Below, piece after piece: positions 1-64,000 of a stretch of 64,000 nt of DNA; the first letter of the stretch is position 1; every line of letters starts with the position of its first letter. A program made the translations under genes and the position numbers. Source of the stretch: an uncultured Dongia sp. (GTDB taxonomy: Bacteria > Pseudomonadota > Alphaproteobacteria > Dongiales > Dongiaceae). The notes below the pieces were generated by a model. It was not told the DNA's origin, did not search any database, and worked only from the letters and a program-made list of their open reading frames with translations. The stretch is from contig NZ_CAKZGO010000024.1 in the NCBI RefSeq assembly GCF_936916975.1, positions 62,001 to 126,000 on the forward strand. The letters run 5' to 3'.

Positions 1-1053
1 AACGCGCGGTCGCGCATTCAGCAGGCGGCCAAGGATTGGCGCCGGCAACTTGGTATCGGTCCCGAACAGAGCACCAGTCGATCTGCCGCCGGCGGTATCG
101 TGGCACTCGCCTATCCCGATCGTCTGGCGCAGCAGCGCGGTGGCCAGGGCCAGTATCGGCTGGCCTCGGGCCGCGGCGCCGAACTCAGCCTCGAAGACCC
201 CCTGTCGCGCGAGCCTTATCTGGCAGTGGCGACGTTGGACCAGGGCCAGAAATCCGCGCGCATCTATCTGGCGGCACCGATCACGCTGGGGGAGATCGAG
301 GAGGATTTCGCCGACCTCATCCGGACCATGCAATCCGTGACCTGGAACGCGCGGACCGAGATCGTCGAGGCAAAGCGCGAGCGCCGCCTGCTCGCTCTCG
401 TGCTGGAAGAAAAGCCGCTGCAGAAACCGGACGTGGAGTTGCTGCGCGCGGCGATGCTGGATGGTGTTCGCCAGATGGGCCTGGGCAGCTTGCCATGGTC
501 GGCGGCAACCAAGACATTGCGTGCCCGCGTCGCGTTCCTGCGGCGCGTGCTGCCGGAAAAAGATTGGCCGGACTGGTCGGATGAGGCACTCCTCAACAAT
601 CTTGCCGATTGGCTTGGGCCGCATCTTGATAGCGTCTCCCGGCGAGCGCATCTCGATCGCATCGATCTTCACGCGGCCCTCACCGACAGTCTCGACTGGC
701 AGCAACGCCAAGCGCTGGACAGCTTGGCACCGACGCATCTCGATGTCCCTTCGGGCTCGCGCGTGCCGCTTGATTACGACAGCGGTGATCAACCGGTGCT
801 GGCCGTGCGTCTCCAGGAAATGTTCGGCGCCACCGAGACGCCTCGCCTTGCCGGCGGCCGGGCGCCTGTTCTGCTCCATCTGCTCTCGCCAGCACGACGG
901 CCGGTGCAGGTGACGCAGGACCTCACCAGCTTCTGGTCCAATGCCTATAAGGCGGTGAAGGCGGATCTGAAGAGCCAGTATCCGCGGCATTACTGGCCGG
1001 ACGATCCACTGGTGGCGGAACCGACGGCGCGGGCGAAGCCAAGGCCGCGGTAG
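1..1053 (+). CDS. hrpB: ATP-dependent helicase HrpB, C-terminal part (5' truncated by window edge)
   Basis: The frame is open from base 1 and ends at TAG 1051-1053, so this is the last ~350 codons of a longer gene. The sequence matches the C-terminal region of HrpB DExH-box RNA helicases: a module ending in motifs such as LLHLLSPARRPVQVTQDL and SFWSNAYKAVKADLKSQYP, followed by RHYWPDDPL. That WPDDP ending is characteristic of the HrpB_C domain. The helicase core (Walker A, DExH) lies upstream of the window. HrpB is a non-essential RNA helicase of unclear substrate in most bacteria. The tail after WPDDP is short and basic (RAKPRPR), as is usual. It is convergent with the downstream GNAT gene. 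Confidence 0.93.
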   Translation, partial: NARSRIQQAAKDWRRQLGIGPEQSTSRSAAGGIVALAYPDRLAQQRGGQGQYRLASGRGAELSLEDPLSREPYLAVATLDQGQKSARIYLAAPITLGEIEEDFADLIRTMQSVTWNARTEIVEAKRERRLLALVLEEKPLQKPDVELLRAAMLDGVRQMGLGSLPWSAATKTLRARVAFLRRVLPEKDWPDWSDEALLNNLADWLGPHLDSVSRRAHLDRIDLHAALTDSLDWQQRQALDSLAPTHLDVPSGSRVPLDYDSGDQPVLAVRLQEMFGATETPRLAGGRAPVLLHLLSPARRPVQVTQDLTSFWSNAYKAVKADLKSQYPRHYWPDDPLVAEPTARAKPRPR

Positions 1054-1166
1054 TTGAGGAGCCGAAATTTCGGGTCTGCGTCTGCACCCCTCTCCCCGCG
1101 GGGGTGTGGGGGGCGCGCAACGCGCGGGGGGGCGGGGGATCTCTCAATGAGTCCGCGCTTCCCACC

Positions 1167-1207
1167 CCCTCACCCTGACCCTCTCCCGCGAGGGGAGAGG
1201 GAATGAG
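1167..1207. repeat. dispersed palindromic repeat, copy 1
   Basis: A 41-bp sequence identical to the one at 8871-8911. Its core is an inverted repeat CCCTCTCCC / GGGAGAGGG around a short GCGAG loop, preceded by CCCTCACCCTGA. It lies between the convergent ends of hrpB and a GNAT gene, where it may act as a bidirectional terminator. GC-rich intergenic palindromes of this kind are common in alphaproteobacteria. Confidence 0.8.
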
Positions 1208-1223
1208 TTTTGGTCGGCAGGGC

Positions 1224-1991
1224 TTATGCTTCGGCCCCGCGCCAATACCGATACCGATACAGCTCCCGCGTAAGGCCCATGCCGCGGTAGAGTTTCTGCG
1301 CAACCGTGTTCTGCGCTTCGACCTGCAGGCACACGCCGGTGGCGCCCTGTTCGATCGCCCAGCCCATCAAGGCACCCAGCACACGGCTGGCATAGCCCTG
1401 GCCACGCAATACCTTCGCTGTGATCACCGATTCCAGGCACAGCAAGCCATCATGCAGCGCGCCATAGGCCATGGCGGCGGGTGCGCCGTCGATGCGGAAC
1501 ATCAGGAAGGCGGCCGGCACCTGGAGCTGTGCAAGGATCGCGCGGTAGCTTTGCCGGCGCGTCTGGTTGTGGCCCTGCAGATCCGACATCGCGGTGAGCC
1601 AGATATCCGTCGGGTGCGCATCTATCGCGACATCAGGGTCGCGCCGCATCGGCATGGGGTAGAGATCGCCATAGAGCGTGATGGTCTCGCCTTCCGGCAG
1701 ATAGCCGCGCGCACTGAACTGCGTTTCAATCTCGGGCGCGAGCAGCGTGGGTATGCGGAAAATCGCCGGCAAATCCTCCGCAGCGTACCGCGCTTCCGCC
1801 GCATCGATCAGCGCACCAATCTCGCCGGTCACGGCGCGCAGCGGATTGGCCGAATTGGCGCGGCGGCTGTGGCCGGCGGCAAAGCGCAGCACCCAATCAC
1901 CTAGGACCTCTTCGGTCAGGGACGGCCAGGCCTTGCGGCAGGTCTCCTCGACCCGCCAATTCAAATCAAAACCATTCGAGGCGTCGCTCAA
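1224..1991 (-). CDS. GNAT family N-acetyltransferase
   Basis: A protein of 255 aa. The C-terminal half carries the GNAT acetyl-CoA binding region: a strand with AAMAYGAL, then the pyrophosphate-binding loop VLRGQGYASRVLGAL (family pattern Q/RxxGxG/A), then a helix ending in the typical VEAQNTVAQKLYRGMGL segment. The N-terminal ~110 residues are an extra domain of the two-lobed GNAT type and probably carry substrate specificity. The substrate cannot be read from sequence. The start overlaps the stop of the upstream NUDIX gene by 4 nt (1988-1991), so the two are probably co-translated. Confidence 0.88.
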   Translation of the reverse strand: MSDASNGFDLNWRVEETCRKAWPSLTEEVLGDWVLRFAAGHSRRANSANPLRAVTGEIGALIDAAEARYAAEDLPAIFRIPTLLAPEIETQFSARGYLPEGETITLYGDLYPMPMRRDPDVAIDAHPTDIWLTAMSDLQGHNQTRRQSYRAILAQLQVPAAFLMFRIDGAPAAMAYGALHDGLLCLESVITAKVLRGQGYASRVLGALMGWAIEQGATGVCLQVEAQNTVAQKLYRGMGLTRELYRYRYWRGAEA

Positions 1992-2530
1992 GTTCCGTGA
2001 TCCCCGCTTTCGCCCGGCGGGTTGCTGAAGGCGGGGAAGCTGGCGCGGTCCTTGATCTCGGCATATTGCGTGAGTGCCCAGCGCACGGATGGAAAAGCAA
2101 GGTCTTCCCAGGGGATGTCCGCATAGTCGAACAGCCCGACCTCCAGGCTCTCGATCCCGGCGCTGATGTTGGGATCGACCAGGCGCGCGCGGTAGATCAG
2201 CTGGACTTGCGATAAGCGCGGGATGGTATAGGCGGCCAGCAGCGCATCGATCTCGATCCGGGCATTGGCCTCTTCCATGGCCTCGCGCGCGGCACCTACT
2301 TCGGCACTTTCATGGAGTTCCATGAAGCCTGCCGGCAGGGTCCAGAATCCCTTCCTTGGATTGATCGCGCGGCGGCACAGCAGAATTTTCGGTCCCCACG
2401 TCACGACGGCGCCCACCACCACCTTGGGATTCTCATAGGCGATGAAGCCGCAATCAATGCACACCTGACGGAGGCGGTTGTCGCCGTCGGGCACGCGATG
2501 TTCGAAACTGGGTTCTTTAGTATCTGGCAT
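1988..2530 (-). CDS. NUDIX hydrolase with partial zinc-ribbon N-terminus
   Basis: A protein of 180 aa. Residues ~24-27 form a CxxC knuckle (VCIDCGFIAYENPK) typical of the NUDIX subfamily with an N-terminal zinc ribbon, although only one CxxC pair is present. The NUDIX box follows at about residue 68: GFMELHE, seven residues, then REAMEEAN. Asn replaces the usual Gly in the last part, as is common in this ADP-ribose/NADH pyrophosphatase-like subfamily. It probably hydrolyses a nucleoside diphosphate linked to another moiety; the substrate is unknown. It is the first gene of a two-gene operon with the GNAT gene and is divergent from azlC across 82 bp. Confidence 0.9.
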   Translation of the reverse strand: MPDTKEPSFEHRVPDGDNRLRQVCIDCGFIAYENPKVVVGAVVTWGPKILLCRRAINPRKGFWTLPAGFMELHESAEVGAAREAMEEANARIEIDALLAAYTIPRLSQVQLIYRARLVDPNISAGIESLEVGLFDYADIPWEDLAFPSVRWALTQYAEIKDRASFPAFSNPPGESGDHGT

Positions 2531-2612
2531 GTTCGTCTGCGTTTAGGACATGGCTCGACTGTGACGGAAGGCGGGTGACGTCGCAAGCGACGCTGGCTTA
2601 TGGTGCGGTGCG

Positions 2613-3389
2613 ATGGAACCTCAATCTCCCCAAGATACGCAAAGGTCACCGACCTGGACCGATGATTTCGGGACGCCCGCCGGCGCCGGCCGCGCTGGCG
2701 CCTGGGCAGCAGTCGGCGCGCCGGCTTTGGTGCTGGGGGCGAGCTATGTCGGCTTTGGCGCCTTCGTTCACCAATCGGGCCTGACGTTCTTTCAGGGGGT
2801 TGCCTCCAGCATCACCGGCTGGGCATTGCCCGGCCAGATCGCGCTCATCGAGATTTTTGCGGCCGGCGGTTCGCTGCTGGCGGCGGCCATCGCCGTGGGC
2901 CTTGCCAATGCGCGCCTGATGCCGATGGTGGTGACATTGATGCCGATCCTGCGCGAGGGTGAGGCGGCGCCCAGCCCGCGCCTCATCCACTATCTGAGCG
3001 CGCATTTCATTGCGCTGACCGGCTGGGCCATTGCCATGCAGCGCTGCCCGGATATGACGCCGGGCCAGCGCCTGCCGTTTTTCCTCGGCTTCACCCTGGT
3101 CATCTGGTTCTCGACCCTGTTCTGCACAGCGCTGGGCTTTTACCTGGTCGAAATCCTGCCGCCCACGGTGACGTTGGGGCTGGTGTTCCTCAACCCGCTC
3201 TATTTCATGCTGTTGTTCACCATCGACATCGTGCGGCGCGACCGCCGTTGGGCGCTGCTGATCGGCGTCGTGCTGGGGCCGGTCCTTCACATGATTACCC
3301 CGGAATGGGGCCTGCTGATCACGGGGCTGGGCGGGGGTACCTTGGCTTTCCTCATCACCCAGTATGATCGCCGGCGAGGTAAGTCGTGA
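2613..3389 (+). CDS. azlC: AzlC family branched-chain amino acid exporter, large subunit
   Basis: A protein of 258 aa with several hydrophobic membrane segments. It has the AzlC signature layout: an early GASYVGFGAFVHQSGL segment, WALPGQIALIEIFAAGGSLL, then ANARLMPMVVTLMPILR. AzlC with AzlD forms an inner-membrane exporter of branched-chain amino acids and analogues such as azaleucine. The first ~30 residues are a soluble Pro/Gly-rich stretch. The stop overlaps the azlD start by 4 nt, so the subunits are translationally coupled. Confidence 0.92.
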   Translation: MEPQSPQDTQRSPTWTDDFGTPAGAGRAGAWAAVGAPALVLGASYVGFGAFVHQSGLTFFQGVASSITGWALPGQIALIEIFAAGGSLLAAAIAVGLANARLMPMVVTLMPILREGEAAPSPRLIHYLSAHFIALTGWAIAMQRCPDMTPGQRLPFFLGFTLVIWFSTLFCTALGFYLVEILPPTVTLGLVFLNPLYFMLLFTIDIVRRDRRWALLIGVVLGPVLHMITPEWGLLITGLGGGTLAFLITQYDRRRGKS

Positions 3390-3715
3390 CCGTCTCGGCC
3401 TGGTGGTTCCTGCTGGTGGGCGCCCTCGTCACCTATGGCTGGCGCGCGGCGGGTGTTGCCTTGTCGGGCAAGATCGATCCCAATTCCGCGCTGATGCGCT
3501 GGGTTGCCTGCGTGGCTTATGCGCTGCTCGCCGGCCTCATCGCGCGCCTGATCGTGGCGCCGCAGGGGGCGCTGGGCGACACGGCGCTGTGGATGCGGCT
3601 GAGTTCGGCAGGCGTTGCCTTGCTGGTCTATTTCATCTTCCGCCGCAGCATCGTGCTCGGCGTGACGGCCGGTGCGCTGTGGCTGGTTGCGGTGACGACG
3701 CTGGTGGGCGCCTAG
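3386..3715 (+). CDS. azlD: AzlD family branched-chain amino acid exporter, small subunit
   Basis: A protein of 109 aa with about four transmembrane helices and the AzlD opening TVSAWWFLLVGALVTYGWRA. It partners AzlC in the inner membrane. It starts with GTG inside the azlC stop overlap. Its TAG stop (3713-3715) interleaves with the stop of the opposing small gene ending at 3712, so the two transcripts converge with no spacer. Confidence 0.9.
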   Translation: MTVSAWWFLLVGALVTYGWRAAGVALSGKIDPNSALMRWVACVAYALLAGLIARLIVAPQGALGDTALWMRLSSAGVALLVYFIFRRSIVLGVTAGALWLVAVTTLVGA

Positions 3716-4089
3716 TCCTCGACGTCTTCGATTTCCATCGTGGCGAAGCTGGCGGTGATGTTCCGCGCCCTTCCGGCCACGCCGCCGATGTTGAGGTCGA
3801 CTTCCAATGTGTGTCCGGCAGCAGTTTCGTTCACGCGCAGCTCTGAGATGCGCAGGCCGTCGCTGGCATCGACATCCATGCGGAAGCCACTGACATTCAG
3901 GAACACCAGCGCGCAGGGCCGCTCGCCGGGATAATCCGGCCGGCCTTCCAGATTGGCGTAGAGATCGTCGATGAAGAGATAGAGCACCTGCTCGGCCACA
4001 TCGAGCGTCACGGATTCGATGCCGGCGTCCTGCAGCCCACCCAATGTGGCGAGGAACTCGATGGGATCGTCGATCGCTTCGGCGCTCAT
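3712..4089 (-). CDS. small acidic hypothetical protein coupled to pgk
   Basis: A protein of 125 aa from the ATG at 4087-4089, which overlaps the pgk TGA in an ATGA arrangement. A longer in-frame start at 4134 would sit inside pgk and is less likely. The product is strongly acidic (ends MEIEDVED) and has no signal peptide or membrane segment. It contains a motif-poor alpha/beta sequence with [19 protein letters not shown] do not recognise the family. Coupling to pgk suggests co-expression only. The 3' end overlaps azlD by 4 nt on the opposite strand. Confidence 0.7.
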
Positions 4090-5279
4090 GATTTCAGCGC
4101 CAGCACGCCGGGAAGGTCCTTGCCCTCGAGCCATTCGAGGAAGGCGCCGCCGGCGGTCGAAATGTAGGAGAAATCATCCTCCGCCCCGGCATGGGCGAGG
4201 GCTGCCACCGTATCGCCGCCGCCAGCGACGCTGAGCAGTTTCTTGGCCTTGGAGAGTTGCGCTGCATGCTTGGCGACCACGACGGTGCCCTGGTCGAAAG
4301 GCGATGTTTCAAAGGCACCCAGGGGCCCGTTCCACACCAGCGTCTTCGAGGTATCCATATGCTGGTTGATGAGTGCTACGGATTTCGGCCCGACATCGAG
4401 GATCATCTGATCCGCCGGCACGGATTTGACGTCGACGATCTTGTTCGCGGCACCCGCCTTGAACTCGCCGGCCACTACGGCATCCACCGGCAGCACGATG
4501 GTGCAGTTGGCGGCCTTGGCCTTTTCCAGGATCGACCGCGCGGTGTCGGCGAGGTCGCGCTCGGCCAGTGACTTGCCGACCTCGATCCCTTGCGCGAACA
4601 AAAATGTGTTGGCCATGCCGCCGCCGATCACCAGGCAATCGACCTTGCCGACCAGATTGCCGAGGAGGTCGAGCTTGGTCGAGACCTTGGCGCCGCCAAC
4701 CAGCGCCATCACCGGGCGCTGCGGTTTCTCAAGGGCTGCTGCGAGGTGATCCAACTCTTCCTGCATCAGGCGCCCGGCGGCCGACGGCAGCAGATGTGCG
4801 ATCGCTTCGGTCGAGGCATGAGCGCGGTGGGCGCAGGAGAAGGCGTCGTTCACATAGATATCGCCAAGTGCCGCCAGTTCGCCGGCGAAGGCCTTGTCAT
4901 TGGCTTCCTCGGCAGCGTGGAAGCGGAGGTTTTCCAGCAGCAGCACGTCGCCATCCTTGAGGGCTGCCACCGCATCCTTGGCCTTGGGGCCGACACAATC
5001 GCTGGCAAACGCCACCGTCTTTCCCAGCGCCTTGGCGAGGGGTTCGACCAGTGGCTGCAGCGAGAATTCTGGTGCCGGTTTGCCCTTGGGCCGGCCGAAA
5101 TGCGAGACGATGATGACCCTGGCCCCCTTCTGCGCCAGTTCCTTCAGGGTCGCCGCAGACCGCTCGATGCGCGTCGCGTCCGTCACCTTGCCATCCTTCA
5201 TCGGCACGTTGAGATCGCAGCGCACGATAACGCGCCGGCCGGTGAGAGTGAGGTCGTCCAGGGTGCGGAATGTGGGCAT
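4086..5279 (-). CDS. pgk: phosphoglycerate kinase
   Basis: A protein of 397 aa, the normal length for bacterial PGK. It converts 1,3-bisphosphoglycerate + ADP to 3-phosphoglycerate + ATP in glycolysis, in the cytoplasm. Visible motifs in order are [13 protein letters not shown] near the N-terminus (substrate site), [48 protein letters not shown] and the nucleotide-loop GGGDTVAA near the C-terminus. It is the first gene of a unit with the small acidic gene and is not next to gap or fba here. It is divergent from an SDR gene across ~150 bp. Confidence 0.98.
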
Positions 5280-5431
5280 TGGTTAAGCTTCCTCGGGTGT
5301 CGGCAGGGGGAAAGTCGTGCTGGTTGAGGTGCCATAGTCGGGCGGCAATGGCAAGCCGGCCCGATCTGGCTTAAGATTCGTGCCTGTTGGGCCGAATCAG
5401 GCCGCACAATAAGACCGGCGCGCAGGGGACC

Positions 5432-6223
5432 ATGACCTATCAATCCGCCCTCATCACCGGGGCCTCGTCGGGGATCGGTGCCGCCTTCGCCCGGGCCTTG
5501 CCGCGCGCCACCGCCTTGCTGCTGACGGGCCGCGACCGAGACCGCTTGAATGCCTTGGCGCAGGAACTGGGGCTCAATGGCCGCCAAGTGCGGACCGTGG
5601 TTGCTGACCTGACCGATCCGGAAGGCCGCTATGCCGTGATCGGCGCCGCCGAGACGGCGCGCGTCGATCTCGTCATCAACAATGCCGGTATCGGGCAGCT
5701 GGGCCGTGTCGTCGACAATTCCGAACTCCGCGAGATGGAGATGGTGCAGGTCAACATGGCCGCCCCGGTCGAGATCACGCGCGGCCTGCTGCCCATGATG
5801 CTCCGCCACGCCCATGACAACGGCGCGCGCGCCGGCATCATCAACATCGCCAGCACCGCGGCCTTCGCGCCGATGCCGCTCTTTGCGACCTATGCCGCCA
5901 GCAAGACCTTCCTGCTGAATTACACCGAGGCGCTGGCCGAGGAACTTTCGCAGGAACCGATCGATGTGCTGGCGCTGTGCCCGGGTGCCACCGAGACACG
6001 CTTTTTCGAGCGCGCCGGCGTCGAGAATCCGCCCAGCGGCAAGCTCGGCGGCGCCACTATGCACAGCGCCGAACGCGTGGCGCAGGAAGGCCTGCGCGCA
6101 TTGGGCCAGGAACGCGTCCATGTGGTGGGACCGACCAATTATCTGGCCAGCATCGCCATGCGCCTGTTGCCCCGCCGTTTCGTCACCGCAGCCGCGGAGA
6201 CGACGCTGCAGAAGTGGAAGTGA
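5432..6223 (+). CDS. short-chain dehydrogenase/reductase (classical SDR)
   Basis: 263 aa from the ATG at 5432, chosen because MTYQSALITGASSGIG places the first beta strand at the N-terminus; an upstream ATG at 5387 would add 15 unlike residues. Motifs are the cofactor loop TGASSGIG, the NNAGIG motif, and the active-site Ser in NIASTAA with YAASK. After the core comes a longer C-terminal tail ending in RRFVTAAAETTLQKWK, resembling the DltE/YqjQ-like SDR group often linked to lipid or cell-envelope metabolism. The substrate is unknown. Confidence 0.88.
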   Translation: MTYQSALITGASSGIGAAFARALPRATALLLTGRDRDRLNALAQELGLNGRQVRTVVADLTDPEGRYAVIGAAETARVDLVINNAGIGQLGRVVDNSELREMEMVQVNMAAPVEITRGLLPMMLRHAHDNGARAGIINIASTAAFAPMPLFATYAASKTFLLNYTEALAEELSQEPIDVLALCPGATETRFFERAGVENPPSGKLGGATMHSAERVAQEGLRALGQERVHVVGPTNYLASIAMRLLPRRFVTAAAETTLQKWK

Positions 6224-6229
6224 CGCTTC

Positions 6230-6835
6230 CTATTTGATCCGCTTCAACAACACGTAAAGCGCACCTTCGCCGCCATGTTCGGGCCTTGCCTGCGAGATCG
6301 CGAGCACGAGGCGGCGGAAGATGGGTTCGTTGAGCCAGCGCGGCACGATACTTTTCAGGATGCCGGATTTCGACTGCGTCATGCCCTTGCCGGTGATCAC
6401 CAGCAGATTGCGCTTGCCGGCTTTGTGGGCGCGCTCGAGGAAGTGGAGCAGGGCGTCATGCGCCTCGTTCTGGGTGCGGCCGTGAAGGTCGATCTTGCCT
6501 TCGATCGGCAATTGGCCGCGGCGAAAGCGCTCACCTTGGCGCTTGTCGATGCCGGGCATGGCGCCGGGAATCGGTGACGGCGTCAGCAAGGGCGGCGGTG
6601 GTGTGGGTTTGAGCGCGGCGGGCTTGGGCGGCGGTGATGCCTTCGCTGCCTTAGGCGACGGTGCAGCCTTCACCGGTGTTTTCTCAGGCAGCTTGGGCGG
6701 CGCAGCGGCAGCGCCAAGTTTCGACTTGGCGCTGCCGTCTTTCTTGCGGCGCTTGCGCTTGAGCGGCGCCACGGTGCTGGCAACAGCCTGCCAGAGGGCA
6801 AGCTCCTGCTCAGTGAGGCGCCGCTTGCCGGCCAC
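6230..6835 (-). CDS. Smr domain protein
   Basis: A protein of 201 aa. The C-terminal ~95 residues are an Smr domain: IDLHGRTQNEAHDALLHFL, then LLVITGKGM and a following HGGEGALYVLLK. The HGxGxG-type signature is therefore partly altered: the TGKGM loop is present and HGGEGA follows. Smr domains are nucleases or nucleic-acid binders in MutS2-like contexts. The middle is a long Lys/Pro/Ala-rich linker (residues ~25-85), and the N-terminus is helical and basic. In alphaproteobacteria this gene is usually found with mltA and a Tim44-like gene. Here it lies just downstream of secB on the same strand. Confidence 0.88.
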   Translation of the reverse strand: MAGKRRLTEQELALWQAVASTVAPLKRKRRKKDGSAKSKLGAAAAPPKLPEKTPVKAAPSPKAAKASPPPKPAALKPTPPPPLLTPSPIPGAMPGIDKRQGERFRRGQLPIEGKIDLHGRTQNEAHDALLHFLERAHKAGKRNLLVITGKGMTQSKSGILKSIVPRWLNEPIFRRLVLAISQARPEHGGEGALYVLLKRIK

Positions 6836-6855
6836 GATGTCTTAGCGGATCGGGA

Positions 6856-7383
6856 TCAGTTGACGGCAGCGGAGCCAGGAGCAGCGGCCTTCTGTGCCTC
6901 AGCTTGCTTGAGCATCTCTTCGCGCTTCTCGCGGTACATGGCGACGAAATCAACCGGGTTGATGAGAAGCGGCGGGAAGCCGCCGGCCGCGACCGCATTG
7001 GCGATGACCTGGCGGGCGAAGGGGAAGAGCAGGCGTGGGGCCTCGATCATGACCAGCGGCAGGACATGTTCCTGCGGCACGCGGCCGAGGCGGAAGAGGC
7101 CGGCATATTCGCTTTCCACCAGATAGACGGATTTGTCGCCGATCTTGGCATCGACCGACATGAACAGGACGACTTCGATGTCCGGCGGGGTCAGCGGCTT
7201 CACGCGCACATCGACGCGGATGATGCCGGTGGGGGCTTCCTTGAGGGCGGTCGGGGTTTCATGGCCGAGCGGGTTCTCGAAGGAAAAGTCCTTCAGGAAC
7301 TGGTGCATAACGATCAGCGCCGGGCCGGCCTCGGCCGGATCCTGGCCGGTGGCATCGACGGGTGCTGGGTTCTGGTCGGTCAT
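6856..7383 (-). CDS. secB: protein-export chaperone SecB
   Basis: 175 aa from the ATG at 7381-7383; longer in-frame extensions run into the divergent SDR and are spurious. It contains the SecB core: VMHQFLKDFSFENP, VDVRVKPLT, VYLVESEYAGLFRLGRVP, IEAPRLLFPFARQVIANAVAAGGFPPLLINPVDF. SecB is a cytoplasmic tetramer that keeps preproteins unfolded and hands them to SecA. The Ala/Lys-rich tail (EMLKQAEAQKAAAPG) is usual. Upstream, between it and the divergent SDR, lies a 12-bp tandem repeat. Confidence 0.97.
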   Translation of the reverse strand: MTDQNPAPVDATGQDPAEAGPALIVMHQFLKDFSFENPLGHETPTALKEAPTGIIRVDVRVKPLTPPDIEVVLFMSVDAKIGDKSVYLVESEYAGLFRLGRVPQEHVLPLVMIEAPRLLFPFARQVIANAVAAGGFPPLLINPVDFVAMYREKREEMLKQAEAQKAAAPGSAAVN

Positions 7384-7470
7384 GAAAACGCTCCTTGGGG
7401 TAGGTCTTTGCGTGGGTTGGCGTTCCGCTACCATCCCTGGCGCATTGGTGCAACCTGGAACCGGCTGTGG

Positions 7471-7530
7471 GTATTGACCCCAGGGTCCACCGCAGGGTTG
7501 ACCACAAGGTTGACCACAGTGTTGACCGCT
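7471..7530. repeat. five-unit 12-bp tandem repeat in the secB/SDR divergent promoter region
   Basis: Five contiguous 12-bp units at 7471, 7483, 7495, 7507 and 7519. The best conserved read GGGTTGACCACA and AGGTTGACCACA. Four of the five units contain TTGACC, which resembles a sigma70 -35 hexamer repeated once per ~1.1 helical turns. It lies 88 bp upstream of secB and 52 bp upstream of the divergent SDR. Confidence 0.85.
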
Positions 7531-7581
7531 GGACCGCAGGCTGGGCAAGGTAGCCCCCGAAACGAGAGGATAATCAGCCAA

Positions 7582-8274
7582 ATGAGCCGTTACGCGATCA
7601 TTGTTGGGGCCGGCAGCGGTCTTTCCGCCGCTTTGGCACGCGCCTGCGCCGCCGATGGCCTGAAACTGGTCCTGGTGGCCCGCGATATCGCCAAACTGGC
7701 CCCGTTGGTGGCCGAAATGGGCGCCCGCGCCATGGCCTGCGACGCCAGCGAGCCCGCGGCGGTGGCACGCCTCTTCTCCGTCACTGAACGCGATTTCGGT
7801 GTCCCTGAACTGGTGGTGTTCAATGTCGGCTACCGCGCGCCGCGCGGGCCGATCGCCGGGGTGGACCCGATAGACGCGGAAGCGGCCCTCCGCAACAACG
7901 CACTCGCCGGATTCCTGGTAGGGCAGGGTGCCGCACGGGTCATGGAGCCGGCCGGCAAGGGCTCGATCTTCTTCACCGGCGCCTCGGCCAGCATCAAGGG
8001 CTATGCCCAATCGGCCGCCTTCGCCATGGGCAAGTTCGCGCTCCGGGGTCTGGCGCAGAGCATGGCCCGCGAGCTTGGTCCCAAGGGCATCCATATCGCC
8101 CATTTCATCATCGATGGCGGCATCGCCGGCACGCGCTCGGGTCGCGATCCCACGGATGAGGACAAATGGCTCTCACCGCAAGCGATCGCCGAGACCTATC
8201 TCGCGACCCACAAGCAACCGCGCAACGCCTGGAGCCATGAGATTGATCTCAGGCCCTGGGCGGAGACGTTCTGA
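7582..8274 (+). CDS. SDR-family oxidoreductase (atypical)
   Basis: 230 aa from the ATG at 7582; a GAGGATAA stretch just upstream serves as ribosome binding site. The cofactor loop is GAGSGLSAALA and the beta-alpha fold follows. The usual NNAG motif is replaced by VVFNVGYRAP. The active-site region is IFFTGASASIKGYAQSAAFAMGKFALRG, so the usual YxxxK Tyr is replaced: S/A-A-F-A-M-G-K leaves Lys but no canonical Tyr at the expected place. It ends in a plausible FIIDGGI segment. It is likely a divergent SDR with altered or lost oxidoreductase chemistry. Confidence 0.82.
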   Translation: MSRYAIIVGAGSGLSAALARACAADGLKLVLVARDIAKLAPLVAEMGARAMACDASEPAAVARLFSVTERDFGVPELVVFNVGYRAPRGPIAGVDPIDAEAALRNNALAGFLVGQGAARVMEPAGKGSIFFTGASASIKGYAQSAAFAMGKFALRGLAQSMARELGPKGIHIAHFIIDGGIAGTRSGRDPTDEDKWLSPQAIAETYLATHKQPRNAWSHEIDLRPWAETF

Positions 8275-8285
8275 GTTAGTGGCCT

Positions 8286-8307
8286 CCCTCCCCCTTCAGG
8301 GGGAGGG
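8286..8307. terminator. palindromic terminator-like repeat (copy 1)
   Basis: A 9-bp perfect stem CCCTCCCCC / GGGGGAGGG with loop TTCA, sitting 12 nt after the SDR stop and before the convergent GNAT stop. The exact reverse complement of this 22-mer occurs at 42814-42835, also between convergent genes, so this is both a dispersed repeat and a probable bidirectional terminator. No U-tract is present. Confidence 0.7.
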
Positions 8308-8320
8308 CCTAGAAGGCCAA

Positions 8321-8827
8321 CTACCGCCGCAAGCTCAGATACACGCTGTCGAACCACTTGCCACCGATCTCGAAGGTCTTTTCCGCGGTGCCGGTGCGCT
8401 GGAAGCCGACCCGTTCGAGAACGCGGAGACTTGCTGCGTTGTCGGGATCGACATCGGCGCGGATTTCCGTGAAGCCCAGAATCTCGAAACCATAGGCGGC
8501 GATGGCGCGCAGTGCCTCAGCAGCAAAACCTTTGCCCTGCATTTTGGGATCGAAGAAGAAGCCGATCTCATCGCCCTGCCAGAAGGCGACGCGGCCGATG
8601 ACGCGGCCTTCGAACAGCACGGCGAAATCCTGCGCCTCGCCCTTGGCCATGGCATCGAGGCTGAGCTGCACCCAGGCTTCCGTTTGCTTGATATCGGTAT
8701 GAGGGAGCGTCGACCAGTAGCGCATCACCTGCGGGTCGGAGAGCCACGCATGCAGCGCGTGCACGTCGCTCATCGCGAGCTGCCGGAGAGTGAGGCGCGG
8801 CGTGGTGAGGGTGGGGAGATTGGTCAT
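8321..8827 (-). CDS. GNAT N-acetyltransferase, RimJ/RimL type
   Basis: 168 aa from the ATG at 8825-8827; the frame stays open upstream, but the extension reads through a repeat element. The opening TPRLTLRQLAMSDVHALHAWLSD is typical of RimJ/RimL-like acetyltransferases. Motif A is FFFDPKMQGKGFAAEALRAI and motif B is VDPDNAASLRVLERVGFQRTG. It transfers acetyl from acetyl-CoA to an unknown amine, possibly a protein N-terminus or a small molecule. The gene upstream on the same strand (phosphatase) is 219 bp away, with repeats in between. Confidence 0.88.
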   Translation of the reverse strand: MTNLPTLTTPRLTLRQLAMSDVHALHAWLSDPQVMRYWSTLPHTDIKQTEAWVQLSLDAMAKGEAQDFAVLFEGRVIGRVAFWQGDEIGFFFDPKMQGKGFAAEALRAIAAYGFEILGFTEIRADVDPDNAASLRVLERVGFQRTGTAEKTFEIGGKWFDSVYLSLRR

Positions 8828-8870
8828 GGTTTGAGGTTTCCGGTTGGCAACGAGCTTGCCGGCACCGTCC

Positions 8871-8911
8871 CCCTCACCCTGACCCTCTCCCGCGAGGGGA
8901 GAGGGAATGAG
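8871..8911. repeat. dispersed palindromic repeat, copy 2
   Basis: A 41-bp sequence identical to the copy at 1167-1207, including the CCCTCTCCC / GGGAGAGGG hairpin. About 80 bp further on (9001-9035) is a degenerate inverted relative containing GGCGGGAGAGGGG followed by TTGGGGTGAGGGGGTGG. The space between the GNAT and phosphatase genes is therefore a small cluster of such elements. Confidence 0.8.
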
Positions 8912-9045
8912 ATCTGCCGGCAGTATTCGATCTGGCCTTTGAAACTGAGTGAAAGCGCGTGGAATAGGCCTCTCCCCCGCCGCCGCATGTCGGCCTTCGC
9001 CGACGGGCGGGAGAGGGGTTGGGGTGAGGGGGTGGAGAGAACAGA

Positions 9046-9603
9046 CTACCTTATGCCCAACTTCATCCGCCGCTCGCGCGTGGGATCGAACGAGACCAAC
9101 TCGGCATTCGCCGCGGAATGGCCGGTCAGTTGCAGGATGAAGCCCCAATGGCTGACCACGGCGATGTGCTGCCAATCGGGCAGAGACGCAGCGCGCTTGT
9201 GGAAGGTCTGGCAGCGCAGTTCCAGCTGGTCGCGGGTCTCATCGAGATTGGGCCACCACACATCGGCGATGTGATCGAAGGACAAAGCCGGCCAGCGTTC
9301 GGCGAGGAGCCGGCGCTCGGTGCCGATGTCGCAGTGATAATGCGCATGCTCATGCACCGCGTGCTCGATCTCGATCGGCAGATCGAGCACGTTTGCCACG
9401 ATCTCCGCTGTCTCAATGGCGCGGGTATAGGGGCTGGCGAGGATGCGGCGGATGGGGTGGCTGTGGCGCTTCAGCGCCTCGGCTGAGTCCGCGACCTGCC
9501 GGCGGCCGAGTGCGGTGAGCTTGGGGTCAGGGATGCCGGGGTCGCGGCCGGTGCGGTCGTGATGGGCGTTGAATTCGGATTGGCCGTGGCGAATGAGGAT
9601 CAT
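9046..9603 (-). CDS. histidine phosphatase family protein (phosphoglycerate mutase-like)
   Basis: A protein of 185 aa. The catalytic phosphohistidine motif is at the start (MILIRHGQSEFN), followed by LTALGRRQ, ASPYTRAIETAEI, and the second catalytic His in VVSHWGFILQL. The usual length and motif order fit the small broad-specificity phosphatase branch rather than glycolytic PGM. The substrate is unknown. The start overlaps the fxsA stop by 4 nt, so it is translated together with fxsA. Confidence 0.9.
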   Translation of the reverse strand: MILIRHGQSEFNAHHDRTGRDPGIPDPKLTALGRRQVADSAEALKRHSHPIRRILASPYTRAIETAEIVANVLDLPIEIEHAVHEHAHYHCDIGTERRLLAERWPALSFDHIADVWWPNLDETRDQLELRCQTFHKRAASLPDWQHIAVVSHWGFILQLTGHSAANAELVSFDPTRERRMKLGIR

Positions 9604-10106
9604 GATGGGTCGTCGGGTCTCTCTAAGCGGCGGACAGGTTTGTCTTGTGACGGCTGGGAGGGGGTGTCCTCCGGTTCGATGATCTCGAACTCGCCTTCGA
9701 TCACGGTGTGGCTGCCGCCCGTTTGACGGCGCCCGCCGCTGCGATAGATGCGCGTTTCGAAATGCGTCGCGGCATGGCGCAGCAGGAAGTTGCGCGTGAT
9801 GGGCAGCACCAGGATGAGGGCGAGGAGGTCGCTGAAAAAGCCAGGCACGATCAGCAGCAGGCCGGCCGTCACCATGACGGCGCCATCGATCAGGCTATGG
9901 CCGGGCTCGCGTTTCTCGTTGAGGGCCGATTGCAGCTTGGTCAGCGCATTGAGCCCGCCATGGCGGATAAGGGCCATGCCGAGCATGCCGGCCGCCAGCA
10001 GCCACAGCAAGGTGAGGCCAAGGCCGATCCGCCCGCCGATCACCACAAACCCGGCGATTTCCAGGAAGGGCAGGGCCACGATGATGCCAACCAGCAGCCG
10101 GATCAT
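9600..10106 (-). CDS. fxsA: FxsA family membrane protein
   Basis: A protein of 168 aa. The N-terminal two-thirds have the FxsA pattern of membrane segments (LLVGIIVALPFLEIAGFVVIG; LTLLWLLAAGMLGMALIR; MVTAGLLLIVPGFFSDLLALILVLP), with the hallmark LLIVPGFFSDLL. A soluble Asp/Glu/Pro-rich tail follows, ending RRLERPDDPS. FxsA in E. coli relieves F-plasmid exclusion of phage T7; the native function is unknown. In alphaproteobacteria it typically lies between secB and a Tim44-like gene. Here it is divergent from the Tim44-like gene. Confidence 0.93.
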   Translation of the reverse strand: MIRLLVGIIVALPFLEIAGFVVIGGRIGLGLTLLWLLAAGMLGMALIRHGGLNALTKLQSALNEKREPGHSLIDGAVMVTAGLLLIVPGFFSDLLALILVLPITRNFLLRHAATHFETRIYRSGGRRQTGGSHTVIEGEFEIIEPEDTPSQPSQDKPVRRLERPDDPS

Positions 10107-10463
10107 GGCTGCCGAGCTGTGAAACAGGCAAAAGCGCTGTGAAAGCAGCGCCTTGCGTGGGTAGATGGCATGAATTTGGTCACTTTTTGCCCGCGGCCCC
10201 GCTATTAGCCGGCCTGCAATGCCGACTTGCTGTAACTGGGCCGACTTCCTATGTAGAATGCCGGATCAACGCTTTAGCCCAAGGTCGTGTCCCGGTCCAG
10301 CGAGCCTGCCGCAGAATGGTCGAAATAGACCGGCAGGCGAACCAAATCGGGGCGCCCTTGTTATGGCGGGAGAGTTGGTGACGCAGAAATTGGTGGCACA
10401 AAGTTGGTAACCGGGCGCCGGTTGCGCAAGGTGCCGCCTTCGTATCGACAAGGATTACCGTTC
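10107..10463. promoter_or_regulatory. divergent intergenic region fxsA / Tim44-like gene
   Basis: 357 bp without a convincing gene. It must hold promoters for both directions. Near the fxsA side are two GCTGTGAAA direct repeats (about 10119 and 10137). Near the Tim44 side there are three TTGGT(G/A)-containing repeats between 10376 and 10412. No clear sigma70 pair stands out. Confidence 0.5.
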
Positions 10464-11252
10464 TTGCAACATCTCGACATTGTCTTTTTCGCCATCGTCG
10501 CCGTGGTCCTGGGCTGGAAGCTCTATTCTGTGCTCGGCCGCCGCACCGGCAATGAGCGCCGCGTCGATCCTTTTGCGCGGCCTGACCCCAAGGATGTGGC
10601 AACCCGTCGCCAAAATGGCCGCGACGAGCCCGAGGCGCCGATCCAGATCGGCAGCAGGCGACCGACCGTGGTGCGCAACGATCCCGAGATTCGCCCGGAG
10701 CCTGCCGATGTACCACGCGATACTGGCAGTGGTGGTCGGGGTGGTATGACGCCGCGCGACCGCCGCCTGATCGAGGGTGAAATCGCCCGCGCTGCCGAAC
10801 CGGTGCGCGACGGCATCGCCGCGATCACCAAGGCGGATCCGACCTTCGACGCGCCGGAATTCATCGGCGGCGCCAAGATCGCGTTTGAGATGATCATCCA
10901 GGCCTTCGCTGCCAGCGAAACCAAGGTGCTGCAGCCTTTGCTGGCGCGCAGCGTCTACGACAATTTCGCCGCCGCCATCGCGGAACGGCAGCGGTTGGGG
11001 CATCGCCTCAAGACCGTGATGATCGGCATCACCCAGACGCAGATCATCGAGGCGGCGTTGAAGGGCAAGGAAGCCCGTGTCACGGTGAAATTCGTCAGCG
11101 AACAGACCAGCGTCACCGAAGATTCGACCGGCAACGTGATCGAGGGCGATCCCGCCCATGTCGATACCTTGATTGACATCTGGACCTTCGCCCGGGATAC
11201 CAGCTCGCGCGACCCGAACTGGCAGTTGGTAGCGACGGAAACCCCACAATAA
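10464..11252 (+). CDS. Tim44/TimA family inner-membrane protein
   Basis: 262 aa from a TTG at 10464. I chose it because AAGGA lies 9 nt upstream and it places the LQHLDIVFFAIVAVVLGWKL anchor at the N-terminus. A longer GTG-started frame from 10404 exists. After the single transmembrane anchor comes a charged linker (to ~residue 105). The C-terminal Tim44-like domain follows: IARAAEPVRDGIAAITKADPTFDAPEFIGGAKIAFEMII, then TVKFVSEQTS, and DTLIDIWTFARD near the end. Tim44 homologues in alphaproteobacteria lie next to mltA and are thought to act at the inner membrane. The molecular role is not established. Confidence 0.9.
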   Translation: MQHLDIVFFAIVAVVLGWKLYSVLGRRTGNERRVDPFARPDPKDVATRRQNGRDEPEAPIQIGSRRPTVVRNDPEIRPEPADVPRDTGSGGRGGMTPRDRRLIEGEIARAAEPVRDGIAAITKADPTFDAPEFIGGAKIAFEMIIQAFAASETKVLQPLLARSVYDNFAAAIAERQRLGHRLKTVMIGITQTQIIEAALKGKEARVTVKFVSEQTSVTEDSTGNVIEGDPAHVDTLIDIWTFARDTSSRDPNWQLVATETPQ

Positions 11253-11294
11253 GCTGGGCAATAAGCGGGCGCTTCGGGGGAAGCTTACGGGACG

Positions 11295-12476
11295 ATGCAG
11301 GGGAAAACGGGCGGCATAACGGATAACCGCACGGTCTCGTGGCTGCTGGCAGGCGCATGTCTGGTCGGCATCCCGTTCCTGCTGGTCGCCTGCATGCCGC
11401 CGGAAGCCCCACCGGGCCTCAAGGTCAGCCCGAGCTCCTATTCCATGCTGCCCGGTTGGGAGGAAGACAGCCTCCATGAGGCGCTGCCCGCCTTGCTCCA
11501 ATCCTGCAAGGTGATCGGGAAGAAACCGGCGGATGAGCCGATCGGTGCCACCGGCCTCGGTGGCCTTGCCAGCGATTGGCAGGCGCCCTGTGCCGCCGCC
11601 GCGGCACTTACCAACAAGAATGATCCCGCCCAGGCCCGCGCCTTCTTCGAGCGCTGGTTCGTGCCGTTCTCGGCCGAGGATGTGCGCGGCAAGGCCGGCC
11701 TCTTCACCGGCTATTACGAGGCGGAGATCGAAGCGGCACGCCAGCCCGATTCGCTCCACATGTATCCGCTCTACCGGAAGCCCAAATCGCCCACCAAGCT
11801 CACCCGTGCAGAGATCGAAGCGGGTGGGTTGCGCGGCCAGGGCCTGGAATTCCTCTGGCTGAAGGATCCGGTCGATGCCTTCTTCCTGCAGATCCAGGGT
11901 TCCGGCATCGTCAAGGTGACCGACGGGACGGAAATGCGCGTCGGCTATGCCGGCAATAACGGCCAGGCTTTCGTCGCCATTGGCAAGATCATGATCGAGG
12001 AAGGCATCATCGACCGGCAGTCGGCCTCGATGCAGACCATCCGAACCTGGCTGCGCGCCAATCCGGGGCAGGCGAAGGCGATGATGAACCGAAATCCGCG
12101 CTTCATCTTCTTCCGCGAGGTGAAGGAGAATGGCCCTGTCGGCGCCATGGGTGTGACGCTCACCGCCGGGCGGAGTCTTGCCATCGACCCTGCCTTTGTG
12201 CCGATGGGCATGCCGCTCTGGCTCGATACTGCTTGGCCGATCGCGCATGGGAACATCAAGCGTGGGGCACCCTTGCGCCGCCTGATGCTGGCCCAGGATG
12301 TCGGCACTGCCATCAAGGGGCCGGTGCGCGGCGATTTCTTCTGGGGCAGTGGCGAGGAGGCGTTGCGTTTCGCCGGCGCGATGAAGAATCCTGGAAATTG
12401 GTTCCTGCTCTTGCCAGTGACCGCTGCAGCGCGCAAAACTCTCGACGTCGTCGATGTCGTCAGCAGCCTGAAGTGA
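11295..12476 (+). CDS. mltA: membrane-bound lytic murein transglycosylase A
   Basis: A protein of 393 aa. It has an N-terminal signal with lipobox LLVAC (Cys33), so it is predicted to be a lipoprotein. Then comes the MltA domain: FTGYYEAEIEAAR, PLYRKP, VDAFFLQIQGSG, VGYAGNNGQ. A C-terminal 3D (double-psi beta-barrel) domain follows with RSLAIDPAFVPMGMPLWLD and LMLAQDVGTAIKGPVRGDFFWGSG, which holds the catalytic Asp in QDVG. The enzyme cleaves the MurNAc-GlcNAc bond of peptidoglycan with 1,6-anhydro formation. It follows the Tim44-like gene by 42 bp, the usual alphaproteobacterial pairing. Confidence 0.96.
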   Translation: MQGKTGGITDNRTVSWLLAGACLVGIPFLLVACMPPEAPPGLKVSPSSYSMLPGWEEDSLHEALPALLQSCKVIGKKPADEPIGATGLGGLASDWQAPCAAAAALTNKNDPAQARAFFERWFVPFSAEDVRGKAGLFTGYYEAEIEAARQPDSLHMYPLYRKPKSPTKLTRAEIEAGGLRGQGLEFLWLKDPVDAFFLQIQGSGIVKVTDGTEMRVGYAGNNGQAFVAIGKIMIEEGIIDRQSASMQTIRTWLRANPGQAKAMMNRNPRFIFFREVKENGPVGAMGVTLTAGRSLAIDPAFVPMGMPLWLDTAWPIAHGNIKRGAPLRRLMLAQDVGTAIKGPVRGDFFWGSGEEALRFAGAMKNPGNWFLLLPVTAAARKTLDVVDVVSSLK

Positions 12477-12482
12477 GTACGC

Positions 12483-13295
12483 GTGACCAGCCAGCCCGGA
12501 ACGGCCCAGCTAAACCCCCAGGGGCCATTTAAAGCGGGCGCCAATGTCGCCCTTTTCGTGACCTGCCTTGTCGATCTCTTCCGCCCCAGCGTCGGCTTTG
12601 CCGCGGTGAAGCTGCTGGAAGAAGCCGGCTGTCGGGTAAGTGTGCCCGACGCACAGACCTGTTGCGGGCAGCCCGCCTATAATTCCGGCGACCGCAAGAC
12701 GGCGGTTGATATCGCCAAGCAGACCATCGCAGCCTTTGAGGCGTTCGACTTCGTCGTGGCCCCAAGTGGTTCCTGCGGAGGCATGATCAAGCATCATTAC
12801 CCGCAATTGCTGGCTGAGGATGCCGTCTGGGGACCGCGCGCAGAAGGCCTCGCCGCGCGCACCTATGAGCTCACCCAGTTCTTGGCCGAGCAATGCGGCA
12901 AGACCGATTTTGGCGCGCGATTGAGTGGCAATTGCACCTATCACGATTCCTGTTCCAGCCTCCGCGAGATGAAGGTGAAGGCAGCGCCGCGGGATCTTTT
13001 GAAACAGGTCGCGGGCCTCACTTTGACCGAGATGGAGGAGACCGATGCCTGCTGTGGTTTCGGCGGTACCTTCTGCATCAAATTCCCCGACGTCTCCAAT
13101 TCCATGGCGGCGCGGAAAGTGGCGACCATCGATGCGACCGGCGCCGATCTGCTGCTGGCGGGCGATCTCGGCTGCCTGATGAACCTTGCCGGCAAGATGA
13201 AGCGCGATGGCTCACGCGTGCAGGTGCGCCATGTGGCCGAGGTGCTGGCCGGCATGACCGACGAGCCGGCGATCGGTGAGGAGCGCAACTCATGA
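12483..13295 (+). CDS. lutA: L-lactate utilisation protein LutA (Fe-S, CCG domains)
   Basis: 270 aa from a GTG at 12483, just 6 nt after mltA. It has two cysteine-rich CCG domains: TCCGQPAYNSG (Cys60-Cys61) and DACCGFGGTFC (Cys190-Cys191), plus the partner cysteine in PSGSCGGM. This is the LutA/YkgE architecture. LutABC together oxidise L-lactate to pyruvate and pass electrons to the quinone pool at the inner membrane. The N-terminal ~20 residues are an extra polar stretch. The stop overlaps lutB by 4 nt. Confidence 0.94.
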   Translation: MTSQPGTAQLNPQGPFKAGANVALFVTCLVDLFRPSVGFAAVKLLEEAGCRVSVPDAQTCCGQPAYNSGDRKTAVDIAKQTIAAFEAFDFVVAPSGSCGGMIKHHYPQLLAEDAVWGPRAEGLAARTYELTQFLAEQCGKTDFGARLSGNCTYHDSCSSLREMKVKAAPRDLLKQVAGLTLTEMEETDACCGFGGTFCIKFPDVSNSMAARKVATIDATGADLLLAGDLGCLMNLAGKMKRDGSRVQVRHVAEVLAGMTDEPAIGEERNS

Positions 13296-14722
13296 GCTTC
13301 GTTCCCACCAGCAATGCCTTCAAGGAAAACGCCGCAGGTGCGCTGAAGGATGTGCCGTTGCAGGAAGCGCTCGGCATCGCGCGGCATCATTCGATTCAGA
13401 CGCGGCTCAACACCGTGGCCAAGATGCCGGAATTCGAGTCGCTGCGGGATATCGGCCGCGATCTCAAGAACCACATCATCGCCAATCTCGATCACTATCT
13501 GCTGCAATTCGAGCAATCGGTGATCGATCGCGGTGGCAAGGTGCATTGGTGCCCGGATGGCGAGTCGGCGCGCGCCAAGGTGCTGGAAATCTGCCGCACG
13601 GTGAACGCGAAGACCGTCACCAAGGGCAAGACGATGATCGGCGAGGAGATCGGCATCAACGATTTCCTGTTCGCCAACGGGATCGAGCCGGTGGAAACCG
13701 ATCTTGGCGAATATATCATCCAGCTGCGCGGCGAGACGCCCAGCCACATCATCGGTCCGGCGCTCCATGTCACCAAGGCGCAGGTCGAGGAGACTTTCCG
13801 CGCCGCGCATACGGATCTCGATCCCAAGCGCAACCTCGACGACGCGGCAACCCTGATGGCCGAGGCGCGCGAGAAACTGCGTGCCGGATTTCTCAAAGCC
13901 GATGTCGGCATCACGGGCGCCAATTTCCTCATCGCCGATGAGGGTGCCACCACCATCGTCACCAATGAAGGCAATGGCGACCTCACCCAGACCCTGCCGC
14001 GCATCCATATCGTGCTGGCCTCGATCGAGAAGGTGGTGCCGAGCCTCAAGGACGCGATGACTCTGCTGCGGATTCTGGCACGCTCCGCCACGGGCCAGGA
14101 GCAATCGGTCTACACGACCTTCTCCAGCGGCCCGCGCCGACCGAGCGATCTGGATGGGCCGGAAGAATTCCATGTCGTCCTCATCGACAATGGCCGTTCG
14201 GCTTATCTCGGGTCCGATCTTGAGGAGATGCTGCGCTGTATCCGTTGCGGCGCCTGTCTCGATCATTGCCCGGTCTATCATTCGGTGGGCGGTCACGCCT
14301 ATGGCTGGGTTTATTCCGGGCCGATCGGTTCGCTCCTCACGCCGATGCTGGTCGGGGTCGAGAATGCGAAGCCGCTGCCCAATGCCTCGACACTATGCGG
14401 ACGTTGTGAATCGGTGTGCCCGGTGCGCATCCCGATCCCAAAATTGCTGCGCAACTGGCGCGAACGGGAATTCTCCCGCGCGATCACGCCGCAGACGGAA
14501 CGCTCCGGCCTGTGGTTCTGGGCCTTCATGGCGAAGCGGCCGCTGCTCTATCGCCTGGTGACACGGATCGGCGCGCGCGCGTTGTTCAATCTCGCCGGTC
14601 AGCATGGGCGCTTGAGCTCGGCGCCGCTCGCATCCGGCTGGACGAAACACCGCGATCTGCCGGCGACCCAGGGCCGCACCTTCCAGGAACAATGGAAAGC
14701 CAAAAAGGGAGCGCGGTCATGA
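13292..14722 (+). CDS. lutB: L-lactate utilisation protein LutB (ferredoxin-like)
   Basis: 476 aa, standard for LutB/YkgF. The N-terminal LUD domain carries KGKTMIGEEIGIND and GANFLIADEGATTIVTNEGN. The C-terminal half has two 4Fe-4S clusters: CIRCGACLDHCP (Cys316, 319, 322, 326) and CGRCESVCP (Cys369, 372, 376), then a DUF3390-like tail. It is the electron-transfer subunit of the lactate dehydrogenase complex. It is translationally coupled at both ends, with 4-nt overlaps with lutA and lutC. Confidence 0.95.
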   Translation: MSFVPTSNAFKENAAGALKDVPLQEALGIARHHSIQTRLNTVAKMPEFESLRDIGRDLKNHIIANLDHYLLQFEQSVIDRGGKVHWCPDGESARAKVLEICRTVNAKTVTKGKTMIGEEIGINDFLFANGIEPVETDLGEYIIQLRGETPSHIIGPALHVTKAQVEETFRAAHTDLDPKRNLDDAATLMAEAREKLRAGFLKADVGITGANFLIADEGATTIVTNEGNGDLTQTLPRIHIVLASIEKVVPSLKDAMTLLRILARSATGQEQSVYTTFSSGPRRPSDLDGPEEFHVVLIDNGRSAYLGSDLEEMLRCIRCGACLDHCPVYHSVGGHAYGWVYSGPIGSLLTPMLVGVENAKPLPNASTLCGRCESVCPVRIPIPKLLRNWREREFSRAITPQTERSGLWFWAFMAKRPLLYRLVTRIGARALFNLAGQHGRLSSAPLASGWTKHRDLPATQGRTFQEQWKAKKGARS

Positions 14723-15393
14723 GCACCTCCGGCACCGGCCGCGACCGCATGCTGGCCTCGATCCGTGCCGGCATCAGCCGGCAGGCAGACCGCCGCCACG
14801 GCGAACCGGCGCCGAGCAAGCCGACACCGCTCATCCCCGCGCGTGCGACAGCGCCCGGCGTCGATGTGGTGGGGTTGTTCAGGACGCAGCTCATCAATGC
14901 CAAGGCGACCCTGGATGAAGTGGCAAGCCGCGACGATGTGCCGGCTGCCGTCGCGCGCTATCTCGCCAACAATAATTTCGAGGCGCGTGTGCGCCTGTCG
15001 CCAGATGCGCGGGTGAGCAGCCTGCCCTGGGACAAAGCGCCGATGGTGGAAACGTCGAGCGGCCGGTCTCATGGCAATGACCCGACCAGCGTCACGCCGG
15101 CGGTGGCGGCGGTGGCGGAAACCGGCACCATGGTGCTGCAATCGTCGGATGGCACGCCGACGACGCTTCATTTCCTGCCCGACCAGCATGTCGTCGTGAT
15201 TGCCAAGAGCCAGATCGTCGGCACCTATGAAGATGCGCTGGCGCGTGTCAAACGGGGACCCGACGGCTCCCTGCCGCGCACGGTCAATTTCGTGACGGGC
15301 CCGTCGCGCAGTGCCGATATCGGCAAGATCCTGCTGATGGGTGCGCATGGGCCGAAGAAGCTCCATGTCATCGTCGTCGACGGGGAGCTGTGA
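14719..15393 (+). CDS. lutC: L-lactate utilisation protein LutC (LUD domain)
   Basis: 224 aa from the ATG at 14719, which overlaps the lutB stop. A longer in-frame start exists inside lutB but is not needed. It has a LUD domain with VTPAVAAVAETGTMVLQSSDG and LPDQHVVVIAKSQIVGTYEDAL, ending in the HGPKKLHVIVVD motif typical of LutC/YkgG. It is the third subunit of the lactate oxidation complex. The stop overlaps the GTG start of the following AraC regulator. Confidence 0.94.
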   Translation: MSTSGTGRDRMLASIRAGISRQADRRHGEPAPSKPTPLIPARATAPGVDVVGLFRTQLINAKATLDEVASRDDVPAAVARYLANNNFEARVRLSPDARVSSLPWDKAPMVETSSGRSHGNDPTSVTPAVAAVAETGTMVLQSSDGTPTTLHFLPDQHVVVIAKSQIVGTYEDALARVKRGPDGSLPRTVNFVTGPSRSADIGKILLMGAHGPKKLHVIVVDGEL

Positions 15394-16256
15394 GCGGGAC
15401 CCTCCGCAGGCTTTCCGGGACAACTCCCGAAACTCGGTGGGAGGCGGTCTTCGCTGCGCCCGATCCGCGCCTTGGCCAGATCGTCCTTGGCGACTATCAG
15501 GGCTGGGTCGAGACGGCGCCCTTACCGGTCTTCCGCCGGCAGATGCCGGTCGTCATGGTGCCGGTCATTCTCAATTTCGGACCTTCCTGGGAAGTGGGAT
15601 CGCCGCGCACCGATAACGGCGCGCTGCGACCGTTCGATTCCTTCATCGCCGGGTTGCACGATCAATCCGCGGACACGCAGTCGCGCGGCGATGCGGCCTG
15701 CCTGCAGCTCAATCTCACGCCGCTTGGCGCCTATCGCCTGCTTGGCCTGCCGATGCATGAGATCGCCAATCGCACGCTCGATCTCATGGATCTGTTGGGT
15801 ACGGCGGGGGCGGATCTCATCGACCAGTTGTGCAATGCCGATGATTGGCACTGGCGCTTCAACCTGCTGGATGCTTTCCTGCTTGCGCGCATCAGCGACC
15901 GTGCGCCGGTGGCCGATGACATCGCCTGGGCGCTGGCGCAATTGCAACGCAGCCATGGCAAGCTTGCCATCGGCCGGCTCGCCGATGATCTCTCGGTCAG
16001 CCGCAAGCGGCTGATCAACCGCTTCCATGACCAGATCGGATTGCCGCCGAAGACGATCGGCCGCATCTATCGCTTCAACCGGATGCTGGCGCATCTGCAG
16101 CGCCCAAAGAGACAGAGTCTTGCCGAACTTGCCGATGCCTGCGGCTATTACGACCAGGCGCATTTCAACCGCGACTTCCGCGATTTCGCCGGCTGCGCGC
16201 CCGGTACCTATCTCGCCGGTCTCGCGCCCGCCGCGCCGGAAATGGCTGATATCTGA
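15390..16256 (+). CDS. AraC family transcriptional regulator coupled to lutABC
   Basis: 288 aa from a GTG at 15390 that overlaps the lutC TGA. The C-terminal ~100 residues are an AraC/XylS two-HTH domain: IGRLADDLSVSRKRLINRFHDQIGLPPKTIGRIYRFNRML, then LAELADACGYYDQAHFNRDFRDFAGCAPGTYL. The N-terminal domain has an AraC-type effector-binding look (PVVMVPVILNFG). Its position as the last gene of the lut operon suggests control of, or by, lactate metabolism. That is inference: most characterised lut loci use GntR-type LutR/LldR. Confidence 0.88.
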   Translation: MSGTLRRLSGTTPETRWEAVFAAPDPRLGQIVLGDYQGWVETAPLPVFRRQMPVVMVPVILNFGPSWEVGSPRTDNGALRPFDSFIAGLHDQSADTQSRGDAACLQLNLTPLGAYRLLGLPMHEIANRTLDLMDLLGTAGADLIDQLCNADDWHWRFNLLDAFLLARISDRAPVADDIAWALAQLQRSHGKLAIGRLADDLSVSRKRLINRFHDQIGLPPKTIGRIYRFNRMLAHLQRPKRQSLAELADACGYYDQAHFNRDFRDFAGCAPGTYLAGLAPAAPEMADI

Positions 16257-16328
16257 TCGGGAAATTTGTCCAAGACCGGGTTTCGGCCGGCGTCTTAGAG
16301 TGGGTCATCCATTCATCAGGAGGATGCC

Positions 16329-16721
16329 ATGAGCCAGCAATCGACACTTTTTCCCGCCCTCAAATATGACGATGCGCCTGCAGCTGTTGCGTGGCTGCAG
16401 AAGGCGTTCGGCTTTGCGGAGCATGCGGTCCATAAAGGCCCTGATGGCGGCATCGCCCATGCCGAAATGAAGTTCGGCAATGCCATGATCATGTTCGGCT
16501 CGGCGGGCAAGCCGGACCCGGCCAATCCATGGTCGACCGAGCGCATGGGGATATACATGTATGTCCCCGATATCGATGCCCATTACGCCCGCGCCAAGGC
16601 AGCGGGTGCCGAGATCGTGCGGCCGCTGGCCGACACGACATATGGCGCACGGGAATATTCGGCGCGCGATGCCGGCGGGCATCTCTGGTCGTTCGGCACC
16701 TATGATCCGTGGACGGCGTGA
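16329..16721 (+). CDS. VOC family (glyoxalase-like/PhnB-type) protein
   Basis: 130 aa with an AGGAGG-type site a few bases before the ATG at 16329. It opens with LFPALKYDDAPAAVAWLQKAFGF, contains AEMKFGNAMIMFGSA, and ends GAREYSARDAGGHLWSFGTY. This is the vicinal-oxygen-chelate fold of the PhnB/YdhF-like group. The reaction is unknown. The metal ligands of glyoxalase I are not all evident. It sits alone between the AraC gene and a palindromic repeat. Confidence 0.88.
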   Translation: MSQQSTLFPALKYDDAPAAVAWLQKAFGFAEHAVHKGPDGGIAHAEMKFGNAMIMFGSAGKPDPANPWSTERMGIYMYVPDIDAHYARAKAAGAEIVRPLADTTYGAREYSARDAGGHLWSFGTYDPWTA

Positions 16722-16753
16722 AGGGGATTCAGCACCCAGCGCCTAAATTTTAT

Positions 16754-16830
16754 CGTCATGCCCGGACTTGATCCGGGCATCCACGCTATCCGGCAACAGT
16801 GGATCCCCGGGTCTTCGCCCGGGGATGACG
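16754..16830. repeat. 77-bp palindromic intergenic element
   Basis: An element bounded by CGTCAT and ATGACG with two internal hairpins: GCCCGGA..TCCGGGC (16760-16778) and CCCCGGG TCTTCG CCCGGGG (16805-16824). It is located between the convergent VOC and dnaQ genes. This layout (outer GTCAT ends, inner CCCGG hairpins) is that of widespread alphaproteobacterial palindromic repeats and also provides a good transcription stop. Confidence 0.8.
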
Positions 16831-16840
16831 AATTGAAAGA

Positions 16841-17533
16841 CTACTGCAGCCAGACCGGGTCTTTCAGTTTGGCGACGAAGGCAGCGTGGGCGGCGAGTTC
16901 CTCCGCAGTGGGGGCGAAGAGGCGCGGTTCGCGGACCGGGCGGTCGGAACGCGCGGCTGCGCGCTTGGCGAAGTTCATGTCGCCGGTGCCGGCATCGTCG
17001 GCGGCAAGCGTCAGGCCCGTCTGCCTGCCGCCCAGCAATTCCAGATAGACGTCGGCCAATAGCTGCGCATCCAGGAGCGCGCCGTGCAGGGTGCGGTTGG
17101 AATTGTCGATGTTGAAGCGTTTGCACAGCGCGTCGAGTGAGGCGGGCGAGCCTGGAAACTTCGTGCGCGCCATCTTCACGGTGTCGATGGCGCGCTGGAA
17201 CGGGATTGCGCGCTTGCCGGCCTTCTCGAGTTCATAGTTGATGAACTTCATGTCGAATTCGGCGTTGTGGATGACCAGCGGATCTTCGCCGACAAAGGCC
17301 AGGAACTCATCAGCCACGGCGGCGAATTTCGGCTTGTCGGCGAGGAAGGCGGTGGAGAGGCCGTGAATGCGGAAGGCGGCGTCCGGCATCTCGCGTTCCG
17401 GGTTGATATAGCGGTGGAAGTTGCGCCCGGTCGCGATGTGGTTCTCCAGCTCGATGCAGCCGATTTCGGCCAGCCTGTCGCCGGTGACCGGGTCAAAGCC
17501 GGTGGTTTCGGTATCGAGGACGATCTCACGCAT
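16841..17533 (-). CDS. dnaQ: DNA polymerase III epsilon subunit (proofreading exonuclease)
   Basis: 230 aa from the ATG at 17531-17533. Exo motifs in order are Exo I VLDTETTGFDP (Asp7, Glu9), Exo II HNAEFDMKFIN, and Exo III HGALLDAQLLADVYLEL (catalytic His and Asp). The C-terminal ~50 residues form the usual linker and polymerase-binding tail. It supplies 3'-5' proofreading of the replicative polymerase. The start overlaps the end of murI by 8 nt, so coaE, murI and dnaQ run in one direction. dnaQ next to coaE is the common alphaproteobacterial order; murI in between is unusual. Confidence 0.96.
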   Translation of the reverse strand: MREIVLDTETTGFDPVTGDRLAEIGCIELENHIATGRNFHRYINPEREMPDAAFRIHGLSTAFLADKPKFAAVADEFLAFVGEDPLVIHNAEFDMKFINYELEKAGKRAIPFQRAIDTVKMARTKFPGSPASLDALCKRFNIDNSNRTLHGALLDAQLLADVYLELLGGRQTGLTLAADDAGTGDMNFAKRAAARSDRPVREPRLFAPTAEELAAHAAFVAKLKDPVWLQ

Positions 17534-18401
17534 GGTGCTGCATCCGGTGGGCATGGTTGGGCAATTGCTGGAAGCGAAGATGCCGCGGGAAATAGCGGCT
17601 GGCAAGCAGCGTCACCTCCTCGGCATTTCCCGTCGTATAGGCGCGGATTTCAGCCGGCAGTTGGCCGAAGCGCTTCATCTCCGGATGACGGAAGAGATAG
17701 GCGGTGAGCGACTCGGCGGTACGCTGGGGCTGTGAGACAAGGCGGGTGTTTTCCGGTAGCGCCGCGCGGAACAGATGCTCGACCAGCGGATAATGGGTGC
17801 AGCCCAGCACGACGCTGTCGAGGACAGCATCGCCCAGCTGTGCCTGGAGCTCACCGACATAGCGCGTCACCAGCGGTGCCAGTACGTCTTCTTCGGCGCC
17901 GGCTTCGATAAGGCCGGCGAGATCCGGGCAGGCCTGCTGGAATACGCGCAGCCGCGGTGCGCGCTTCATCACTTCATGGACATAGGCGCCGCTCGCCACC
18001 GTGGCACGGGTGGCAAACACGCCGAGCGTTTCCGGCTGCCGGTCCCAATCGCTCTGGCCGGCGACCGAATGCCAGGGATTGTGCGCGATCTCCTCGATCA
18101 TGGGGACGAGGACACCGAGGCACCGGTGATGGGGGAAATGCTGCGGCAGCCATTCCTGCTGCAGCCGGCGGAGCGCCACAGCGGCGGCCGTGTTGCAGGC
18201 GAGGATCACCAAGGTGCAGCCGAGGCCGAACAGGGTCGCCACGCTTTGCTGGGTCAGGGCGAAGATCTCGTCGGGGGAGCGCTGGCCATAGGGCGCATTG
18301 GCGTGGTCGCCGAGATAGATGAAGCCCTGGCGCGGCAGGCGCTGCTGCAGGGCCTGCAGGATGGTGAGGCCGCCATGGCCTGAATCAAATACACCTATCA
18401 T
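17526..18401 (-). CDS. murI: glutamate racemase
   Basis: A protein of 291 aa. It interconverts L- and D-glutamate for peptidoglycan synthesis. The motifs are IGVFDSGHGGLTIL (Asp of the catalytic set), ILACNTAAAVALR (first catalytic Cys), and VVLGCTHYPLVEHLF (second catalytic Cys with His). Family members usually have DSGVGG; here it is DSGHGG. The C-terminus is somewhat long and His-rich (NHAHRMQHHA). The upstream 44 bp are AT-rich with clustered GATC sites. Confidence 0.95.
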   Translation of the reverse strand: MIGVFDSGHGGLTILQALQQRLPRQGFIYLGDHANAPYGQRSPDEIFALTQQSVATLFGLGCTLVILACNTAAAVALRRLQQEWLPQHFPHHRCLGVLVPMIEEIAHNPWHSVAGQSDWDRQPETLGVFATRATVASGAYVHEVMKRAPRLRVFQQACPDLAGLIEAGAEEDVLAPLVTRYVGELQAQLGDAVLDSVVLGCTHYPLVEHLFRAALPENTRLVSQPQRTAESLTAYLFRHPEMKRFGQLPAEIRAYTTGNAEEVTLLASRYFPRHLRFQQLPNHAHRMQHHA

Positions 18402-18450
18402 CGATTAAATCGATCATTTTCAATTTTTTGATCGAACAAAACGATCATTT
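18402..18450 (-). promoter_or_regulatory. AT-rich murI leader with clustered CGATC/GATCG motifs
   Basis: Between murI and coaE the sequence turns AT-rich and contains CGATCATTT twice (18411-18419 and 18442-18450), a TTGATCGA (18428-18435) and a near-palindrome TCGATTAAATCGA (18401-18413). It probably holds a murI promoter or operator. The second motif copy overlaps the coaE stop codon. Confidence 0.45.
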
Positions 18451-19038
18451 CTTCAGTTGCTCCACGACCCTCGCGAGGGCGGCAAGAGTCGGCCGCCGCC
18501 CAAGACCGGTATCCACCACCCAATCCGCCCGGCGGCGTTTTTCCGCATCCGGCATCTGGGCGTTGAGGATCTGGCGAAAGCGCGCCGCCGTCATCCCTGG
18601 ACGTTTCAATACACGCTGAGTTTGGAGAAACTGTGGCGCCGTCACCACGACGACGCCGTCGCAGCGCTTTTCGCCGCCGGTCTCGAACAGCAAGGGGATG
18701 TCGAGCACCACCACGTCATGGCGCGCCTGGCGGCAGCGCTGCAGGAAGGCGCACTCGGCCTGCCGCACCAAAGGATGCAGGATGGTTTCGAGTTTCTTGA
18801 GTTCCCCGGGCTTGCCGAATACCTGGGCGCCCAGCGCCTTGCGGTCGACGGCCCCCTCTTGCACCACCCCGGGAAAGGCTGTGCCGACTGCCGCTACGGC
18901 CTTGCCGCCCTTCGCCAGCAAGTGGTGGACGGCGGCATCGGCATCATGCACCGGCAATCCCAGCGCCCGGAGCATGGAAGCTGCGGTCGATTTCCCCATG
19001 CCGATGGAACCGGTGAGACCCAGAATGCGCATGTCCAT
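18445..19038 (-). CDS. coaE: dephospho-CoA kinase
   Basis: 197 aa, standard for CoaE. It phosphorylates dephospho-CoA at the 3'-OH in the last step of CoA synthesis. It has the P-loop [14 protein letters not shown] at the N-terminus, [11 protein letters not shown] (substrate-binding Asp), [10 protein letters not shown], and [11 protein letters not shown]. An alternative ATG two codons in gives MRILGL. It lies upstream of murI-dnaQ on the same strand and is divergent from the antiporter gene. Confidence 0.95.
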
Positions 19039-19219
19039 CGATTGGGGCCGGGGGTGATTCTTGTCAAGCGCGCGGCGACCGAGGGGTGTTTTCTTGTGTG
19101 GCTATCGTCACAAAACCCCCGGATGGGCTTTGGACCCAACCCCGGATCATGGGCTATAAGATCGGAACGGATTGGTTTCCCGCCCTGAAGGCAGCCCCCA
19201 ACTTGATACCTACCGCCTC

Positions 19220-21718
19220 ATGACCACGATCGGCCTCGTCGTTTTCGGCCTTGTCAGCCTGCTGGCGCTGATGAGCCTGCTGCCGCCTTTGGCGGCCAAG
19301 TTGCGCCTGCCTTATTCGGTGCTGCTGGCAGTGGTGGGGTTTGCGCTGGGCCTGATCGTGACACTGCGCCCGGACCGGGCCATCCCGTCGCCGATCATCC
19401 ACGACGTTTTCGATGCGCTGGCCAGCGTCGAGATCTCGTCGGAAGCCTTCATCCTCATCTTCCTGCCGACCCTGCTGTTCGAGGTGGCGCTGGCCATCGA
19501 CGTGCGGCGGCTGCTGGATGATCTAGCCCCGGTCCTGACCATGGCGGTCGTGGCGGTGGTCGTCTGCGCGCTCACCGTCGGCTTCACGCTGGCCGCCGTT
19601 TCGCCGGTCGGCGTGGTCGCCTGCCTGCTGCTGGGCTCGATCGTCGCCACCACGGATCCGGCCGCCGTCGTCGGCATCTTCCGCGAGGTGGGCGTGCCCA
19701 AACGCCTCACCACTCTGGTCGAGGGCGAGAGCCTGTTCAACGATGCCGCCGCCATCGCCCTTTTTGCCCTGCTGCTGGAGATGCTGCTGAGCGGTGGCGC
19801 CGGCAGCATCAGCGACACGGTGCTGCGCTTCCTGGTGAGCTTCATCGGTGGCGCACTGGCCGGCTTCATCATGGCCTGGGGTGCCATCGCCCTCTTTCCC
19901 TTCCTCGGCGGCTGGCCCAAAGCCGAGATCACGCTCACCATCGCGCTGGCTTACTTGAGCTTCGTGGTGCCGGAGCATTACTTCCACGTCTCCGGCGTCG
20001 TCTCCTGCGTCGTTGCGGGCCTGGTGCTGGGATCGACCGGCAAGATCCGCATGCTGCCGCACACCTTTGAGCAGATGGAAGGTGTCTGGGGCCAGCTCGG
20101 CTTCTGGGCCAACTCGCTGATCTTCCTGCTCGCCGCCATGGTGGTGCCGCGCATCATGGAAGGGACCAGCCTTGTCGAGCTCGGCTTCATCCTGCTGGTC
20201 TATCTCGCCACCCTGGCATCGCGGGCGGTCACGGTCTATGTGCTGCTGCCCGTGCTCACGCGGGCCGGCCTCATGCAGCGCGTCAACAACCGCATCAAGA
20301 CGGTGATCGTCTGGGGTGGCTTGCGCGGTGCTGTTTCCCTGGCACTGGCGCTGGCAGTGATCGAGAACACGGCGGTTCCGGCCAGCATGCGCGATTTCAT
20401 CGCGACCTCGGTCACCGGCTTCGTCTTGATGACCCTCTTCATCAACGGCATCACCTTGCGGCCGCTGGTGAACTTCTTCCGCCTCAACCGCCTCAACCCC
20501 GTGGCACGCGGCGTGCGCGACCGTGCCAAGCTGATGACGTTGTCGGATGTCGCAACGGATCTCAGCGAGATCGCGCGACAGGAAGGCATCGACCGCGATG
20601 TGGCGGATGCGGCGCTTTCCAGCCTGGAAGCGCGCCTCGCCGTGGCGCGGGCAAGATCGCATCGCGGCGTCGAGCTGATGGCCGACGAGATGGTCAAGGT
20701 GGGCCTCACCGTGGCCGCAGCCTATGAAGTCGAACGCTGCTTTGCGCTGCTGAATGGCCGCATCGTCGATCGGCGCATCGCGGAAATGCTGCTGCGCGAG
20801 GCCCAGCATGTGCGCGAGGCGGTGCGTGGGTCCGGGCGGCGTGGCTATGTCGCCGCTGCCGAACGCAGTCTCGATTTCAGCAAGTCGTTCCGCTTCGCTT
20901 TGTGGCTGCAACGCACCACGCGCTATGAACGACCGCTGGCCGACGCGCTCGCCAACCGTTTTGAGTTCCTGATGATGCAGCGCCAGGTCCTCTCGGGCCT
21001 GGTGCCTTTCAGCCGCGACCGCCTGCAGCCCTTGATTGGCGAAGAAGCCTCCGAGGAAATCATCAAGCTGACGGCCAAGCGCATCGAGGCGGTCGACGAA
21101 TCGCTGCTGGCGTTGAAGCTGCAATACCCGGCTTATGCGGCTGCCTTGCAACGGCAGTATCTGGGTCGCATTGCGCGCCAACGCGAGGGTGCTGCTTATC
21201 AGGCGCTCGCCACCAATCTGGTGGTGAGCGGCGAGGTCGAGCGCGAATTGAAGGCCGAACTGGAACGGCATTGGGCGGATCTCGACAAACGCTGCAAGCT
21301 CGATCCGGAACTCTCGGCCATCGACCTGGTGAGCCGCGTGCCGATCTTCCGCGATCTCGATATCAAGCGCCAGCAATCGATCGCCCAATTGCTGGCGCCG
21401 CAACTGATGCTGCCGGAATCGCCGGTCGTGCGGCGCGGCGACCGGGGCGATGCCATGTATTTCATTGCCTCGGGTGCTGCCCGGGTCATGATCGAGCCCA
21501 GCGTCGAACTGGGCAGCGGCGATTTCTTCGGCGAGCTTGCCCTGCTGACCGGCCATCCGCGCAATGCCGATGTGGTGGCGCTCGGCTTCTGCAAGCTGCT
21601 TGCCTTGAAGGCACGGGACTTCCATTTGCTCCTCGACCAGGATGCCGGCCTCAAGGCGCGCATCGAACAGGTAGCCCAGGAACGCTTGAACGTGGGGGAG
21701 CGCTTGAACGTTGGCTGA
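19220..21718 (+). CDS. CPA1-type cation:proton antiporter with C-terminal cyclic-nucleotide-binding domain
   Basis: 832 aa from the ATG at 19220; a TTG at 19172 would add 16 polar residues and cannot be excluded. The N-terminal ~400 residues form a 12-13 helix Na+/H+ exchanger. They contain ILIFLPTLLFEVAL, the TTDPAAVVGI motif, LVEGESLFNDAAAIALF (ion-binding Asp of the ND motif) and VIVWGGLRGAVSLALAL. A long cytoplasmic helical region follows, then a cNMP-binding fold near the C-terminus (VRRGDRGDAMYFIASGAARV; GSGDFFGELALLTGHPRNADVVAL). It probably exports Na+ or K+ in exchange for H+, gated by a nucleotide or redox ligand. The extreme C-terminus is a duplicated hexapeptide ERLNVG. Confidence 0.92.
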   Translation: MTTIGLVVFGLVSLLALMSLLPPLAAKLRLPYSVLLAVVGFALGLIVTLRPDRAIPSPIIHDVFDALASVEISSEAFILIFLPTLLFEVALAIDVRRLLDDLAPVLTMAVVAVVVCALTVGFTLAAVSPVGVVACLLLGSIVATTDPAAVVGIFREVGVPKRLTTLVEGESLFNDAAAIALFALLLEMLLSGGAGSISDTVLRFLVSFIGGALAGFIMAWGAIALFPFLGGWPKAEITLTIALAYLSFVVPEHYFHVSGVVSCVVAGLVLGSTGKIRMLPHTFEQMEGVWGQLGFWANSLIFLLAAMVVPRIMEGTSLVELGFILLVYLATLASRAVTVYVLLPVLTRAGLMQRVNNRIKTVIVWGGLRGAVSLALALAVIENTAVPASMRDFIATSVTGFVLMTLFINGITLRPLVNFFRLNRLNPVARGVRDRAKLMTLSDVATDLSEIARQEGIDRDVADAALSSLEARLAVARARSHRGVELMADEMVKVGLTVAAAYEVERCFALLNGRIVDRRIAEMLLREAQHVREAVRGSGRRGYVAAAERSLDFSKSFRFALWLQRTTRYERPLADALANRFEFLMMQRQVLSGLVPFSRDRLQPLIGEEASEEIIKLTAKRIEAVDESLLALKLQYPAYAAALQRQYLGRIARQREGAAYQALATNLVVSGEVERELKAELERHWADLDKRCKLDPELSAIDLVSRVPIFRDLDIKRQQSIAQLLAPQLMLPESPVVRRGDRGDAMYFIASGAARVMIEPSVELGSGDFFGELALLTGHPRNADVVALGFCKLLALKARDFHLLLDQDAGLKARIEQVAQERLNVGERLNVG

Positions 21719-22718
21719 TCCGGACGCAGCGGATCTCAACCCAGTTCCAACGCTCTCGGCGCGCGATCGGCAGATTGCCGGCGACCGGCCGCTGTTCGGG
21801 ATTCTCTGCCTGGTGATGGCGGGCTTCGTCTTTTCGTTCTTCAATGCCATCGTCAAGCACCTCACCATGACCGGTATGCCGGTCATGGAGGTGGCCTGGG
21901 GGCGGTATGCCTTCCATCTGGTCTTCGCCATTCTGTATGCCGGGGTGGCGCTGCGGTTTGAAGCACCGATGGTCGGGGCAAGAGTACAGCAAGGCTGGCT
22001 GGATCCCTGGCGCGAGATGCTGCATGCGCGCAGGCCTGGCCTGCAATTCTTCCGCTCGCTACTGATGTTGGCGACGACACTGCTGTTCTTCCTGGCAGTG
22101 AGCTATATCGACCTTGCCTCGGCGACCGCGGTGGCGTTTGTCGAACCGCTCGCCATCACCGTGCTGTCGTATTTCTTCTTGAAGGAACGGGTGGGGCCCA
22201 GGCGCTGGGCTGCGGTTGCGATCGGCTTCATCGGCGTGCTCATCGTCATCCGCCCTGGCTTCGGCATGGTCCATCTCGCTATCCTGCTGCCGGTGCTGTC
22301 CGCGACGACCGGCGCCAGCTATAACGTGTTGACGCGGGTGGCAGCGCGCTATGACGGTGCTGCCACCTCGCTGTTTTACGCAGCGCTGATCGGCTGCCTG
22401 GTGCTCAGCTGTTTCATGCCGTTCCTGTGGCAGGCGCCGTCGTTCACGCAATGGCTGCTGCTGGCGGCCCTCGGCCTCTCCGGCGGCTTTGCCCATACGC
22501 TGGTGATCCGCGCCTTCTCCTATGCCTCGGCCTCGGTCATTGCGCCCTTTATCTACCTGCAACTGCTCTGGGCGACCGCCATCGGCTATGCCTGGTTCGA
22601 CATGCTGCCGGAGGTTACCACCTGGATCGGCGGCGCCGTCATCATTGCCACCGGCATTTATACCGCCCACCGCGAACGCATCCGGGCGCGGGAAAGATTG
22701 GCGAAACTGGACACATGA
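21711..22718 (+). CDS. DMT superfamily (EamA) transporter
   Basis: 335 aa from a TTG at 21711 overlapping the antiporter stop by 8 nt. It has ten predicted helices in two EamA repeats. The first repeat includes VMEVAWGRYAFHLVF and SATAVAFVEPLAITVLSYFFLKERVG, and the second includes ASASVIAPFIYLQLLWATAIGYAWF. A ~30-residue polar N-terminus precedes helix 1. It is an inner-membrane metabolite transporter, probably an exporter; the substrate is unknown. Coupling to the antiporter gene suggests joint expression. Confidence 0.9.
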   Translation: MADPDAADLNPVPTLSARDRQIAGDRPLFGILCLVMAGFVFSFFNAIVKHLTMTGMPVMEVAWGRYAFHLVFAILYAGVALRFEAPMVGARVQQGWLDPWREMLHARRPGLQFFRSLLMLATTLLFFLAVSYIDLASATAVAFVEPLAITVLSYFFLKERVGPRRWAAVAIGFIGVLIVIRPGFGMVHLAILLPVLSATTGASYNVLTRVAARYDGAATSLFYAALIGCLVLSCFMPFLWQAPSFTQWLLLAALGLSGGFAHTLVIRAFSYASASVIAPFIYLQLLWATAIGYAWFDMLPEVTTWIGGAVIIATGIYTAHRERIRARERLAKLDT

Positions 22719-22817
22719 TCCAGCCTTGCCGCGCTGCGACATTTTCTTTGCACGCGCTGCGGTATTCGCCCTAGGATTGCTGCGAGGATCATTGCTGCCG
22801 ACCCAGATCCACGGCAT

Positions 22818-23954
22818 TTGGGGAATTGCTTGTCGCATCATCGCATCATCGCAGTTTCGGCCGCCATCGCTGTCGCATGGCTGCTGGCCAGCGCCCTGCC
22901 GGTCATGGCGGATGTGGCGAACCAATGCACCAAGAGCCTCGACCTCGAGGGCAAACTGCAAAGCGGCGCCGATGCCGGGAAGGTTGCCGATGCCTGTCTT
23001 GCCGCCGCCGCCAAAGGCGAGGCCCAGGCGCTCTATTTCGCCGGGCTGGTGATGGAGCAGGGTATCGGCAAGCCGAAGAACGCTTCTCAAGCAGAGGACT
23101 GGTACCGCAAGGCCGCCAAGAAGGGGCAATCACAGGCGCAGTTCGCCCTTGGGCGCATGGCAGAAGCCAGACACGAGGACGAAGAGGCGCTGAGCTGGTA
23201 CGGCCAGGCGGCGCAGCGCAAGAACGCGGCAGCGCTGGCCGCCTATCTGCGACTGAAGACCGAAGACCCGGAGGCGCTGATGGGGGCCGCCATCCATGCC
23301 ATCGGCATCGATCCCAGCCTCGGCTCGCTCGACGATCTCGCCGGTATCGGCTCCGGCATCGTCATCGGCGACCGGCTGGTGCTGACCAACAATCATGTCA
23401 TCAGGGGCTGCGGCAAGGTGGCGGTCGCCCCCGGCCTGCCGGCGCGGGTCAAGGTGGCTGATGAGAAGGTCGATCTTGCCGTGCTGCAGACCAATTTTGA
23501 TGTGGGTGACAGCGCCGTCTTTGCCCAGGAAGACAAGATCGCCGAGGGCGAGGTGGTTCATACCGCCGGCTTCCCCGGCCCGGGCGACAGCATGCCCAAT
23601 TTCAAGATGACCACCGGCACGCTCACCAAGCGCCCGCTGGGCGAGCTTGAAGGTGCGAATTGGCGCCTGACCAACGAAGTGGCGCCGGGCAATAGCGGTG
23701 GCCCTTTGATGGATGGGGGCGGTCGCGTGCTGGGCGTGGTCGTTGCGCATGTGCCGGTGACCGGCATCGTGAAGAAGACGGCACCCAAGGGCCTGCATGA
23801 CGGCATCGCCATCCGCCTCGCCGTGGTGCGTGGTTTTCTCGACCGCAACAAGATCGCCTATTCCGAGGCGGCCACGGGTCCGGTGAAGTCGGCGGCGGAC
23901 ATGCGCCCGCATGCCGCCGCCATCTCGGTCCTGGTGGAGTGTTTCAGCAAATAG
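22818..23954 (+). CDS. secreted Sel1-repeat / trypsin-like serine protease
   Basis: About 378 aa; the start is uncertain (TTG at 22818, or TTG at 22830). An N-terminal signal peptide (residues ~10-31, IIAVSAAIAVAWLLASALP..MA) is followed by Sel1/TPR-like repeats (residues ~58-145: ALYFAGLVMEQGIG, AEDWYRKAAKKGQSQAQFALG, ALSWYGQAAQ). A chymotrypsin-fold protease with a full triad then follows: His193 in LTNNHVI, Asp219 in EKVDLAVL, Ser293 in APGNSGGPL. It is expected in the periplasm. The fusion of Sel1 repeats to a DegP-like protease without a PDZ domain suggests partner-guided proteolysis. Confidence 0.85.
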   Translation: MGNCLSHHRIIAVSAAIAVAWLLASALPVMADVANQCTKSLDLEGKLQSGADAGKVADACLAAAAKGEAQALYFAGLVMEQGIGKPKNASQAEDWYRKAAKKGQSQAQFALGRMAEARHEDEEALSWYGQAAQRKNAAALAAYLRLKTEDPEALMGAAIHAIGIDPSLGSLDDLAGIGSGIVIGDRLVLTNNHVIRGCGKVAVAPGLPARVKVADEKVDLAVLQTNFDVGDSAVFAQEDKIAEGEVVHTAGFPGPGDSMPNFKMTTGTLTKRPLGELEGANWRLTNEVAPGNSGGPLMDGGGRVLGVVVAHVPVTGIVKKTAPKGLHDGIAIRLAVVRGFLDRNKIAYSEAATGPVKSAADMRPHAAAISVLVECFSK

Positions 23955-23958
23955 GCTG

Positions 23959-24579
23959 TTAGCGCGCGCCGGCCTGGGCGGCGGGTTCGTTCAGCGAGCC
24001 ACTTCGATCACCCACCGGCAAGCCGGCGTCGAGCACCAGAGCCTGTGCCGCCATCGGTGTATGGATGTGGTGGATATCGCCGCTGATGCGGCCCAGCACT
24101 TCGCGCGCGAGCGGTGCGACCTGCAGGCGTTCCGGGCGCGCTTCACCGGGCATGACGAAGCCATGCGGTGTTGCCGGCACGAAGCCGAAGCGCTTGTAAT
24201 AATCGACATCGCCCACCAGCAGCACGAGATCGTGGCCGATTTCGGCAGCGCGTTCGAGGGTGCGGAAGGTGAGAGTTCGGCCAATGCCCTTGCCGGCGAG
24301 GCGCGGCGTGATGCCGAGCGGCCCGAGCAGCAAAGCGGGATGGTTGGTGGGGCCGACCAGGATCGGCCAATAGCGGATGGTGCCGACCACTTCGTCGCCC
24401 TGCATGGCGACATAAGAGAGTTCCGGGAGTGGGGCCACGCCGTCGCGGAACAGATAGGAAGCCTTGTCATACCGCGCCGGCCCGAACACGGCATCGAGCA
24501 TCTGCTCGACCTGTCCGGTCAACGCGGCAGTTTCAGGCTTGATGGTGAAGGTCGCAGTCGCGGTGTTGTGGTTGATCAT
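23959..24579 (-). CDS. GNAT family N-acetyltransferase
   Basis: 206 aa from the ATG at 24577-24579 (MINHNTATATFTIKPE); a longer in-frame start at 24633 is less likely. Core GNAT motifs are ELSYVAMQGDEVVGTIRYWPI, LLLGPLGITPRLAGKGIGRTL (acetyl-CoA loop) and LVLLVGDVDYYKRFGFVP. It matches the YhbS/predicted N-acetyltransferase group. It is convergent with the protease gene, 4 nt apart at the stops. A perfect 19-bp palindrome lies 80 bp upstream of the start. Confidence 0.87.
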   Translation of the reverse strand: MINHNTATATFTIKPETAALTGQVEQMLDAVFGPARYDKASYLFRDGVAPLPELSYVAMQGDEVVGTIRYWPILVGPTNHPALLLGPLGITPRLAGKGIGRTLTFRTLERAAEIGHDLVLLVGDVDYYKRFGFVPATPHGFVMPGEARPERLQVAPLAREVLGRISGDIHHIHTPMAAQALVLDAGLPVGDRSGSLNEPAAQAGAR

Positions 24580-24918
24580 GTCGAGATCCTTGCAGGTCAA
24601 AGCGGTTGGAAATTTATGTGCAGGCCTTGGCATCGGCCCGCTTCCGCTTCGGATCTCCGGGGTGTCAATGACACCCCATGCATCCTATGCCTCTGCCGCA
24701 GCCGATTTCGACACCACCCGGGGAAAACCCAGGACGGTGGTCGACGATCGTCGTCGGAGACACAGGGTGGACATTGAGTAGCCTTCAGGCTGTTGCAAGT
24801 GGAGGGTTACATAAGGCATCGAGCCCCCTGAATCCATAGATAATTTATGGCTGGGCAATGACATTTGCGTGTTTCAGCTATGTGGTGAGGGCGTAACTGG
24901 GGAGCGAGAGGTCGGAGA
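24580..24918. promoter_or_regulatory. intergenic region upstream of the GNAT gene
   Basis: 339 bp between the GNAT start and the universal stress protein stop. Apart from the palindrome at 24659-24677, I see no gene or repeat in it. Confidence 0.5.
24659..24677. promoter_or_regulatory. perfect 19-bp palindrome, candidate operator
   Basis: GGGGTGTCA, a single central A, then TGACACCCC: a perfect 9+1+9 inverted repeat, 80 bp upstream of the GNAT start. The single-base spacer makes it a better protein-binding site than a hairpin. The cognate regulator is not identifiable from this window. Confidence 0.6.
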
Positions 24919-25353
24919 TCAGCGCACCACAGTCACGGGACAATGGGCATAGGTGACGATGTCGGCGGCGACCGAGCCGATCAGCAGGCGCGCGGCACCG
25001 GTCCGTCCAGCCGAGCCGGTGACGATATGGTGGTAGGAGTTCTTCTCGGCGTAATCGACGATGGTGCGGGCAATATTGTCGCCTGGCGCGCGCACCGCGG
25101 CGATGCGGCGCAGCCCGCCTTTCAGGGCCAATTCGACGGCCGTCAGCAGCGACTTATCGACCGGCAGCTTGCCGGCCAGCAGCGCCTCGGCATCCCAGAT
25201 CGTCGGTGCGGCCCCGTCCTCGCCATCGACCACGGTGATGAAGGAAAGCGGCAGCGACAGGCGCTGCGTCAGCTCGATGGCAAAGGCCACGGTCTTGGTG
25301 GCGGGCACCGAGCCATCGGTGGCGCAGAGGATTTTGTCCATGGTCACGGTCAT
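24919..25353 (-). CDS. universal stress protein (UspA family)
   Basis: A protein of 144 aa. It has the Usp fold with DKILCATDGSVPATKTVAFAIELTQ at the N-terminus and the nucleotide-binding signature HIVTGSAGRTGAARLLIGSVAADIVTYAHCPVTVVR at the C-terminus (G-2x-G-9x-G-S/T pattern), so it is probably ATP-binding. The role is general stress tolerance. It lies 36 bp downstream of gpsA on the same strand and is likely the last gene of the hydroxyproline-dehydratase/gpsA unit. Confidence 0.92.
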   Translation of the reverse strand: MTVTMDKILCATDGSVPATKTVAFAIELTQRLSLPLSFITVVDGEDGAAPTIWDAEALLAGKLPVDKSLLTAVELALKGGLRRIAAVRAPGDNIARTIVDYAEKNSYHHIVTGSAGRTGAARLLIGSVAADIVTYAHCPVTVVR

Positions 25354-25389
25354 CAGGCGTTCCTTCTTAGATCTTTCGGCTCAAGCCTT

Positions 25390-26388
25390 TTAGGCGTCTT
25401 CATGCTTCAGGGGCCGCGACAGCAGCCCCTCGACTTCGGCGCCAAGGCTGCTGCCCTGGTGCAGGATGCGGTTCACGGCCGCTGCGATCGGCATCTCCAC
25501 CTGGAGCTGCCCCGCCAGGTTCGCCACGGCAGCAGCTGTCGTGACGCCCTCGGCGATACTCTTGCGGGCACCGAGGATTTCGGCCAGCTTTTTGCCCTGG
25601 CCGAGTTCCATGCCCAGCGACATGTTGCGCGATTTTGGCGAAGAACAGGTTAATACAAGGTCACCAAGCCCGGCGAGGCCCATCACCGTCTCGGCCCGGC
25701 CGCCCTTGGCCAGCACCAGCCGCGAGACTTCGGCCAAGCCCCTGGTGATCAGGGCGGCACGGGCATTATCGCCCAATCCGGCACCCATCACCATGCCGCA
25801 GGCGATGGCCAGGACGTTCTTGACGGCACCGGCCACCTCGACGCCGACGAGGTCGGTCGAGCCATAGGGGCGGAAGGCGCCGTGGCTCAGCGCCTGCATC
25901 AGATCGGTGACCAGCGCTTCGTCCTCGCCGGCAATGGCAACGGCTGTCGGCAGGCCGCGCGCGACATCGACGGCAAAGCTGGGGCCGGAGAGCGTGTTGA
26001 CCGCGACGCCCGGCAGGTCGACTGCGGCAATCTCGTGCAGCAGGAGGCCGGTTTCCTGCTCGATCCCCTTGGCGCACAGCACCAGGGCCGTGCCCTTGCG
26101 CCAGAGCGGGCGGGCTGCGGCGCAGAAGGTACGGAAATGTTGGGCCGGCTGGGCATAAAGGACTGCGTCGGCTTTGAGCGCGTCGCCCAGGGCGGAGGTG
26201 AGCTGAATCAGGTCCGGTAATGGGACGCCCGGCAGGTAGTCGCTGTTCTCGCGCGTTGCCGCCAATTGCTGCAGGAGTTCCGCACGGCGGACATAAAGCC
26301 TTGTGTCGCAGCCGCCACGTGCGGCGATCAGCGACAATGCCGTGCCCCAGGCGCCGGCGCCGATGATGGCAAGCCGCTGGATACTCAT
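25390..26388 (-). CDS. gpsA: NAD(P)-dependent glycerol-3-phosphate dehydrogenase
   Basis: 332 aa from the ATG at 26386-26388, which overlaps the preceding stop. It reduces dihydroxyacetone phosphate to sn-glycerol-3-phosphate for phospholipid synthesis. The motifs are the nucleotide loop IIGAGAWGTALS, VLCAKGIEQETG, LSGPSFAVDVARGLPTAVAIA, catalytic Lys in VAGAVKNVLAIACGMV, and MGLAGLGDLVLTCSS. The length and order are standard. Confidence 0.96.
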   Translation of the reverse strand: MSIQRLAIIGAGAWGTALSLIAARGGCDTRLYVRRAELLQQLAATRENSDYLPGVPLPDLIQLTSALGDALKADAVLYAQPAQHFRTFCAAARPLWRKGTALVLCAKGIEQETGLLLHEIAAVDLPGVAVNTLSGPSFAVDVARGLPTAVAIAGEDEALVTDLMQALSHGAFRPYGSTDLVGVEVAGAVKNVLAIACGMVMGAGLGDNARAALITRGLAEVSRLVLAKGGRAETVMGLAGLGDLVLTCSSPKSRNMSLGMELGQGKKLAEILGARKSIAEGVTTAAAVANLAGQLQVEMPIAAAVNRILHQGSSLGAEVEGLLSRPLKHEDA

Positions 26389-27428
26389 CGCAGCAGGAAC
26401 CCGCCGGCCAGCGGATCGTCCGCCTCGACCGTGAAGCTGGCGCTGCCGGTGTAATAGGCCCGGCCCGCCACCTCGGCGCGGATCGCGTCGAACGTTCCCG
26501 CCTTCTGATGTGCGGCGACCCGGCCCTGGAAGATGCTGCCGGTCACGCTTTCGAACTGTCGCCATTCGTCGTCCGCAACCTCGCGCCGTGCAGCCATCAA
26601 GGCGAGACGCGCGGTGACACCGCTTCCCGTCGGGCTGCGGTCGACCTCATCGGCGGCGAAGACGCAGATATTGGCGGTGGGCTTTGTGGCGCCATCGCCA
26701 CCATCGGTGAGGATGGTGCCATAGAGGAAGGCAAGATCGGGGTCGTCCGGGTGATGCAGCTGGATCTGCGCCTGCACGGCCTTGGTGACTGCGCTGGCGG
26801 CGGCCACCAGTTCAGCCGTGAGCGAGCGGCGCACGTCGAGACCGAAGGTGCCGGCCGGCAGAAAGGCGTAATAGGCGCCGCCATAGCCGATATCGAGCTT
26901 GACCTTGCCTTTTCCAGGTACGTCCACCGTGACATCAAGGGCGAAGGCGAAGGCCGGCACACTCACGAAGCTGACGCGGCCCTTCTCTGGTCCGGTCGCG
27001 GTCACGTTCACCTCTACCAAGCCACAGGGGCATTGCAGCTTGAGCGTGGCGATGCCGTCGGCCCCGGCCTTGATCAATCCCTGGTCGAGCGCATAGCGGC
27101 CAAGCGCGATGGTCGCGTGGCCGCACATGGTGCTGTAGCCCTCGTTATGGATGAACAGCACCGCCATATCGGCGCCGGGCAAATCGGGTTCGACCTGCAG
27201 CACGCCATACATGTCGTAATGGCCGCGCGGTTCGAACATGATCAGGCGGCGGAAGGCGTCGAGATGGTCGCGGGCGAAGCGGCGTTTTTCCAGAATGGTG
27301 GCGCCCGGTATCGCGGGATAGCCGGCAGTGACGATCCGCACCGGTTCGCCCCCGGTATGCATGTCGATGGTGTCGATGCGGGTATCGCTGCTGGGTTTCC
27401 GCGAAAGAGGTTCGGTTACGGCGCTCAT
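26385..27428 (-). CDS. proline racemase family, predicted trans-3-hydroxy-L-proline dehydratase
   Basis: A 347-aa member of the proline racemase superfamily. The first catalytic residue is Cys102 in STMCGHATIAL. The second position, Cys in racemases and 4-hydroxyproline epimerases, is Thr267 in DRSPTGSGVTAR. The Cys/Thr pair is the known signature of trans-3-hydroxy-L-proline dehydratase, which yields delta1-pyrroline-2-carboxylate. The assignment rests on that residue. The stop overlaps the gpsA start by 4 nt, an unusual pairing. The usual partner genes for hydroxyproline catabolism are absent nearby. Confidence 0.85.
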   Translation of the reverse strand: MSAVTEPLSRKPSSDTRIDTIDMHTGGEPVRIVTAGYPAIPGATILEKRRFARDHLDAFRRLIMFEPRGHYDMYGVLQVEPDLPGADMAVLFIHNEGYSTMCGHATIALGRYALDQGLIKAGADGIATLKLQCPCGLVEVNVTATGPEKGRVSFVSVPAFAFALDVTVDVPGKGKVKLDIGYGGAYYAFLPAGTFGLDVRRSLTAELVAAASAVTKAVQAQIQLHHPDDPDLAFLYGTILTDGGDGATKPTANICVFAADEVDRSPTGSGVTARLALMAARREVADDEWRQFESVTGSIFQGRVAAHQKAGTFDAIRAEVAGRAYYTGSASFTVEADDPLAGGFLLR

Positions 27429-27541
27429 CGACGTGGCGGTCCCTCATGTTTGCACAGCCTTGTTTGCGCTGTGGCCCTACCGCCTGTAATCTGACGGTCG
27501 CGGATAATCAAGCCCAGCCCCAAAAGAACCGGCCGTCCATC

Positions 27542-28531
27542 ATGCGCCTGATCGCTTTCCTTATGCTGCTGCTCAGCCTGGCCGCGGCACCGGCCGTCGC
27601 GCAAAACACGCGCGTCGCCCTCACGGTTGCCATCCCGGATGGCCCGGCGACACGGTCGGTCGGCTTCCTCATCGCCCAGCAACGCGGCTATTTCAGCGAT
27701 GCCGGCCTCGACGTCACCCTCACCCGCGCCGGCTATGGCCGATCGCCGGTCGACGATCTCGGTGAAGCGCGGGCCGACCTCGCTGTCGAAATCATGCCGA
27801 TTGCCCTGGCGGCCCGCGCCCGTGGGGTCGATATCGTCCATGTGGCGCAGTTCTTCCAGCATGCGACCCTGGAACTGGTCTGCCACAATTCGGTCGACCA
27901 GCCGATGAAGCTTGCCGGCCACAATGTCGGCGTCTGGCTGGATGGCTGGGAGAGCTCGTTCTATGCCTGGCTGGCGCGCCTCGGCCTCAGCTATTTTGCG
28001 ACCGGCGGCGGCGTCACCATCGTTCGCCAGGGGACGGATGCCGAAATCTTTCTGGAAAACGAAGTCGATTGCCTGACCACGACCAGCTACCGGGCACCTT
28101 ATGTCCTGGCACCGCTGGGCGCGTCGCGGCAAGGCCTGATCACTTATCGCTACCAGAACCTCGATCTCGGCATGCTGGAAGATGGGCTCTATGCCCGGGC
28201 CGCCGATCTCAAGGATCCCGCCAAGGTCGCGATCTTCACGCGTTTCCTCACGGCGGCGGCGCGGGGCTGGCAAAGCCTCCATGACGATCCCAGCGAGGCG
28301 CAAAGCCTGATCATGGATTTGCCGGAAAGTGACAAGCTTGATGCGAAGGTGGTGGCGGAATCGCTTGCCGCCGTGTCCGAGGCGGTATCGGCGGACAATG
28401 TCGAGATCGGTGCGCTCGACGATGCCGCCTATGACCGCACAGTCCTGCTGCTGCTGACCGGTGCGCCCGATCCGACGTTGAGTGCCGCCCCATCAGGAGC
28501 GATCAGCGCCATTCTGCGCCATCGCCCCTGA
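27542..28531 (+). CDS. ABC transporter substrate-binding protein, NMT1/TauA-like (orphan)
   Basis: 329 aa from the ATG at 27542, with a clear signal peptide (MRLIAFLMLLLSLAAAPAVA). The mature part matches the NMT1/SsuA-like periplasmic binding fold: ATRSVGFLIAQQRGYFSDAGLDVTL near the N-terminus, GEARADLAVEIMPIALAARARGVDIVHVAQ, and DCLTTTSYRAPYVL. Such proteins bind thiamine precursors, sulfonates, nitrate or similar ligands. No permease or ATPase lies beside it, so it either serves a distant transporter or acts in sensing. Confidence 0.85.
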   Translation: MRLIAFLMLLLSLAAAPAVAQNTRVALTVAIPDGPATRSVGFLIAQQRGYFSDAGLDVTLTRAGYGRSPVDDLGEARADLAVEIMPIALAARARGVDIVHVAQFFQHATLELVCHNSVDQPMKLAGHNVGVWLDGWESSFYAWLARLGLSYFATGGGVTIVRQGTDAEIFLENEVDCLTTTSYRAPYVLAPLGASRQGLITYRYQNLDLGMLEDGLYARAADLKDPAKVAIFTRFLTAAARGWQSLHDDPSEAQSLIMDLPESDKLDAKVVAESLAAVSEAVSADNVEIGALDDAAYDRTVLLLLTGAPDPTLSAAPSGAISAILRHRP

Positions 28532-28534
28532 AAT

Positions 28535-28568
28535 AAGGTCAGTTGTTGCGGAAGGTCAGTTGTTACGG
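28535..28568. repeat. 17-bp tandem duplication at a convergent gene junction
   Basis: Two adjacent 17-bp units (28535-28551 and 28552-28568) differing at one base (GTTG versus GTTA). The second unit encodes the last codons and stop of the lipoprotein gene on the minus strand; the first lies just downstream. It looks like a recent slippage duplication. Confidence 0.85.
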
Positions 28569-29017
28569 AAAGCGGGCAGTTCCTCGGTCGGCATAGCGCG
28601 TTTCAGGCCATGGCGGCCGATGATGCCCTTGGCTTCCGCGATGCTATAGGCCATGCGCGGGTCGCGGGCGACATAGAACAGATAGCAAGGCTGGCCGCTC
28701 AGCGATTCGCATTGCGAGACGGCGATGCCGCCGAACAGCGACGGCGTGCAGGCGATTTCCGGGCAGTAATAGGTATAGGAGTTGGTGCCATCAGCGCTGA
28801 CCGCAAAGGCGCCGCGCTGGTTGGGATAGATCAGCGCCAGGTATTTCTGCAGGGCGTTGTTGGTCGATTGGCTGATGACGAAGGGCTCCTGTCCCGCGGC
28901 CGGGGCCGGGCGCGTCTGCGCGCAGGCGGCAATCAGGACGACCATGCCGGCAAGGGCGCTGGTGGCGCCGTAGCGGCGCAGCTTGGACAGGACGGCGGTC
29001 GGCTTCGGCGTAGTCAT
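28556..29017 (-). CDS. putative lipoprotein of unknown function
   Basis: 153 aa from the ATG at 29015-29017 with a GGAG-type site upstream. A signal anchor with lipobox LIAAC (Cys32) predicts an acylated lipoprotein. The mature sequence contains NNALQKYLALIYPNQRGAFAVSADG, YYCPEIACTPSLFGG and PCYLFYVARDPRMAY, with four cysteines that could form disulfides in the periplasm. I do not recognise the family. It has its own upstream region (29018-29171). Confidence 0.8.
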   Translation of the reverse strand: MTTPKPTAVLSKLRRYGATSALAGMVVLIAACAQTRPAPAAGQEPFVISQSTNNALQKYLALIYPNQRGAFAVSADGTNSYTYYCPEIACTPSLFGGIAVSQCESLSGQPCYLFYVARDPRMAYSIAEAKGIIGRHGLKRAMPTEELPAFRNN

Positions 29018-29171
29018 CTCTTGGCTCCTCTGGGAAACCCATCGTTGGAACAACCCGTGGGTTTCTAGGTAGCGAGATCGGGTTCAGATCACAAGTGATC
29101 GACTTCACACATTCGGGGGGTTCCCGCCTCTGGACCTCGTCCCTGGGGGCCAAACGCCTGATTTCCGCCCT

Positions 29172-30305
29172 TTAATCCAGTGTACGCCGGTAGCGGATCA
29201 TGGCAAGGGCGGCCGCCAGCAACAGAAAAGTGATGACCGGCCACATGTCCGGCCAGATATCCGCCCAGCCGTTTCCTTTCAGCAGGATACCGCGGACGAT
29301 GCGCAGGAAATGAGTGAGCGGCAGCACCTCGCCGATCACCTGGGCCCAGACGGGCATGCCGCGGAACGGGAACATGAAGCCGGACAGCAGCAGGGAAGGC
29401 AGGAAAAAGAACACCGACATCTGCATCGCCTGCAGCTGGTTGGTGGCCATGGTCGAGAAGGTGAAACCGACCGCGAGATTGGCGGCGATGAAGATAATGG
29501 CCGCCAGGCTCAGCAGCGGCAGCGATCCCATCAGCGGGACCATGAACAGGTAGCGCGCCGCCACGACGATGATGGCGACCTGCACATAACCGACGACGAT
29601 ATAGGGCAGGATCTTGCCCAGCATCACCTCCATCGGCAGGACCGGCATGGCGAGAAGATTTTCCATCGTGCCACGCTCACGCTCACGGGTGACAGCCAGC
29701 GACGTCATCATCACCATAGTCATGGTGAGCACGACACCCATCAGCCCTGGCACGATGTTGTATTGCGTGATGCCTTCGGCGTTGTAGCGCTTGTGCAGCC
29801 GCACCTCGAAAGGAGCGCCATCTTTTTGCAGGTCAGCCAGCGGCCCTTTGAGATCATGGATCAGTGCCATGGTGTCGAGACCTTGCAAGGCCGCCACGGC
29901 ATTCCCCGTGGCGACCGGGTCGGTGGCATCGGCTTCCACCAGCAAGGCCGGCTGTTTGCCACGCACGATGTCCTCAGCGAAATGCGGCGGGATGTGAACG
30001 GCGAACTGCACCTCGCCCCGCCGTATCATGAGGTCGGCGGTGGCCTCACTAACCGGCGCACCGATGAACCGGATATAGCCGGTATTCTCCATGGCGCGCA
30101 GCAGCGAGCGCGCGAAGGCGGAATTTTCCGCTACCACGGCGACGGCCGGCAGATGCTTCGGGTCGGTGTTGATGGCATAGCCGAACAGCAACAGCTGCAG
30201 GAGCGGCACACCCATCATCATGCCGAAGGTCAGGCGGTCGCGCCGCATCTGGATGAATTCCTTCACCAGAATGGCCCAGAAGCGCGAGAACGAGAACAGT
30301 GTCAT
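29172..30305 (-). CDS. ABC-2 type exporter permease (YhhJ/YbhR-like)
   Basis: 377 aa from the ATG at 30303-30305, overlapping the ATPase stop. The first helix follows RFWAILVKEFIQMRRDRLTFGMMMGVPLLQLLLFGYAIN. A large periplasmic loop precedes the C-terminal five-helix core with TRERERGTMENLLAMPVLPMEVMLGKILPY and LPSLLLSGFMFPF. It is the ABC-2 membrane domain of a multidrug or lipid exporter. Only one permease gene is present, implying a homodimer. Confidence 0.92.
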   Translation of the reverse strand: MTLFSFSRFWAILVKEFIQMRRDRLTFGMMMGVPLLQLLLFGYAINTDPKHLPAVAVVAENSAFARSLLRAMENTGYIRFIGAPVSEATADLMIRRGEVQFAVHIPPHFAEDIVRGKQPALLVEADATDPVATGNAVAALQGLDTMALIHDLKGPLADLQKDGAPFEVRLHKRYNAEGITQYNIVPGLMGVVLTMTMVMMTSLAVTRERERGTMENLLAMPVLPMEVMLGKILPYIVVGYVQVAIIVVAARYLFMVPLMGSLPLLSLAAIIFIAANLAVGFTFSTMATNQLQAMQMSVFFFLPSLLLSGFMFPFRGMPVWAQVIGEVLPLTHFLRIVRGILLKGNGWADIWPDMWPVITFLLLAAALAMIRYRRTLD

Positions 30306-31237
30306 CTTTTGGCAGCCAGCCCGTTGGTATCGAGACCCGACATCAATTGGATGAAGATGTCCTCGAGACTGGGACTTGATCTTTCCCAATGAAGTTCCGG
30401 CCGCTGGCGATAGGGGGCAATGCTCTTTTCCAACGAGGCTTCATCATGCCCGCAGACATGGAGGATGGTGCCGAAGGCAGCCACCGTGTCTACGCCGGGC
30501 AGTTGCTGCAGCTCGCGCGACAGCAGATGCAAATTCGGCCCTTCGACCGACCAGGTCGCGAGATTGTGTGTCGCGATAACGTCCTTGATCGTGCCCTTGG
30601 CAATGAGACGGCCATAGGCGATGTAGAGGATCTCGTGACAGCGCTCGGCCTCGTCCATGTAATGCGTGCTGACCAGCACCGTGAGGCCGGCACCGGCCAG
30701 CGCGTGGATCTGGTCCCAGAAATCGCGCCGCGCTTTCGGATCGACACCGGCGGTAGGTTCATCGAGCAACAATAATTCGGGCTCATGAAGAATGCAGGCA
30801 GCCAATGCCAGGCGCTGCTTCCAGCCGCCGGACAATTGTCCGGCCAATTGTTTCTGCCGCGAGGTGAGGCCGAGCTGTTCGAGTGCTGCATCGACGCGGG
30901 CATTCAGGCGATCCAGCGCATAGAGCCGCGCCACGAATGAGAGGTTCTCGCGGATGGTGAGGTCTTCGTAAAGGCTGAAGCGCTGCGTCATGTAGCCGGT
31001 ACGGCGCTTGATCTCGGCGGCTTGCCTGCGGATGTCATAGCCGAGGCAGGAGCCGGAGCCCGCATCGGGTGTCAGCAGGCCGCACAGCATGCGCAGGGTG
31101 GTGGTCTTGCCGCTGCCATTGGGGCCGAGGAAGCCGTAGATCTGCCCCTTGCCGACGCGCAAGGAAACATCATCGACGACGCGTTTGTCGCCGAAGGATT
31201 TGGTCAGCCCTTGTACATCGATGACCGCGTCGCTCAT
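30302..31237 (-). CDS. ABC exporter ATP-binding protein
   Basis: A protein of 311 aa. The motifs are Walker A GFLGPNGSGKTTTLRML, Q-loop YMTQRFSLYEDLTIRENL, signature QLSGGWKQRLALA, Walker B ELLLLDEPTAGVD and H-loop VSTHYMDEAERCHEI. It is the nucleotide-binding half of the CcmA/YbhF-like exporter formed with the downstream permease. The C-terminal ~80 residues form an extra regulatory lobe. It overlaps the genes on both sides by 4 nt. Confidence 0.94.
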   Translation of the reverse strand: MSDAVIDVQGLTKSFGDKRVVDDVSLRVGKGQIYGFLGPNGSGKTTTLRMLCGLLTPDAGSGSCLGYDIRRQAAEIKRRTGYMTQRFSLYEDLTIRENLSFVARLYALDRLNARVDAALEQLGLTSRQKQLAGQLSGGWKQRLALAACILHEPELLLLDEPTAGVDPKARRDFWDQIHALAGAGLTVLVSTHYMDEAERCHEILYIAYGRLIAKGTIKDVIATHNLATWSVEGPNLHLLSRELQQLPGVDTVAAFGTILHVCGHDEASLEKSIAPYRQRPELHWERSSPSLEDIFIQLMSGLDTNGLAAKR

Positions 31238-32196
31238 GAGCCGGCTTGTACCAGACGAGCGTCGACCGGCTGGCCGGGATGCCATTGGAAATCGGCGGGT
31301 GCCCCGGCATCGGGCCTGGCTTCGATCAGGAACACCAGCTTGGCGCGACTGGTGTCGCTGTAGATGACCGGCGGCGTGTATTCGGCTTCGGCGGCGATGA
31401 AGTCGATCGTGGCAACGAGCCCCGGCGGGCAGCCATCGCAGCTGATGGCAAGTTGTTGGCCGACGCGGTATTTGCCGAGCTCAACTTCCGGCACATAGAT
31501 TCGCAGCTTGATGTTCGCCGGCGGCAGCAATTGCAGCACCGGCTTCTCTGCCGCCACTTCCTCGCCCAGCCGATAATAGACATCCTCGACACTGGCGGCA
31601 GCCGGCGCCACGGCTTTGCGCTCATCCAGCGACCACTGCGCCTCCCTCACCGCGGCACGAAAAGCATCGACTGCGGCTTCTTGGGCAGCAATGCGGTCGG
31701 CGCGGGCCGGCAGCTTGGCCGCGGCAATGCGCGCGGTCATCTCGGCGATGCGACCGCGATCCTCCAGGATTGAAGCCTCAGCGGCATCCAGATCCTCGAC
31801 GCCGACGACGTTATCCTTGACCAGCTGCCGCCGCCGCTTCACGCGCGGCTCGGACAGCATCAAGGAGGCCAGTGCGGATTCCAACTGCGCCTCGATCACC
31901 GCCAGTTCCTCCGGCCGTTCACCCTGGCGAAGATCGGCCAATGTCCGCGCTGCTTCAGCGAGATCGGCCTGCGCTTGTGCGAGCCGCGCGCGCGTCGCCG
32001 TGTCGTCGAGGGCGAACAGCGTAGCGCCTGAAGCGACCTTGTCGCCGCGCTTCACGGTGATTTCGGTCAGTCGGCCCGCTTCCGGCAAGGCCAGGTAGAT
32101 ATAATCGCCCTCGACATAGCCCAGCAGGCGATCGTCGCGGGCTTCCTCGCAGGCGGCAAGGGCGACGAGAAGGGCGATGACGATGACGGTGCGCAT
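31234..32196 (-). CDS. HlyD-type periplasmic adaptor, predicted lipoprotein
   Basis: A protein of 320 aa. The signal sequence ends in a lipobox LAAC (Cys16). Then comes the membrane-fusion-protein layout: a beta/lipoyl part (GYVEGDYIYLALPEAGRLTEITVKRGDKVASGATLFALD), a long alpha-helical coiled coil (TRARLAQAQADLAEAARTL to ~residue 190), a returning lipoyl half and a C-terminal barrel. It resembles YbhG/YhiI. It is the first gene of the adaptor-ATPase-permease operon. No TolC-like outer-membrane factor is encoded nearby, so a distant one would be needed. Confidence 0.92.
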   Translation of the reverse strand: MRTVIVIALLVALAACEEARDDRLLGYVEGDYIYLALPEAGRLTEITVKRGDKVASGATLFALDDTATRARLAQAQADLAEAARTLADLRQGERPEELAVIEAQLESALASLMLSEPRVKRRRQLVKDNVVGVEDLDAAEASILEDRGRIAEMTARIAAAKLPARADRIAAQEAAVDAFRAAVREAQWSLDERKAVAPAAASVEDVYYRLGEEVAAEKPVLQLLPPANIKLRIYVPEVELGKYRVGQQLAISCDGCPPGLVATIDFIAAEAEYTPPVIYSDTSRAKLVFLIEARPDAGAPADFQWHPGQPVDARLVQAGS

Positions 32197-32308
32197 GGCA
32201 GTCTCCGGGCCGTGAGCTCAAGAGCGCGAGATTGAATGTCGAATCGGGATTACTATAAGGTCATCGTCGGCAGACTGGCCAGTTCGACAACCTAAAGGGT
32301 GCTTTGTC

Positions 32309-33058
32309 ATGGGTGAAAGCGGAAACAAGTCGATGGTAAACGCCCCCGTGGTGAACGATTTGGGTCAGCAGATCGGCTTTCCCGTGCCTGACTGGACGGC
32401 GCGCCCTCGGCCGCCGCGGGCACCCATGGATGGCCGCTTCGTGCGCATCGAGATGCTGGACGCAACGCAACATGCCACCGATCTGTTCGCAGCCAATGCC
32501 CAGGACCGCGAGAACCGCATCTGGACCTATCTGCCCTATGGCCCGTATGACGACGCCAACACCTATCGCGACTGGGTGATGTCGATGGCCAAATCCGAAG
32601 ACCCGCTGTTCCATGCCATCATCGACAAGGCGACGGGCAAGGCCAGCGGTGTGGCAAGCTATCTGCGCATCGAGCCAGCGGTCGGTGTCATCGAAGTGGG
32701 GCACATCAATTACGCGCCGTCTTTGCAGCGCACGGCGGCGGCGACCGAGGCCATGTATCTTATGATGAAGCGTGTCTTCGACGAGCTCGGCTATCGCCGC
32801 TATGAATGGAAATGCGATGCGCTCAATGCGCCAAGCCAGGCGGCGGCAGGTCGCCTTGGCTTTATCTATGAAGGCACGTTCTGGCAGGCCACGATCTATA
32901 AGGGGCGCAACCGCGACACGGCCTGGTATTCGATCATCGATAAGGATTGGCCAAAAATCCGCGCCGTCTATGAAGCCTGGCTGGCGCCGGATAATTTCGA
33001 CCCCGCCGGCAAGCCACGCCAGCGCCTCTCCAACATGATGGAATCGGCGCTTAGCTAA
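32309..33058 (+). CDS. GNAT N-acetyltransferase, RimJ/RimL-like
   Basis: 249 aa from the ATG at 32309; an alternative ATG lies at 32333. The central part is a RimL-type acetyltransferase: DGRFVRIEMLDATQHATDLFAA, IWTYLPYGPYDD, GVIEVGHINYAPSLQRTAAATEAMYLMM, RYEWKCDALNAPSQAAAGRLGFIYEG. The unusual length comes from a ~40-residue N-terminal lead and a C-terminal tail after WPKIRAVYEAWL. The substrate is not predictable. It is divergent from the HlyD-type gene. Confidence 0.88.
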   Translation: MGESGNKSMVNAPVVNDLGQQIGFPVPDWTARPRPPRAPMDGRFVRIEMLDATQHATDLFAANAQDRENRIWTYLPYGPYDDANTYRDWVMSMAKSEDPLFHAIIDKATGKASGVASYLRIEPAVGVIEVGHINYAPSLQRTAAATEAMYLMMKRVFDELGYRRYEWKCDALNAPSQAAAGRLGFIYEGTFWQATIYKGRNRDTAWYSIIDKDWPKIRAVYEAWLAPDNFDPAGKPRQRLSNMMESALS

Positions 33059-33062
33059 GGCC

Positions 33063-34193
33063 TCATGGGTTCAAAGCTGCGGTCGTCAAGCGGGCCGCGA
33101 AGGCACGCTGATCGGCAGTCATCTTGGCGGAAATCTCGTTGCGTGTCTGGTCGGCCAGTCGCTTGGTCTCGGCATTCGATGCGTTAGCAAAGCCCTGGTT
33201 GAGCCAGACAGTTGCCTGCACATAGTTCTGTGTCACGCCACGACCCTCGGCATAGATCACGCCCAGCATGGCCTGCGCTTGGGCGTGGCCACGGTTTGCC
33301 GCGATCTGGAACCAATTGGCGGCCTCGGCATCGTCTTGGGCAATGCCATCGCCTTGCCGATACATTTGGGCGAGACGGTATTGGGCCTCCGGCCAGTTGC
33401 CTTCGGCCGCCAGACGATAATGGGCAGCGGCCTTGGATTTATCCAGCGGTACACCCAGGCCATGTTCGTACAGATTAGCTAGTATCAAATCGGCGCTGTA
33501 GAAATCCCGTTGTGACGTCTGCTGAAAGCAAGCAAGCGCTGCAGCATTGTGTTGGGCCGAATCGGGCTCAGGATCAAACGTAACGTTCGCTTGCTGCGTG
33601 GTGAGCGGTACCCCGCTCCGCCAGCAATACCATTTGGCTGATTCCGCAATATTCTGCGCAATGCCATCGCCCATGCCGTACATTTTGGCGACCCACAGTT
33701 GCCCAGTGGGTTGACCCTGTTTCGCAGCGCGAAGATACCACGCGAAGGCTTCTTCATTGCTTTGTTCGACGCCGGCACCTTCATAGTACATGCTGGCCAG
33801 ATTCACTTGCGCCATAGCAAGGCCGTGTTCGGCGGCAAGACGGAAAAGGGCAACCGCTTTGACATCATTTTTTGGCACGACGCTGCCGATCGAATAAAGC
33901 ACGCCAATGACATTGTTGGCGTCGATATTGCCGCCATCCACGGCTCGCTTCGCCCATTTCAGGGCTTCGGCATCATCGGCGGTGACACCTAACCCAAGCC
34001 GGTACATGCGGCTTAGGCGATATTGGGCGACGGCATCGCCCTGCTCGGCGAGCGGCCGCCACAACGCGACGGCTGCTGCATATTCGTGCGTGTCATAAGC
34101 TGCCTGGCCATCTTCGAGCGGCCCGGCTATGGCCGGCAAGGTACTTATGAGCAACCATAACGCCAGCGCGGCGGCCTGTCTGCTTGTGCGCAT
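33063..34193 (-). CDS. secreted Sel1-repeat protein
   Basis: 376 aa with a signal peptide (LALWLLISTLPAIAG). About seven Sel1-like (TPR-family) repeats of ~36 residues fill the rest. Examples are AVALWRPLAEQGDAVAQYRLSRMYRLGLGV, ALFRLAAEHGLAMAQVNLASMYYEGAGV, AAHYRLAAEGNWPEAQYRLAQMYRQGDGI and ATVWLNQGFANA. One repeat is interrupted by an insert around residues 180-225. It is probably a periplasmic scaffold or adaptor; partners are unknown. It lies downstream of gst on the same strand, separated by a strong terminator. Confidence 0.9.
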   Translation of the reverse strand: MRTSRQAAALALWLLISTLPAIAGPLEDGQAAYDTHEYAAAVALWRPLAEQGDAVAQYRLSRMYRLGLGVTADDAEALKWAKRAVDGGNIDANNVIGVLYSIGSVVPKNDVKAVALFRLAAEHGLAMAQVNLASMYYEGAGVEQSNEEAFAWYLRAAKQGQPTGQLWVAKMYGMGDGIAQNIAESAKWYCWRSGVPLTTQQANVTFDPEPDSAQHNAAALACFQQTSQRDFYSADLILANLYEHGLGVPLDKSKAAAHYRLAAEGNWPEAQYRLAQMYRQGDGIAQDDAEAANWFQIAANRGHAQAQAMLGVIYAEGRGVTQNYVQATVWLNQGFANASNAETKRLADQTRNEISAKMTADQRAFAARLTTAALNP

Positions 34194-34218
34194 CGATCGG
34201 TTCTCGCCAAGTAAAATG

Positions 34219-34250
34219 CTGCCGCAGAAGTCAGCGAGTTTCTGCGGCAG
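34219..34250 (-). terminator. Rho-independent terminator after gst
   Basis: A perfect 11-bp stem CTGCCGCAGAA / TTCTGCGGCAG with a 10-nt loop. On the minus strand it is followed by ATTTTACTT. It lies 47 bp past the gst stop and just upstream of the Sel1 gene, insulating the two. Confidence 0.75.
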
Positions 34251-34296
34251 ATTTCATCTAAAGCTAGTGGCTTGATCAGGTCAAGTGACGGTAAAG

Positions 34297-34905
34297 CTAC
34301 TTCACCAGCCCTTCGGCCTTGAGGGCCTGCTGCACTTTCGGCCGCTGGGCGATGCGGTCCATATAGGCGCCGACATTGGCAAAGCCGGCGAGGTCGACGC
34401 CGACATGCTTGGCCCAGCTGCTGACCGTGAAGAGATACGCGTCGGCCACAGTGAACTGGTCGCCGAGCAAATATTGCTTGCCGGCGAGCTTCTGGTCGAC
34501 GAAGGCGTAGCGCTCAGTGAGATGCGCCTTGGCCAGCGGCTTGTAGTCTTCCGGGGTCGTCGGCTTGAACAGCGGTGTATAGCCCTTGTGCAATTCCGAG
34601 GTGATGAAGTTCAGCCATTCCTGCAGCTTGTAGCGCGCCTTGGTGCCGTTGCCCGGCGCCAGATTGCTGGCCGGGGCGAGGTCAGCGAGGATCTGGGCGA
34701 TGACCGGGCCTTCGGTGACGATTTCGCCATCGTCGAGCATCAGGGTCGGCACCTGGCCCTTCGGGTTGATGGCGCGGAAATCGGACCCATCGGCCAGCGT
34801 CTTGGTCTTCGTGTCGACCTTGACCAGTTCAAGATTGATGCCGGCTTCGAGGGCGGTGATGTGCGGCGAGAGCGAGCAGGCGCCCGGCGAGTAGTACAGT
34901 TTCAT
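34297..34905 (-). CDS. glutathione S-transferase, beta class
   Basis: 202 aa from the ATG at 34903-34905. The N-terminal thioredoxin-fold domain starts MKLYYSPGACSLSPHITALE with Cys10, the catalytic/mixed-disulfide cysteine of beta-class bacterial GSTs. It has NPKGQVPTLMLDDGEIVTEGPVIAQ (cis-Pro and glutathione-binding motif) and a helical C-terminal domain with YLLGDQFTVADAYLFTVSSWAKHVGVDL. It conjugates or reduces electrophiles using glutathione. It is divergent from a MarR gene with two palindromic operators between, which suggests control by that regulator. Confidence 0.93.
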   Translation of the reverse strand: MKLYYSPGACSLSPHITALEAGINLELVKVDTKTKTLADGSDFRAINPKGQVPTLMLDDGEIVTEGPVIAQILADLAPASNLAPGNGTKARYKLQEWLNFITSELHKGYTPLFKPTTPEDYKPLAKAHLTERYAFVDQKLAGKQYLLGDQFTVADAYLFTVSSWAKHVGVDLAGFANVGAYMDRIAQRPKVQQALKAEGLVK

Positions 34906-34974
34906 GGCGTTTTCTCCAATTTTTCCGGCCACTTGCGGCAGAAATAGTGGTGGGGAGGGCCGGTACTCGAGAAT

Positions 34975-35019
34975 TATATGCAGGCGCATATATTGTCAAG
35001 ACCTATGCAGATGCATATA
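34975..35019. promoter_or_regulatory. paired MarR-type operators between gst and marR
   Basis: Two 18-bp inverted repeats share the core TATGC-N4-GCATA. Site 1 at 34975-34992 is TATATGC AGGC GCATATA. Site 2 at 35002-35019 has TATGC AGAT GCATA. The starts are 27 bp apart. Site 2 ends 8 bp before the marR ATG, so bound protein would block marR as well as gst. Confidence 0.8.
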
Positions 35020-35027
35020 GTTACCGG

Positions 35028-35501
35028 ATGGATACCGGCGCCCCAGACCCCAGGCACGACCCTGTGCACGACATCAATCTCTGCCCCTTTGTGGTGGGCG
35101 CCTGGGCGCGCCTGCTTCAGGTCGCGCCGACCTTGCTGGCCTCGGTCGAGGCGGAATTGAAGCTGGCCGGCCTGCCGCCATCGCAATGGTATGACGCGCT
35201 TTCAGCCCTCGACCGTGCGCCGCAGGACAGCCTCGTGCCGTCTGACATCGAGCATCAATTGCTGCTCACCCAATGCACCACTTCGCGCCTCATCGACCGG
35301 CTGGAGACGGAAGGGCTGGTCGCCCGTGAGATCAACCCGGACGATCGCCGCCGCCAGACGGTTCGGCTGAGTGACACCGGCCGGGCGCTGCTTGCGCGTA
35401 TGTGGCCAGTCTATGCCGCGGCGATCGAACGCCATGTCGGCCGCAAACTCGCCGGTGACGACGCCAAAGCCCTCATCCGCATCCTGGAAAAGCTCGCCTG
35501 A
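35028..35501 (+). CDS. MarR family transcriptional regulator
   Basis: 157 aa from the ATG at 35028; the track-length frame extends upstream through the operators and is not credible. A winged-helix core is visible: LAGLPPSQWYDALSALDRAP, DIEHQLLLTQCTTSRLIDRLETEGLVAREINPDDRRRQTVRLSDTGRALL, where the DRRRQ wing is typical of MarR. It is divergent from the GST gene and probably represses both through the two palindromes. Ligands of such pairs are usually electrophiles or phenolics; that is inference. Confidence 0.9.
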   Translation: MDTGAPDPRHDPVHDINLCPFVVGAWARLLQVAPTLLASVEAELKLAGLPPSQWYDALSALDRAPQDSLVPSDIEHQLLLTQCTTSRLIDRLETEGLVAREINPDDRRRQTVRLSDTGRALLARMWPVYAAAIERHVGRKLAGDDAKALIRILEKLA

Positions 35502-35560
35502 CAGCCCGGCAAAAGCCGGTTTTGCCTTCAGGGAGGACCATTGCTATAACCAGCCGCGAT

Positions 35561-35637
<77 letters not shown>

Positions 35638-35823
35638 ATTCTCTTCCTGGCGTCGGCGCGGTGATGCTTCCGATCGGGAAGTAGCAGCGTGCAAGATTGG
35701 GCATGCGCCGTGCCGGCCGGACGAATTGCATCCCGGCTGGAACTCATACACATTACGGCCAACTGAGAAAGTTCAACTCAGGCCGCTGCCGGCTGTGACG
35801 CCGGAAACAGGGAGCTCGTATCG

Positions 35824-36720
35824 TTGCTAAATCCGGACCCCGTCAAACATGCGCTTGCCCTGCTGGCGAAGGGGCAGATCAACGAAGCGCTGCAGTTCAG
35901 CGCCAGCGTATCCAAAAACCTGACACAGGTTGTCAAAGGCCTCACGGATCTGCGCATCAAAATCCATGCCAGTATTTTCGAAAAGGTCGCCAAGAGTGGC
36001 ACGCTGACGGAGGCGGTATCGCATTATCAACTGATCGAATCCCTCTCCGAGGCGGTATTGCTTAAGGATCAGGCGGTCGAGACGCGCTATGTCAGGGCGC
36101 TGTTCGCGACCCAGACGCCGCCCACGCCGATCAGCCGCAAGCACCGTCACATGACACTGGTGGAGCAGCTGCGCAGCGTCTTCGATCTTCCTGGTGAAAT
36201 CGCTGAATGTGGCTGCTATCGGGGGCTTTCCTCCTGGATGATCTGCGCCACGCTGAATGAAGAAAACGACGGTTTCGATGGCATCGGCTTTCACATATTC
36301 GATTCTTTCGCCGGCCTGTCGCCTCCGGCGCCTGAAGACGCGGTGACAGCCGCAACCCCAGACAGGAACCGGCTGGCGGAAATGCTGCAGCCCGGCCGGT
36401 TCACCTGTTCGGAAGAAGATGTCCGGCGCCATCTCGCCGCCTTTCCTGGCATCGCCTATCACCCTGGTTGGTTGCCGCAATCGCTCGCCGGCGAAGCGGA
36501 ACGCACTTACCGTTTCATCCATCTCGATGTCGATCTCTATGAACCGACATTGGGTGCGCTCGCGTATTTCTATCCCCGTCTGGTGCCGGGTGGCGTCATC
36601 CTCACCGATGATTACGGTTGGCCGGGTGCACGCCAAGCCTTTGATCAATTCTCTGCGCAGCACGACCTTGTGGTGGAGGAAATGGCCGGCAATCAGGCTG
36701 TCTTGCGTCGTCGGCGCTAG
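35824..36720 (+). CDS. TylF/MycF-type O-methyltransferase with N-terminal helical domain, copy 1
   Basis: 298 aa from a TTG at 35824, supported by GGAG 9 nt upstream and by the lack of any ATG before the in-frame stop at 35764. Residues ~1-105 are a helical, TPR-like region (VKHALALLAKGQINEALQFS; GTLTEAVSHYQLIESLSEA). The rest is a macrocin-O-methyltransferase fold: EIAECGCYRGLSSWMIC (SAM motif I), FHIFDSFAGLSPP, RFIHLDVDLYEPTLGALAYFYPRLVPGGVILTDDYGWPGARQAF with metal-binding DVDLYEPT and DDYGWPG. It probably methylates a sugar hydroxyl using SAM and Mg2+. It is a paralogue of the next gene. Confidence 0.9.
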   Translation: MLNPDPVKHALALLAKGQINEALQFSASVSKNLTQVVKGLTDLRIKIHASIFEKVAKSGTLTEAVSHYQLIESLSEAVLLKDQAVETRYVRALFATQTPPTPISRKHRHMTLVEQLRSVFDLPGEIAECGCYRGLSSWMICATLNEENDGFDGIGFHIFDSFAGLSPPAPEDAVTAATPDRNRLAEMLQPGRFTCSEEDVRRHLAAFPGIAYHPGWLPQSLAGEAERTYRFIHLDVDLYEPTLGALAYFYPRLVPGGVILTDDYGWPGARQAFDQFSAQHDLVVEEMAGNQAVLRRRR

Positions 36721-36816
36721 ATGGCAGCGTGCGAGCGGATTCGCGTTGCAATCGGTCCATTGTGGCTGGCACATTGGACCCGGATCGGACAGGCGTTACC
36801 GCCAAGGTAATGGACG

Positions 36817-37755
36817 ATGTCCGCAATCAAGGAATTGATGCAATTGCTGAAGCCGGATCCCGTCGAACATATGCGCGCGCTGATGGCCAAGGGGAAGCTG
36901 GCTGAGGCGATCGATTTCAGCGTATCGATTGCAGAAAATCTCAGCAGCATCGTCAAGGGCCTTACAGACCAGCGAATCCAGGCGCACGCCATGCTGTTCG
37001 AGGCGGCGGCCAGGGTTGGTGATATCGCTAGCGCCACGACACATTTTCACCGCGTCGAATTACTCACCAAAGCCGACAGGCTGCCGGACGAGGTCGTCGA
37101 AGAACGCTATTTCAGAGCCAGCGTTGCCATCCAGCAAAGCCCCATGTCGCTCAAGCGGAAACACCGCCACATGGCGCTGATCAAACATCTGCGCAGTGTC
37201 TTAGACCTGGCGGGCGAGATCGCGGAATGCGGATGCTACCGTGGCCTTTCGTCCTGGATGATCTGTGCGACGTTGACGGAGGAAGGCGGCAATCCCGATG
37301 GCCGTCCGTTTGATGGCACCGGCTATCACATCTTTGATTCCTTCGCGGGCCTGTCCGTGCCCGTCCCGGAAGATCTGCCTGCAGCGGATGCCCAGGACCG
37401 TGCGCGCCTTGAAGTATTGATGCAGCCGGGTAGGTTTGCCTGTTCGGAGGCCGATGTGCGGCGGCATCTCGCGGGCTTCCCCGGGATTGCCTATCATCCG
37501 GGCTGGTTGCCGCAATCTCTGGTCGGTGAGGCTGAACGTCGCTACCGCTTCATCCATCTGGATGTCGATCTCTACGAGCCGACGCTGGGCGCACTGGAAT
37601 ATTTCTATCCGCGCTTGGTTCCGGGCGGTGTCATGCTGACCGACGACTATGGCTGGCCGGGCGCGCGCCAAGCCTTTGACGAATTTTCCGCGCGCCAGGA
37701 TCTGCGCGTCGAGGAATTGCCGACCGAACAGGCCGTGCTGCGCAAGCCCCGCTAA
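36817..37755 (+). CDS. TylF/MycF-type O-methyltransferase with N-terminal helical domain, copy 2
   Basis: 312 aa with the same two-part layout as its neighbour. By eye the methyltransferase halves are about three-quarters identical, and the N-terminal helical halves clearly less. Key motifs are EIAECGCYRGLSSWMIC, YHIFDSFAGLSVPVPED, GIAYHPGWLPQSL and HLDVDLYEPTLGALEYFYP. It carries a short insert (GGNPDGRP) after the SAM site. The tandem arrangement and divergence pattern imply duplication followed by specialisation. Targets may be surface polysaccharide sugars or a flagellin glycan; this is not visible from context. Confidence 0.9.
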   Translation: MSAIKELMQLLKPDPVEHMRALMAKGKLAEAIDFSVSIAENLSSIVKGLTDQRIQAHAMLFEAAARVGDIASATTHFHRVELLTKADRLPDEVVEERYFRASVAIQQSPMSLKRKHRHMALIKHLRSVLDLAGEIAECGCYRGLSSWMICATLTEEGGNPDGRPFDGTGYHIFDSFAGLSVPVPEDLPAADAQDRARLEVLMQPGRFACSEADVRRHLAGFPGIAYHPGWLPQSLVGEAERRYRFIHLDVDLYEPTLGALEYFYPRLVPGGVMLTDDYGWPGARQAFDEFSARQDLRVEELPTEQAVLRKPR

Positions 37756-37848
37756 AATCTACCTCATCGAGGTTTTTACCGTGCGCTTTGCGCCACTGCG
37801 ATTGCGCCTCGTCCCACGAACTAGCCCCGCAGATCGGATACCAGCCCC

Positions 37849-39342
37849 ATGCGCATCGTTGCCGCCCAGATGAAGCACGAAACCAACACTTTCTCACCGG
37901 TGCCCACACCGCTTGCGCGCTTCTCAGGCCGGGCGGCAACGCCTTACGAGGGGCGTGCGGCCTATGACGCCTATCGTGGGACGGGTGCGGCCCTTGCTGC
38001 CTTCATCGACATTGCAGAACGCGAGGGCGCGGAGCTGATCATCCCCATCGCCGCCAATGCCAGCCCCAGCGGTCCGGTGGCGGCCGACGCCTATCGCCAC
38101 ATCACCGACAAGATCTGCGCCGCCGTACAGCAAGGCTGCGACGCCATCTTCCTCGACCTGCACGGTGCCATGGTGACCGAGGAACATGATGACGGCGAAG
38201 GCATGCTGCTTGCCCGCATCCGCGCCATCGCGCCCAATACGCCGATCGCGGTCTCCCTCGATATGCATACGAATCTGTTCCCGGCGATGGTCGACAACGC
38301 CACCGTGCTCGCCGGCTATCACACCTATCCCCATGTCGATGTCTATGAAACAGGCGAACGCGCCGGCAATGTGCTGATGCGCGCGTTGAAGGGTGAGGTT
38401 GTCCCCACCATGGCCTGGGGCAACCGGCCGATGTTGCCCCACGTCATGCGCCAGGGCACGCACGCCTTTCCCAACCGCGAGATCCAGGCGCGGGCGCGGC
38501 AGATGGAGGAGAAGGGCGAAGCGCTGCTCGCCACGGTCTTTGCGGGCTTCCCCCATGCCGACGTACCCAATGCGGGTCTGAGCGCCGTAGTCGTGACCGA
38601 TGGTGATCCGGCGCGGGCGCAACGGCTGTGCGACGAGCTCCTCGACATGGCCTGGCAGGCACGCGCCGCCTTCGTCTATCAGCCGGAACCGATCGAAAAA
38701 TCGCTGGCGCGGGCAGCAAGCCTCGCTGCGGAATCCGGCAAGGGCCCGGTTATCCTGCTCGATCACTATGACAATTGCGCCTCGGGCGGCACCATGGACA
38801 CGACCCGCGTGCTGGCGGCGATCCTGAAGGCGGGGTTGGAGGATGTCGCGGCCTTCGCCATCCATGATCCGGTCTCGGTGCAGAAGATGGTGGCGGCCGG
38901 CATCGGCGCCACGGTCACGGTCGATCTCGGCGGCTGGAACGATCTCCCCAGCGTGCGTGCCAGGGGCGAGCCGCTGACCGTCACCGGCCGCGTCAAGCTG
39001 ATCTCCGACGGCAAGTTCCGCAATCGCGGTCCGATGGAGCGCAATGTGCTCCATGACATGGGGACCAGTGTCGTGCTCGATACCGGCAAGGTCGACATCG
39101 TTGTCATCTCGAACCATGTCGAACCCTATGACATCGAGACGCTGATGAGCCTCGGCATCGATCCTACGCTCAAGAAATTCATCATGCTGAAAAGCCGCGT
39201 GCATTTCCGCGCCGGCTTCCAGGACCTGGCCAAGGGCATCGTCGAATGCGAAGGGGTGGGTGTGTGCACCTCGGATTACCGCCAACTCGTTTTCAACAAG
39301 GTCCGGCGCCCGATCTATCCGCTCGATCCCGACATGCAATAG
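37849..39342 (+). CDS. M81 family metallopeptidase (MlrC-like)
   Basis: 497 aa, the usual length of the family. The N-terminal domain starts MRIVAAQMKHETNTFSP and has predicted metal ligands in FLDLHGAMV and SLDMHTNL. The C-terminal domain includes LDHYDNCASGGTMDTTRVL and the conserved VISNHVEPYDIET and KSRVHFRAGFQDLA segments. MlrC hydrolyses linearised microcystin peptides in sphingomonads. In most bacteria lacking mlrABD the substrate is a different small amide or peptide and remains unknown. It follows the methyltransferase pair by 93 bp. Confidence 0.9.
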   Translation: MRIVAAQMKHETNTFSPVPTPLARFSGRAATPYEGRAAYDAYRGTGAALAAFIDIAEREGAELIIPIAANASPSGPVAADAYRHITDKICAAVQQGCDAIFLDLHGAMVTEEHDDGEGMLLARIRAIAPNTPIAVSLDMHTNLFPAMVDNATVLAGYHTYPHVDVYETGERAGNVLMRALKGEVVPTMAWGNRPMLPHVMRQGTHAFPNREIQARARQMEEKGEALLATVFAGFPHADVPNAGLSAVVVTDGDPARAQRLCDELLDMAWQARAAFVYQPEPIEKSLARAASLAAESGKGPVILLDHYDNCASGGTMDTTRVLAAILKAGLEDVAAFAIHDPVSVQKMVAAGIGATVTVDLGGWNDLPSVRARGEPLTVTGRVKLISDGKFRNRGPMERNVLHDMGTSVVLDTGKVDIVVISNHVEPYDIETLMSLGIDPTLKKFIMLKSRVHFRAGFQDLAKGIVECEGVGVCTSDYRQLVFNKVRRPIYPLDPDMQ

Positions 39343-39518
39343 GCCCGGACGGCAGGCCTGCCGGCCATTTAGGTGTATCTCTTGCGTCACATACGACTAT
39401 GAGACGTATATGCAGCTGGTGGTGGACGGCGCAACGTGAGGACGAGCCGCCCGAACGGTTGGCGACAACTGTGGTTGTGAGTTGCCGCAGTTGCAAACGC
39501 CTTTCGCGACTGCAATAA

Positions 39519-39535
39519 ATCATATTGTATGATAA
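39519..39535. promoter_or_regulatory. candidate GntR/FadR-type operator upstream of gntR 1
   Basis: ATCATA TTG TATGAT is a perfect 6-bp inverted repeat (39519-39533), overlapping the 11-mer TTGTATGATAA (39525-39535). The same 11-mer occurs twice, inverted, at 50840-50883 before the second GntR gene. It is 107 bp upstream of the candidate small gene and ~575 bp upstream of gntR 1. Confidence 0.6.
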
Positions 39536-39641
39536 TTTCACTTCCCTAAGTCCAGCCGCCGTGCCATGGATTTGGGCAATCGCCGCACTTGAAGGCCACC
39601 GATCCGAGGCAGCCGAGTAGCGGCCTGTGGGAGAGACGCTT

Positions 39642-40054
39642 ATGGCCACGATGATGTCGCAGCGGTGGTTGCTGGCAACAGCCGCCTTGTCGACCGTCAC
39701 GGCTTGCGCGATCTCTCTGATCGCGGCGCGCGAGATCGCAATTGCCGCTGGTCGGAATGGTTTCTCAAGGGCGCCGAGGCTGGCGAGATTGCGCTGTCAT
39801 CGCGCTGCCGCCCCATCGACATGCGACGCGACTCGCTCTACTACCTCACTGCCGTTCACATCATCACGGCCGACCATGATCGCCGCCATACATCTGCGAT
39901 CGCTTCGCAACGATCGGCCGGCAGTAGCATTCAACGCAAGAAGGGCTTCGACAATGTCTTCGCCAGGCGCCGCGACATGAATAATGGCCGGATGAATCGT
40001 GGCCGGATGAATAGTAGCTGGCCTGCTCTTGTTCGCCTTCATCCTGCTGCATAG
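39642..40054 (+). pseudogene. candidate small secreted/membrane protein gene with a frameshift
   Basis: A strong start (GGGAGAG then ATG at 39642) opens a frame beginning MATMMSQRWLL followed by a hydrophobic signal-like stretch (TAALSTVTACAISLIAA). GC-rich third positions stop favouring that frame after ~37 codons. Another frame (open from 39665 to TAG at 40054) then shows strong GC3 bias and reads WSEWFLKGAEAGEIALSSRC, then PIDMRRDSLYYLTAVHII. The simplest reading is one ancestral gene broken by a frameshift near 39750. It ends in three repeats of MN(N/R/S). The alternative is that neither frame is a gene. Confidence 0.35.
39977..40021. repeat. three-copy 15-bp tandem repeat
   Basis: Units at 39977, 39992 and 40007. 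The first two read ATGAATAATGGCCGG and ATGAATCGTGGCCGG; the third, ATGAATAGTAGCTGG, is more diverged. The unit length is a multiple of three and stays in the frame of the downstream part of the broken gene. Confidence 0.8.
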
Positions 40055-40108
40055 AATTCTCGGCAACCTGACAGCGTGTCGTGCTGCAGGTGCGAGGGGG
40101 AGTATGTG

Positions 40109-40888
40109 ATGATTGTTGCGCAAAACAGATATCGACCGATCCGCGCCACGGCGACGCGGATGGGCGGTGCCCGCATGGGCCAGGAGCAGATCGTCCGCGC
40201 GATGGGCGTCTCGATCCTGCGGGGCGACTATCCCGAAGGTGCCTTGCTGCCGGCGGAAGGCGATCTGATGGCGCAGTTCGGCATCTCGCGCACCGTGCTG
40301 CGCGAAGTGCTGAAGACACTGGCTGCCAAGGGGCTGGTCGTTTCCAAGACGCGGGTGGGCACCAAGGTGCGCAACCAGGTGGATTGGAACATGTTCGATT
40401 CCGATCTCCTCGGCTGGCGCCTCGATCTCGGCATGGATCTCCGCTTCCTCAACAGCCTTTATGAAATCCGGCTTGCCGTCGAACCGGCTGCCTGCGCGCT
40501 GGCGGCATTGCGGCGGAACGACGAGAGTGTCGCGCGCATGCGTGCCCTGGTCGATGAATTCCGGCAACCCGGTCATACCCGCCTCACCTTTGCCGAGGTC
40601 GATCTGGCGCTGCATCTCGAAATCGCCGCCGCGTCCGGCAATCCCTTCATGCGCTCGGTCGGCGCCATCATCGAGGCAGCGTTGATGGCGAGCTTCGTGA
40701 ACAGCGCGCCGGTCGAGGATATCGCCCGCCAGCAGCATTCGACCGAGGAACACGCCGCCATCGTCGAGGCGATCGCCCGGCGCGACGCCACGGGTGCCGC
40801 CGAAGCCATGACCGCCGTCATCGAAGACGGCCGCAGGAACCGCACGGCCGCGATGCTGGCTGAGACAACCGACACCCAGGCCAACTGA
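40109..40888 (+). CDS. GntR family regulator, FadR/FCD subfamily (first of two)
   Basis: 259 aa from the ATG at 40109, chosen because GGGGGAG lies 6 nt upstream. The winged helix is VRAMGVSILRGDYPEGALLPAEGDLMAQFGISRTVLREVLKTLAAKGLVVSKTRVGTKV, followed by the FCD effector domain with LYEIRLAVEPAACALAALR, FAEVDLALHLEIAAASGNPFM and QQHSTEEHAAIVEAIARRD (metal/effector-binding His residues). FCD regulators of this kind sense sugar acids. It stands directly upstream of the sugar-acid dehydratase, from which it is separated by a tandem repeat. Confidence 0.92.
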   Translation: MIVAQNRYRPIRATATRMGGARMGQEQIVRAMGVSILRGDYPEGALLPAEGDLMAQFGISRTVLREVLKTLAAKGLVVSKTRVGTKVRNQVDWNMFDSDLLGWRLDLGMDLRFLNSLYEIRLAVEPAACALAALRRNDESVARMRALVDEFRQPGHTRLTFAEVDLALHLEIAAASGNPFMRSVGAIIEAALMASFVNSAPVEDIARQQHSTEEHAAIVEAIARRDATGAAEAMTAVIEDGRRNRTAAMLAETTDTQAN

Positions 40889-40934
40889 TCCCCCGGCCAA
40901 TTGACCCCCCGGCCAATTGACCCTGGCCAATTGA
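40881..40934. repeat. four-copy CCAA(C/T)TGA tandem repeat
   Basis: The octamer CCAATTGA (first copy CCAACTGA) recurs at 40881, 40897, 40913 and 40927, in units of 16, 16 and 14 bp with CCCCGG filler. The first copy contains the gntR stop codon. It fills the gap between gntR and the dehydratase. Confidence 0.85.
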
Positions 40935-40963
40935 TACGTTTGAAGCCCAAGGAGTGATGCGCG

Positions 40964-42802
40964 ATGACAGCCGATAAGCCAAACAACAGCCACGGGAGCA
41001 ACCCGGGCAACGCGCAGGAGGGTCGCCAGATGCGCTCACGTGCCTGGTTCGATAACCCGGCAAATGCCGACATGACAGCCCTCTATCTCGAGCGCTATCT
41101 CAATTACGGCTTCACGCGTGAGGAGTTGCAATCCAACAAGCCGATCATCGGCATCGCCCAGACCGGCTCCGATCTCTCACCTTGCAACCGCCATCACATC
41201 GTCTTGGCGGAACGCCTGCGCGACGGCATCCGCACGGCGGGTGGCATTGCCATTGAATTCCCGGTCCACCCGATCCAGGAAACCGGCAAGCGCCCGACCG
41301 CCTCGCTCGATCGCAACCTTGCCTATCTCGGCCTCGTCGAAGTGCTCTATGGCTATCCGCTCGACGGCGTCATCCTGACCATCGGCTGCGACAAGACCAC
41401 GCCCGCTTGCCTGATGGCAGCGGCCACCGTCAACCTGCCGGCGATCGCCTTCTCGGTCGGGCCGATGCTCAACGGCTGGCACAAGGGCGAGCGCACCGGC
41501 TCCGGCACCATCGTCTGGAAGGCGCGCCAATTGCTGGCGGCGGGCGAGATCGATTATCAAGGCTTTGTCGAACTGGTGGCGTCCTCCGCCCCCTCGACCG
41601 GCTATTGCAACACCATGGGAACGGCCACGACGATGAATTCGTTGGCTGAGGCGCTCGGCATGCAGCTGCCGGGCTCGGCCGCCATTCCGGCCCCCTATCG
41701 CGAACGCCAGCAAATGGCCTATGAAACCGGCCGCCGCATCGTCGACATGGTGCGCGAGGACATGAAGCCCTCCGACATCCTCACCAAGAAGGCGTTCCGT
41801 AACGCCATCCGCGTCAATTCCGCGATCGGCGGATCGACCAATGCCCCCATCCACATCAACGCCATCGCCAAGCATATCGGCGTCGACCTTACCGTGCAGG
41901 AATGGGAAGATCTTGGGCGCGATATTCCGCTGCTGGTCAACATGCAGCCGGCCGGCGAATATCTCGGCGAAGATTATCACCATGCCGGCGGTGTGCCAGC
42001 GGTGATCAACCAGCTGATGGGCCAAGGCCTCATCGACGAAGACGCGCTCACCGTCAACGGCAAGACCATCGGTGAGAATTGCCGCAACGCCACCATCGAA
42101 GACGACAAGGTCATCAAAACCTTCGCCAACCCGGTGTTGAACACGGCGGGCTTCGCGGTATTGAAGGGCAATATCTTCGACAGCGCGATCATGAAGATCA
42201 GCGTCATCTCCGACGAGTTCCGCAAGCGCTATCTCTCCAATCCCAAGGACCTCGACGCCTTTGAAGCAAAGGCCATCGTGTTCGATGGGCCGGAGGATTA
42301 TCACCACCGCATCGACGATCCGGCGCTGAAGATCGATGCCGATACCGTGCTGGTCATCCGCGGTGTCGGTCCGATCGGTTATCCAGGTGCGGCCGAGGTG
42401 GTCAACATGCGGCCGCCGGCCTATCTCATCAAGCAGGGCATTTCCTCGCTGCCCTGCATCGGCGATGGCCGTCAATCGGGCACGTCTGGCTCGCCCTCGA
42501 TCCTCAACGCAGCGCCGGAAGCGGCGGCCGGCGGCGGTTTGGCGATTCTGAAGAGCGGCGACCGCATCCGCGTTGATCTCAAGACCGGCAGCGTCAACAT
42601 GCTGGTGGACGATGCCGAGTTGAAATCGCGTCGCGAGGCGCTCGCCAAATCCGGCGGCTACAAATTCCCGGAACACCAGACGCCCTGGCAGGAAATCCAG
42701 CGTGGGCTAGTCGATCAGCTCGACGAAGGCATGGTGCTGAAGCCCGCCGTCAAATACCAGCGCATCGCCCAGTCAAAGGGCCTGCCGCGGGATAATCACT
42801 GA
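40964..42802 (+). CDS. IlvD/Edd family sugar-acid dehydratase (arabinonate/galactonate type)
   Basis: A 612-aa Fe-S dehydratase. The motifs are [38 protein letters not shown] (cluster cysteines), [39 protein letters not shown] and [17 protein letters not shown] (catalytic Ser region). The N-terminus is a ~25-residue polar extension. Within this family, neighbouring dgoK/dgoA/galM and a ChvE importer point to L-arabinonate, D-galactonate or D-fuconate rather than dihydroxy-acid or 6-phosphogluconate. Substrate choice cannot be fixed from sequence. It is probably controlled by the GntR just upstream. Confidence 0.88.
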
Positions 42803-42813
42803 GGTAGAGTTTC

Positions 42814-42835
42814 CCCTCCCCCTGAAGGGGGAGGG
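42814..42835. terminator. palindromic terminator-like repeat (copy 2)
   Basis: CCCTCCCCC TGAA GGGGGAGGG, the exact reverse complement of the element at 8286-8307, placed between the convergent dehydratase and galM genes. Confidence 0.7.
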
Positions 42836-42848
42836 ATGTCGCTCAGTT

Positions 42849-43856
42849 TCAAATCCGGCTGAAGCGATACTGCGTGATCTGGTGATAGGTTTCGCCCGGC
42901 CGCAGGGTCGCGTCGGGGAAGTTCGCGTGGTTGGGCGAATCCGGGAAGATCTGCGGCTCCAGGCAGATGCCGGCATGGCGGCCATAGGACACGCCGTCTA
43001 ATCCCGGCAGCGTGGGCGCCAGGCCGGCACTATCGTAAAGCTGTACGCCAGGCTCGGTCGAATGCACGTCGAGGCGCGTGCGGCTTTCCGGTCCGTCCAA
43101 TCGAGCCATCAGGCGCGGTGCGGCGACACGCACACGGTCGACCACGAAATTATGATCATAGGTGGCGCCATGACCTCCCACCGGCCGCATCATGCGGAAA
43201 TCGAACGGCGTCCCGGCCACGGCGGCAATCTCACCGGTCGGAATCAGTGTGGCATCAACCGGCGTGTAATGCTCGGCGGCGATTTCCAGGCGATGCTGGA
43301 GAATGTCCGGCGTGCCGTCGAGATTGAAATAGCTGTGGGTGGCAAGGTTGATGATGGTGGGCGCATCGGTGGTGGCGGTCAGGTCGATTTCCAGCACACC
43401 GTCACTGATGATGCGATAGGTGCAGCGCGCCGTCATCGTGCCGGGATAGCCCTCTTCACCCGCCGGCGAGATGAGCTCCAGCGTCACATGATCGCTGCCA
43501 TGATCCAGCACCTGCCAGGCCCGATGACTGAAACCGTTCCGTCCGCCGTGAAGATGCGTGCGGTCCTTCTCGTTGCGCGTCAGCTGATAGTCATGGCCAT
43601 CCAGCGTGAATCTGCCGCCGGCAATGCGGTTGGCATAGCGGCCGGCGACGCAGCCGAAATAGGGCGAGGGACCGAGATAGGGATCGATCGTCTTGAAGCC
43701 GAGCACGCGGCCCTTCGGCCCTTGTCCCGCATCGAAGTCGAGCGTACGGATGACACAGCCGCGCGTGAGGACGCCGAGCGACAAGCCACCGCCGGACAGG
43801 CGGATTTCCTGGACTGTGGTACCGTCAGTGAGTGCACCGAAATCGGTGATGCTCAT
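42849..43856 (-). CDS. galM: aldose 1-epimerase (mutarotase)
   Basis: 335 aa from the ATG at 43854-43856; the longer frame reads into dgoA. It equilibrates alpha and beta anomers of aldoses. The motifs are VGxYANRI-type FGCVAGRYANRIAGGRF, THLHGGRNGFSHRAWQV, catalytic His in INLATHSYFNLDG, and catalytic Glu in GICLEPQIFPDSPNHANFP. It is the last gene of the chvE-ggu-dgo operon, and its start shares one base with the dgoA stop. It would feed the beta-anomer to the sugar dehydrogenase. Confidence 0.94.
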   Translation of the reverse strand: MSITDFGALTDGTTVQEIRLSGGGLSLGVLTRGCVIRTLDFDAGQGPKGRVLGFKTIDPYLGPSPYFGCVAGRYANRIAGGRFTLDGHDYQLTRNEKDRTHLHGGRNGFSHRAWQVLDHGSDHVTLELISPAGEEGYPGTMTARCTYRIISDGVLEIDLTATTDAPTIINLATHSYFNLDGTPDILQHRLEIAAEHYTPVDATLIPTGEIAAVAGTPFDFRMMRPVGGHGATYDHNFVVDRVRVAAPRLMARLDGPESRTRLDVHSTEPGVQLYDSAGLAPTLPGLDGVSYGRHAGICLEPQIFPDSPNHANFPDATLRPGETYHQITQYRFSRI

Positions 43857-44482
43857 CAGTGGGCATTCCGGAAGGCGTCGGCCAATGCCTTGGCGCGCGC
43901 CGACATTTCGGCAATCGTCATGCCCGGCTTGTAGACCGACGTACCGATGCCAAAGCCGTTGGCACCGGCTTTCATATAGGCGGCGATGTTGTCGGGGGCG
44001 ACGCCACCCACCGGCAGCAGCAACGTTTCCGGCGGCAGGACAGCGCGCCACGCCTTGACGGCCGGCGGCGGCAGCAATTCGCCAGGGAACATCTTCAGCG
44101 CATCGGCACCCGCATCGAGGGCTGCGAAGGCTTCGGTCGGTGTCGCGACTCCCGGCGCCGTGATCATGCCCTTGGCATTGGCTGCGCGAATGACATCGGG
44201 GTTGCAGTTGGGTGCCACCATCAGTTTGGCACCCGCCGCAGCAATGGCGCCCACCTGATCGACGGTGAGCACCGTGCCCGCACCAATCAGCAGTCTGTCG
44301 CCAGCTCGCTTCACCATCCGGCGCAGGGTCTCCAGTGCATCGGGTGAATTCAGCGGCACTTCGACCACGCGCCAGCCGGCGGCATCCAGCGTGTCGACGG
44401 CGCCTTCGGCATCCACCGGTGTGATGCCGCGCAGGATGGCGATGAGTGGCAAGTCGCGCAGCCAGGGGCGCAGATCGGTCAT
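43856..44482 (-). CDS. dgoA: 2-dehydro-3-deoxy-6-phosphogalactonate aldolase
   Basis: 208 aa, a class I KDPG/KDPGal aldolase. The motifs are LIAILRGITPVDA, VVEVPLNSPDALETLRRM (Glu), LIGAGTVLTVDQV, and Schiff-base Lys in DALKMFPGELLPPPAVKA. The NSPD and FPGE variants, where KDPG aldolases have TL/RT.. and FPAE, favour the galacto form. It cleaves KDPGal into pyruvate and glyceraldehyde-3-phosphate. It pairs with dgoK 19 bp upstream. Confidence 0.92.
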   Translation of the reverse strand: MTDLRPWLRDLPLIAILRGITPVDAEGAVDTLDAAGWRVVEVPLNSPDALETLRRMVKRAGDRLLIGAGTVLTVDQVGAIAAAGAKLMVAPNCNPDVIRAANAKGMITAPGVATPTEAFAALDAGADALKMFPGELLPPPAVKAWRAVLPPETLLLPVGGVAPDNIAAYMKAGANGFGIGTSVYKPGMTIAEMSARAKALADAFRNAH

Positions 44483-44501
44483 GGAAAACTCTCCTGCCGC
44501 G

Positions 44502-45440
44502 TCAGGCGGCGGTTTTGGCGACAAGCCCCGCTTCGCGGGCGATATTGAACAGGGCCGGCGGCAGGATGTCATCACTCTCCAGCCGGTCAAGCGTGATCTT
44601 GAAATAGGCGGCCGCCCTGGCATAGGTCTCCAGCAGCTTGGCCGAGCCGATCGCCGTCACGTGGCGCGCGGGTGTCCAGCGCAGGGCATCGCGCATCTCC
44701 GTGCCCACCACCAGGCCGGAAAGATAGCTCGGTGCCGTCGCCGGCGTCAGCTTCGAGAACAGCGACAGGCTGCGCACACCGAACAGCAGATGGGTGATGC
44801 TGGGCGCGTCCCTCGCACCTGCCCGCGCCACGCCGCGGTCGAAGGCTTCGGCGTCGAAGATCTCCGGCGCGTCCTTTGGTGGCATGACGTGGGCCAGGCT
44901 GCCGCCATTGCGCAGATGGCCGAACAGCTCGCCGGTCATGTAGGTGCGGAAGTCGGTGAGGATGCCGTTCTCGAGCACGGCCCATTTGGCATGTGTGCCG
45001 GGCAGCAGGAAGACCCCGTCGCGCTGCTTGCGGACGAGGAGCGCGCCGAGCATCTGGCATTCCTCGCCGCGCATCACGTCGGCGCTGTCCTCCGTGACGC
45101 GGGCGACGCCGGGCACGATGCGCACGGGGATGCCGTCGAAATCGTCGATGACGGTGAGGCGCGTGCCGAGTTGCGTGAGATCGACCGGCGTTTCGAGATA
45201 AGCGGCTTCCTTCCAGCCCAACCGGCTGCCGATCATGCCCGCCATGATCACTGGCGGTCGTGTGCCCAGCCAATCAGCTGCGAAGCGGCGCAGGGAGCCG
45301 GCGAAGTCGCGATCAGCAACCGCGATCAGACCCTGATCGTCGCTGCGGGCATCGATCACATGGCCGCCCGCATCCAGCGCCCAGGCGCGGCGGTTGCTGG
45401 TGCCCCAATCGAGCGCGATGCAGGCGATCTTGCCGGTCAT
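44502..45440 (-). CDS. dgoK: 2-dehydro-3-deoxygalactonokinase
   Basis: 312 aa from the ATG at 45438-45440. A sugar-kinase fold starts with CIALDWGTSNRRAWALDAGG (phosphate-1 loop). It has the DgoK-typical PVIMAGMIGSRLGWKEAAYL, FLLPGTHAKWAVLENG and FRTYMTGELFGHLR. It phosphorylates 2-keto-3-deoxygalactonate for the DgoA aldolase. It sits between gguC and dgoA in one operon. Confidence 0.94.
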   Translation of the reverse strand: MTGKIACIALDWGTSNRRAWALDAGGHVIDARSDDQGLIAVADRDFAGSLRRFAADWLGTRPPVIMAGMIGSRLGWKEAAYLETPVDLTQLGTRLTVIDDFDGIPVRIVPGVARVTEDSADVMRGEECQMLGALLVRKQRDGVFLLPGTHAKWAVLENGILTDFRTYMTGELFGHLRNGGSLAHVMPPKDAPEIFDAEAFDRGVARAGARDAPSITHLLFGVRSLSLFSKLTPATAPSYLSGLVVGTEMRDALRWTPARHVTAIGSAKLLETYARAAAYFKITLDRLESDDILPPALFNIAREAGLVAKTAA

Positions 45441-45444
45441 GTCG

Positions 45445-46443
45445 TTAGAGCGTGCCGACGCCGCCCAGCAGGAAGTCGTCATTGGCCTTGGCGCCGAGCG
45501 GGTTGCGCAAGGCGGCGCCGAAGGTTGGCGATTCGATTTCGAACACGTCGCCAGGCTGAGTCTGGATGCCGTCACCCACACTCAAGGTCGCCGTCCCGAA
45601 GAAATGGATATGAAGATCACCCGGCCGGCGGAACTGGCGATATTTGAAATGGTGGAATTCGAGATTGCTCAAGGTGTGCGACATGTTGCGCTCGCCGCTG
45701 ACGAAGGCTTTCTTCCACAGCAGGCTGCCGTCGCGCCAGATACGGCTTTCACCCTCGACGCTCTCCGGCAAGTCACCCACCAGCAATTCCGGGCCGATGG
45801 CGCAAGCGCGCAATTTGGAATGGGCGAGATAGAGATAGTTCTGCCGCTCCATCACATGATCGGAATATTCGTTGCCGATGGCATAGCCAAGCCGCCAGGG
45901 CTGCCCGTCCGGTGCGATCAGATAGATGCCGGCCACTTCCGGCTCCTCGCCGCCATCGAGCGCAAAGGCCGGGAGGTCGAGGGCGCCACCCGGTTTCACC
46001 ACAGAGGAGCCGTCACCCTTATAGAACCATTCCGGTTGCACGCCGGGGTTCTTGTCTTTGGGCTTGCCGCCTTCGAGGCCCATTTTGAACATCTTCATGG
46101 AATCGGTCAGCGTCTCGATATCGCCGGCGACCTTCTGGTGCATCTTGTCGCGCGTGTCGGCAGAGCCGAGATGGGTAAGGCCGGTGCCGGTCACCAGGCA
46201 ATGTGCGGGATCGGGATGGTCGATCGGCGTCAGCACGCTGCCATCGGCCAGCAAAGCGGCATAATCCAGCGCCTCGCCATCACCGCGCCCGGTGACGTTG
46301 TTGGCGAGATTCTTGATGTTGCCGACCAGAGCTGCCTGCGCGATGTCGATGACGCTGGCAGCACCCGGCACAACGATGGCCTTGCCGTTTTCGATGCGCG
46401 CGACGCCGCGCTGGCTGTTCTTGGAAAACTGAATAAGACGCAT
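45445..46443 (-). CDS. gguC: GguC / AraD1-type fumarylacetoacetate-hydrolase-fold protein
   Basis: A protein of 332 aa. It has an FAH-superfamily core with CLVTGTGLTHLGSADTRDKMHQ, GEEPEVAGIYLIAPDGQPWRLGYAIGNEYSDHVMER (metal-binding Glu/Asp set), YLAHSKLRACAIGPELLVG, and HFFGTATLSVGDGIQTQPGDVFEIESPTFG. This matches GguC of the Agrobacterium chvE-gguABC operon and the AraD1 enzymes, which act on 2-keto-3-deoxy sugar acids. It may dehydrate or hydrolyse the pentose-derived intermediate, complementing DgoK/DgoA for hexose. Confidence 0.9.
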   Translation of the reverse strand: MRLIQFSKNSQRGVARIENGKAIVVPGAASVIDIAQAALVGNIKNLANNVTGRGDGEALDYAALLADGSVLTPIDHPDPAHCLVTGTGLTHLGSADTRDKMHQKVAGDIETLTDSMKMFKMGLEGGKPKDKNPGVQPEWFYKGDGSSVVKPGGALDLPAFALDGGEEPEVAGIYLIAPDGQPWRLGYAIGNEYSDHVMERQNYLYLAHSKLRACAIGPELLVGDLPESVEGESRIWRDGSLLWKKAFVSGERNMSHTLSNLEFHHFKYRQFRRPGDLHIHFFGTATLSVGDGIQTQPGDVFEIESPTFGAALRNPLGAKANDDFLLGGVGTL

Positions 46444-46454
46444 GAACCGGACCC

Positions 46455-47651
46455 TCAGGATTTCTTTTTGTAATAGACGTCGATGCAGACGGCGGCGAGC
46501 AGCACCAGGCCCTTGATGACCTGCTGCAGATCGATGCCGATCCCTAAGATCGACATGCCGTTGTTCATGACGCCCATGATGAAGGCCCCGATCACGGCAC
46601 CGATCACCTTGCCGACACCGCCCGACGCCGAGGCGCCGCCGATGAACACGGCGGCGATGACGTCGAGCTCGAAACCAAGTCCCGCTTTCGGCGTTGCCGT
46701 GTTGAGGCGGGCGGCGAAGATGAGGCCGGCAAGACCCGCCAGCACACCCATGTTCATGAAGGTGTAGAAGGTCAGCCGCTCGGTGCGGATGCCGGAGAGG
46801 CGCGCTGCCTTTTCATTGCCGCCCAGGGCGTAGATGCGCCGGCCGATGGTGGTGCTCGACGTGATGAAGGCATAGGCCGCGATGAGGGCGAACATGACGA
46901 TGAGCACGTTCGGCAGGCCTTTATAGGATGAGAGCAAATAGGAGAACATGATGAAGCCGGCCGCAATCAGGATGTTACGGCCGATGAAGAACGGGAACGG
47001 CTCCTCTGCCGTGCTGTGCTTCTGCTGGTTCTGCCGGTCCTTGAAATTGAAGAAGATCACTAGGACGGTCACCGCCACGCCGATCAGCAGCGAGGTGCTG
47101 TTGAAAGTGCCGGGCAGGAAATTGGGCAGGAAGCCCGAGCTCAGCAGCTGGAATTCCTTGGGGAAGGGGCCGACGGACTGGCCATGCAGGATGTAGAGTG
47201 CCAGGCCCTTGAAGACGAGCATGCCGGCCAACGTCACGATGAAGGAGGGTATCTTGAAATAGGCGATGAAGTAGCCCTGGCCCGCGCCGATGGCCCCGCC
47301 CAGGATCAGGCAGACGATCGTGGTCGGGATGAAATGGATGTGGAACTGCACCATCATCACGGCCGCCACGGCGCCGACAAAGCCAACCACCGATCCGACC
47401 GAAAGATCGATGTGGCCGGCCACGATCACCAGCAACATGCCCAGCGCCATGATGACGATATAGCTGTTCTGCAGGATGAGGTTGGTGAGGTTGAGCGGTT
47501 TGAACAAGGTGCCGTTGGTCATGATCTGGAAGAACACCATGATCACGATCAGCGACAGCAGCATGCCGTATTCGCGGATGTTGCTTTTGATGAATCGCGA
47601 AAGGCTGCTGTGGCTGCCTGTATCTTCCGCGGCGGCTGCCTGATGTGTCAT
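46455..47651 (-). CDS. gguB: sugar ABC transporter permease GguB
   Basis: 398 aa, about ten hydrophobic helices, RbsC/XylH family. Landmarks are NLILQNSYIVIMALGMLLVIVAGHIDLSVGSVVGFVGAVAA, TIVCLILGGAIGAGQGYFIAYFKIPSFIVTLAGML, and the EAA-like loop ALGGNEKAARLSGIRTERL. It forms the inner-membrane channel of the ChvE-dependent importer. It is 1 bp downstream of gguA, so translation is coupled. Confidence 0.95.
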   Translation of the reverse strand: MTHQAAAAEDTGSHSSLSRFIKSNIREYGMLLSLIVIMVFFQIMTNGTLFKPLNLTNLILQNSYIVIMALGMLLVIVAGHIDLSVGSVVGFVGAVAAVMMVQFHIHFIPTTIVCLILGGAIGAGQGYFIAYFKIPSFIVTLAGMLVFKGLALYILHGQSVGPFPKEFQLLSSGFLPNFLPGTFNSTSLLIGVAVTVLVIFFNFKDRQNQQKHSTAEEPFPFFIGRNILIAAGFIMFSYLLSSYKGLPNVLIVMFALIAAYAFITSSTTIGRRIYALGGNEKAARLSGIRTERLTFYTFMNMGVLAGLAGLIFAARLNTATPKAGLGFELDVIAAVFIGGASASGGVGKVIGAVIGAFIMGVMNNGMSILGIGIDLQQVIKGLVLLAAVCIDVYYKKKS

Positions 47652-47652
47652 C

Positions 47653-49200
<1,548 letters not shown>

Positions 49201-49271
49201 CCGTCCTTGAACTCGCCCCGGAAAGCCCCGCTGCCAGGGTTAGATTGCAGGAAGCAGCAATCCGGGGAAAC

Positions 49272-49301
49272 AAAAAAAGCCGGCCAATAGCGCTGGTCGG
49301 C
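49272..49301 (-). terminator. leaky intrinsic terminator between chvE and gguA
   Basis: On the minus strand: GCCGACCA, 7-nt loop, TGGCCGGC, then seven T. The stem has one mismatch. It lies ~105 bp after the chvE stop and ~70 bp before gguA, so partial termination would give more chvE than gguAB message. Confidence 0.75.
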
Positions 49302-49360
49302 CACGCTTAACCTTTGGTGCTAAACCTTAACGACCCGATCTTCGCGCGGTCCTGAAACGA

Positions 49361-49392
49361 ACGAGCCTCGCGCCGATTGGCACGAGGCTCGT
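49361..49392 (-). terminator. stable intercistronic hairpin directly after chvE
   Basis: ACGAGCCTCG / CGAGGCTCGT, a perfect 10-bp outer stem, continued inside by GCC/GGC around GATT after a one-base mismatch. It begins 14 bp past the chvE stop and lacks a T-tract. It probably protects the chvE 3' end from exonucleases, as in other binding-protein operons. Confidence 0.7.
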
Positions 49393-49406
49393 CGCAATCA
49401 GACCGA

Positions 49407-50474
49407 TTACTGGGTGATCTGGTCCTTGGTGTAGTAGCCGCTGCCAATCAGGATTTCTTCCCAATTGGTGACGTCGACCGCAACCGGCTTCAACAGATAG
49501 GCCGGAACGACCTTGATACCGTTGTTGTAGGTCTTGGTGTCGTTGACTTCCGGCTCCTTGCCGCTCGCCATGGCGTCCACCATGTTGGCGGTCACTTTGG
49601 CAAGTTCGCGGGTGTCCTTGAACACGGTGGAATACTGCTCGCCGGCGATCATCGACTTCACCGACGGCACTTCCGCATCCTGGCCCGAGACATACGGCAT
49701 CTTCATGTCGCCGCTGCCGTAGCCAACACCCTTGAGCGAGGAGAGGATGCCGATCGAGAGGCCGTCATAGGGCGACAGCACCGCATCGACACGCTTGTCG
49801 GTGTAGTAGGCCGACAGCAGGTTGTCCATGCGCGACTGGGCCACAGCGCCGTCCCAACGAAGGGTGCCGACCTTGTCCATGCCTGTTTGGCCGCTCTGCA
49901 CCACCAGCTTGCCGCTGTCGATGTAGGGCTGGAAGACCGACATGGCGCCGTCATAGAAGAAGAAGGCGTTGTTGTCGTCGGGCGAACCGCCGAACAGCTC
50001 GATGTTGAACGGACCCTTGCCGTCCTTGAGGCCGAGCGCGGTTTCGATGGTGCCGGCCTGGAGGACGCCGACCTGGAAGTTGTCGAAGGTGGCGTAATAG
50101 TCGACATTGGCGGAATCACGGATCAGGCGGTCATAGGCGATGACCTTGATGCCTGCGTCATGGGCCTGCTGCAGCACGGCAGAGAGCGTGGTGCCGTCGA
50201 TGGCTGCGATCACCAGGACTTTGACGCCCTTGGTCACCATGTTCTCGATCTGGGCGAGCTGGTTGGGGATGTCGTCATCGGCATATTGCAGATCGGTGGC
50301 GTAGCCCTTTTCGGTGAACACCTTCACCATGTTGTCGCCATCGGCGATCCAGCGTGCCGACGATTTGGTCGGCATGGAAATGCCGATCAGACCTTTATCT
50401 TGGGCCATCGCCGTCGAGGTGAGGGCGAACAGGCCCAGCACCGCTGCAGCGAAAAATGTCTTGAGTGATTTCAC
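49407..50474 (-). CDS. chvE: multiple-sugar-binding periplasmic protein ChvE
   Basis: 355 aa from a GTG at 50472-50474 with GGAGGAAT just upstream. The signal peptide starts after [13 protein letters not shown] and ends in TAMA/Q. The mature protein follows the ChvE/XylF fold: [70 protein letters not shown] and [19 protein letters not shown]. ChvE binds arabinose, galactose, glucose, fucose and xylose, feeding GguAB. In Agrobacterium it also signals to VirA. It is the first gene of the minus-strand operon and is divergent from gntR 2. Confidence 0.95.
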
Positions 50475-51005
50475 GTTATTCCTCCCACTTGGTTGTTGGT
50501 CGAACTCAGCGTCTTTTTTGCACGAACCCGCCAGTGCGTCCCAGCCAGTGCGTGCCCGTTGGTGCGTTTCCTCAAGTCTTCCGACCATCATGCGATTGCG
50601 GCACCCGAGAACCCGATCTTAGCGCCGGGCCAAGGTAACGCAGCCACACAATACAGTGATCTTCCAGGGAGGGAACATGCTGACGGCCTGATTTGCGGCC
50701 TGATTTGCGGGCTGGCCGAACCCCCGGCTAAATCTTGGGGGTGTGCCGCTTGCCAGCGTCATCTCGTCTGCTCCTCCCAGAGGATATGTGCATCCGGTAG
50801 CATTTTTTTGGATGCGGTAGCATTCTTGAAATTTGGCTTTTATCATACAAAATAATCAGCGGCAACGCTCGTTTGTATGATAAATAGCCGATATGCCATT
50901 GTGGTCGCAATTGTGTCTGTGTATGACAGGTGCGACGATACGATGAAATAATTGTCGACGGACTCGCATCCGCTCAGAAGGTGCGATCTATAAGGGTTTC
51001 TTCGC
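50475..51005. promoter_or_regulatory. 531-bp divergent control region chvE / gntR 2
   Basis: No gene. It contains a 12-bp tandem duplication (CGGCCTGATTTG at 50684 and 50696), CGGTAGCATT repeated 20 bp apart (50795 and 50815), and an inverted pair of GntR-type motifs at 50840-50883. The latter lie closer to gntR 2 (123 bp) than to chvE (366 bp). Confidence 0.65.
50840..50883. promoter_or_regulatory. inverted pair of GntR/FadR-type motifs
   Basis: TTATCATACAA (50840-50850) and TTGTATGATAA (50873-50883) are exact reverse complements, with centres 33 bp apart (about three helical turns). The 11-mer is the same as at 39525-39535. This geometry suits a dimer-of-dimers repressor or a DNA loop. Confidence 0.75.
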
Positions 51006-51854
51006 ATGTCGCAGGAGCCCAAAAAATGCTGGGAGAAGGCGACCAAATTAATGAAAGCGAAAAAGGCGCGGCCCGTGCCGACGAAACTGGCGCCGATAAA
51101 ACTAGTGCCCGCCAAACTCGCGCCGCTCAAACCGGTCCGCGGTTCCCTGCACCGCAGCGTGGCACAGGATATCGGGGCGCGTATCCTCAAGGGGGAGTTC
51201 GCCCCGGGCACGCTTTTGCCCAACGAAGCCGAATGGTGCGCCTCCTTCGGGGTCAGCCGCACGGCTGTCCGCGAGGCGATCAAGATGTTGATGGCCAAGG
51301 GCCTCATCCTGTCGCGGCCCAAGATCGGCTCGCGGGTACAGCCGCGCGCCCAGTGGAATCTGCTCGACCGCGACGTCCTGGCTTGGTATTGCGCTGCAGC
51401 AAATCCAATCCATTTCCTGGTCCATATGCAACAGGTGCGCGAGATTCTGGAGCCCGAGACGGCGGCCCTCGCCGCCACTCATCGGACCGATGACCAGATG
51501 GCGGAAATCGAGAGCGCTTTCTCCGCCATGGCTGAGGCAAAAACCCTCATCGCCTGGAACAATGCAGATGTGCTGTTTCATCAGGCGATCCTGCTCGCCG
51601 CCGGCAATGAATTGCTGGTACCACTGGGGCTGGTGATTGAATCAGCGCTTGGCAATATGTTCAACTACACCGCCAGCCATCGCGGCGATATCGGCCGCAC
51701 GCTGCCGGGACATGAGCGCATTCTGCTGGCCATTCGCGGGCGCAAGCCCAACGCGGCGCGGCTGGCGGTCCGACAGTTGTTGCGCGACACCGGGCGGGTC
51801 GTGGAGCAGGTTACCAATTCCGCCCAGAAGCGTCGCCGCGTCGCCAAGGCCTAA
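51006..51854 (+). CDS. GntR family regulator, FadR/FCD subfamily (second of two)
   Basis: A protein of 282 aa. An unusual Lys/Pro/Ala-rich N-terminal arm (residues ~10-45, repeats such as KLAPIKLVPAKLAPLK) precedes the winged helix SVAQDIGARILKGEFAPGTLLPNEAEWCASFGVSRTAVREAIKMLMAKGLI. The FCD domain follows with VREILEPETAALAATHR, FHQAILLAAGNELL and HERILLAIRGRKPNAARLAVRQLL. It probably senses a sugar acid and controls chvE-ggu-dgo and its own operon with the SDR. Confidence 0.92.
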   Translation: MSQEPKKCWEKATKLMKAKKARPVPTKLAPIKLVPAKLAPLKPVRGSLHRSVAQDIGARILKGEFAPGTLLPNEAEWCASFGVSRTAVREAIKMLMAKGLILSRPKIGSRVQPRAQWNLLDRDVLAWYCAAANPIHFLVHMQQVREILEPETAALAATHRTDDQMAEIESAFSAMAEAKTLIAWNNADVLFHQAILLAAGNELLVPLGLVIESALGNMFNYTASHRGDIGRTLPGHERILLAIRGRKPNAARLAVRQLLRDTGRVVEQVTNSAQKRRRVAKA

Positions 51855-51910
51855 CCAGTTTTACCAACTGCTACTTCTCAATCTACGGCAATCTCTTGCA
51901 AGGTGTTTTC

Positions 51911-52684
51911 ATGGATCTTTCGTCATTCGGTCGCTATCCCTCGCTCAAGGACAAGGTCATCTTCGTCACCGGCGGCGGCAGCGGCATCGGCGCCGCGATC
52001 GTCGAATGCTTCATCGATCAGGGAGCCAAGGTCGGCTTCGTCGACGTCAATGTGGAAAGCAGCAACAAGCTGGTCGATGGCTTGCAGGCGCAATACGGTC
52101 GCAAGCCGCTGTTCATTAAATGCGATCTCACCGATACCAATGCCCTGCGGCAAACGGTCAAGGATATTGCGGCACAGCTTGGCGATATCGACGTGCTGGT
52201 CAATAACGCCGCTCATGACCAGCGCCACAAATGGGAAGACGTGACGCCGGAATACTGGGACGAACGCGTCGCCATCAACATCAAGCAATACTTCTTCTGC
52301 ATGCAGGCGGTGCTGCCGGGCATGATCAAGAAGAAGGCTGGGTCGATCATCAATACCGGCTCGATGAGCTGGAAGGCCAAGCAAGGCGGCATGCCGGCCT
52401 ACACGACATCGAAGGCGGCGACCCACGGCCTGACGCGCGGCATGGCGCGCGATGTCGGCAAGGACAACATTCGCGTCAACACGGTGGTGCCCGGCTGGGT
52501 CATGACCGAGCGGCAGCTGACCTTGTGGGTCGATGCCGAGAGCGAGAAGGAGATCGAGCGCCAGCAAGTTCTGGCCGGCCGCGTCATGCCGGTGGATCTT
52601 GCGCGCATGGTGCTGTTCCTTGCCTCCGACGATTCCAAGATGTGCTCGGCGCAGGAGTTCACCGTCGATGGGGGCTGGGTCTGA
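51911..52684 (+). CDS. SDR oxidoreductase, predicted aldose 1-dehydrogenase
   Basis: 257 aa from the ATG at 51911 with AAGG 7 nt upstream. It is a classical SDR: VIFVTGGGSGIGAAIVECF, D62-type VGFVDVNVES (favouring NAD), VLVNNAAHDQRHKWEDV, NTGSMSWK with Tyr-Lys in MPAYTTSKAATHG, and SAQEFTVDGGWV. Homologues annotated as D-galactose or L-arabinose 1-dehydrogenase share the DLTD..LRQTVKD and NNAAHDQRH features. It would produce the sugar lactone. It sits 56 bp downstream of gntR 2. Confidence 0.87.
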   Translation: MDLSSFGRYPSLKDKVIFVTGGGSGIGAAIVECFIDQGAKVGFVDVNVESSNKLVDGLQAQYGRKPLFIKCDLTDTNALRQTVKDIAAQLGDIDVLVNNAAHDQRHKWEDVTPEYWDERVAINIKQYFFCMQAVLPGMIKKKAGSIINTGSMSWKAKQGGMPAYTTSKAATHGLTRGMARDVGKDNIRVNTVVPGWVMTERQLTLWVDAESEKEIERQQVLAGRVMPVDLARMVLFLASDDSKMCSAQEFTVDGGWV

Positions 52685-52699
52685 TCAGCCGCCGATCGT

Positions 52700-53263
52700 T
52701 CAGGTGGGGGGATAACGGATCGCGATCACTTCCAATGATTCCGGGCCGGTCGGCGTACGCAGGATGACTGTGTCGCCGACCCCCGCTTTCAACAGCGCGC
52801 GGGCGATGGGCGAAATCCAGCTGACATGGTTCTTCTCGCTGTCGATCTCGTCGATGCCGACGATGGTGACGGTGACCTCGCTGTCGTCTTCCCCATCCTT
52901 ATCGATCCGGGCATAGGTGACCGTCGCGCCGAAAAAAACCCTGTCCCGCCTGGTCTGCTGGGTGGGATCGACCGCTTCCGCGGCAGCGATGCGCTTGTCG
53001 AGAAAGCGGAGGCGCCGATCGATCTCGCGCAGGCGCCGCTTGCCATAGATGTAATCGCCATTCTCCGACCGGTCGCCATTGCCGGCGGCCCATTCGACCA
53101 CGCGCACCACTTCCGGCCGATCGACACGCCATAGCTGGCGCCGCTCGGCCTGCAGTTTTGCGAGACCTGCCGGTGTGATGTAGTTCTTCGACCCCGCCGG
53201 AACCGGCGGCGCGTCGTCGTCATCGGCATCGTCGGCCTGAAAGCCGAGATCGTCCGCATTCAT
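52700..53263 (-). CDS. greB: transcription elongation factor GreB-type
   Basis: A 187-aa GreA/GreB family protein. An acidic N-terminal extension (ADDADDDDAPP) is followed by the coiled-coil domain with YITPAGLAKLQAERRQLW and the tip motif GNGDRSENGDYIYGKRRLREIDRRL, whose Asp and Glu activate RNA polymerase cleavage. The FKBP-like domain then follows, with VFFGATVTYARID, VGIDEIDSEKNHVSWISPIARALLKAGVGD. GDYIYGKRRLREID is the GreB variant. It rescues backtracked polymerase. Confidence 0.94.
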   Translation of the reverse strand: MNADDLGFQADDADDDDAPPVPAGSKNYITPAGLAKLQAERRQLWRVDRPEVVRVVEWAAGNGDRSENGDYIYGKRRLREIDRRLRFLDKRIAAAEAVDPTQQTRRDRVFFGATVTYARIDKDGEDDSEVTVTIVGIDEIDSEKNHVSWISPIARALLKAGVGDTVILRTPTGPESLEVIAIRYPPT

Positions 53264-53485
53264 GACAAAATTCCATTATCACGCGCAAAAAGAGCGATTT
53301 CTGGGTAATATTTCGTGATTATGTTGCAATTTGGCGGCGTTGGCCCCATATAACTCTCACTAAACTAGATTTCGGCTCGCTCCGATTATCGCTCTTACGA
53401 GAGCTTGACCCGGTTTCATCCGTTCTCCCGTTCAGGACCGTCGTGCGCTTCGCCCGGCGGCAATGTTTCTTTCTAAAGGTATTCT
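53264..53485. promoter_or_regulatory. greB/csp divergent region and csp leader
   Basis: 222 bp containing promoters for both genes. The csp side (from about 53340) is likely a long 5' leader, typical of cold-shock mRNAs, ending in AAAGGTA before the ATG at 53486. Confidence 0.5.
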
Positions 53486-53689
53486 ATGTCCATCGGAAAA
53501 GTTAAGTGGTTCAACGCCCAAAAGGGCTTTGGTTTCATCCAGCCGGAAGACGGCAGCAATGATGTGTTCGTGCACATTTCTGCAGTCGAGCGCGCTGGCA
53601 TCGGTTCGTTGAATGAGGGCCAGAGCCTCAGCTTCGACGTCGAGCAGGATCGCGGCAAGAGCTCTGCCTGCAATCTGAAGCTGGCCTAA
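53486..53689 (+). CDS. cspA: cold-shock domain protein
   Basis: 67 aa, the standard size. A single OB-fold with [20 protein letters not shown] (RNP1 is KGFGFI) and [13 protein letters not shown] (RNP2 is VFVHI). It is a nucleic-acid chaperone for RNA under cold or general stress. AAAGG precedes the ATG, and a strong hairpin terminator follows 10 bp after the stop. Confidence 0.96.
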
Positions 53690-53699
53690 AGGGTTGTTC

Positions 53700-53719
53700 A
53701 GGGCGGCCAAGGCCGCCCT
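53700..53719 (+). terminator. terminator hairpin after cspA
   Basis: AGGGCGGCC AA GGCCGCCCT forms a perfect 9-bp inverted repeat with a two-base centre, followed by TGTCTGCTCTTTCT. It separates csp from the small Ala/Lys gene. Confidence 0.75.
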
Positions 53720-53763
53720 GTCTGCTCTTTCTACTCTTCGCGCTGAACTGATCAAGGATTGCA

Positions 53764-54060
53764 ATGATGCTGAAGCCGGTCTCGAAGCAAGCCGAAGAAT
53801 CGCAGCGCAAAGCCAAGGAGCTGTTCGAGAAGAATCGCCAGCGCGAACTTGATCTCATCAAGGAACGCGCCAAGGCCGACGCCATCGTTGCCGAAAAGAC
53901 GTCGCGGCTGAAGGCATTACGCCTCGCCAAGGAAGCAGCCGATCGCGCTGACGCGGCCGCTGCCCCGCCGGTCAAGAAGACCCGCACCGTCCGCGCCAAG
54001 AGCGCCGACGCTCCCGTGGCTGCCGGCAAAGTCGCAGCAGCAGGCTCGTCCAAGGCCTAA
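53764..54060 (+). CDS. small Ala/Lys-rich hypothetical protein
   Basis: 98 aa with AAGGA just upstream (a second ATG lies at 53767). The first ~65 residues predict one long charged helix (KQAEESQRKAKELFEKNR, AKADAIVAEKTSRLKALRLA). The tail is histone-H1-like: PPVKKTRTVRAKSADAP followed by Ala/Gly/Ser. No catalytic motif, signal or membrane segment. The basic tail suggests nucleic-acid or nucleoid binding; that is inference. It sits between the csp terminator and the AT-rich region. Confidence 0.75.
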   Translation: MMLKPVSKQAEESQRKAKELFEKNRQRELDLIKERAKADAIVAEKTSRLKALRLAKEAADRADAAAAPPVKKTRTVRAKSADAPVAAGKVAAAGSSKA

Positions 54061-54489
54061 CCGCCCAACTATCAATCCGTGCATTTTCTGTCGGCCGGTC
54101 TCAGGCTGACAATGGCCATGAGCGAATTATAGACTATAATTCCTATTTCACACTAAACATTCGGCGTAACGGCCAAGAAATTGTAAATATACTCTAAGAA
54201 AACACACACCATTAATATCAGTTTTCGTGCGTGCCCGACTCCCCACAGATAATCAGTTGATTAACAAAGCTAAAATTAATCCGCTAATTCAAAGAATACT
54301 AAAAAACTCACACTATTTAATCAAAATCTGCCCAAAACTCGTCGAGACTCTCGCATAAGTTAACGGCAATATCCGGCGATTATTATTGGGTGAAGAGCGA
54401 CGGTCTTAAAGAGGCGCGCGCAAGATGCTCCTTAAGATCGAACAGATCCGGCCGATCCCGGCCATCTGGTCATCCTTGGGGAGAGTTCT
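54061..54489. promoter_or_regulatory. AT-rich regulatory region upstream of the giant adhesin
   Basis: About 430 bp without a gene, markedly AT-rich from ~54120 to 54340 against a GC-rich genome. It includes the palindrome at 54124-54142 and many A/T runs. It returns to normal composition before GGGGAGAG and the adhesin ATG. It resembles regions bound by AT-seeking silencers (MucR/Ros or H-NS-like). Confidence 0.7.
54124..54142. promoter_or_regulatory. perfect 19-bp AT-rich palindrome
   Basis: GAATTATAG, central A, CTATAATTC: a perfect 9+1+9 inverted repeat about 350 bp upstream of the adhesin start and 64 bp after the small gene. It has no T-tract, so it is likelier an operator than a terminator. 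Confidence 0.7.
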
Positions 54490-57400
54490 ATGGCCACCGA
54501 CACCACCAGCATTCAGTCCGATTCCGCCACCAGCTCCGTTGTCCAAGAGGGCGATGTCGAGCAGGGGCAATTGACCCAATCCGGCAATGCACCGGTTCCA
54601 GTGCAGATCCCGCAGGGCGAGAACGTGGTGCGGGTGCAGGTCACGCCGGGCGAAACGATCCAGCTGCCGTTTCCCGCCGATGGGCTGATTGCGCGCCTCG
54701 GCGATAACGGCAACCTCGCCGTCAAGGTCGGCGATGTGACCGTCATCCTGCTGGGCTATGCCGAGGCGACCGGCCAGGCCGACATCACCATCATCGGTTC
54801 CGACGGGCAACAGGTCGACGTTGCCGCCGTGCTGGCCGCAACCGATCCCAATATCGACATTCAGACCGCCGCTGGTCCCGGCGCCGGCGACCAGGGTACC
54901 GGCGTCGACAACAATGGCGGCGTCTTTTCGCCGTTCGACCCCGCCAGCGGCCTGGGTGGCCTCAACGCCGTGGGCGGTCTCGACCCGACCGGCCTCAATT
55001 ACAACCTCGTCGGCCGCGAATTTCCCGAACTGATCGAGGATGACGAGGAACCCGACACCGCCCCGCTGCTGATCAATATCCGCCAAGGCGCCGTCATCAA
55101 CGAAGACGATCTGGGCCTTGGTCGCCCAGAACTGCAGAAGTTGGCGCCCGACGAAGATTATCAGTATCAAGGCCAGATCGGCGGCGAACTCGCGCAGAGC
55201 CTCGGCATTGCTGGCGCCTATACCGGCGGCACCCCAGGTCAGGGCAACGATCCCCTCGATCTCGACGACCACGACCTCGACAACAATCCGGGTGATCCGC
55301 CCGCCAGTGACGACAATGGCCAGGGCGTCGATATCGACCGCGAGCCGCTGACCAGCACCGCCGTGGTGACGGTCAACTTCAGCGGCGACGTGCCGGGCAA
55401 GATCAGCTTCCAGAACGGCGCTGATATTCCGGTGCAGACGCAGCTTGAGGCGATGCACCTGACCTCGCATGGTCATGAGCTGCAGTACAAGTTGCTGCCG
55501 GCCGTCGGTGACAATCCCGGCACGATCGGTGTTGATGAAAGCCATGGCGAAGTGCTGGTCGCCTACTATGTTGAAGAGGGCACGCAATGGGTCCAGGATC
55601 CGGAGACCCAAGAATGGAGTGAAGTCGCAGCCCAATACGCCACGATCGTCTTCTCGATCGGCGTGCGCGAACAGCAGGGCGATACCGGTATCAGCGAGTT
55701 CAACCTCGACTTCACCATCTATGGCGTCGTCGATAATGTCGCTGGCACACCGGATGCCATCGGTGACATTGCCGATGTGCTCGACATCGACGTGCCGTTC
55801 TTCATGGTCGATTCAGATGGCTCCGTCACACCAAGCCCGGGCGATGCGCTCACCTACCATGTCGTCGACGACGTGCCGTCATTCGGCGCCACGGAGTGGG
55901 CGTTGGTGGGCGGCGAGGGCAATAGCGAGGGTACCTGGCAGCAGGTCATTAAGCCGGCCGATACCAGCATCACGCTTGATGAAACCGACGGCCTCGATGG
56001 TGACAGCGATGACGTCGATGCCAACGTCACCAATATCCTCGCTAAGGCGGGTTGGGATTCCCTGACGGCGCTGGGCGCCGCCAAGACGGACGTCGTGGTG
56101 AGTTTCGGCGCCGATGGCCCGGCTCTCGGCAATAACGAAGCCGGCAAGACCCTCTTCCAGGGGGATGACGACGATTGGTCCAACACCGACCCCAATTCTG
56201 AAGCCTTTCAATTGTTCGTCGCGGGCGGTACCGTCGAGCGCGGCGCCACCAATTGGACTATCACGGATGCTGAGGGCAACGTGCTGGTCGTCCACGCGCT
56301 GCAGATCGATGCCAATACCATCGTCGGCTATGCCAATCCCAACGATCCGGACGGCGATGGCATCATCATCGGCGAGGACGCGCCCAACCCCAACAGCCCA
56401 GGCAGCATTCCGGTCTTCGTTCTCAACATCGATCCGCAGACCGGCGAGCTCACGCTGGTACAGCTGCACCAGATCAATCATGGCGACACCAGCAACAACG
56501 ACGAATCCTCGCCGTCGCTGGTGATCTATAGTCCCGGTGAAAGCGACATCGTCGCCAGCGACGATTTTGATTCGCTTGCCAATTGGTCCGTGCTTGATGG
56601 CGGCTCGGCCAGCATTGTCGGCGATATCGGGACGACCGATCCGCAACCCAACCCGAGCAATCAGGCACTGCTTCTGGCAGCCAACGATGTGCCCGGTGAA
56701 AGCGGCGACGGTTCTTCGCTGGAATCGATCGAAAACTTCTTTGGTCTGCCCGCCGGCACGCTTGCCACGACCGCCAATGATGGCGATGCCGGCAACGATG
56801 TCGAAGTGCCGACCGACGGCACGGCGATCAAGCAGACTTTCGAGGTCGCGGCGGGCAACCAGCTCACCGTCAAGTTCAACTTTCTCGAAGATGAAAGTGA
56901 CGGTGCCTCTCCGAGCTTCCAGGATTTCGCCTTCATCGTCGTCGGTGACCATGTCTTCCGTCTCAGCAATGTTTCGCTGGCGAATATTTCTTCCGATGCG
57001 GGTGTCGGCAGTCTCAGCTGGGATGAAGAATCCGGCTATCTGACCTTTACCTTCACCTTCGCTCAAGATGGGCCGGTTCAGATCGGCTTCGGCGTGATGA
57101 ACGAAGGCGATACCGACGTCGATCCGGCCTTGCTGATCGATAGCCTGGCCATCACCGATGGCGCCAGCCAACCCAATCCGGTCTATGTCGCCGGCACCGA
57201 TTTTGACGGCGATCAAGTCACTGCACCCCTTGATGTCACGATCCAGGATGACGGCCCCACGGCGACCATCGTTATTTCCAAGACCGACACACTGCTGCTC
57301 GATGAAACGGAGCGCCAGAGAGGCGATGGCATTGCCTCGGTGACGGCCGATTTCGGCGACAACTTCAATGCCGGCGCGCTCGATTTCGGCACTGATGGCC

Positions 57401-60400
57401 CCGGCAGCGTCACCTACGCGCTGGTGCTGACTGGCACGAACGTTCCCTCCGGCCTCTATGCGGTCGATCCCACCGACACCGAAAGTGTCATCGACGGCAT
57501 CGGCCGCGGCGCCGAAATTCTTCTCAGCAAGGACGGTAATGACGTCGTCGGCAAGATCGGTACGACCGAATATTTCCGCATCAGCGTCGATGCCGACGGC
57601 AAGGTAACCTTCACCCAGTCGGACAACGTCTGGCATGGCGATACCGGCAGCAACGACGACTCCCAGACACTGACTTTATCTGCCGCGGACGCGCTCAAGA
57701 TCGTCCAGACCCTCACCGATATCGACGGCGACAGCGCCAGCGGGTCGATCAATCTGGGCCAAGGCGTCTTCAGCATCGAGGATGACGGCCCCATCGTCAG
57801 CGCGACAAGCGAGTCTTCGGTCAGCATCACGATGGATGAAAGCGTCGGCGCCGACGCCAATGATCCGAACACCTCCCCGACCAGCGACGAGCCTGCGGAA
57901 GCCGGCTTCTTCGGCACCAAGACCGGTTCCGTCGCCGGTCTCTTCAACGCCGTCGATTTCGGCGCCGATGGCGCCCAGGCCGGCATCAATCCGCAGTACA
58001 AGCTGGTCCTGCGCACGGAAGCCGGTGAAAACATCGACATCGGCACGACCGAAGTTCCGACCAATCTGTCTGTCAGCGATCCCACCGGTCTTTATCCCGT
58101 CGACAATATCGTCCTGGTCGCCGTCTCCGACTATCAGGTCAATGGCTATGTCGGCAGCTATGATGCCGACTCGTCCACCAATGTCCTCGCTTTTGTTGTG
58201 CGGGTCGATGCGGCGACCGGCGAGCTCACTGTCTCGCAGGCCCTGCCGATCTCCCATGGTATCGACGGCAGTTCGGCCGCTGCCCATGACGATGTGGCCA
58301 GCCTCGTCGTCGGCGATCTCGGCGGCATTTTCGTCTCGCTGACGGCGACCGACGGCGATGGCGACAAGGCGACCGTCGAAGCACCGGCAGCACTCGGAAT
58401 CTCATTCGAGGATGACGGCCCGATGATCATGGCCGTCTCCAGCTATGTCGCGATGGACGAAAACGGCCTGCCGGGTGGCATTGCCGGCGGTCCCGGCGAC
58501 AATGGCGGTACGGCTTCGGCCGATTTCGTCGTCAGGGTCGATTTCGGCCAGGACGGCGAGGCCGCCAACGCGTTCGAGCTCACCAGCATCACGGCGACCG
58601 TCGATGGCCAGCCATTGGTGCTGGCGACCGCCGGTGGCCAGCCCATCAATGTCTCGGTCCTCGCGGTAGCCGAAAACGGCTATCCGGCCGGCACGCTGGT
58701 CGGCTGGTCCGGCCCGTCGCTCAGCGAACACGGCTATTGGGCCTTCACCGTCACCATCAACCAGGAGGGCCAGGGCACCTTCAACCTGCTGCTGCCGCTC
58801 AATCACCCGCGTCAGGACGACGGTAATCCCAACAACGGCACCGAAACTGCGTGGGAAGACAACATCCTCCTCTCGGTCGGCGTGCGCGCGACTGATGGGG
58901 ACGGCGACACCGTCAACGCCACGGTCACATTCAATGTCGATGACGACACCCCGACGGCGGTCGGCGACAATATCGGCACCTTCGTCGAGAATTCGGCCAA
59001 GGTCGATCTCGGCACGGTGCTTGATGTCCTCCTCGCCAACGATCTGCCCGGTGCCGATGGCATCAATGCCACTTCCCCCGGCGTGGTCACGCTGGCCAAT
59101 GGCGGTGTCGGCGCGCTGGGTGGTATCTTCACCATCGAGAATATCGACGGCGTCGAGCACGTCTTCTACCAGGCGCCGGCCAATGTCGCCGACGATGCCA
59201 ATGATACGGTCCAGTACACCTTGGTCGACAAGGACGGCGACGCCACCACGGCGACCATTACCGCGACCGTGACCGATCGCGGCGGCGGTACCGGTTTGGT
59301 GGCGGTGTTGCAGAAGGGGAAAGTCGGCTATGAAGACGGGCGGCTCGACCCGCAGGGCCAGACCGATCTTGATCCGATCGACGGTCGCCTGACGCTGCCG
59401 TTCAAGCTGAAAATCACCCCGACCGATGCCGGCGATACAACTGATTCCGTCGTCATCGGGGGAATTCCGTCCGGCGCCAGTGCCAGCTTTGGCGCGCTCG
59501 AACTGCCCGTCAGCGGCGGCACCATCACCCTGGTGCGCGGCCAGGACAGCGGCATTTATGATGACTTCCTCGACAGCCTCACCACCATTGACGGCGCGAA
59601 CATCAACGTGACGCTTGAGGAGCATGACTCACGCGACTTCACCATCACTCTCAACGGCGTGGTCGATCATGTCGCCATCACGCCGGCCAGCGACAGCATC
59701 GTGGTCGATGCGGTGGCGGCGCAGCCGGCGCTCACCGACCCCGCCGATCAGACCAAGGTCGAAGCCGGCGAGAACGCGGCCAATACCAGTTTTACCGTCA
59801 ACACCACGGCGACCTTTGCCGATTTCGACGACGCCAACGAAACGCAAATCGTCTTTATCAAGAATCCGGCTGCTGGCTGGACCATTCAATCGGTTGAGAG
59901 CAATGGCACGGTCCTGGTGCCGATCGCCCCGGTCGCTGGCTATGACGGCTACACTGCTTATGCCGTGACAGGTCTTGCCGACAGCGGCAGCGGCTCAGTG
60001 CCCTTGACCATCGTCGTCACAGGCCCGGCCGATCCGGTCAGCAGCACGACCGAAACCATCGAGATTAAGGCGGTTGCTTTCGACGTCGAAGTGGGCGCCG
60101 GGTTTACCATCGCCAATGACAAGGCGGAAGCGACCCAGACCGTCGATCTCACCATCACCGACCGCACCGGCGGCACGGATGACGTCAGCTTCGTCGGTGG
60201 CGGCGAAGGCGGCTATGAAGACGGCCAGCCGACCTCGGCCGGCCAGACCGCGGTCGACCCGACCGACGGCCAGTTGTCGCTCGCCTTCAATTTGAAGGCG
60301 ACCGCGACGGATTCGGGTGACGCGGTTGGTCAGGTGATCATCGGTGGCATCCCCTCCGGTGCCACCGCAACCTGGACGCAAGGTAGTTTCACGCTGACCA

Positions 60401-63400
60401 TCGCCGGCGGCGGCACTGTCACCATCACCGGCGCCACCGGCGGCACCGAAAACATCGCCGGCGCCCGCGCCGCGTTCTTGGCCGACCTCATCGACGGCAA
60501 CGGCGCCAACCTGACGGTGACGCTGCAAGAGCACGATTCCCGCGACGTGACGCTCACCATGCAGTCGACCATCGGCGGCACCCAGACCACCGGTGACACG
60601 GCCTTCGCCATCGTCGATGCGGTGGCCGCACAGCCGGCACTAACCGACCCTTCTGACCAAGCGACGACGGAAACGGGCGCTGCCTCGACCACCTTCACAG
60701 TGACGACGACCGCGACCCTCGCCGATTTCGGCGATGGCAGCGAACAGCAATACGTCCTCATCAAGACGCCGGATGCCGGCTGGTCGCTCGGCACCGTGCT
60801 GATCGACGGCGCGCCTGCAACAGCCATTCCGGGCGGCCTCGCCTTGTTCCCCGGCTACACAGCCTTTGCCGTCTCGATCGCAGCTGACGCTGCCGATGGC
60901 AGTCAGGGCCAGGTCGGCGTGTCCATCGTGGTCAACGGCCCGGGCAATGTCGCGGCCGACACCACCAAGACGATCGAAATCAAGGCCGTCGCGATCGATG
61001 CGGAAGCCGGTTTCGGCCTCGATTCCGCCAACGACATCGCCCAGGTCACCCAGACGGTCGACCTCAAGATCGTTGACCGCGTCGGCGGCAACAGCGATGT
61101 CAACTACACCGGCGGCGGCGAAGGCGGCTATGAAGACGGCCAGTCAAGCTCGGCCGGCCAGACCTCGGCCGATCCGGTCAATGGCCTGTTGTCGCTGGCC
61201 TTCAATCTGAAGGCGACCGCGACGGATCCGGGCGACACCGTCAGCCAGACCACCATCGGCGGCATCCCCTCGGGTGCCACCGCGACCTGGACGCAAGGTG
61301 GCTTCACGCTGACCTTCGGCCCCGGCAGCAGCACCATCACCGCGACCAGCGGCGGCACCGGCACCGATGCCTCCCGCGCGGCGTTCCTGGCCGATCTCAT
61401 CGACGGCAACGGCGCCAACCTGACCGTGACGCTGGCGGAGCACGATTCTCGCGACGTCAACCTCACCATGCAGTCGGTCATCGGCGGCCAGTCAACCAAC
61501 ATCGATACGGCTTTCGCCGCCGTCGACGCCGTGGCGGCGCAGCCGGCGCTCGTTGACCCGGCCAATGAGTCGAAGCAGGAATCGGGCGCTGCCTCGACCA
61601 ACTTCACCGTCACGACCACGGCGACCTTCGCCGATTTCGACGATGCCAACGAAGCGCAATATATCCTGATCAAGAATCCGGATGCCGGCTGGTCGCTCGG
61701 CACCGTCACCATCGACGGCGTGCCGGCGACGGCCATCGGCGGTGGCCTGACCGACTATCCCGGCTACACCGCCTTCGCGGTCAGTACCCAGGCCGATGCC
61801 AATGACGGCAGCAAGGGTTCCGTCAACCTCGTCATCGAGGTCAACGGCCCGGGCGACGTCGCGGCGAGCACCACCAAGTCGATCGAGATCAGGGCGGTCG
61901 CCATCGATACCGAAATCGGTGCCGGCCTCGGCACCGGCAACGACAAGGCGGAAGTGACCCAGTTTGTCGACCTCACCATCACCGACCGCACCGGCGGCAC
62001 GGATTCGGTGACACTGAAGACGGACCCGGCGCTTGGCTACGAAGACGGCCAGCCGACCTCGGCCGGCCAGAACACGGCCGATGCGGCGAACAGCCAGCTC
62101 ACGCTGGTCTTCACCATGAAGGTCACCCCGACCGACCCGACCGATCCGGTCGATCAGGCGGTCATCGGCGGCATTCCGACGGGTGCCACGGCGACCTGGA
62201 CTGACGGCGTCCATACACTGACCTTCGCCGCTGGCAGCAACATCATCACCGCGATTTCGGGCGGCACCGAGAACGTGGCAGGTACCCGCGCCGCCTTCCT
62301 TGCAGCCCTTGAATCGGCCGGTGGCGCCGATATCAGCGTGAAGCTTGCCGAGCATGACTCGCGCGACGTCACCCTCACCATGAACTCGACCGTGGGCGGT
62401 ACGCTCTCGGGCGGCGACCACACTGAAACGGCGACCGTCGATGCCGTGGCGGCGCAACCATCGATCAATGACTCCGGCGATCAGAGCCAAGCGGAATCCG
62501 GCAGCTCGCGGACCATCTTCTCGTTCCAGACCACTGCGAACTTTGCCGACTTTGCCGATGCGAACGAGAACCAGTACATCCTGATCAAGGATTTCGCCCC
62601 CGGCTGGACCCTTGATAACCTGCTGGTAAACCTGACCGAAGTCTGGGCCAGCGCCATCGACGGCGCCACGCTCGGCTATCCCGGCTACAGCGCCTACCTC
62701 GTCAACGATTTCGTGGATACGGGCTCGGGCTCGATCAGCGTCATCGTCGCCGTGGGCGGCCCGGGCAATGTGCCGCCCGGCGGCTCGCAGCAGCTGGTCG
62801 AAATCAAGTCGGTGGCGATCGATGCCGTCGACGGCAGCGACCTCACCACGACCAACAACGTCGCCGAGGCGACCCAGACGGTGAACTTCACCGTCACCGA
62901 CACCACGCCGACCGTGTCGGCGGTACAGACGACGATCCGCGTCGATGAAGACGGCTTTGCCGCCGGCAACAAGGATGCTGCCGACGACGCGATCGGCGAC
63001 GACACCTCGACCGATGCCGTCACCTTCAACGGCAATTTCAGCTACTCCACCGGCAAGGACGCGATCACCAGCATCACGCTGGGCACGACCGGCGGCCTGA
63101 CGGGTCTCACGACCCTCGACAACCTGCCCGTCAAGACCGTGTGGGATGCCGGTACTAAGACCCTGACCGGCTTTGCCGATACTGACAATGACGGCGTCAT
63201 GGACAATGGCGAACGTCCGGTCTTCACCCTGGCAGTGACCAATGTCACGAGCGGCGCCTATACCTTCACGCTCAATGAGCCGGTCCGCCACGACGCCGCC
63301 AATGGCGGCGCAGGCGCCAATTTCGAAGACGATAAGAGCTTTGCGATCAACATCCAGGTAACCGATGCGGACGGCTCGCCCAGCAATGTCGGCAGCGCCA

Positions 63401-64000
63401 CGATCAACATTGATGACGATACCCCGACTGCGCGCAACGACACGGACAGCGTCGCCAATCTGTTGACCACGACCGGCAATGTCATCACCGGTCTCGACAC
63501 TACCAGTGGCGCCGCCGGCGTTGACAGCAAGGGTGCCGATGGCGCCGTGGTCGATAGCGTCCGCCAGAACCCGGTCTATGGTAACAGCTTCGACAATGAC
63601 GGCAGCAATCAGTTCACGGTGACCGGCCAGTACGGCCAGCTCACCATGAACACCGATGGCAGCTACTCCTACACGCGCTTTGGCACCGGCCCGCTTGATG
63701 CGGTCGATCACTTCGAATACGCGCTGAAGGACGGTGACGGCGACGTCAGCACTGCCTTGCTCGACATCACGATCGCGGACAAGGGCACGACCTTGACCTT
63801 GCCGGTGGCGGGTCAGGCAGGCGCGCTGGTCGACGAGAAGGGTCTGCCGCTCGGCACGGGCGAACTCGCCGATTCGGCCTTGAATTCTGATGAGTCGGAA
63901 AAGGTCAACGGCACGATCAGTTTCGCGGCGCCTGATGGTGTGGCGTCTATCCAGATCGGCACCACGATCCTGACGCTGGCGCAGCTCACCACGGCGGGCA
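54490..64000 (+). CDS. giant type I-secreted LapA-like adhesin (3' end beyond window)
   Basis: The frame is open from the ATG at 54490 (GGGGAGAG 5 nt upstream) to the window end, at least 3170 residues. Residues ~30-130 form an N-terminal retention-like module ending NIDIQTAAGPGAG, with TAAG at 126-129. Acidic repeats follow, punctuated by the T1SS/VCBS-type motif (I/F)xDDGP at about residues 917, 1095, 1305 and by DDDTP at 1481 and 2974. Calcium-binding DGDGD loops are frequent. Residues 1613 to ~2806 hold four tandem modules of ~300 residues, each starting GYEDG. The composition is Asp/Gly/Thr/Ala-rich with almost no Cys. It is expected to be exported by a LapBCE-type system and held at the outer membrane as a biofilm adhesin. 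The C-terminal RTX/secretion signal is not in view. Confidence 0.93.
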   Translation, partial: MATDTTSIQSDSATSSVVQEGDVEQGQLTQSGNAPVPVQIPQGENVVRVQVTPGETIQLPFPADGLIARLGDNGNLAVKVGDVTVILLGYAEATGQADITIIGSDGQQVDVAAVLAATDPNIDIQTAAGPGAGDQGTGVDNNGGVFSPFDPASGLGGLNAVGGLDPTGLNYNLVGREFPELIEDDEEPDTAPLLINIRQGAVINEDDLGLGRPELQKLAPDEDYQYQGQIGGELAQSLGIAGAYTGGTPGQGNDPLDLDDHDLDNNPGDPPASDDNGQGVDIDREPLTSTAVVTVNFSGDVPGKISFQNGADIPVQTQLEAMHLTSHGHELQYKLLPAVGDNPGTIGVDESHGEVLVAYYVEEGTQWVQDPETQEWSEVAAQYATIVFSIGVREQQGDTGISEFNLDFTIYGVVDNVAGTPDAIGDIADVLDIDVPFFMVDSDGSVTPSPGDALTYHVVDDVPSFGATEWALVGGEGNSEGTWQQVIKPADTSITLDETDGLDGDSDDVDANVTNILAKAGWDSLTALGAAKTDVVVSFGADGPALGNNEAGKTLFQGDDDDWSNTDPNSEAFQLFVAGGTVERGATNWTITDAEGNVLVVHALQIDANTIVGYANPNDPDGDGIIIGEDAPNPNSPGSIPVFVLNIDPQTGELTLVQLHQINHGDTSNNDESSPSLVIYSPGESDIVASDDFDSLANWSVLDGGSASIVGDIGTTDPQPNPSNQALLLAANDVPGESGDGSSLESIENFFGLPAGTLATTANDGDAGNDVEVPTDGTAIKQTFEVAAGNQLTVKFNFLEDESDGASPSFQDFAFIVVGDHVFRLSNVSLANISSDAGVGSLSWDEESGYLTFTFTFAQDGPVQIGFGVMNEGDTDVDPALLIDSLAITDGASQPNPVYVAGTDFDGDQVTAPLDVTIQDDGPTATIVISKTDTLLLDETERQRGDGIASVTADFGDNFNAGALDFGTDGPGSVTYALVLTGTNVPSGLYAVDPTDTESVIDGIGRGAEILLSKDGNDVVGKIGTTEYFRISVDADGKVTFTQSDNVWHGDTGSNDDSQTLTLSAADALKIVQTLTDIDGDSASGSINLGQGVFSIEDDGPIVSATSESSVSITMDESVGADANDPNTSPTSDEPAEAGFFGTKTGSVAGLFNAVDFGADGAQAGINPQYKLVLRTEAGENIDIGTTEVPTNLSVSDPTGLYPVDNIVLVAVSDYQVNGYVGSYDADSSTNVLAFVVRVDAATGELTVSQALPISHGIDGSSAAAHDDVASLVVGDLGGIFVSLTATDGDGDKATVEAPAALGISFEDDGPMIMAVSSYVAMDENGLPGGIAGGPGDNGGTASADFVVRVDFGQDGEAANAFELTSITATVDGQPLVLATAGGQPINVSVLAVAENGYPAGTLVGWSGPSLSEHGYWAFTVTINQEGQGTFNLLLPLNHPRQDDGNPNNGTETAWEDNILLSVGVRATDGDGDTVNATVTFNVDDDTPTAVGDNIGTFVENSAKVDLGTVLDVLLANDLPGADGINATSPGVVTLANGGVGALGGIFTIENIDGVEHVFYQAPANVADDANDTVQYTLVDKDGDATTATITATVTDRGGGTGLVAVLQKGKVGYEDGRLDPQGQTDLDPIDGRLTLPFKLKITPTDAGDTTDSVVIGGIPSGASASFGALELPVSGGTITLVRGQDSGIYDDFLDSLTTIDGANINVTLEEHDSRDFTITLNGVVDHVAITPASDSIVVDAVAAQPALTDPADQTKVEAGENAANTSFTVNTTATFADFDDANETQIVFIKNPAAGWTIQSVESNGTVLVPIAPVAGYDGYTAYAVTGLADSGSGSVPLTIVVTGPADPVSSTTETIEIKAVAFDVEVGAGFTIANDKAEATQTVDLTITDRTGGTDDVSFVGGGEGGYEDGQPTSAGQTAVDPTDGQLSLAFNLKATATDSGDAVGQVIIGGIPSGATATWTQGSFTLTIAGGGTVTITGATGGTENIAGARAAFLADLIDGNGANLTVTLQEHDSRDVTLTMQSTIGGTQTTGDTAFAIVDAVAAQPALTDPSDQATTETGAASTTFTVTTTATLADFGDGSEQQYVLIKTPDAGWSLGTVLIDGAPATAIPGGLALFPGYTAFAVSIAADAADGSQGQVGVSIVVNGPGNVAADTTKTIEIKAVAIDAEAGFGLDSANDIAQVTQTVDLKIVDRVGGNSDVNYTGGGEGGYEDGQSSSAGQTSADPVNGLLSLAFNLKATATDPGDTVSQTTIGGIPSGATATWTQGGFTLTFGPGSSTITATSGGTGTDASRAAFLADLIDGNGANLTVTLAEHDSRDVNLTMQSVIGGQSTNIDTAFAAVDAVAAQPALVDPANESKQESGAASTNFTVTTTATFADFDDANEAQYILIKNPDAGWSLGTVTIDGVPATAIGGGLTDYPGYTAFAVSTQADANDGSKGSVNLVIEVNGPGDVAASTTKSIEIRAVAIDTEIGAGLGTGNDKAEVTQFVDLTITDRTGGTDSVTLKTDPALGYEDGQPTSAGQNTADAANSQLTLVFTMKVTPTDPTDPVDQAVIGGIPTGATATWTDGVHTLTFAAGSNIITAISGGTENVAGTRAAFLAALESAGGADISVKLAEHDSRDVTLTMNSTVGGTLSGGDHTETATVDAVAAQPSINDSGDQSQAESGSSRTIFSFQTTANFADFADANENQYILIKDFAPGWTLDNLLVNLTEVWASAIDGATLGYPGYSAYLVNDFVDTGSGSISVIVAVGGPGNVPPGGSQQLVEIKSVAIDAVDGSDLTTTNNVAEATQTVNFTVTDTTPTVSAVQTTIRVDEDGFAAGNKDAADDAIGDDTSTDAVTFNGNFSYSTGKDAITSITLGTTGGLTGLTTLDNLPVKTVWDAGTKTLTGFADTDNDGVMDNGERPVFTLAVTNVTSGAYTFTLNEPVRHDAANGGAGANFEDDKSFAINIQVTDADGSPSNVGSATINIDDDTPTARNDTDSVANLLTTTGNVITGLDTTSGAAGVDSKGADGAVVDSVRQNPVYGNSFDNDGSNQFTVTGQYGQLTMNTDGSYSYTRFGTGPLDAVDHFEYALKDGDGDVSTALLDITIADKGTTLTLPVAGQAGALVDEKGLPLGTGELADSALNSDESEKVNGTISFAAPDGVASIQIGTTILTLAQLTTAG
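59326..62904 (+). repeat. four ~300-residue tandem modules within the adhesin
   Basis: GYEDG starts recur at 59326, 60211, 61126 and 62035, i.e. periods of 885, 915 and 909 bp. Each unit runs GYEDG, IIGGIPSGA, EHDSRD, VDAVAAQPA, ATFADF..ANE, IEIKAVAID, TITDRTGG. Units 2 and 3 are closest, with identical stretches such as DLIDGNGANLTVTL. Unit 4 and especially unit 1 are more diverged. Confidence 0.9.

Follow-up and report, generated by a model that had tools for sequence, protein, structure and literature searches.

A putative LapG/DvhG-type cleavage site in a giant adhesin of Dongiales and a DvhD-type receptor encoded beside lapG

The TAAG motif near the end of the N-terminal module of a giant T1SS adhesin from Dongiales is, judging from the sequences, probably a LapG/DvhG-type cut site, with release of the adhesin likely to be under the control of a DvhD-type receptor. 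This reading draws on the motif and its conservation, the family and catalytic residues of the protease, the families of the exporter and the receptor, and the adjacency of the receptor and protease genes in 16 of 17 genomes. To our knowledge, how T1SS adhesins are held and released in Alphaproteobacteria is largely unexplained: members of the class own LapG-type proteases, yet strong LapD matches in our phylum sample fell outside the class, and the DvhD-type receptor beside lapG (16/17 Dongiales; 38/71 frames of a class sample) offers a receptor that can be tested. If the reading is right, this protease and site are served by at least two kinds of receptor: LapD, and a second that is not restricted to sulfate reducers.

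The adhesin gene overruns the end of the window (the whole stretch of DNA analysed, 64,000 nucleotides); its stop lies at window-scale position 71526 on the same contig, for a full length of 5678 aa. Translation from the ATG begins MATDTTSIQ...DGQQVDVAAVLAATDPNIDIQTAAGPGAGDQGTGVDNNGG and reads ...DVAAVLAATDPNIDIQTAAGPGAGDQG... in the motif region. The repeats match TIGR03660 (T1SS_rpt_143, 3e-38, eight stretches; NCBIfam search) and PF19116 (DUF5801, 1.5e-46, five stretches; Pfam search), and the C-terminal 1179 aa, outside the window, match VWA_2 (1.6e-8) and HemolysinCabind (RTX repeats, 1.9e-9). By eye the N-terminal module looks rich in beta structure between about residues 46 and 106. It had no NCBIfam match at E <= 10 and in Pfam matched just PF13464, below the cut-off, with no match to a known retention-module family; its profile gave weak matches alone among solved structures, the best at 0.0058 (scIg12, dIG14-scdim-EF62 and a capsid stabilizing protein). 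Given this lack of a family match, the alternative retention domain suggested in the earlier note is plausible. The features are collected in the table.

Features of the adhesin gene within the window (window positions; residues numbered from the initial Met)
Feature	Positions	Strand	Remarks
Giant T1SS adhesin gene, first 3170 codons	54490..63999	+	Start is ATG at 54490
N-terminal retention-like module, residues 1-118	54490..54843	+	Alignment A1; presumed plug
Candidate targeting helix VDVAAVLAAT, residues 109-118	54814..54843	+	Placed by analogy with the LapG substrate consensus (PMC13090378)
DP turn, residues 119-120	54844..54849	+	LapG substrate consensus; in 22/30 A1 rows
Putative cleavage motif TAAG, residues 126-129	54865..54876	+	AAG 30/30, T 29/30
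Gly-rich segment and conserved 'F-PF-P-GLGGLNAVGGLDPT-L-Y', residues 130-176	54877..55017	+	Directly after the predicted cut site

The translation confirms TAAG at residues 126-129 (bases 54865-54876), near the end of the module and behind a DP at 119-120, all as claimed in the earlier note, and the arrangement fits the published consensus for LapG protease substrates, a helix, then DP, then [T/A/P]AAG (PMC13090378). The cut is predicted between A127 and A128, a position taken from LapA, which after cleavage starts AGPSAAG by Edman sequencing (PMC3032545), and residues 130-176 are a candidate for the start of the channel-spanning part. TAAG arose in 1.75% of 2000 shuffles of adhesin residues 1-185, and a DP with [TAP]AAG after a gap of 2-8 residues in 0.05% of the same shuffles; the 5678-aa adhesin has two TAAG and a single DP-x(2-8)-[TAP]AAG, the latter at residues 119-129.

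Conservation is a stronger test of the motif than shuffling. The order is represented here by the 17 genomes of the collection that belong to one family, called Dongiales by inference; 13 of them have the module. Among its 44 rows from the order, 42 reach the motif, which is TAAG in 41 and VAAG in one (rows L063 and L070 end at contig ends, at or before the motif, and row L071 looks frameshifted). In alignment A1 (30 module rows from 12 genomes, with 27-81% identity to the window's copy and a mean column identity of 42%) AAG is present in every row and the preceding T in all except one; the DP is less constant, being absent from eight rows. Invariant columns are V51, L59, P60, G89, A127, A128, G129, G157, G162 and T167. 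The 22 named loci with this module come from Dongia mobilis, Dongia deserti, metagenome genomes or strains of Rhodospirillaceae and Rhodospirillum, and metagenome genomes labelled proteobacterial, which points to a Dongia-like alphaproteobacterium as the host. At one locus of the order (L062, G006:C13:1530000-1534500) the module and TAAG head two proteins of only 561 and 576 aa, as read, that bear collagen-like GPTGETG or PEPTPTPE repeats.

Because the motif is embedded in a conserved stretch some 55 residues long in A1, its conservation could instead serve the fold or passage through the channel, with the LapG-type proteases having other targets. We consider this rather unlikely, even though BTLCPs serve other processes in Alphaproteobacteria (PMC4241560) and four genomes of the order (G001, G012, G015 and G016) have LapG and the receptor with no such module at E <= 0.001. 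Against it stand the recurrence of [T/P]AAG in diverged modules and of TAAG in an unlike module, the co-occurrence of the module with LapG, and the clustering of exporter, lapG and receptor genes elsewhere, each of which is described below.

Outside the order, the module profile matched nine genomes of a class sample (13 of 289 in all), which carry eight family labels. [T/P]AAG closes the module in seven of them (G017, G079, G116, G182, G247, G251 and G271), the first letter varying as the consensus permits (PMC13090378). Homologues lacking AAG, which according to the earlier note would speak against the site, were not seen in the order, and at this distance two genomes of the nine (G094 and G146) have modules without [TAP]AAG. 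Since the motif is itself part of the module profile, its 12 columns were masked as a control: nine of the 12 distant stretches still matched at 0.0014 or better (E for about one genome), L256 dropped to 0.91, and L252 (G251) and L255 (G271) were missed by the local profile, masked or unmasked. Masking lowered the scores of the ten stretches found from 18.6-50.5 to 10.2-41.4 bits. The module of G251, missed by the local profile, was placed by the coordinates of the class-sample search.

In the window's genome the module occurs at five loci, all with TAAG, and a sixth TAAG protein (C21:55898) is headed by a second, unlike N-terminal module (MAQLVKIG...ANFETAAG). TAAG is present in all five copies of this second module examined in Dongiales, four of which start MAQL or MAQR; the modules end in NFQTAAG, AFQTAAG, NFQTAAG and DFKTAAG, and in the window's genome in NFETAAG.

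LapG homologues, which the earlier note proposed to look for, are present in triplicate. PF06035 matches at four places in the window's genome (C4, C20, C12 and C23), and the C4, C20 and C23 proteins are LapG-like, with an N terminus resembling a signal peptide by eye. The fourth gene (L007, C12:63236-63673) is diverged and lies among genes that look phage- or plasmid-like by eye, and was set aside. The C20 protein matched 4fgo (2.5e-23) and 4u65 (9.8e-22), the LapG structures of L. pneumophila and P. fluorescens, respectively (PMC13090378, PMC4359373), and its Cys (GDCEDYA), His (GHAVLIV) and Asp (LLLDNQ) align with the LapG triad. By sequence, the adhesin would belong to the LapG/BTLCP substrate class and the C20 protein to the protease class. 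PF06035 matched in all 17 Dongiales genomes, and in the class sample in 80 of 289 genomes, including all 13 with the module; outside the order it was found in 9/9 module genomes versus 76/285 overall (hypergeometric 4.7e-6, uncorrected for kinship).

A lapBCE-type exporter, which the earlier note likewise proposed to look for, is represented by a LapB/LssB-type gene (TIGR03375, 923.8 bits against a cut-off of 693.1; C21:15550-17655) that maps close to a sister adhesin and does not adjoin the adhesin of the window. Near a sister adhesin and this exporter, a 1052-aa GGDEF/EAL protein is encoded (G000:C21:32619-35777), which by eye is CHASE2-like. No exporter gene was seen by eye adjoining the adhesin gene of the window, which is unlinked to protease or exporter genes in its genome. 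With the adhesin gene far from those for protease, receptor and exporter, the system would act in trans, on the five adhesins with this module and the one with the second.

LapD itself did not turn up, so that the refuting condition given in the earlier note, a genome with no LapG/LapD homologue, applies in its LapD half. The model of the LapD periplasmic domain, PF16448, had no match in the window's genome, and as this search had no positive control it was repeated over 398 genomes of the phylum. There, 111 matched. Every match stronger than 1e-20 lay outside the class, the open frames being mostly some 640-700 aa long; within the class 21 genomes matched, all weakly (3.4e-10 or worse), and G006, another Dongiales genome, had no match. 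Nor did any of the ten EAL loci in the window's genome have the LapD layout when read by eye. These results argue against a canonical Lap circuit, in which LapG is held by LapD (a PAS-like periplasmic domain, HAMP and a degenerate GGDEF-EAL), and we regard it as very improbable here despite the presence of LapG and of the LapB/LssB exporter. LapD-like genes have been reported in some T1SS clusters of Bradyrhizobium and Mesorhizobium (PMC7730722), and we therefore do not claim that LapD is absent from the class.

A stand-in for LapD might be sought in the soluble protein with a degenerate EAL domain (EAL 8e-6, below the cut-off) encoded just downstream of lapG (L009, G000:C20:195053-196279), whose gene adjoins lapG in the same orientation in 15 of the 17 Dongiales and, within the class sample, in G225 and G116. 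However, no membrane helix or other membrane part was visible by eye, which puts a periplasmic protease beyond its reach, and its relatives, found in 90 of 289 class genomes, are mostly away from lapG, lying beside one in just six by coordinates. We rejected this candidate, whose chances appear slimmer still than those of the canonical circuit.

The receptor paired with lapG in Dongiales is of the DvhD type. It is a membrane protein of ~706 aa (L107) in which two hydrophobic stretches flank ~295 residues and are followed by PAS and HD-GYP regions, and it was found in all 17 Dongiales, full-length or nearly so (the G007 copy is cut at residue 629). By coordinates its gene is adjacent to and divergent from a lapG in 16 of them, and in the seventeenth, the window's genome, a contig break splits the pair, with lapG at the end of C20 and the receptor gene at the start of C43 in fitting orientation. 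Its best solved relative is 9rc0 (1.1e-45 for the G006 copy, 1.3e-43 for that of the window's genome), followed by 9rbz (2.2e-37); both are DvhD of Desulfovibrio vulgaris, where DvhD stands in for LapD (PMC13090378). In the periplasmic part the matches are weak: dCache_1 matched three of the four copies scanned (3.1e-4 to 1.4e-5, below the Pfam cut-off) and not the fourth, and neither of the two Dongiales copies tried matched 9rc2, the solved periplasmic domain of DvhD. The HD motif is lost, reading L/M-N in all 17 Dongiales copies, and H-D is present in none of the 37 readable copies among 38 other receptors; DvhD, which has SQ at this position, binds without cutting (PMC13090378). Read from the alignment, the DvhD contacts L577, M646, R650 and P567 are kept in the Dongiales receptor and K582, Y652, Y523 and K520 are changed conservatively; Y621, E668 and R569, which contact the nucleotide in DvhD, are lost.

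In the window's genome the first codons of the receptor gene are replaced by 148 bases of 34% GC (the next 600 bases have 62%) that hold an in-frame TAG stop (L118 1-148, start of G000:C43). The stretch is either a mobile element or an assembly fault; with its 5' end so altered, the gene may no longer give a working receptor in this strain. This speaks for an alternative in which LapG cuts TAAG and is regulated otherwise, by transcription, by calcium or through one of the two unlinked LapG paralogues. Such regulation is a minor possibility, if a better one than conservation of the motif for folding or channel passage: two of the three LapG-type genes in the genome, those on C4 and C23, have no adjoining DvhD-type receptor, and a BTLCP can be governed by its level, as HvyA is in Caulobacter (PMC4241560). 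Against this alternative, 16 of 17 related genomes retain the pair of receptor and protease genes, and the lapG of the pair is the sole PF06035 match in 12 of the 17.

Under DvhD-type control, the adhesin would be exported by the LapB/LssB-type T1SS, and its N-terminal module would fold in the periplasm and jam in the outer-membrane channel, holding the adhesin on the cell. At high c-di-GMP the inner-membrane receptor, with a presumed dCache-like periplasmic region, PAS and degenerate HD-GYP, would bind the nucleotide and restrain the protease; as c-di-GMP falls, the protease would cut between the two alanines and the adhesin would leave. In this way one chromosomal receptor-protease locus may act in trans on several adhesins, whose N-terminal modules are of at least two unlike kinds.

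By these assignments the Dongiales set is not a Lap system as defined by LapD, and is a Dvh system in its receptor type, as judged by PAS and HD-GYP. It shares with the system of Desulfovibrio vulgaris (the adhesins DvhA/DVU1545, with DvhG and DvhD) a BTLCP protease, a membrane receptor with PAS and degenerate HD-GYP that matches 9rc0/9rbz in sequence, and a giant T1SS adhesin with an N-terminal module, [T/A/P]AAG and, as in DvhA, a VWA domain (PMC13090378). It differs in its alphaproteobacterial host, in the N-terminal module, in a receptor of a diverged subfamily whose gene is divergent from lapG and away from the adhesin and exporter genes, and in a protease that, judged by eye, probably has a signal peptide instead of a membrane helix. 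With the Lap system of Pseudomonas fluorescens (LapA, LapG, LapD and LapBCE) it has in common a giant repeat adhesin in which AAG is followed by P, a LapG family protease and a LapB/LssB-type exporter, whereas LapD was not found in the window's genome, the genes are scattered and the module is not recognised by known models. HvyA of Caulobacter is likewise a periplasmic BTLCP of an alphaproteobacterium but acts on capsulation and is controlled by abundance, and the available text on it mentions no link to an adhesin or receptor (PMC4241560). In the open-licence literature we found no report of DvhD/DvhG-type control, of LapG with HD-GYP and dCache, or of a Dongia adhesin, and the word 'alphaproteobacteria' does not appear in the main text of the report on the Dvh system (PMC13090378).

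Pairs of lapG and receptor genes also occur in other Alphaproteobacteria. We took 100 stretches around the PF06035 places of the class sample outside the order, leaving out 12 rows that were all 2.1e-9 or worse, and scored LapG-like frames with a two-sequence Dongia profile, taking those below 1e-20 as strong. Of 98 such frames, 71 were strong and 27 weak. A DvhD-like frame lay within 1.5 kb of 38 strong frames (25 divergent, 11 same-strand and 2 convergent) and of no weak one; the remaining 33 strong frames had no receptor in the stretch, some being near contig ends and most not. Among the distant genomes with the module, six of nine (G017, G079, G116, G146, G182 and G271) have a receptor beside a lapG, and in G094, G247 and G251 none adjoins the lapG fetched.

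Some of the same-strand receptors are more closely related to DvhD: that of L152 matched 9rc0 at 9.4e-80 and 9rc2 at 2.4e-31, and 9rc2 was matched by the operon-type receptor of L204 as well. Four stretches (L152, L154, L183 and L204) each carry a row of genes for an LssB-type ABC protein (927 to 983 bits against a cut-off of 693.1), an HlyD-like protein, LapG and the receptor, in this order; model searches of these clusters confirmed HlyD in L183 only and TolC in L154 only. L204 opens with an adhesin N terminus that ends IEPAAGPQSG and so contains PAAG. It is quite possible, and we advance it tentatively, that many Alphaproteobacteria share a DvhDG-type c-di-GMP switch for surface adhesins. 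In it, a conserved chromosomal locus that pairs lapG with a receptor of another subfamily than DvhD would act in trans as a general sheddase for many giant adhesins (six TAAG proteins in the window's genome) bearing at least two unlike retention modules. Three stretches (L182, L183 and L186, from G182, G278 and G056) each contain a divergent and a same-strand lapG-receptor pair in a span of ~12 kb, and the paired receptors of these genomes differ clearly in their score to the Dongiales receptor profile.
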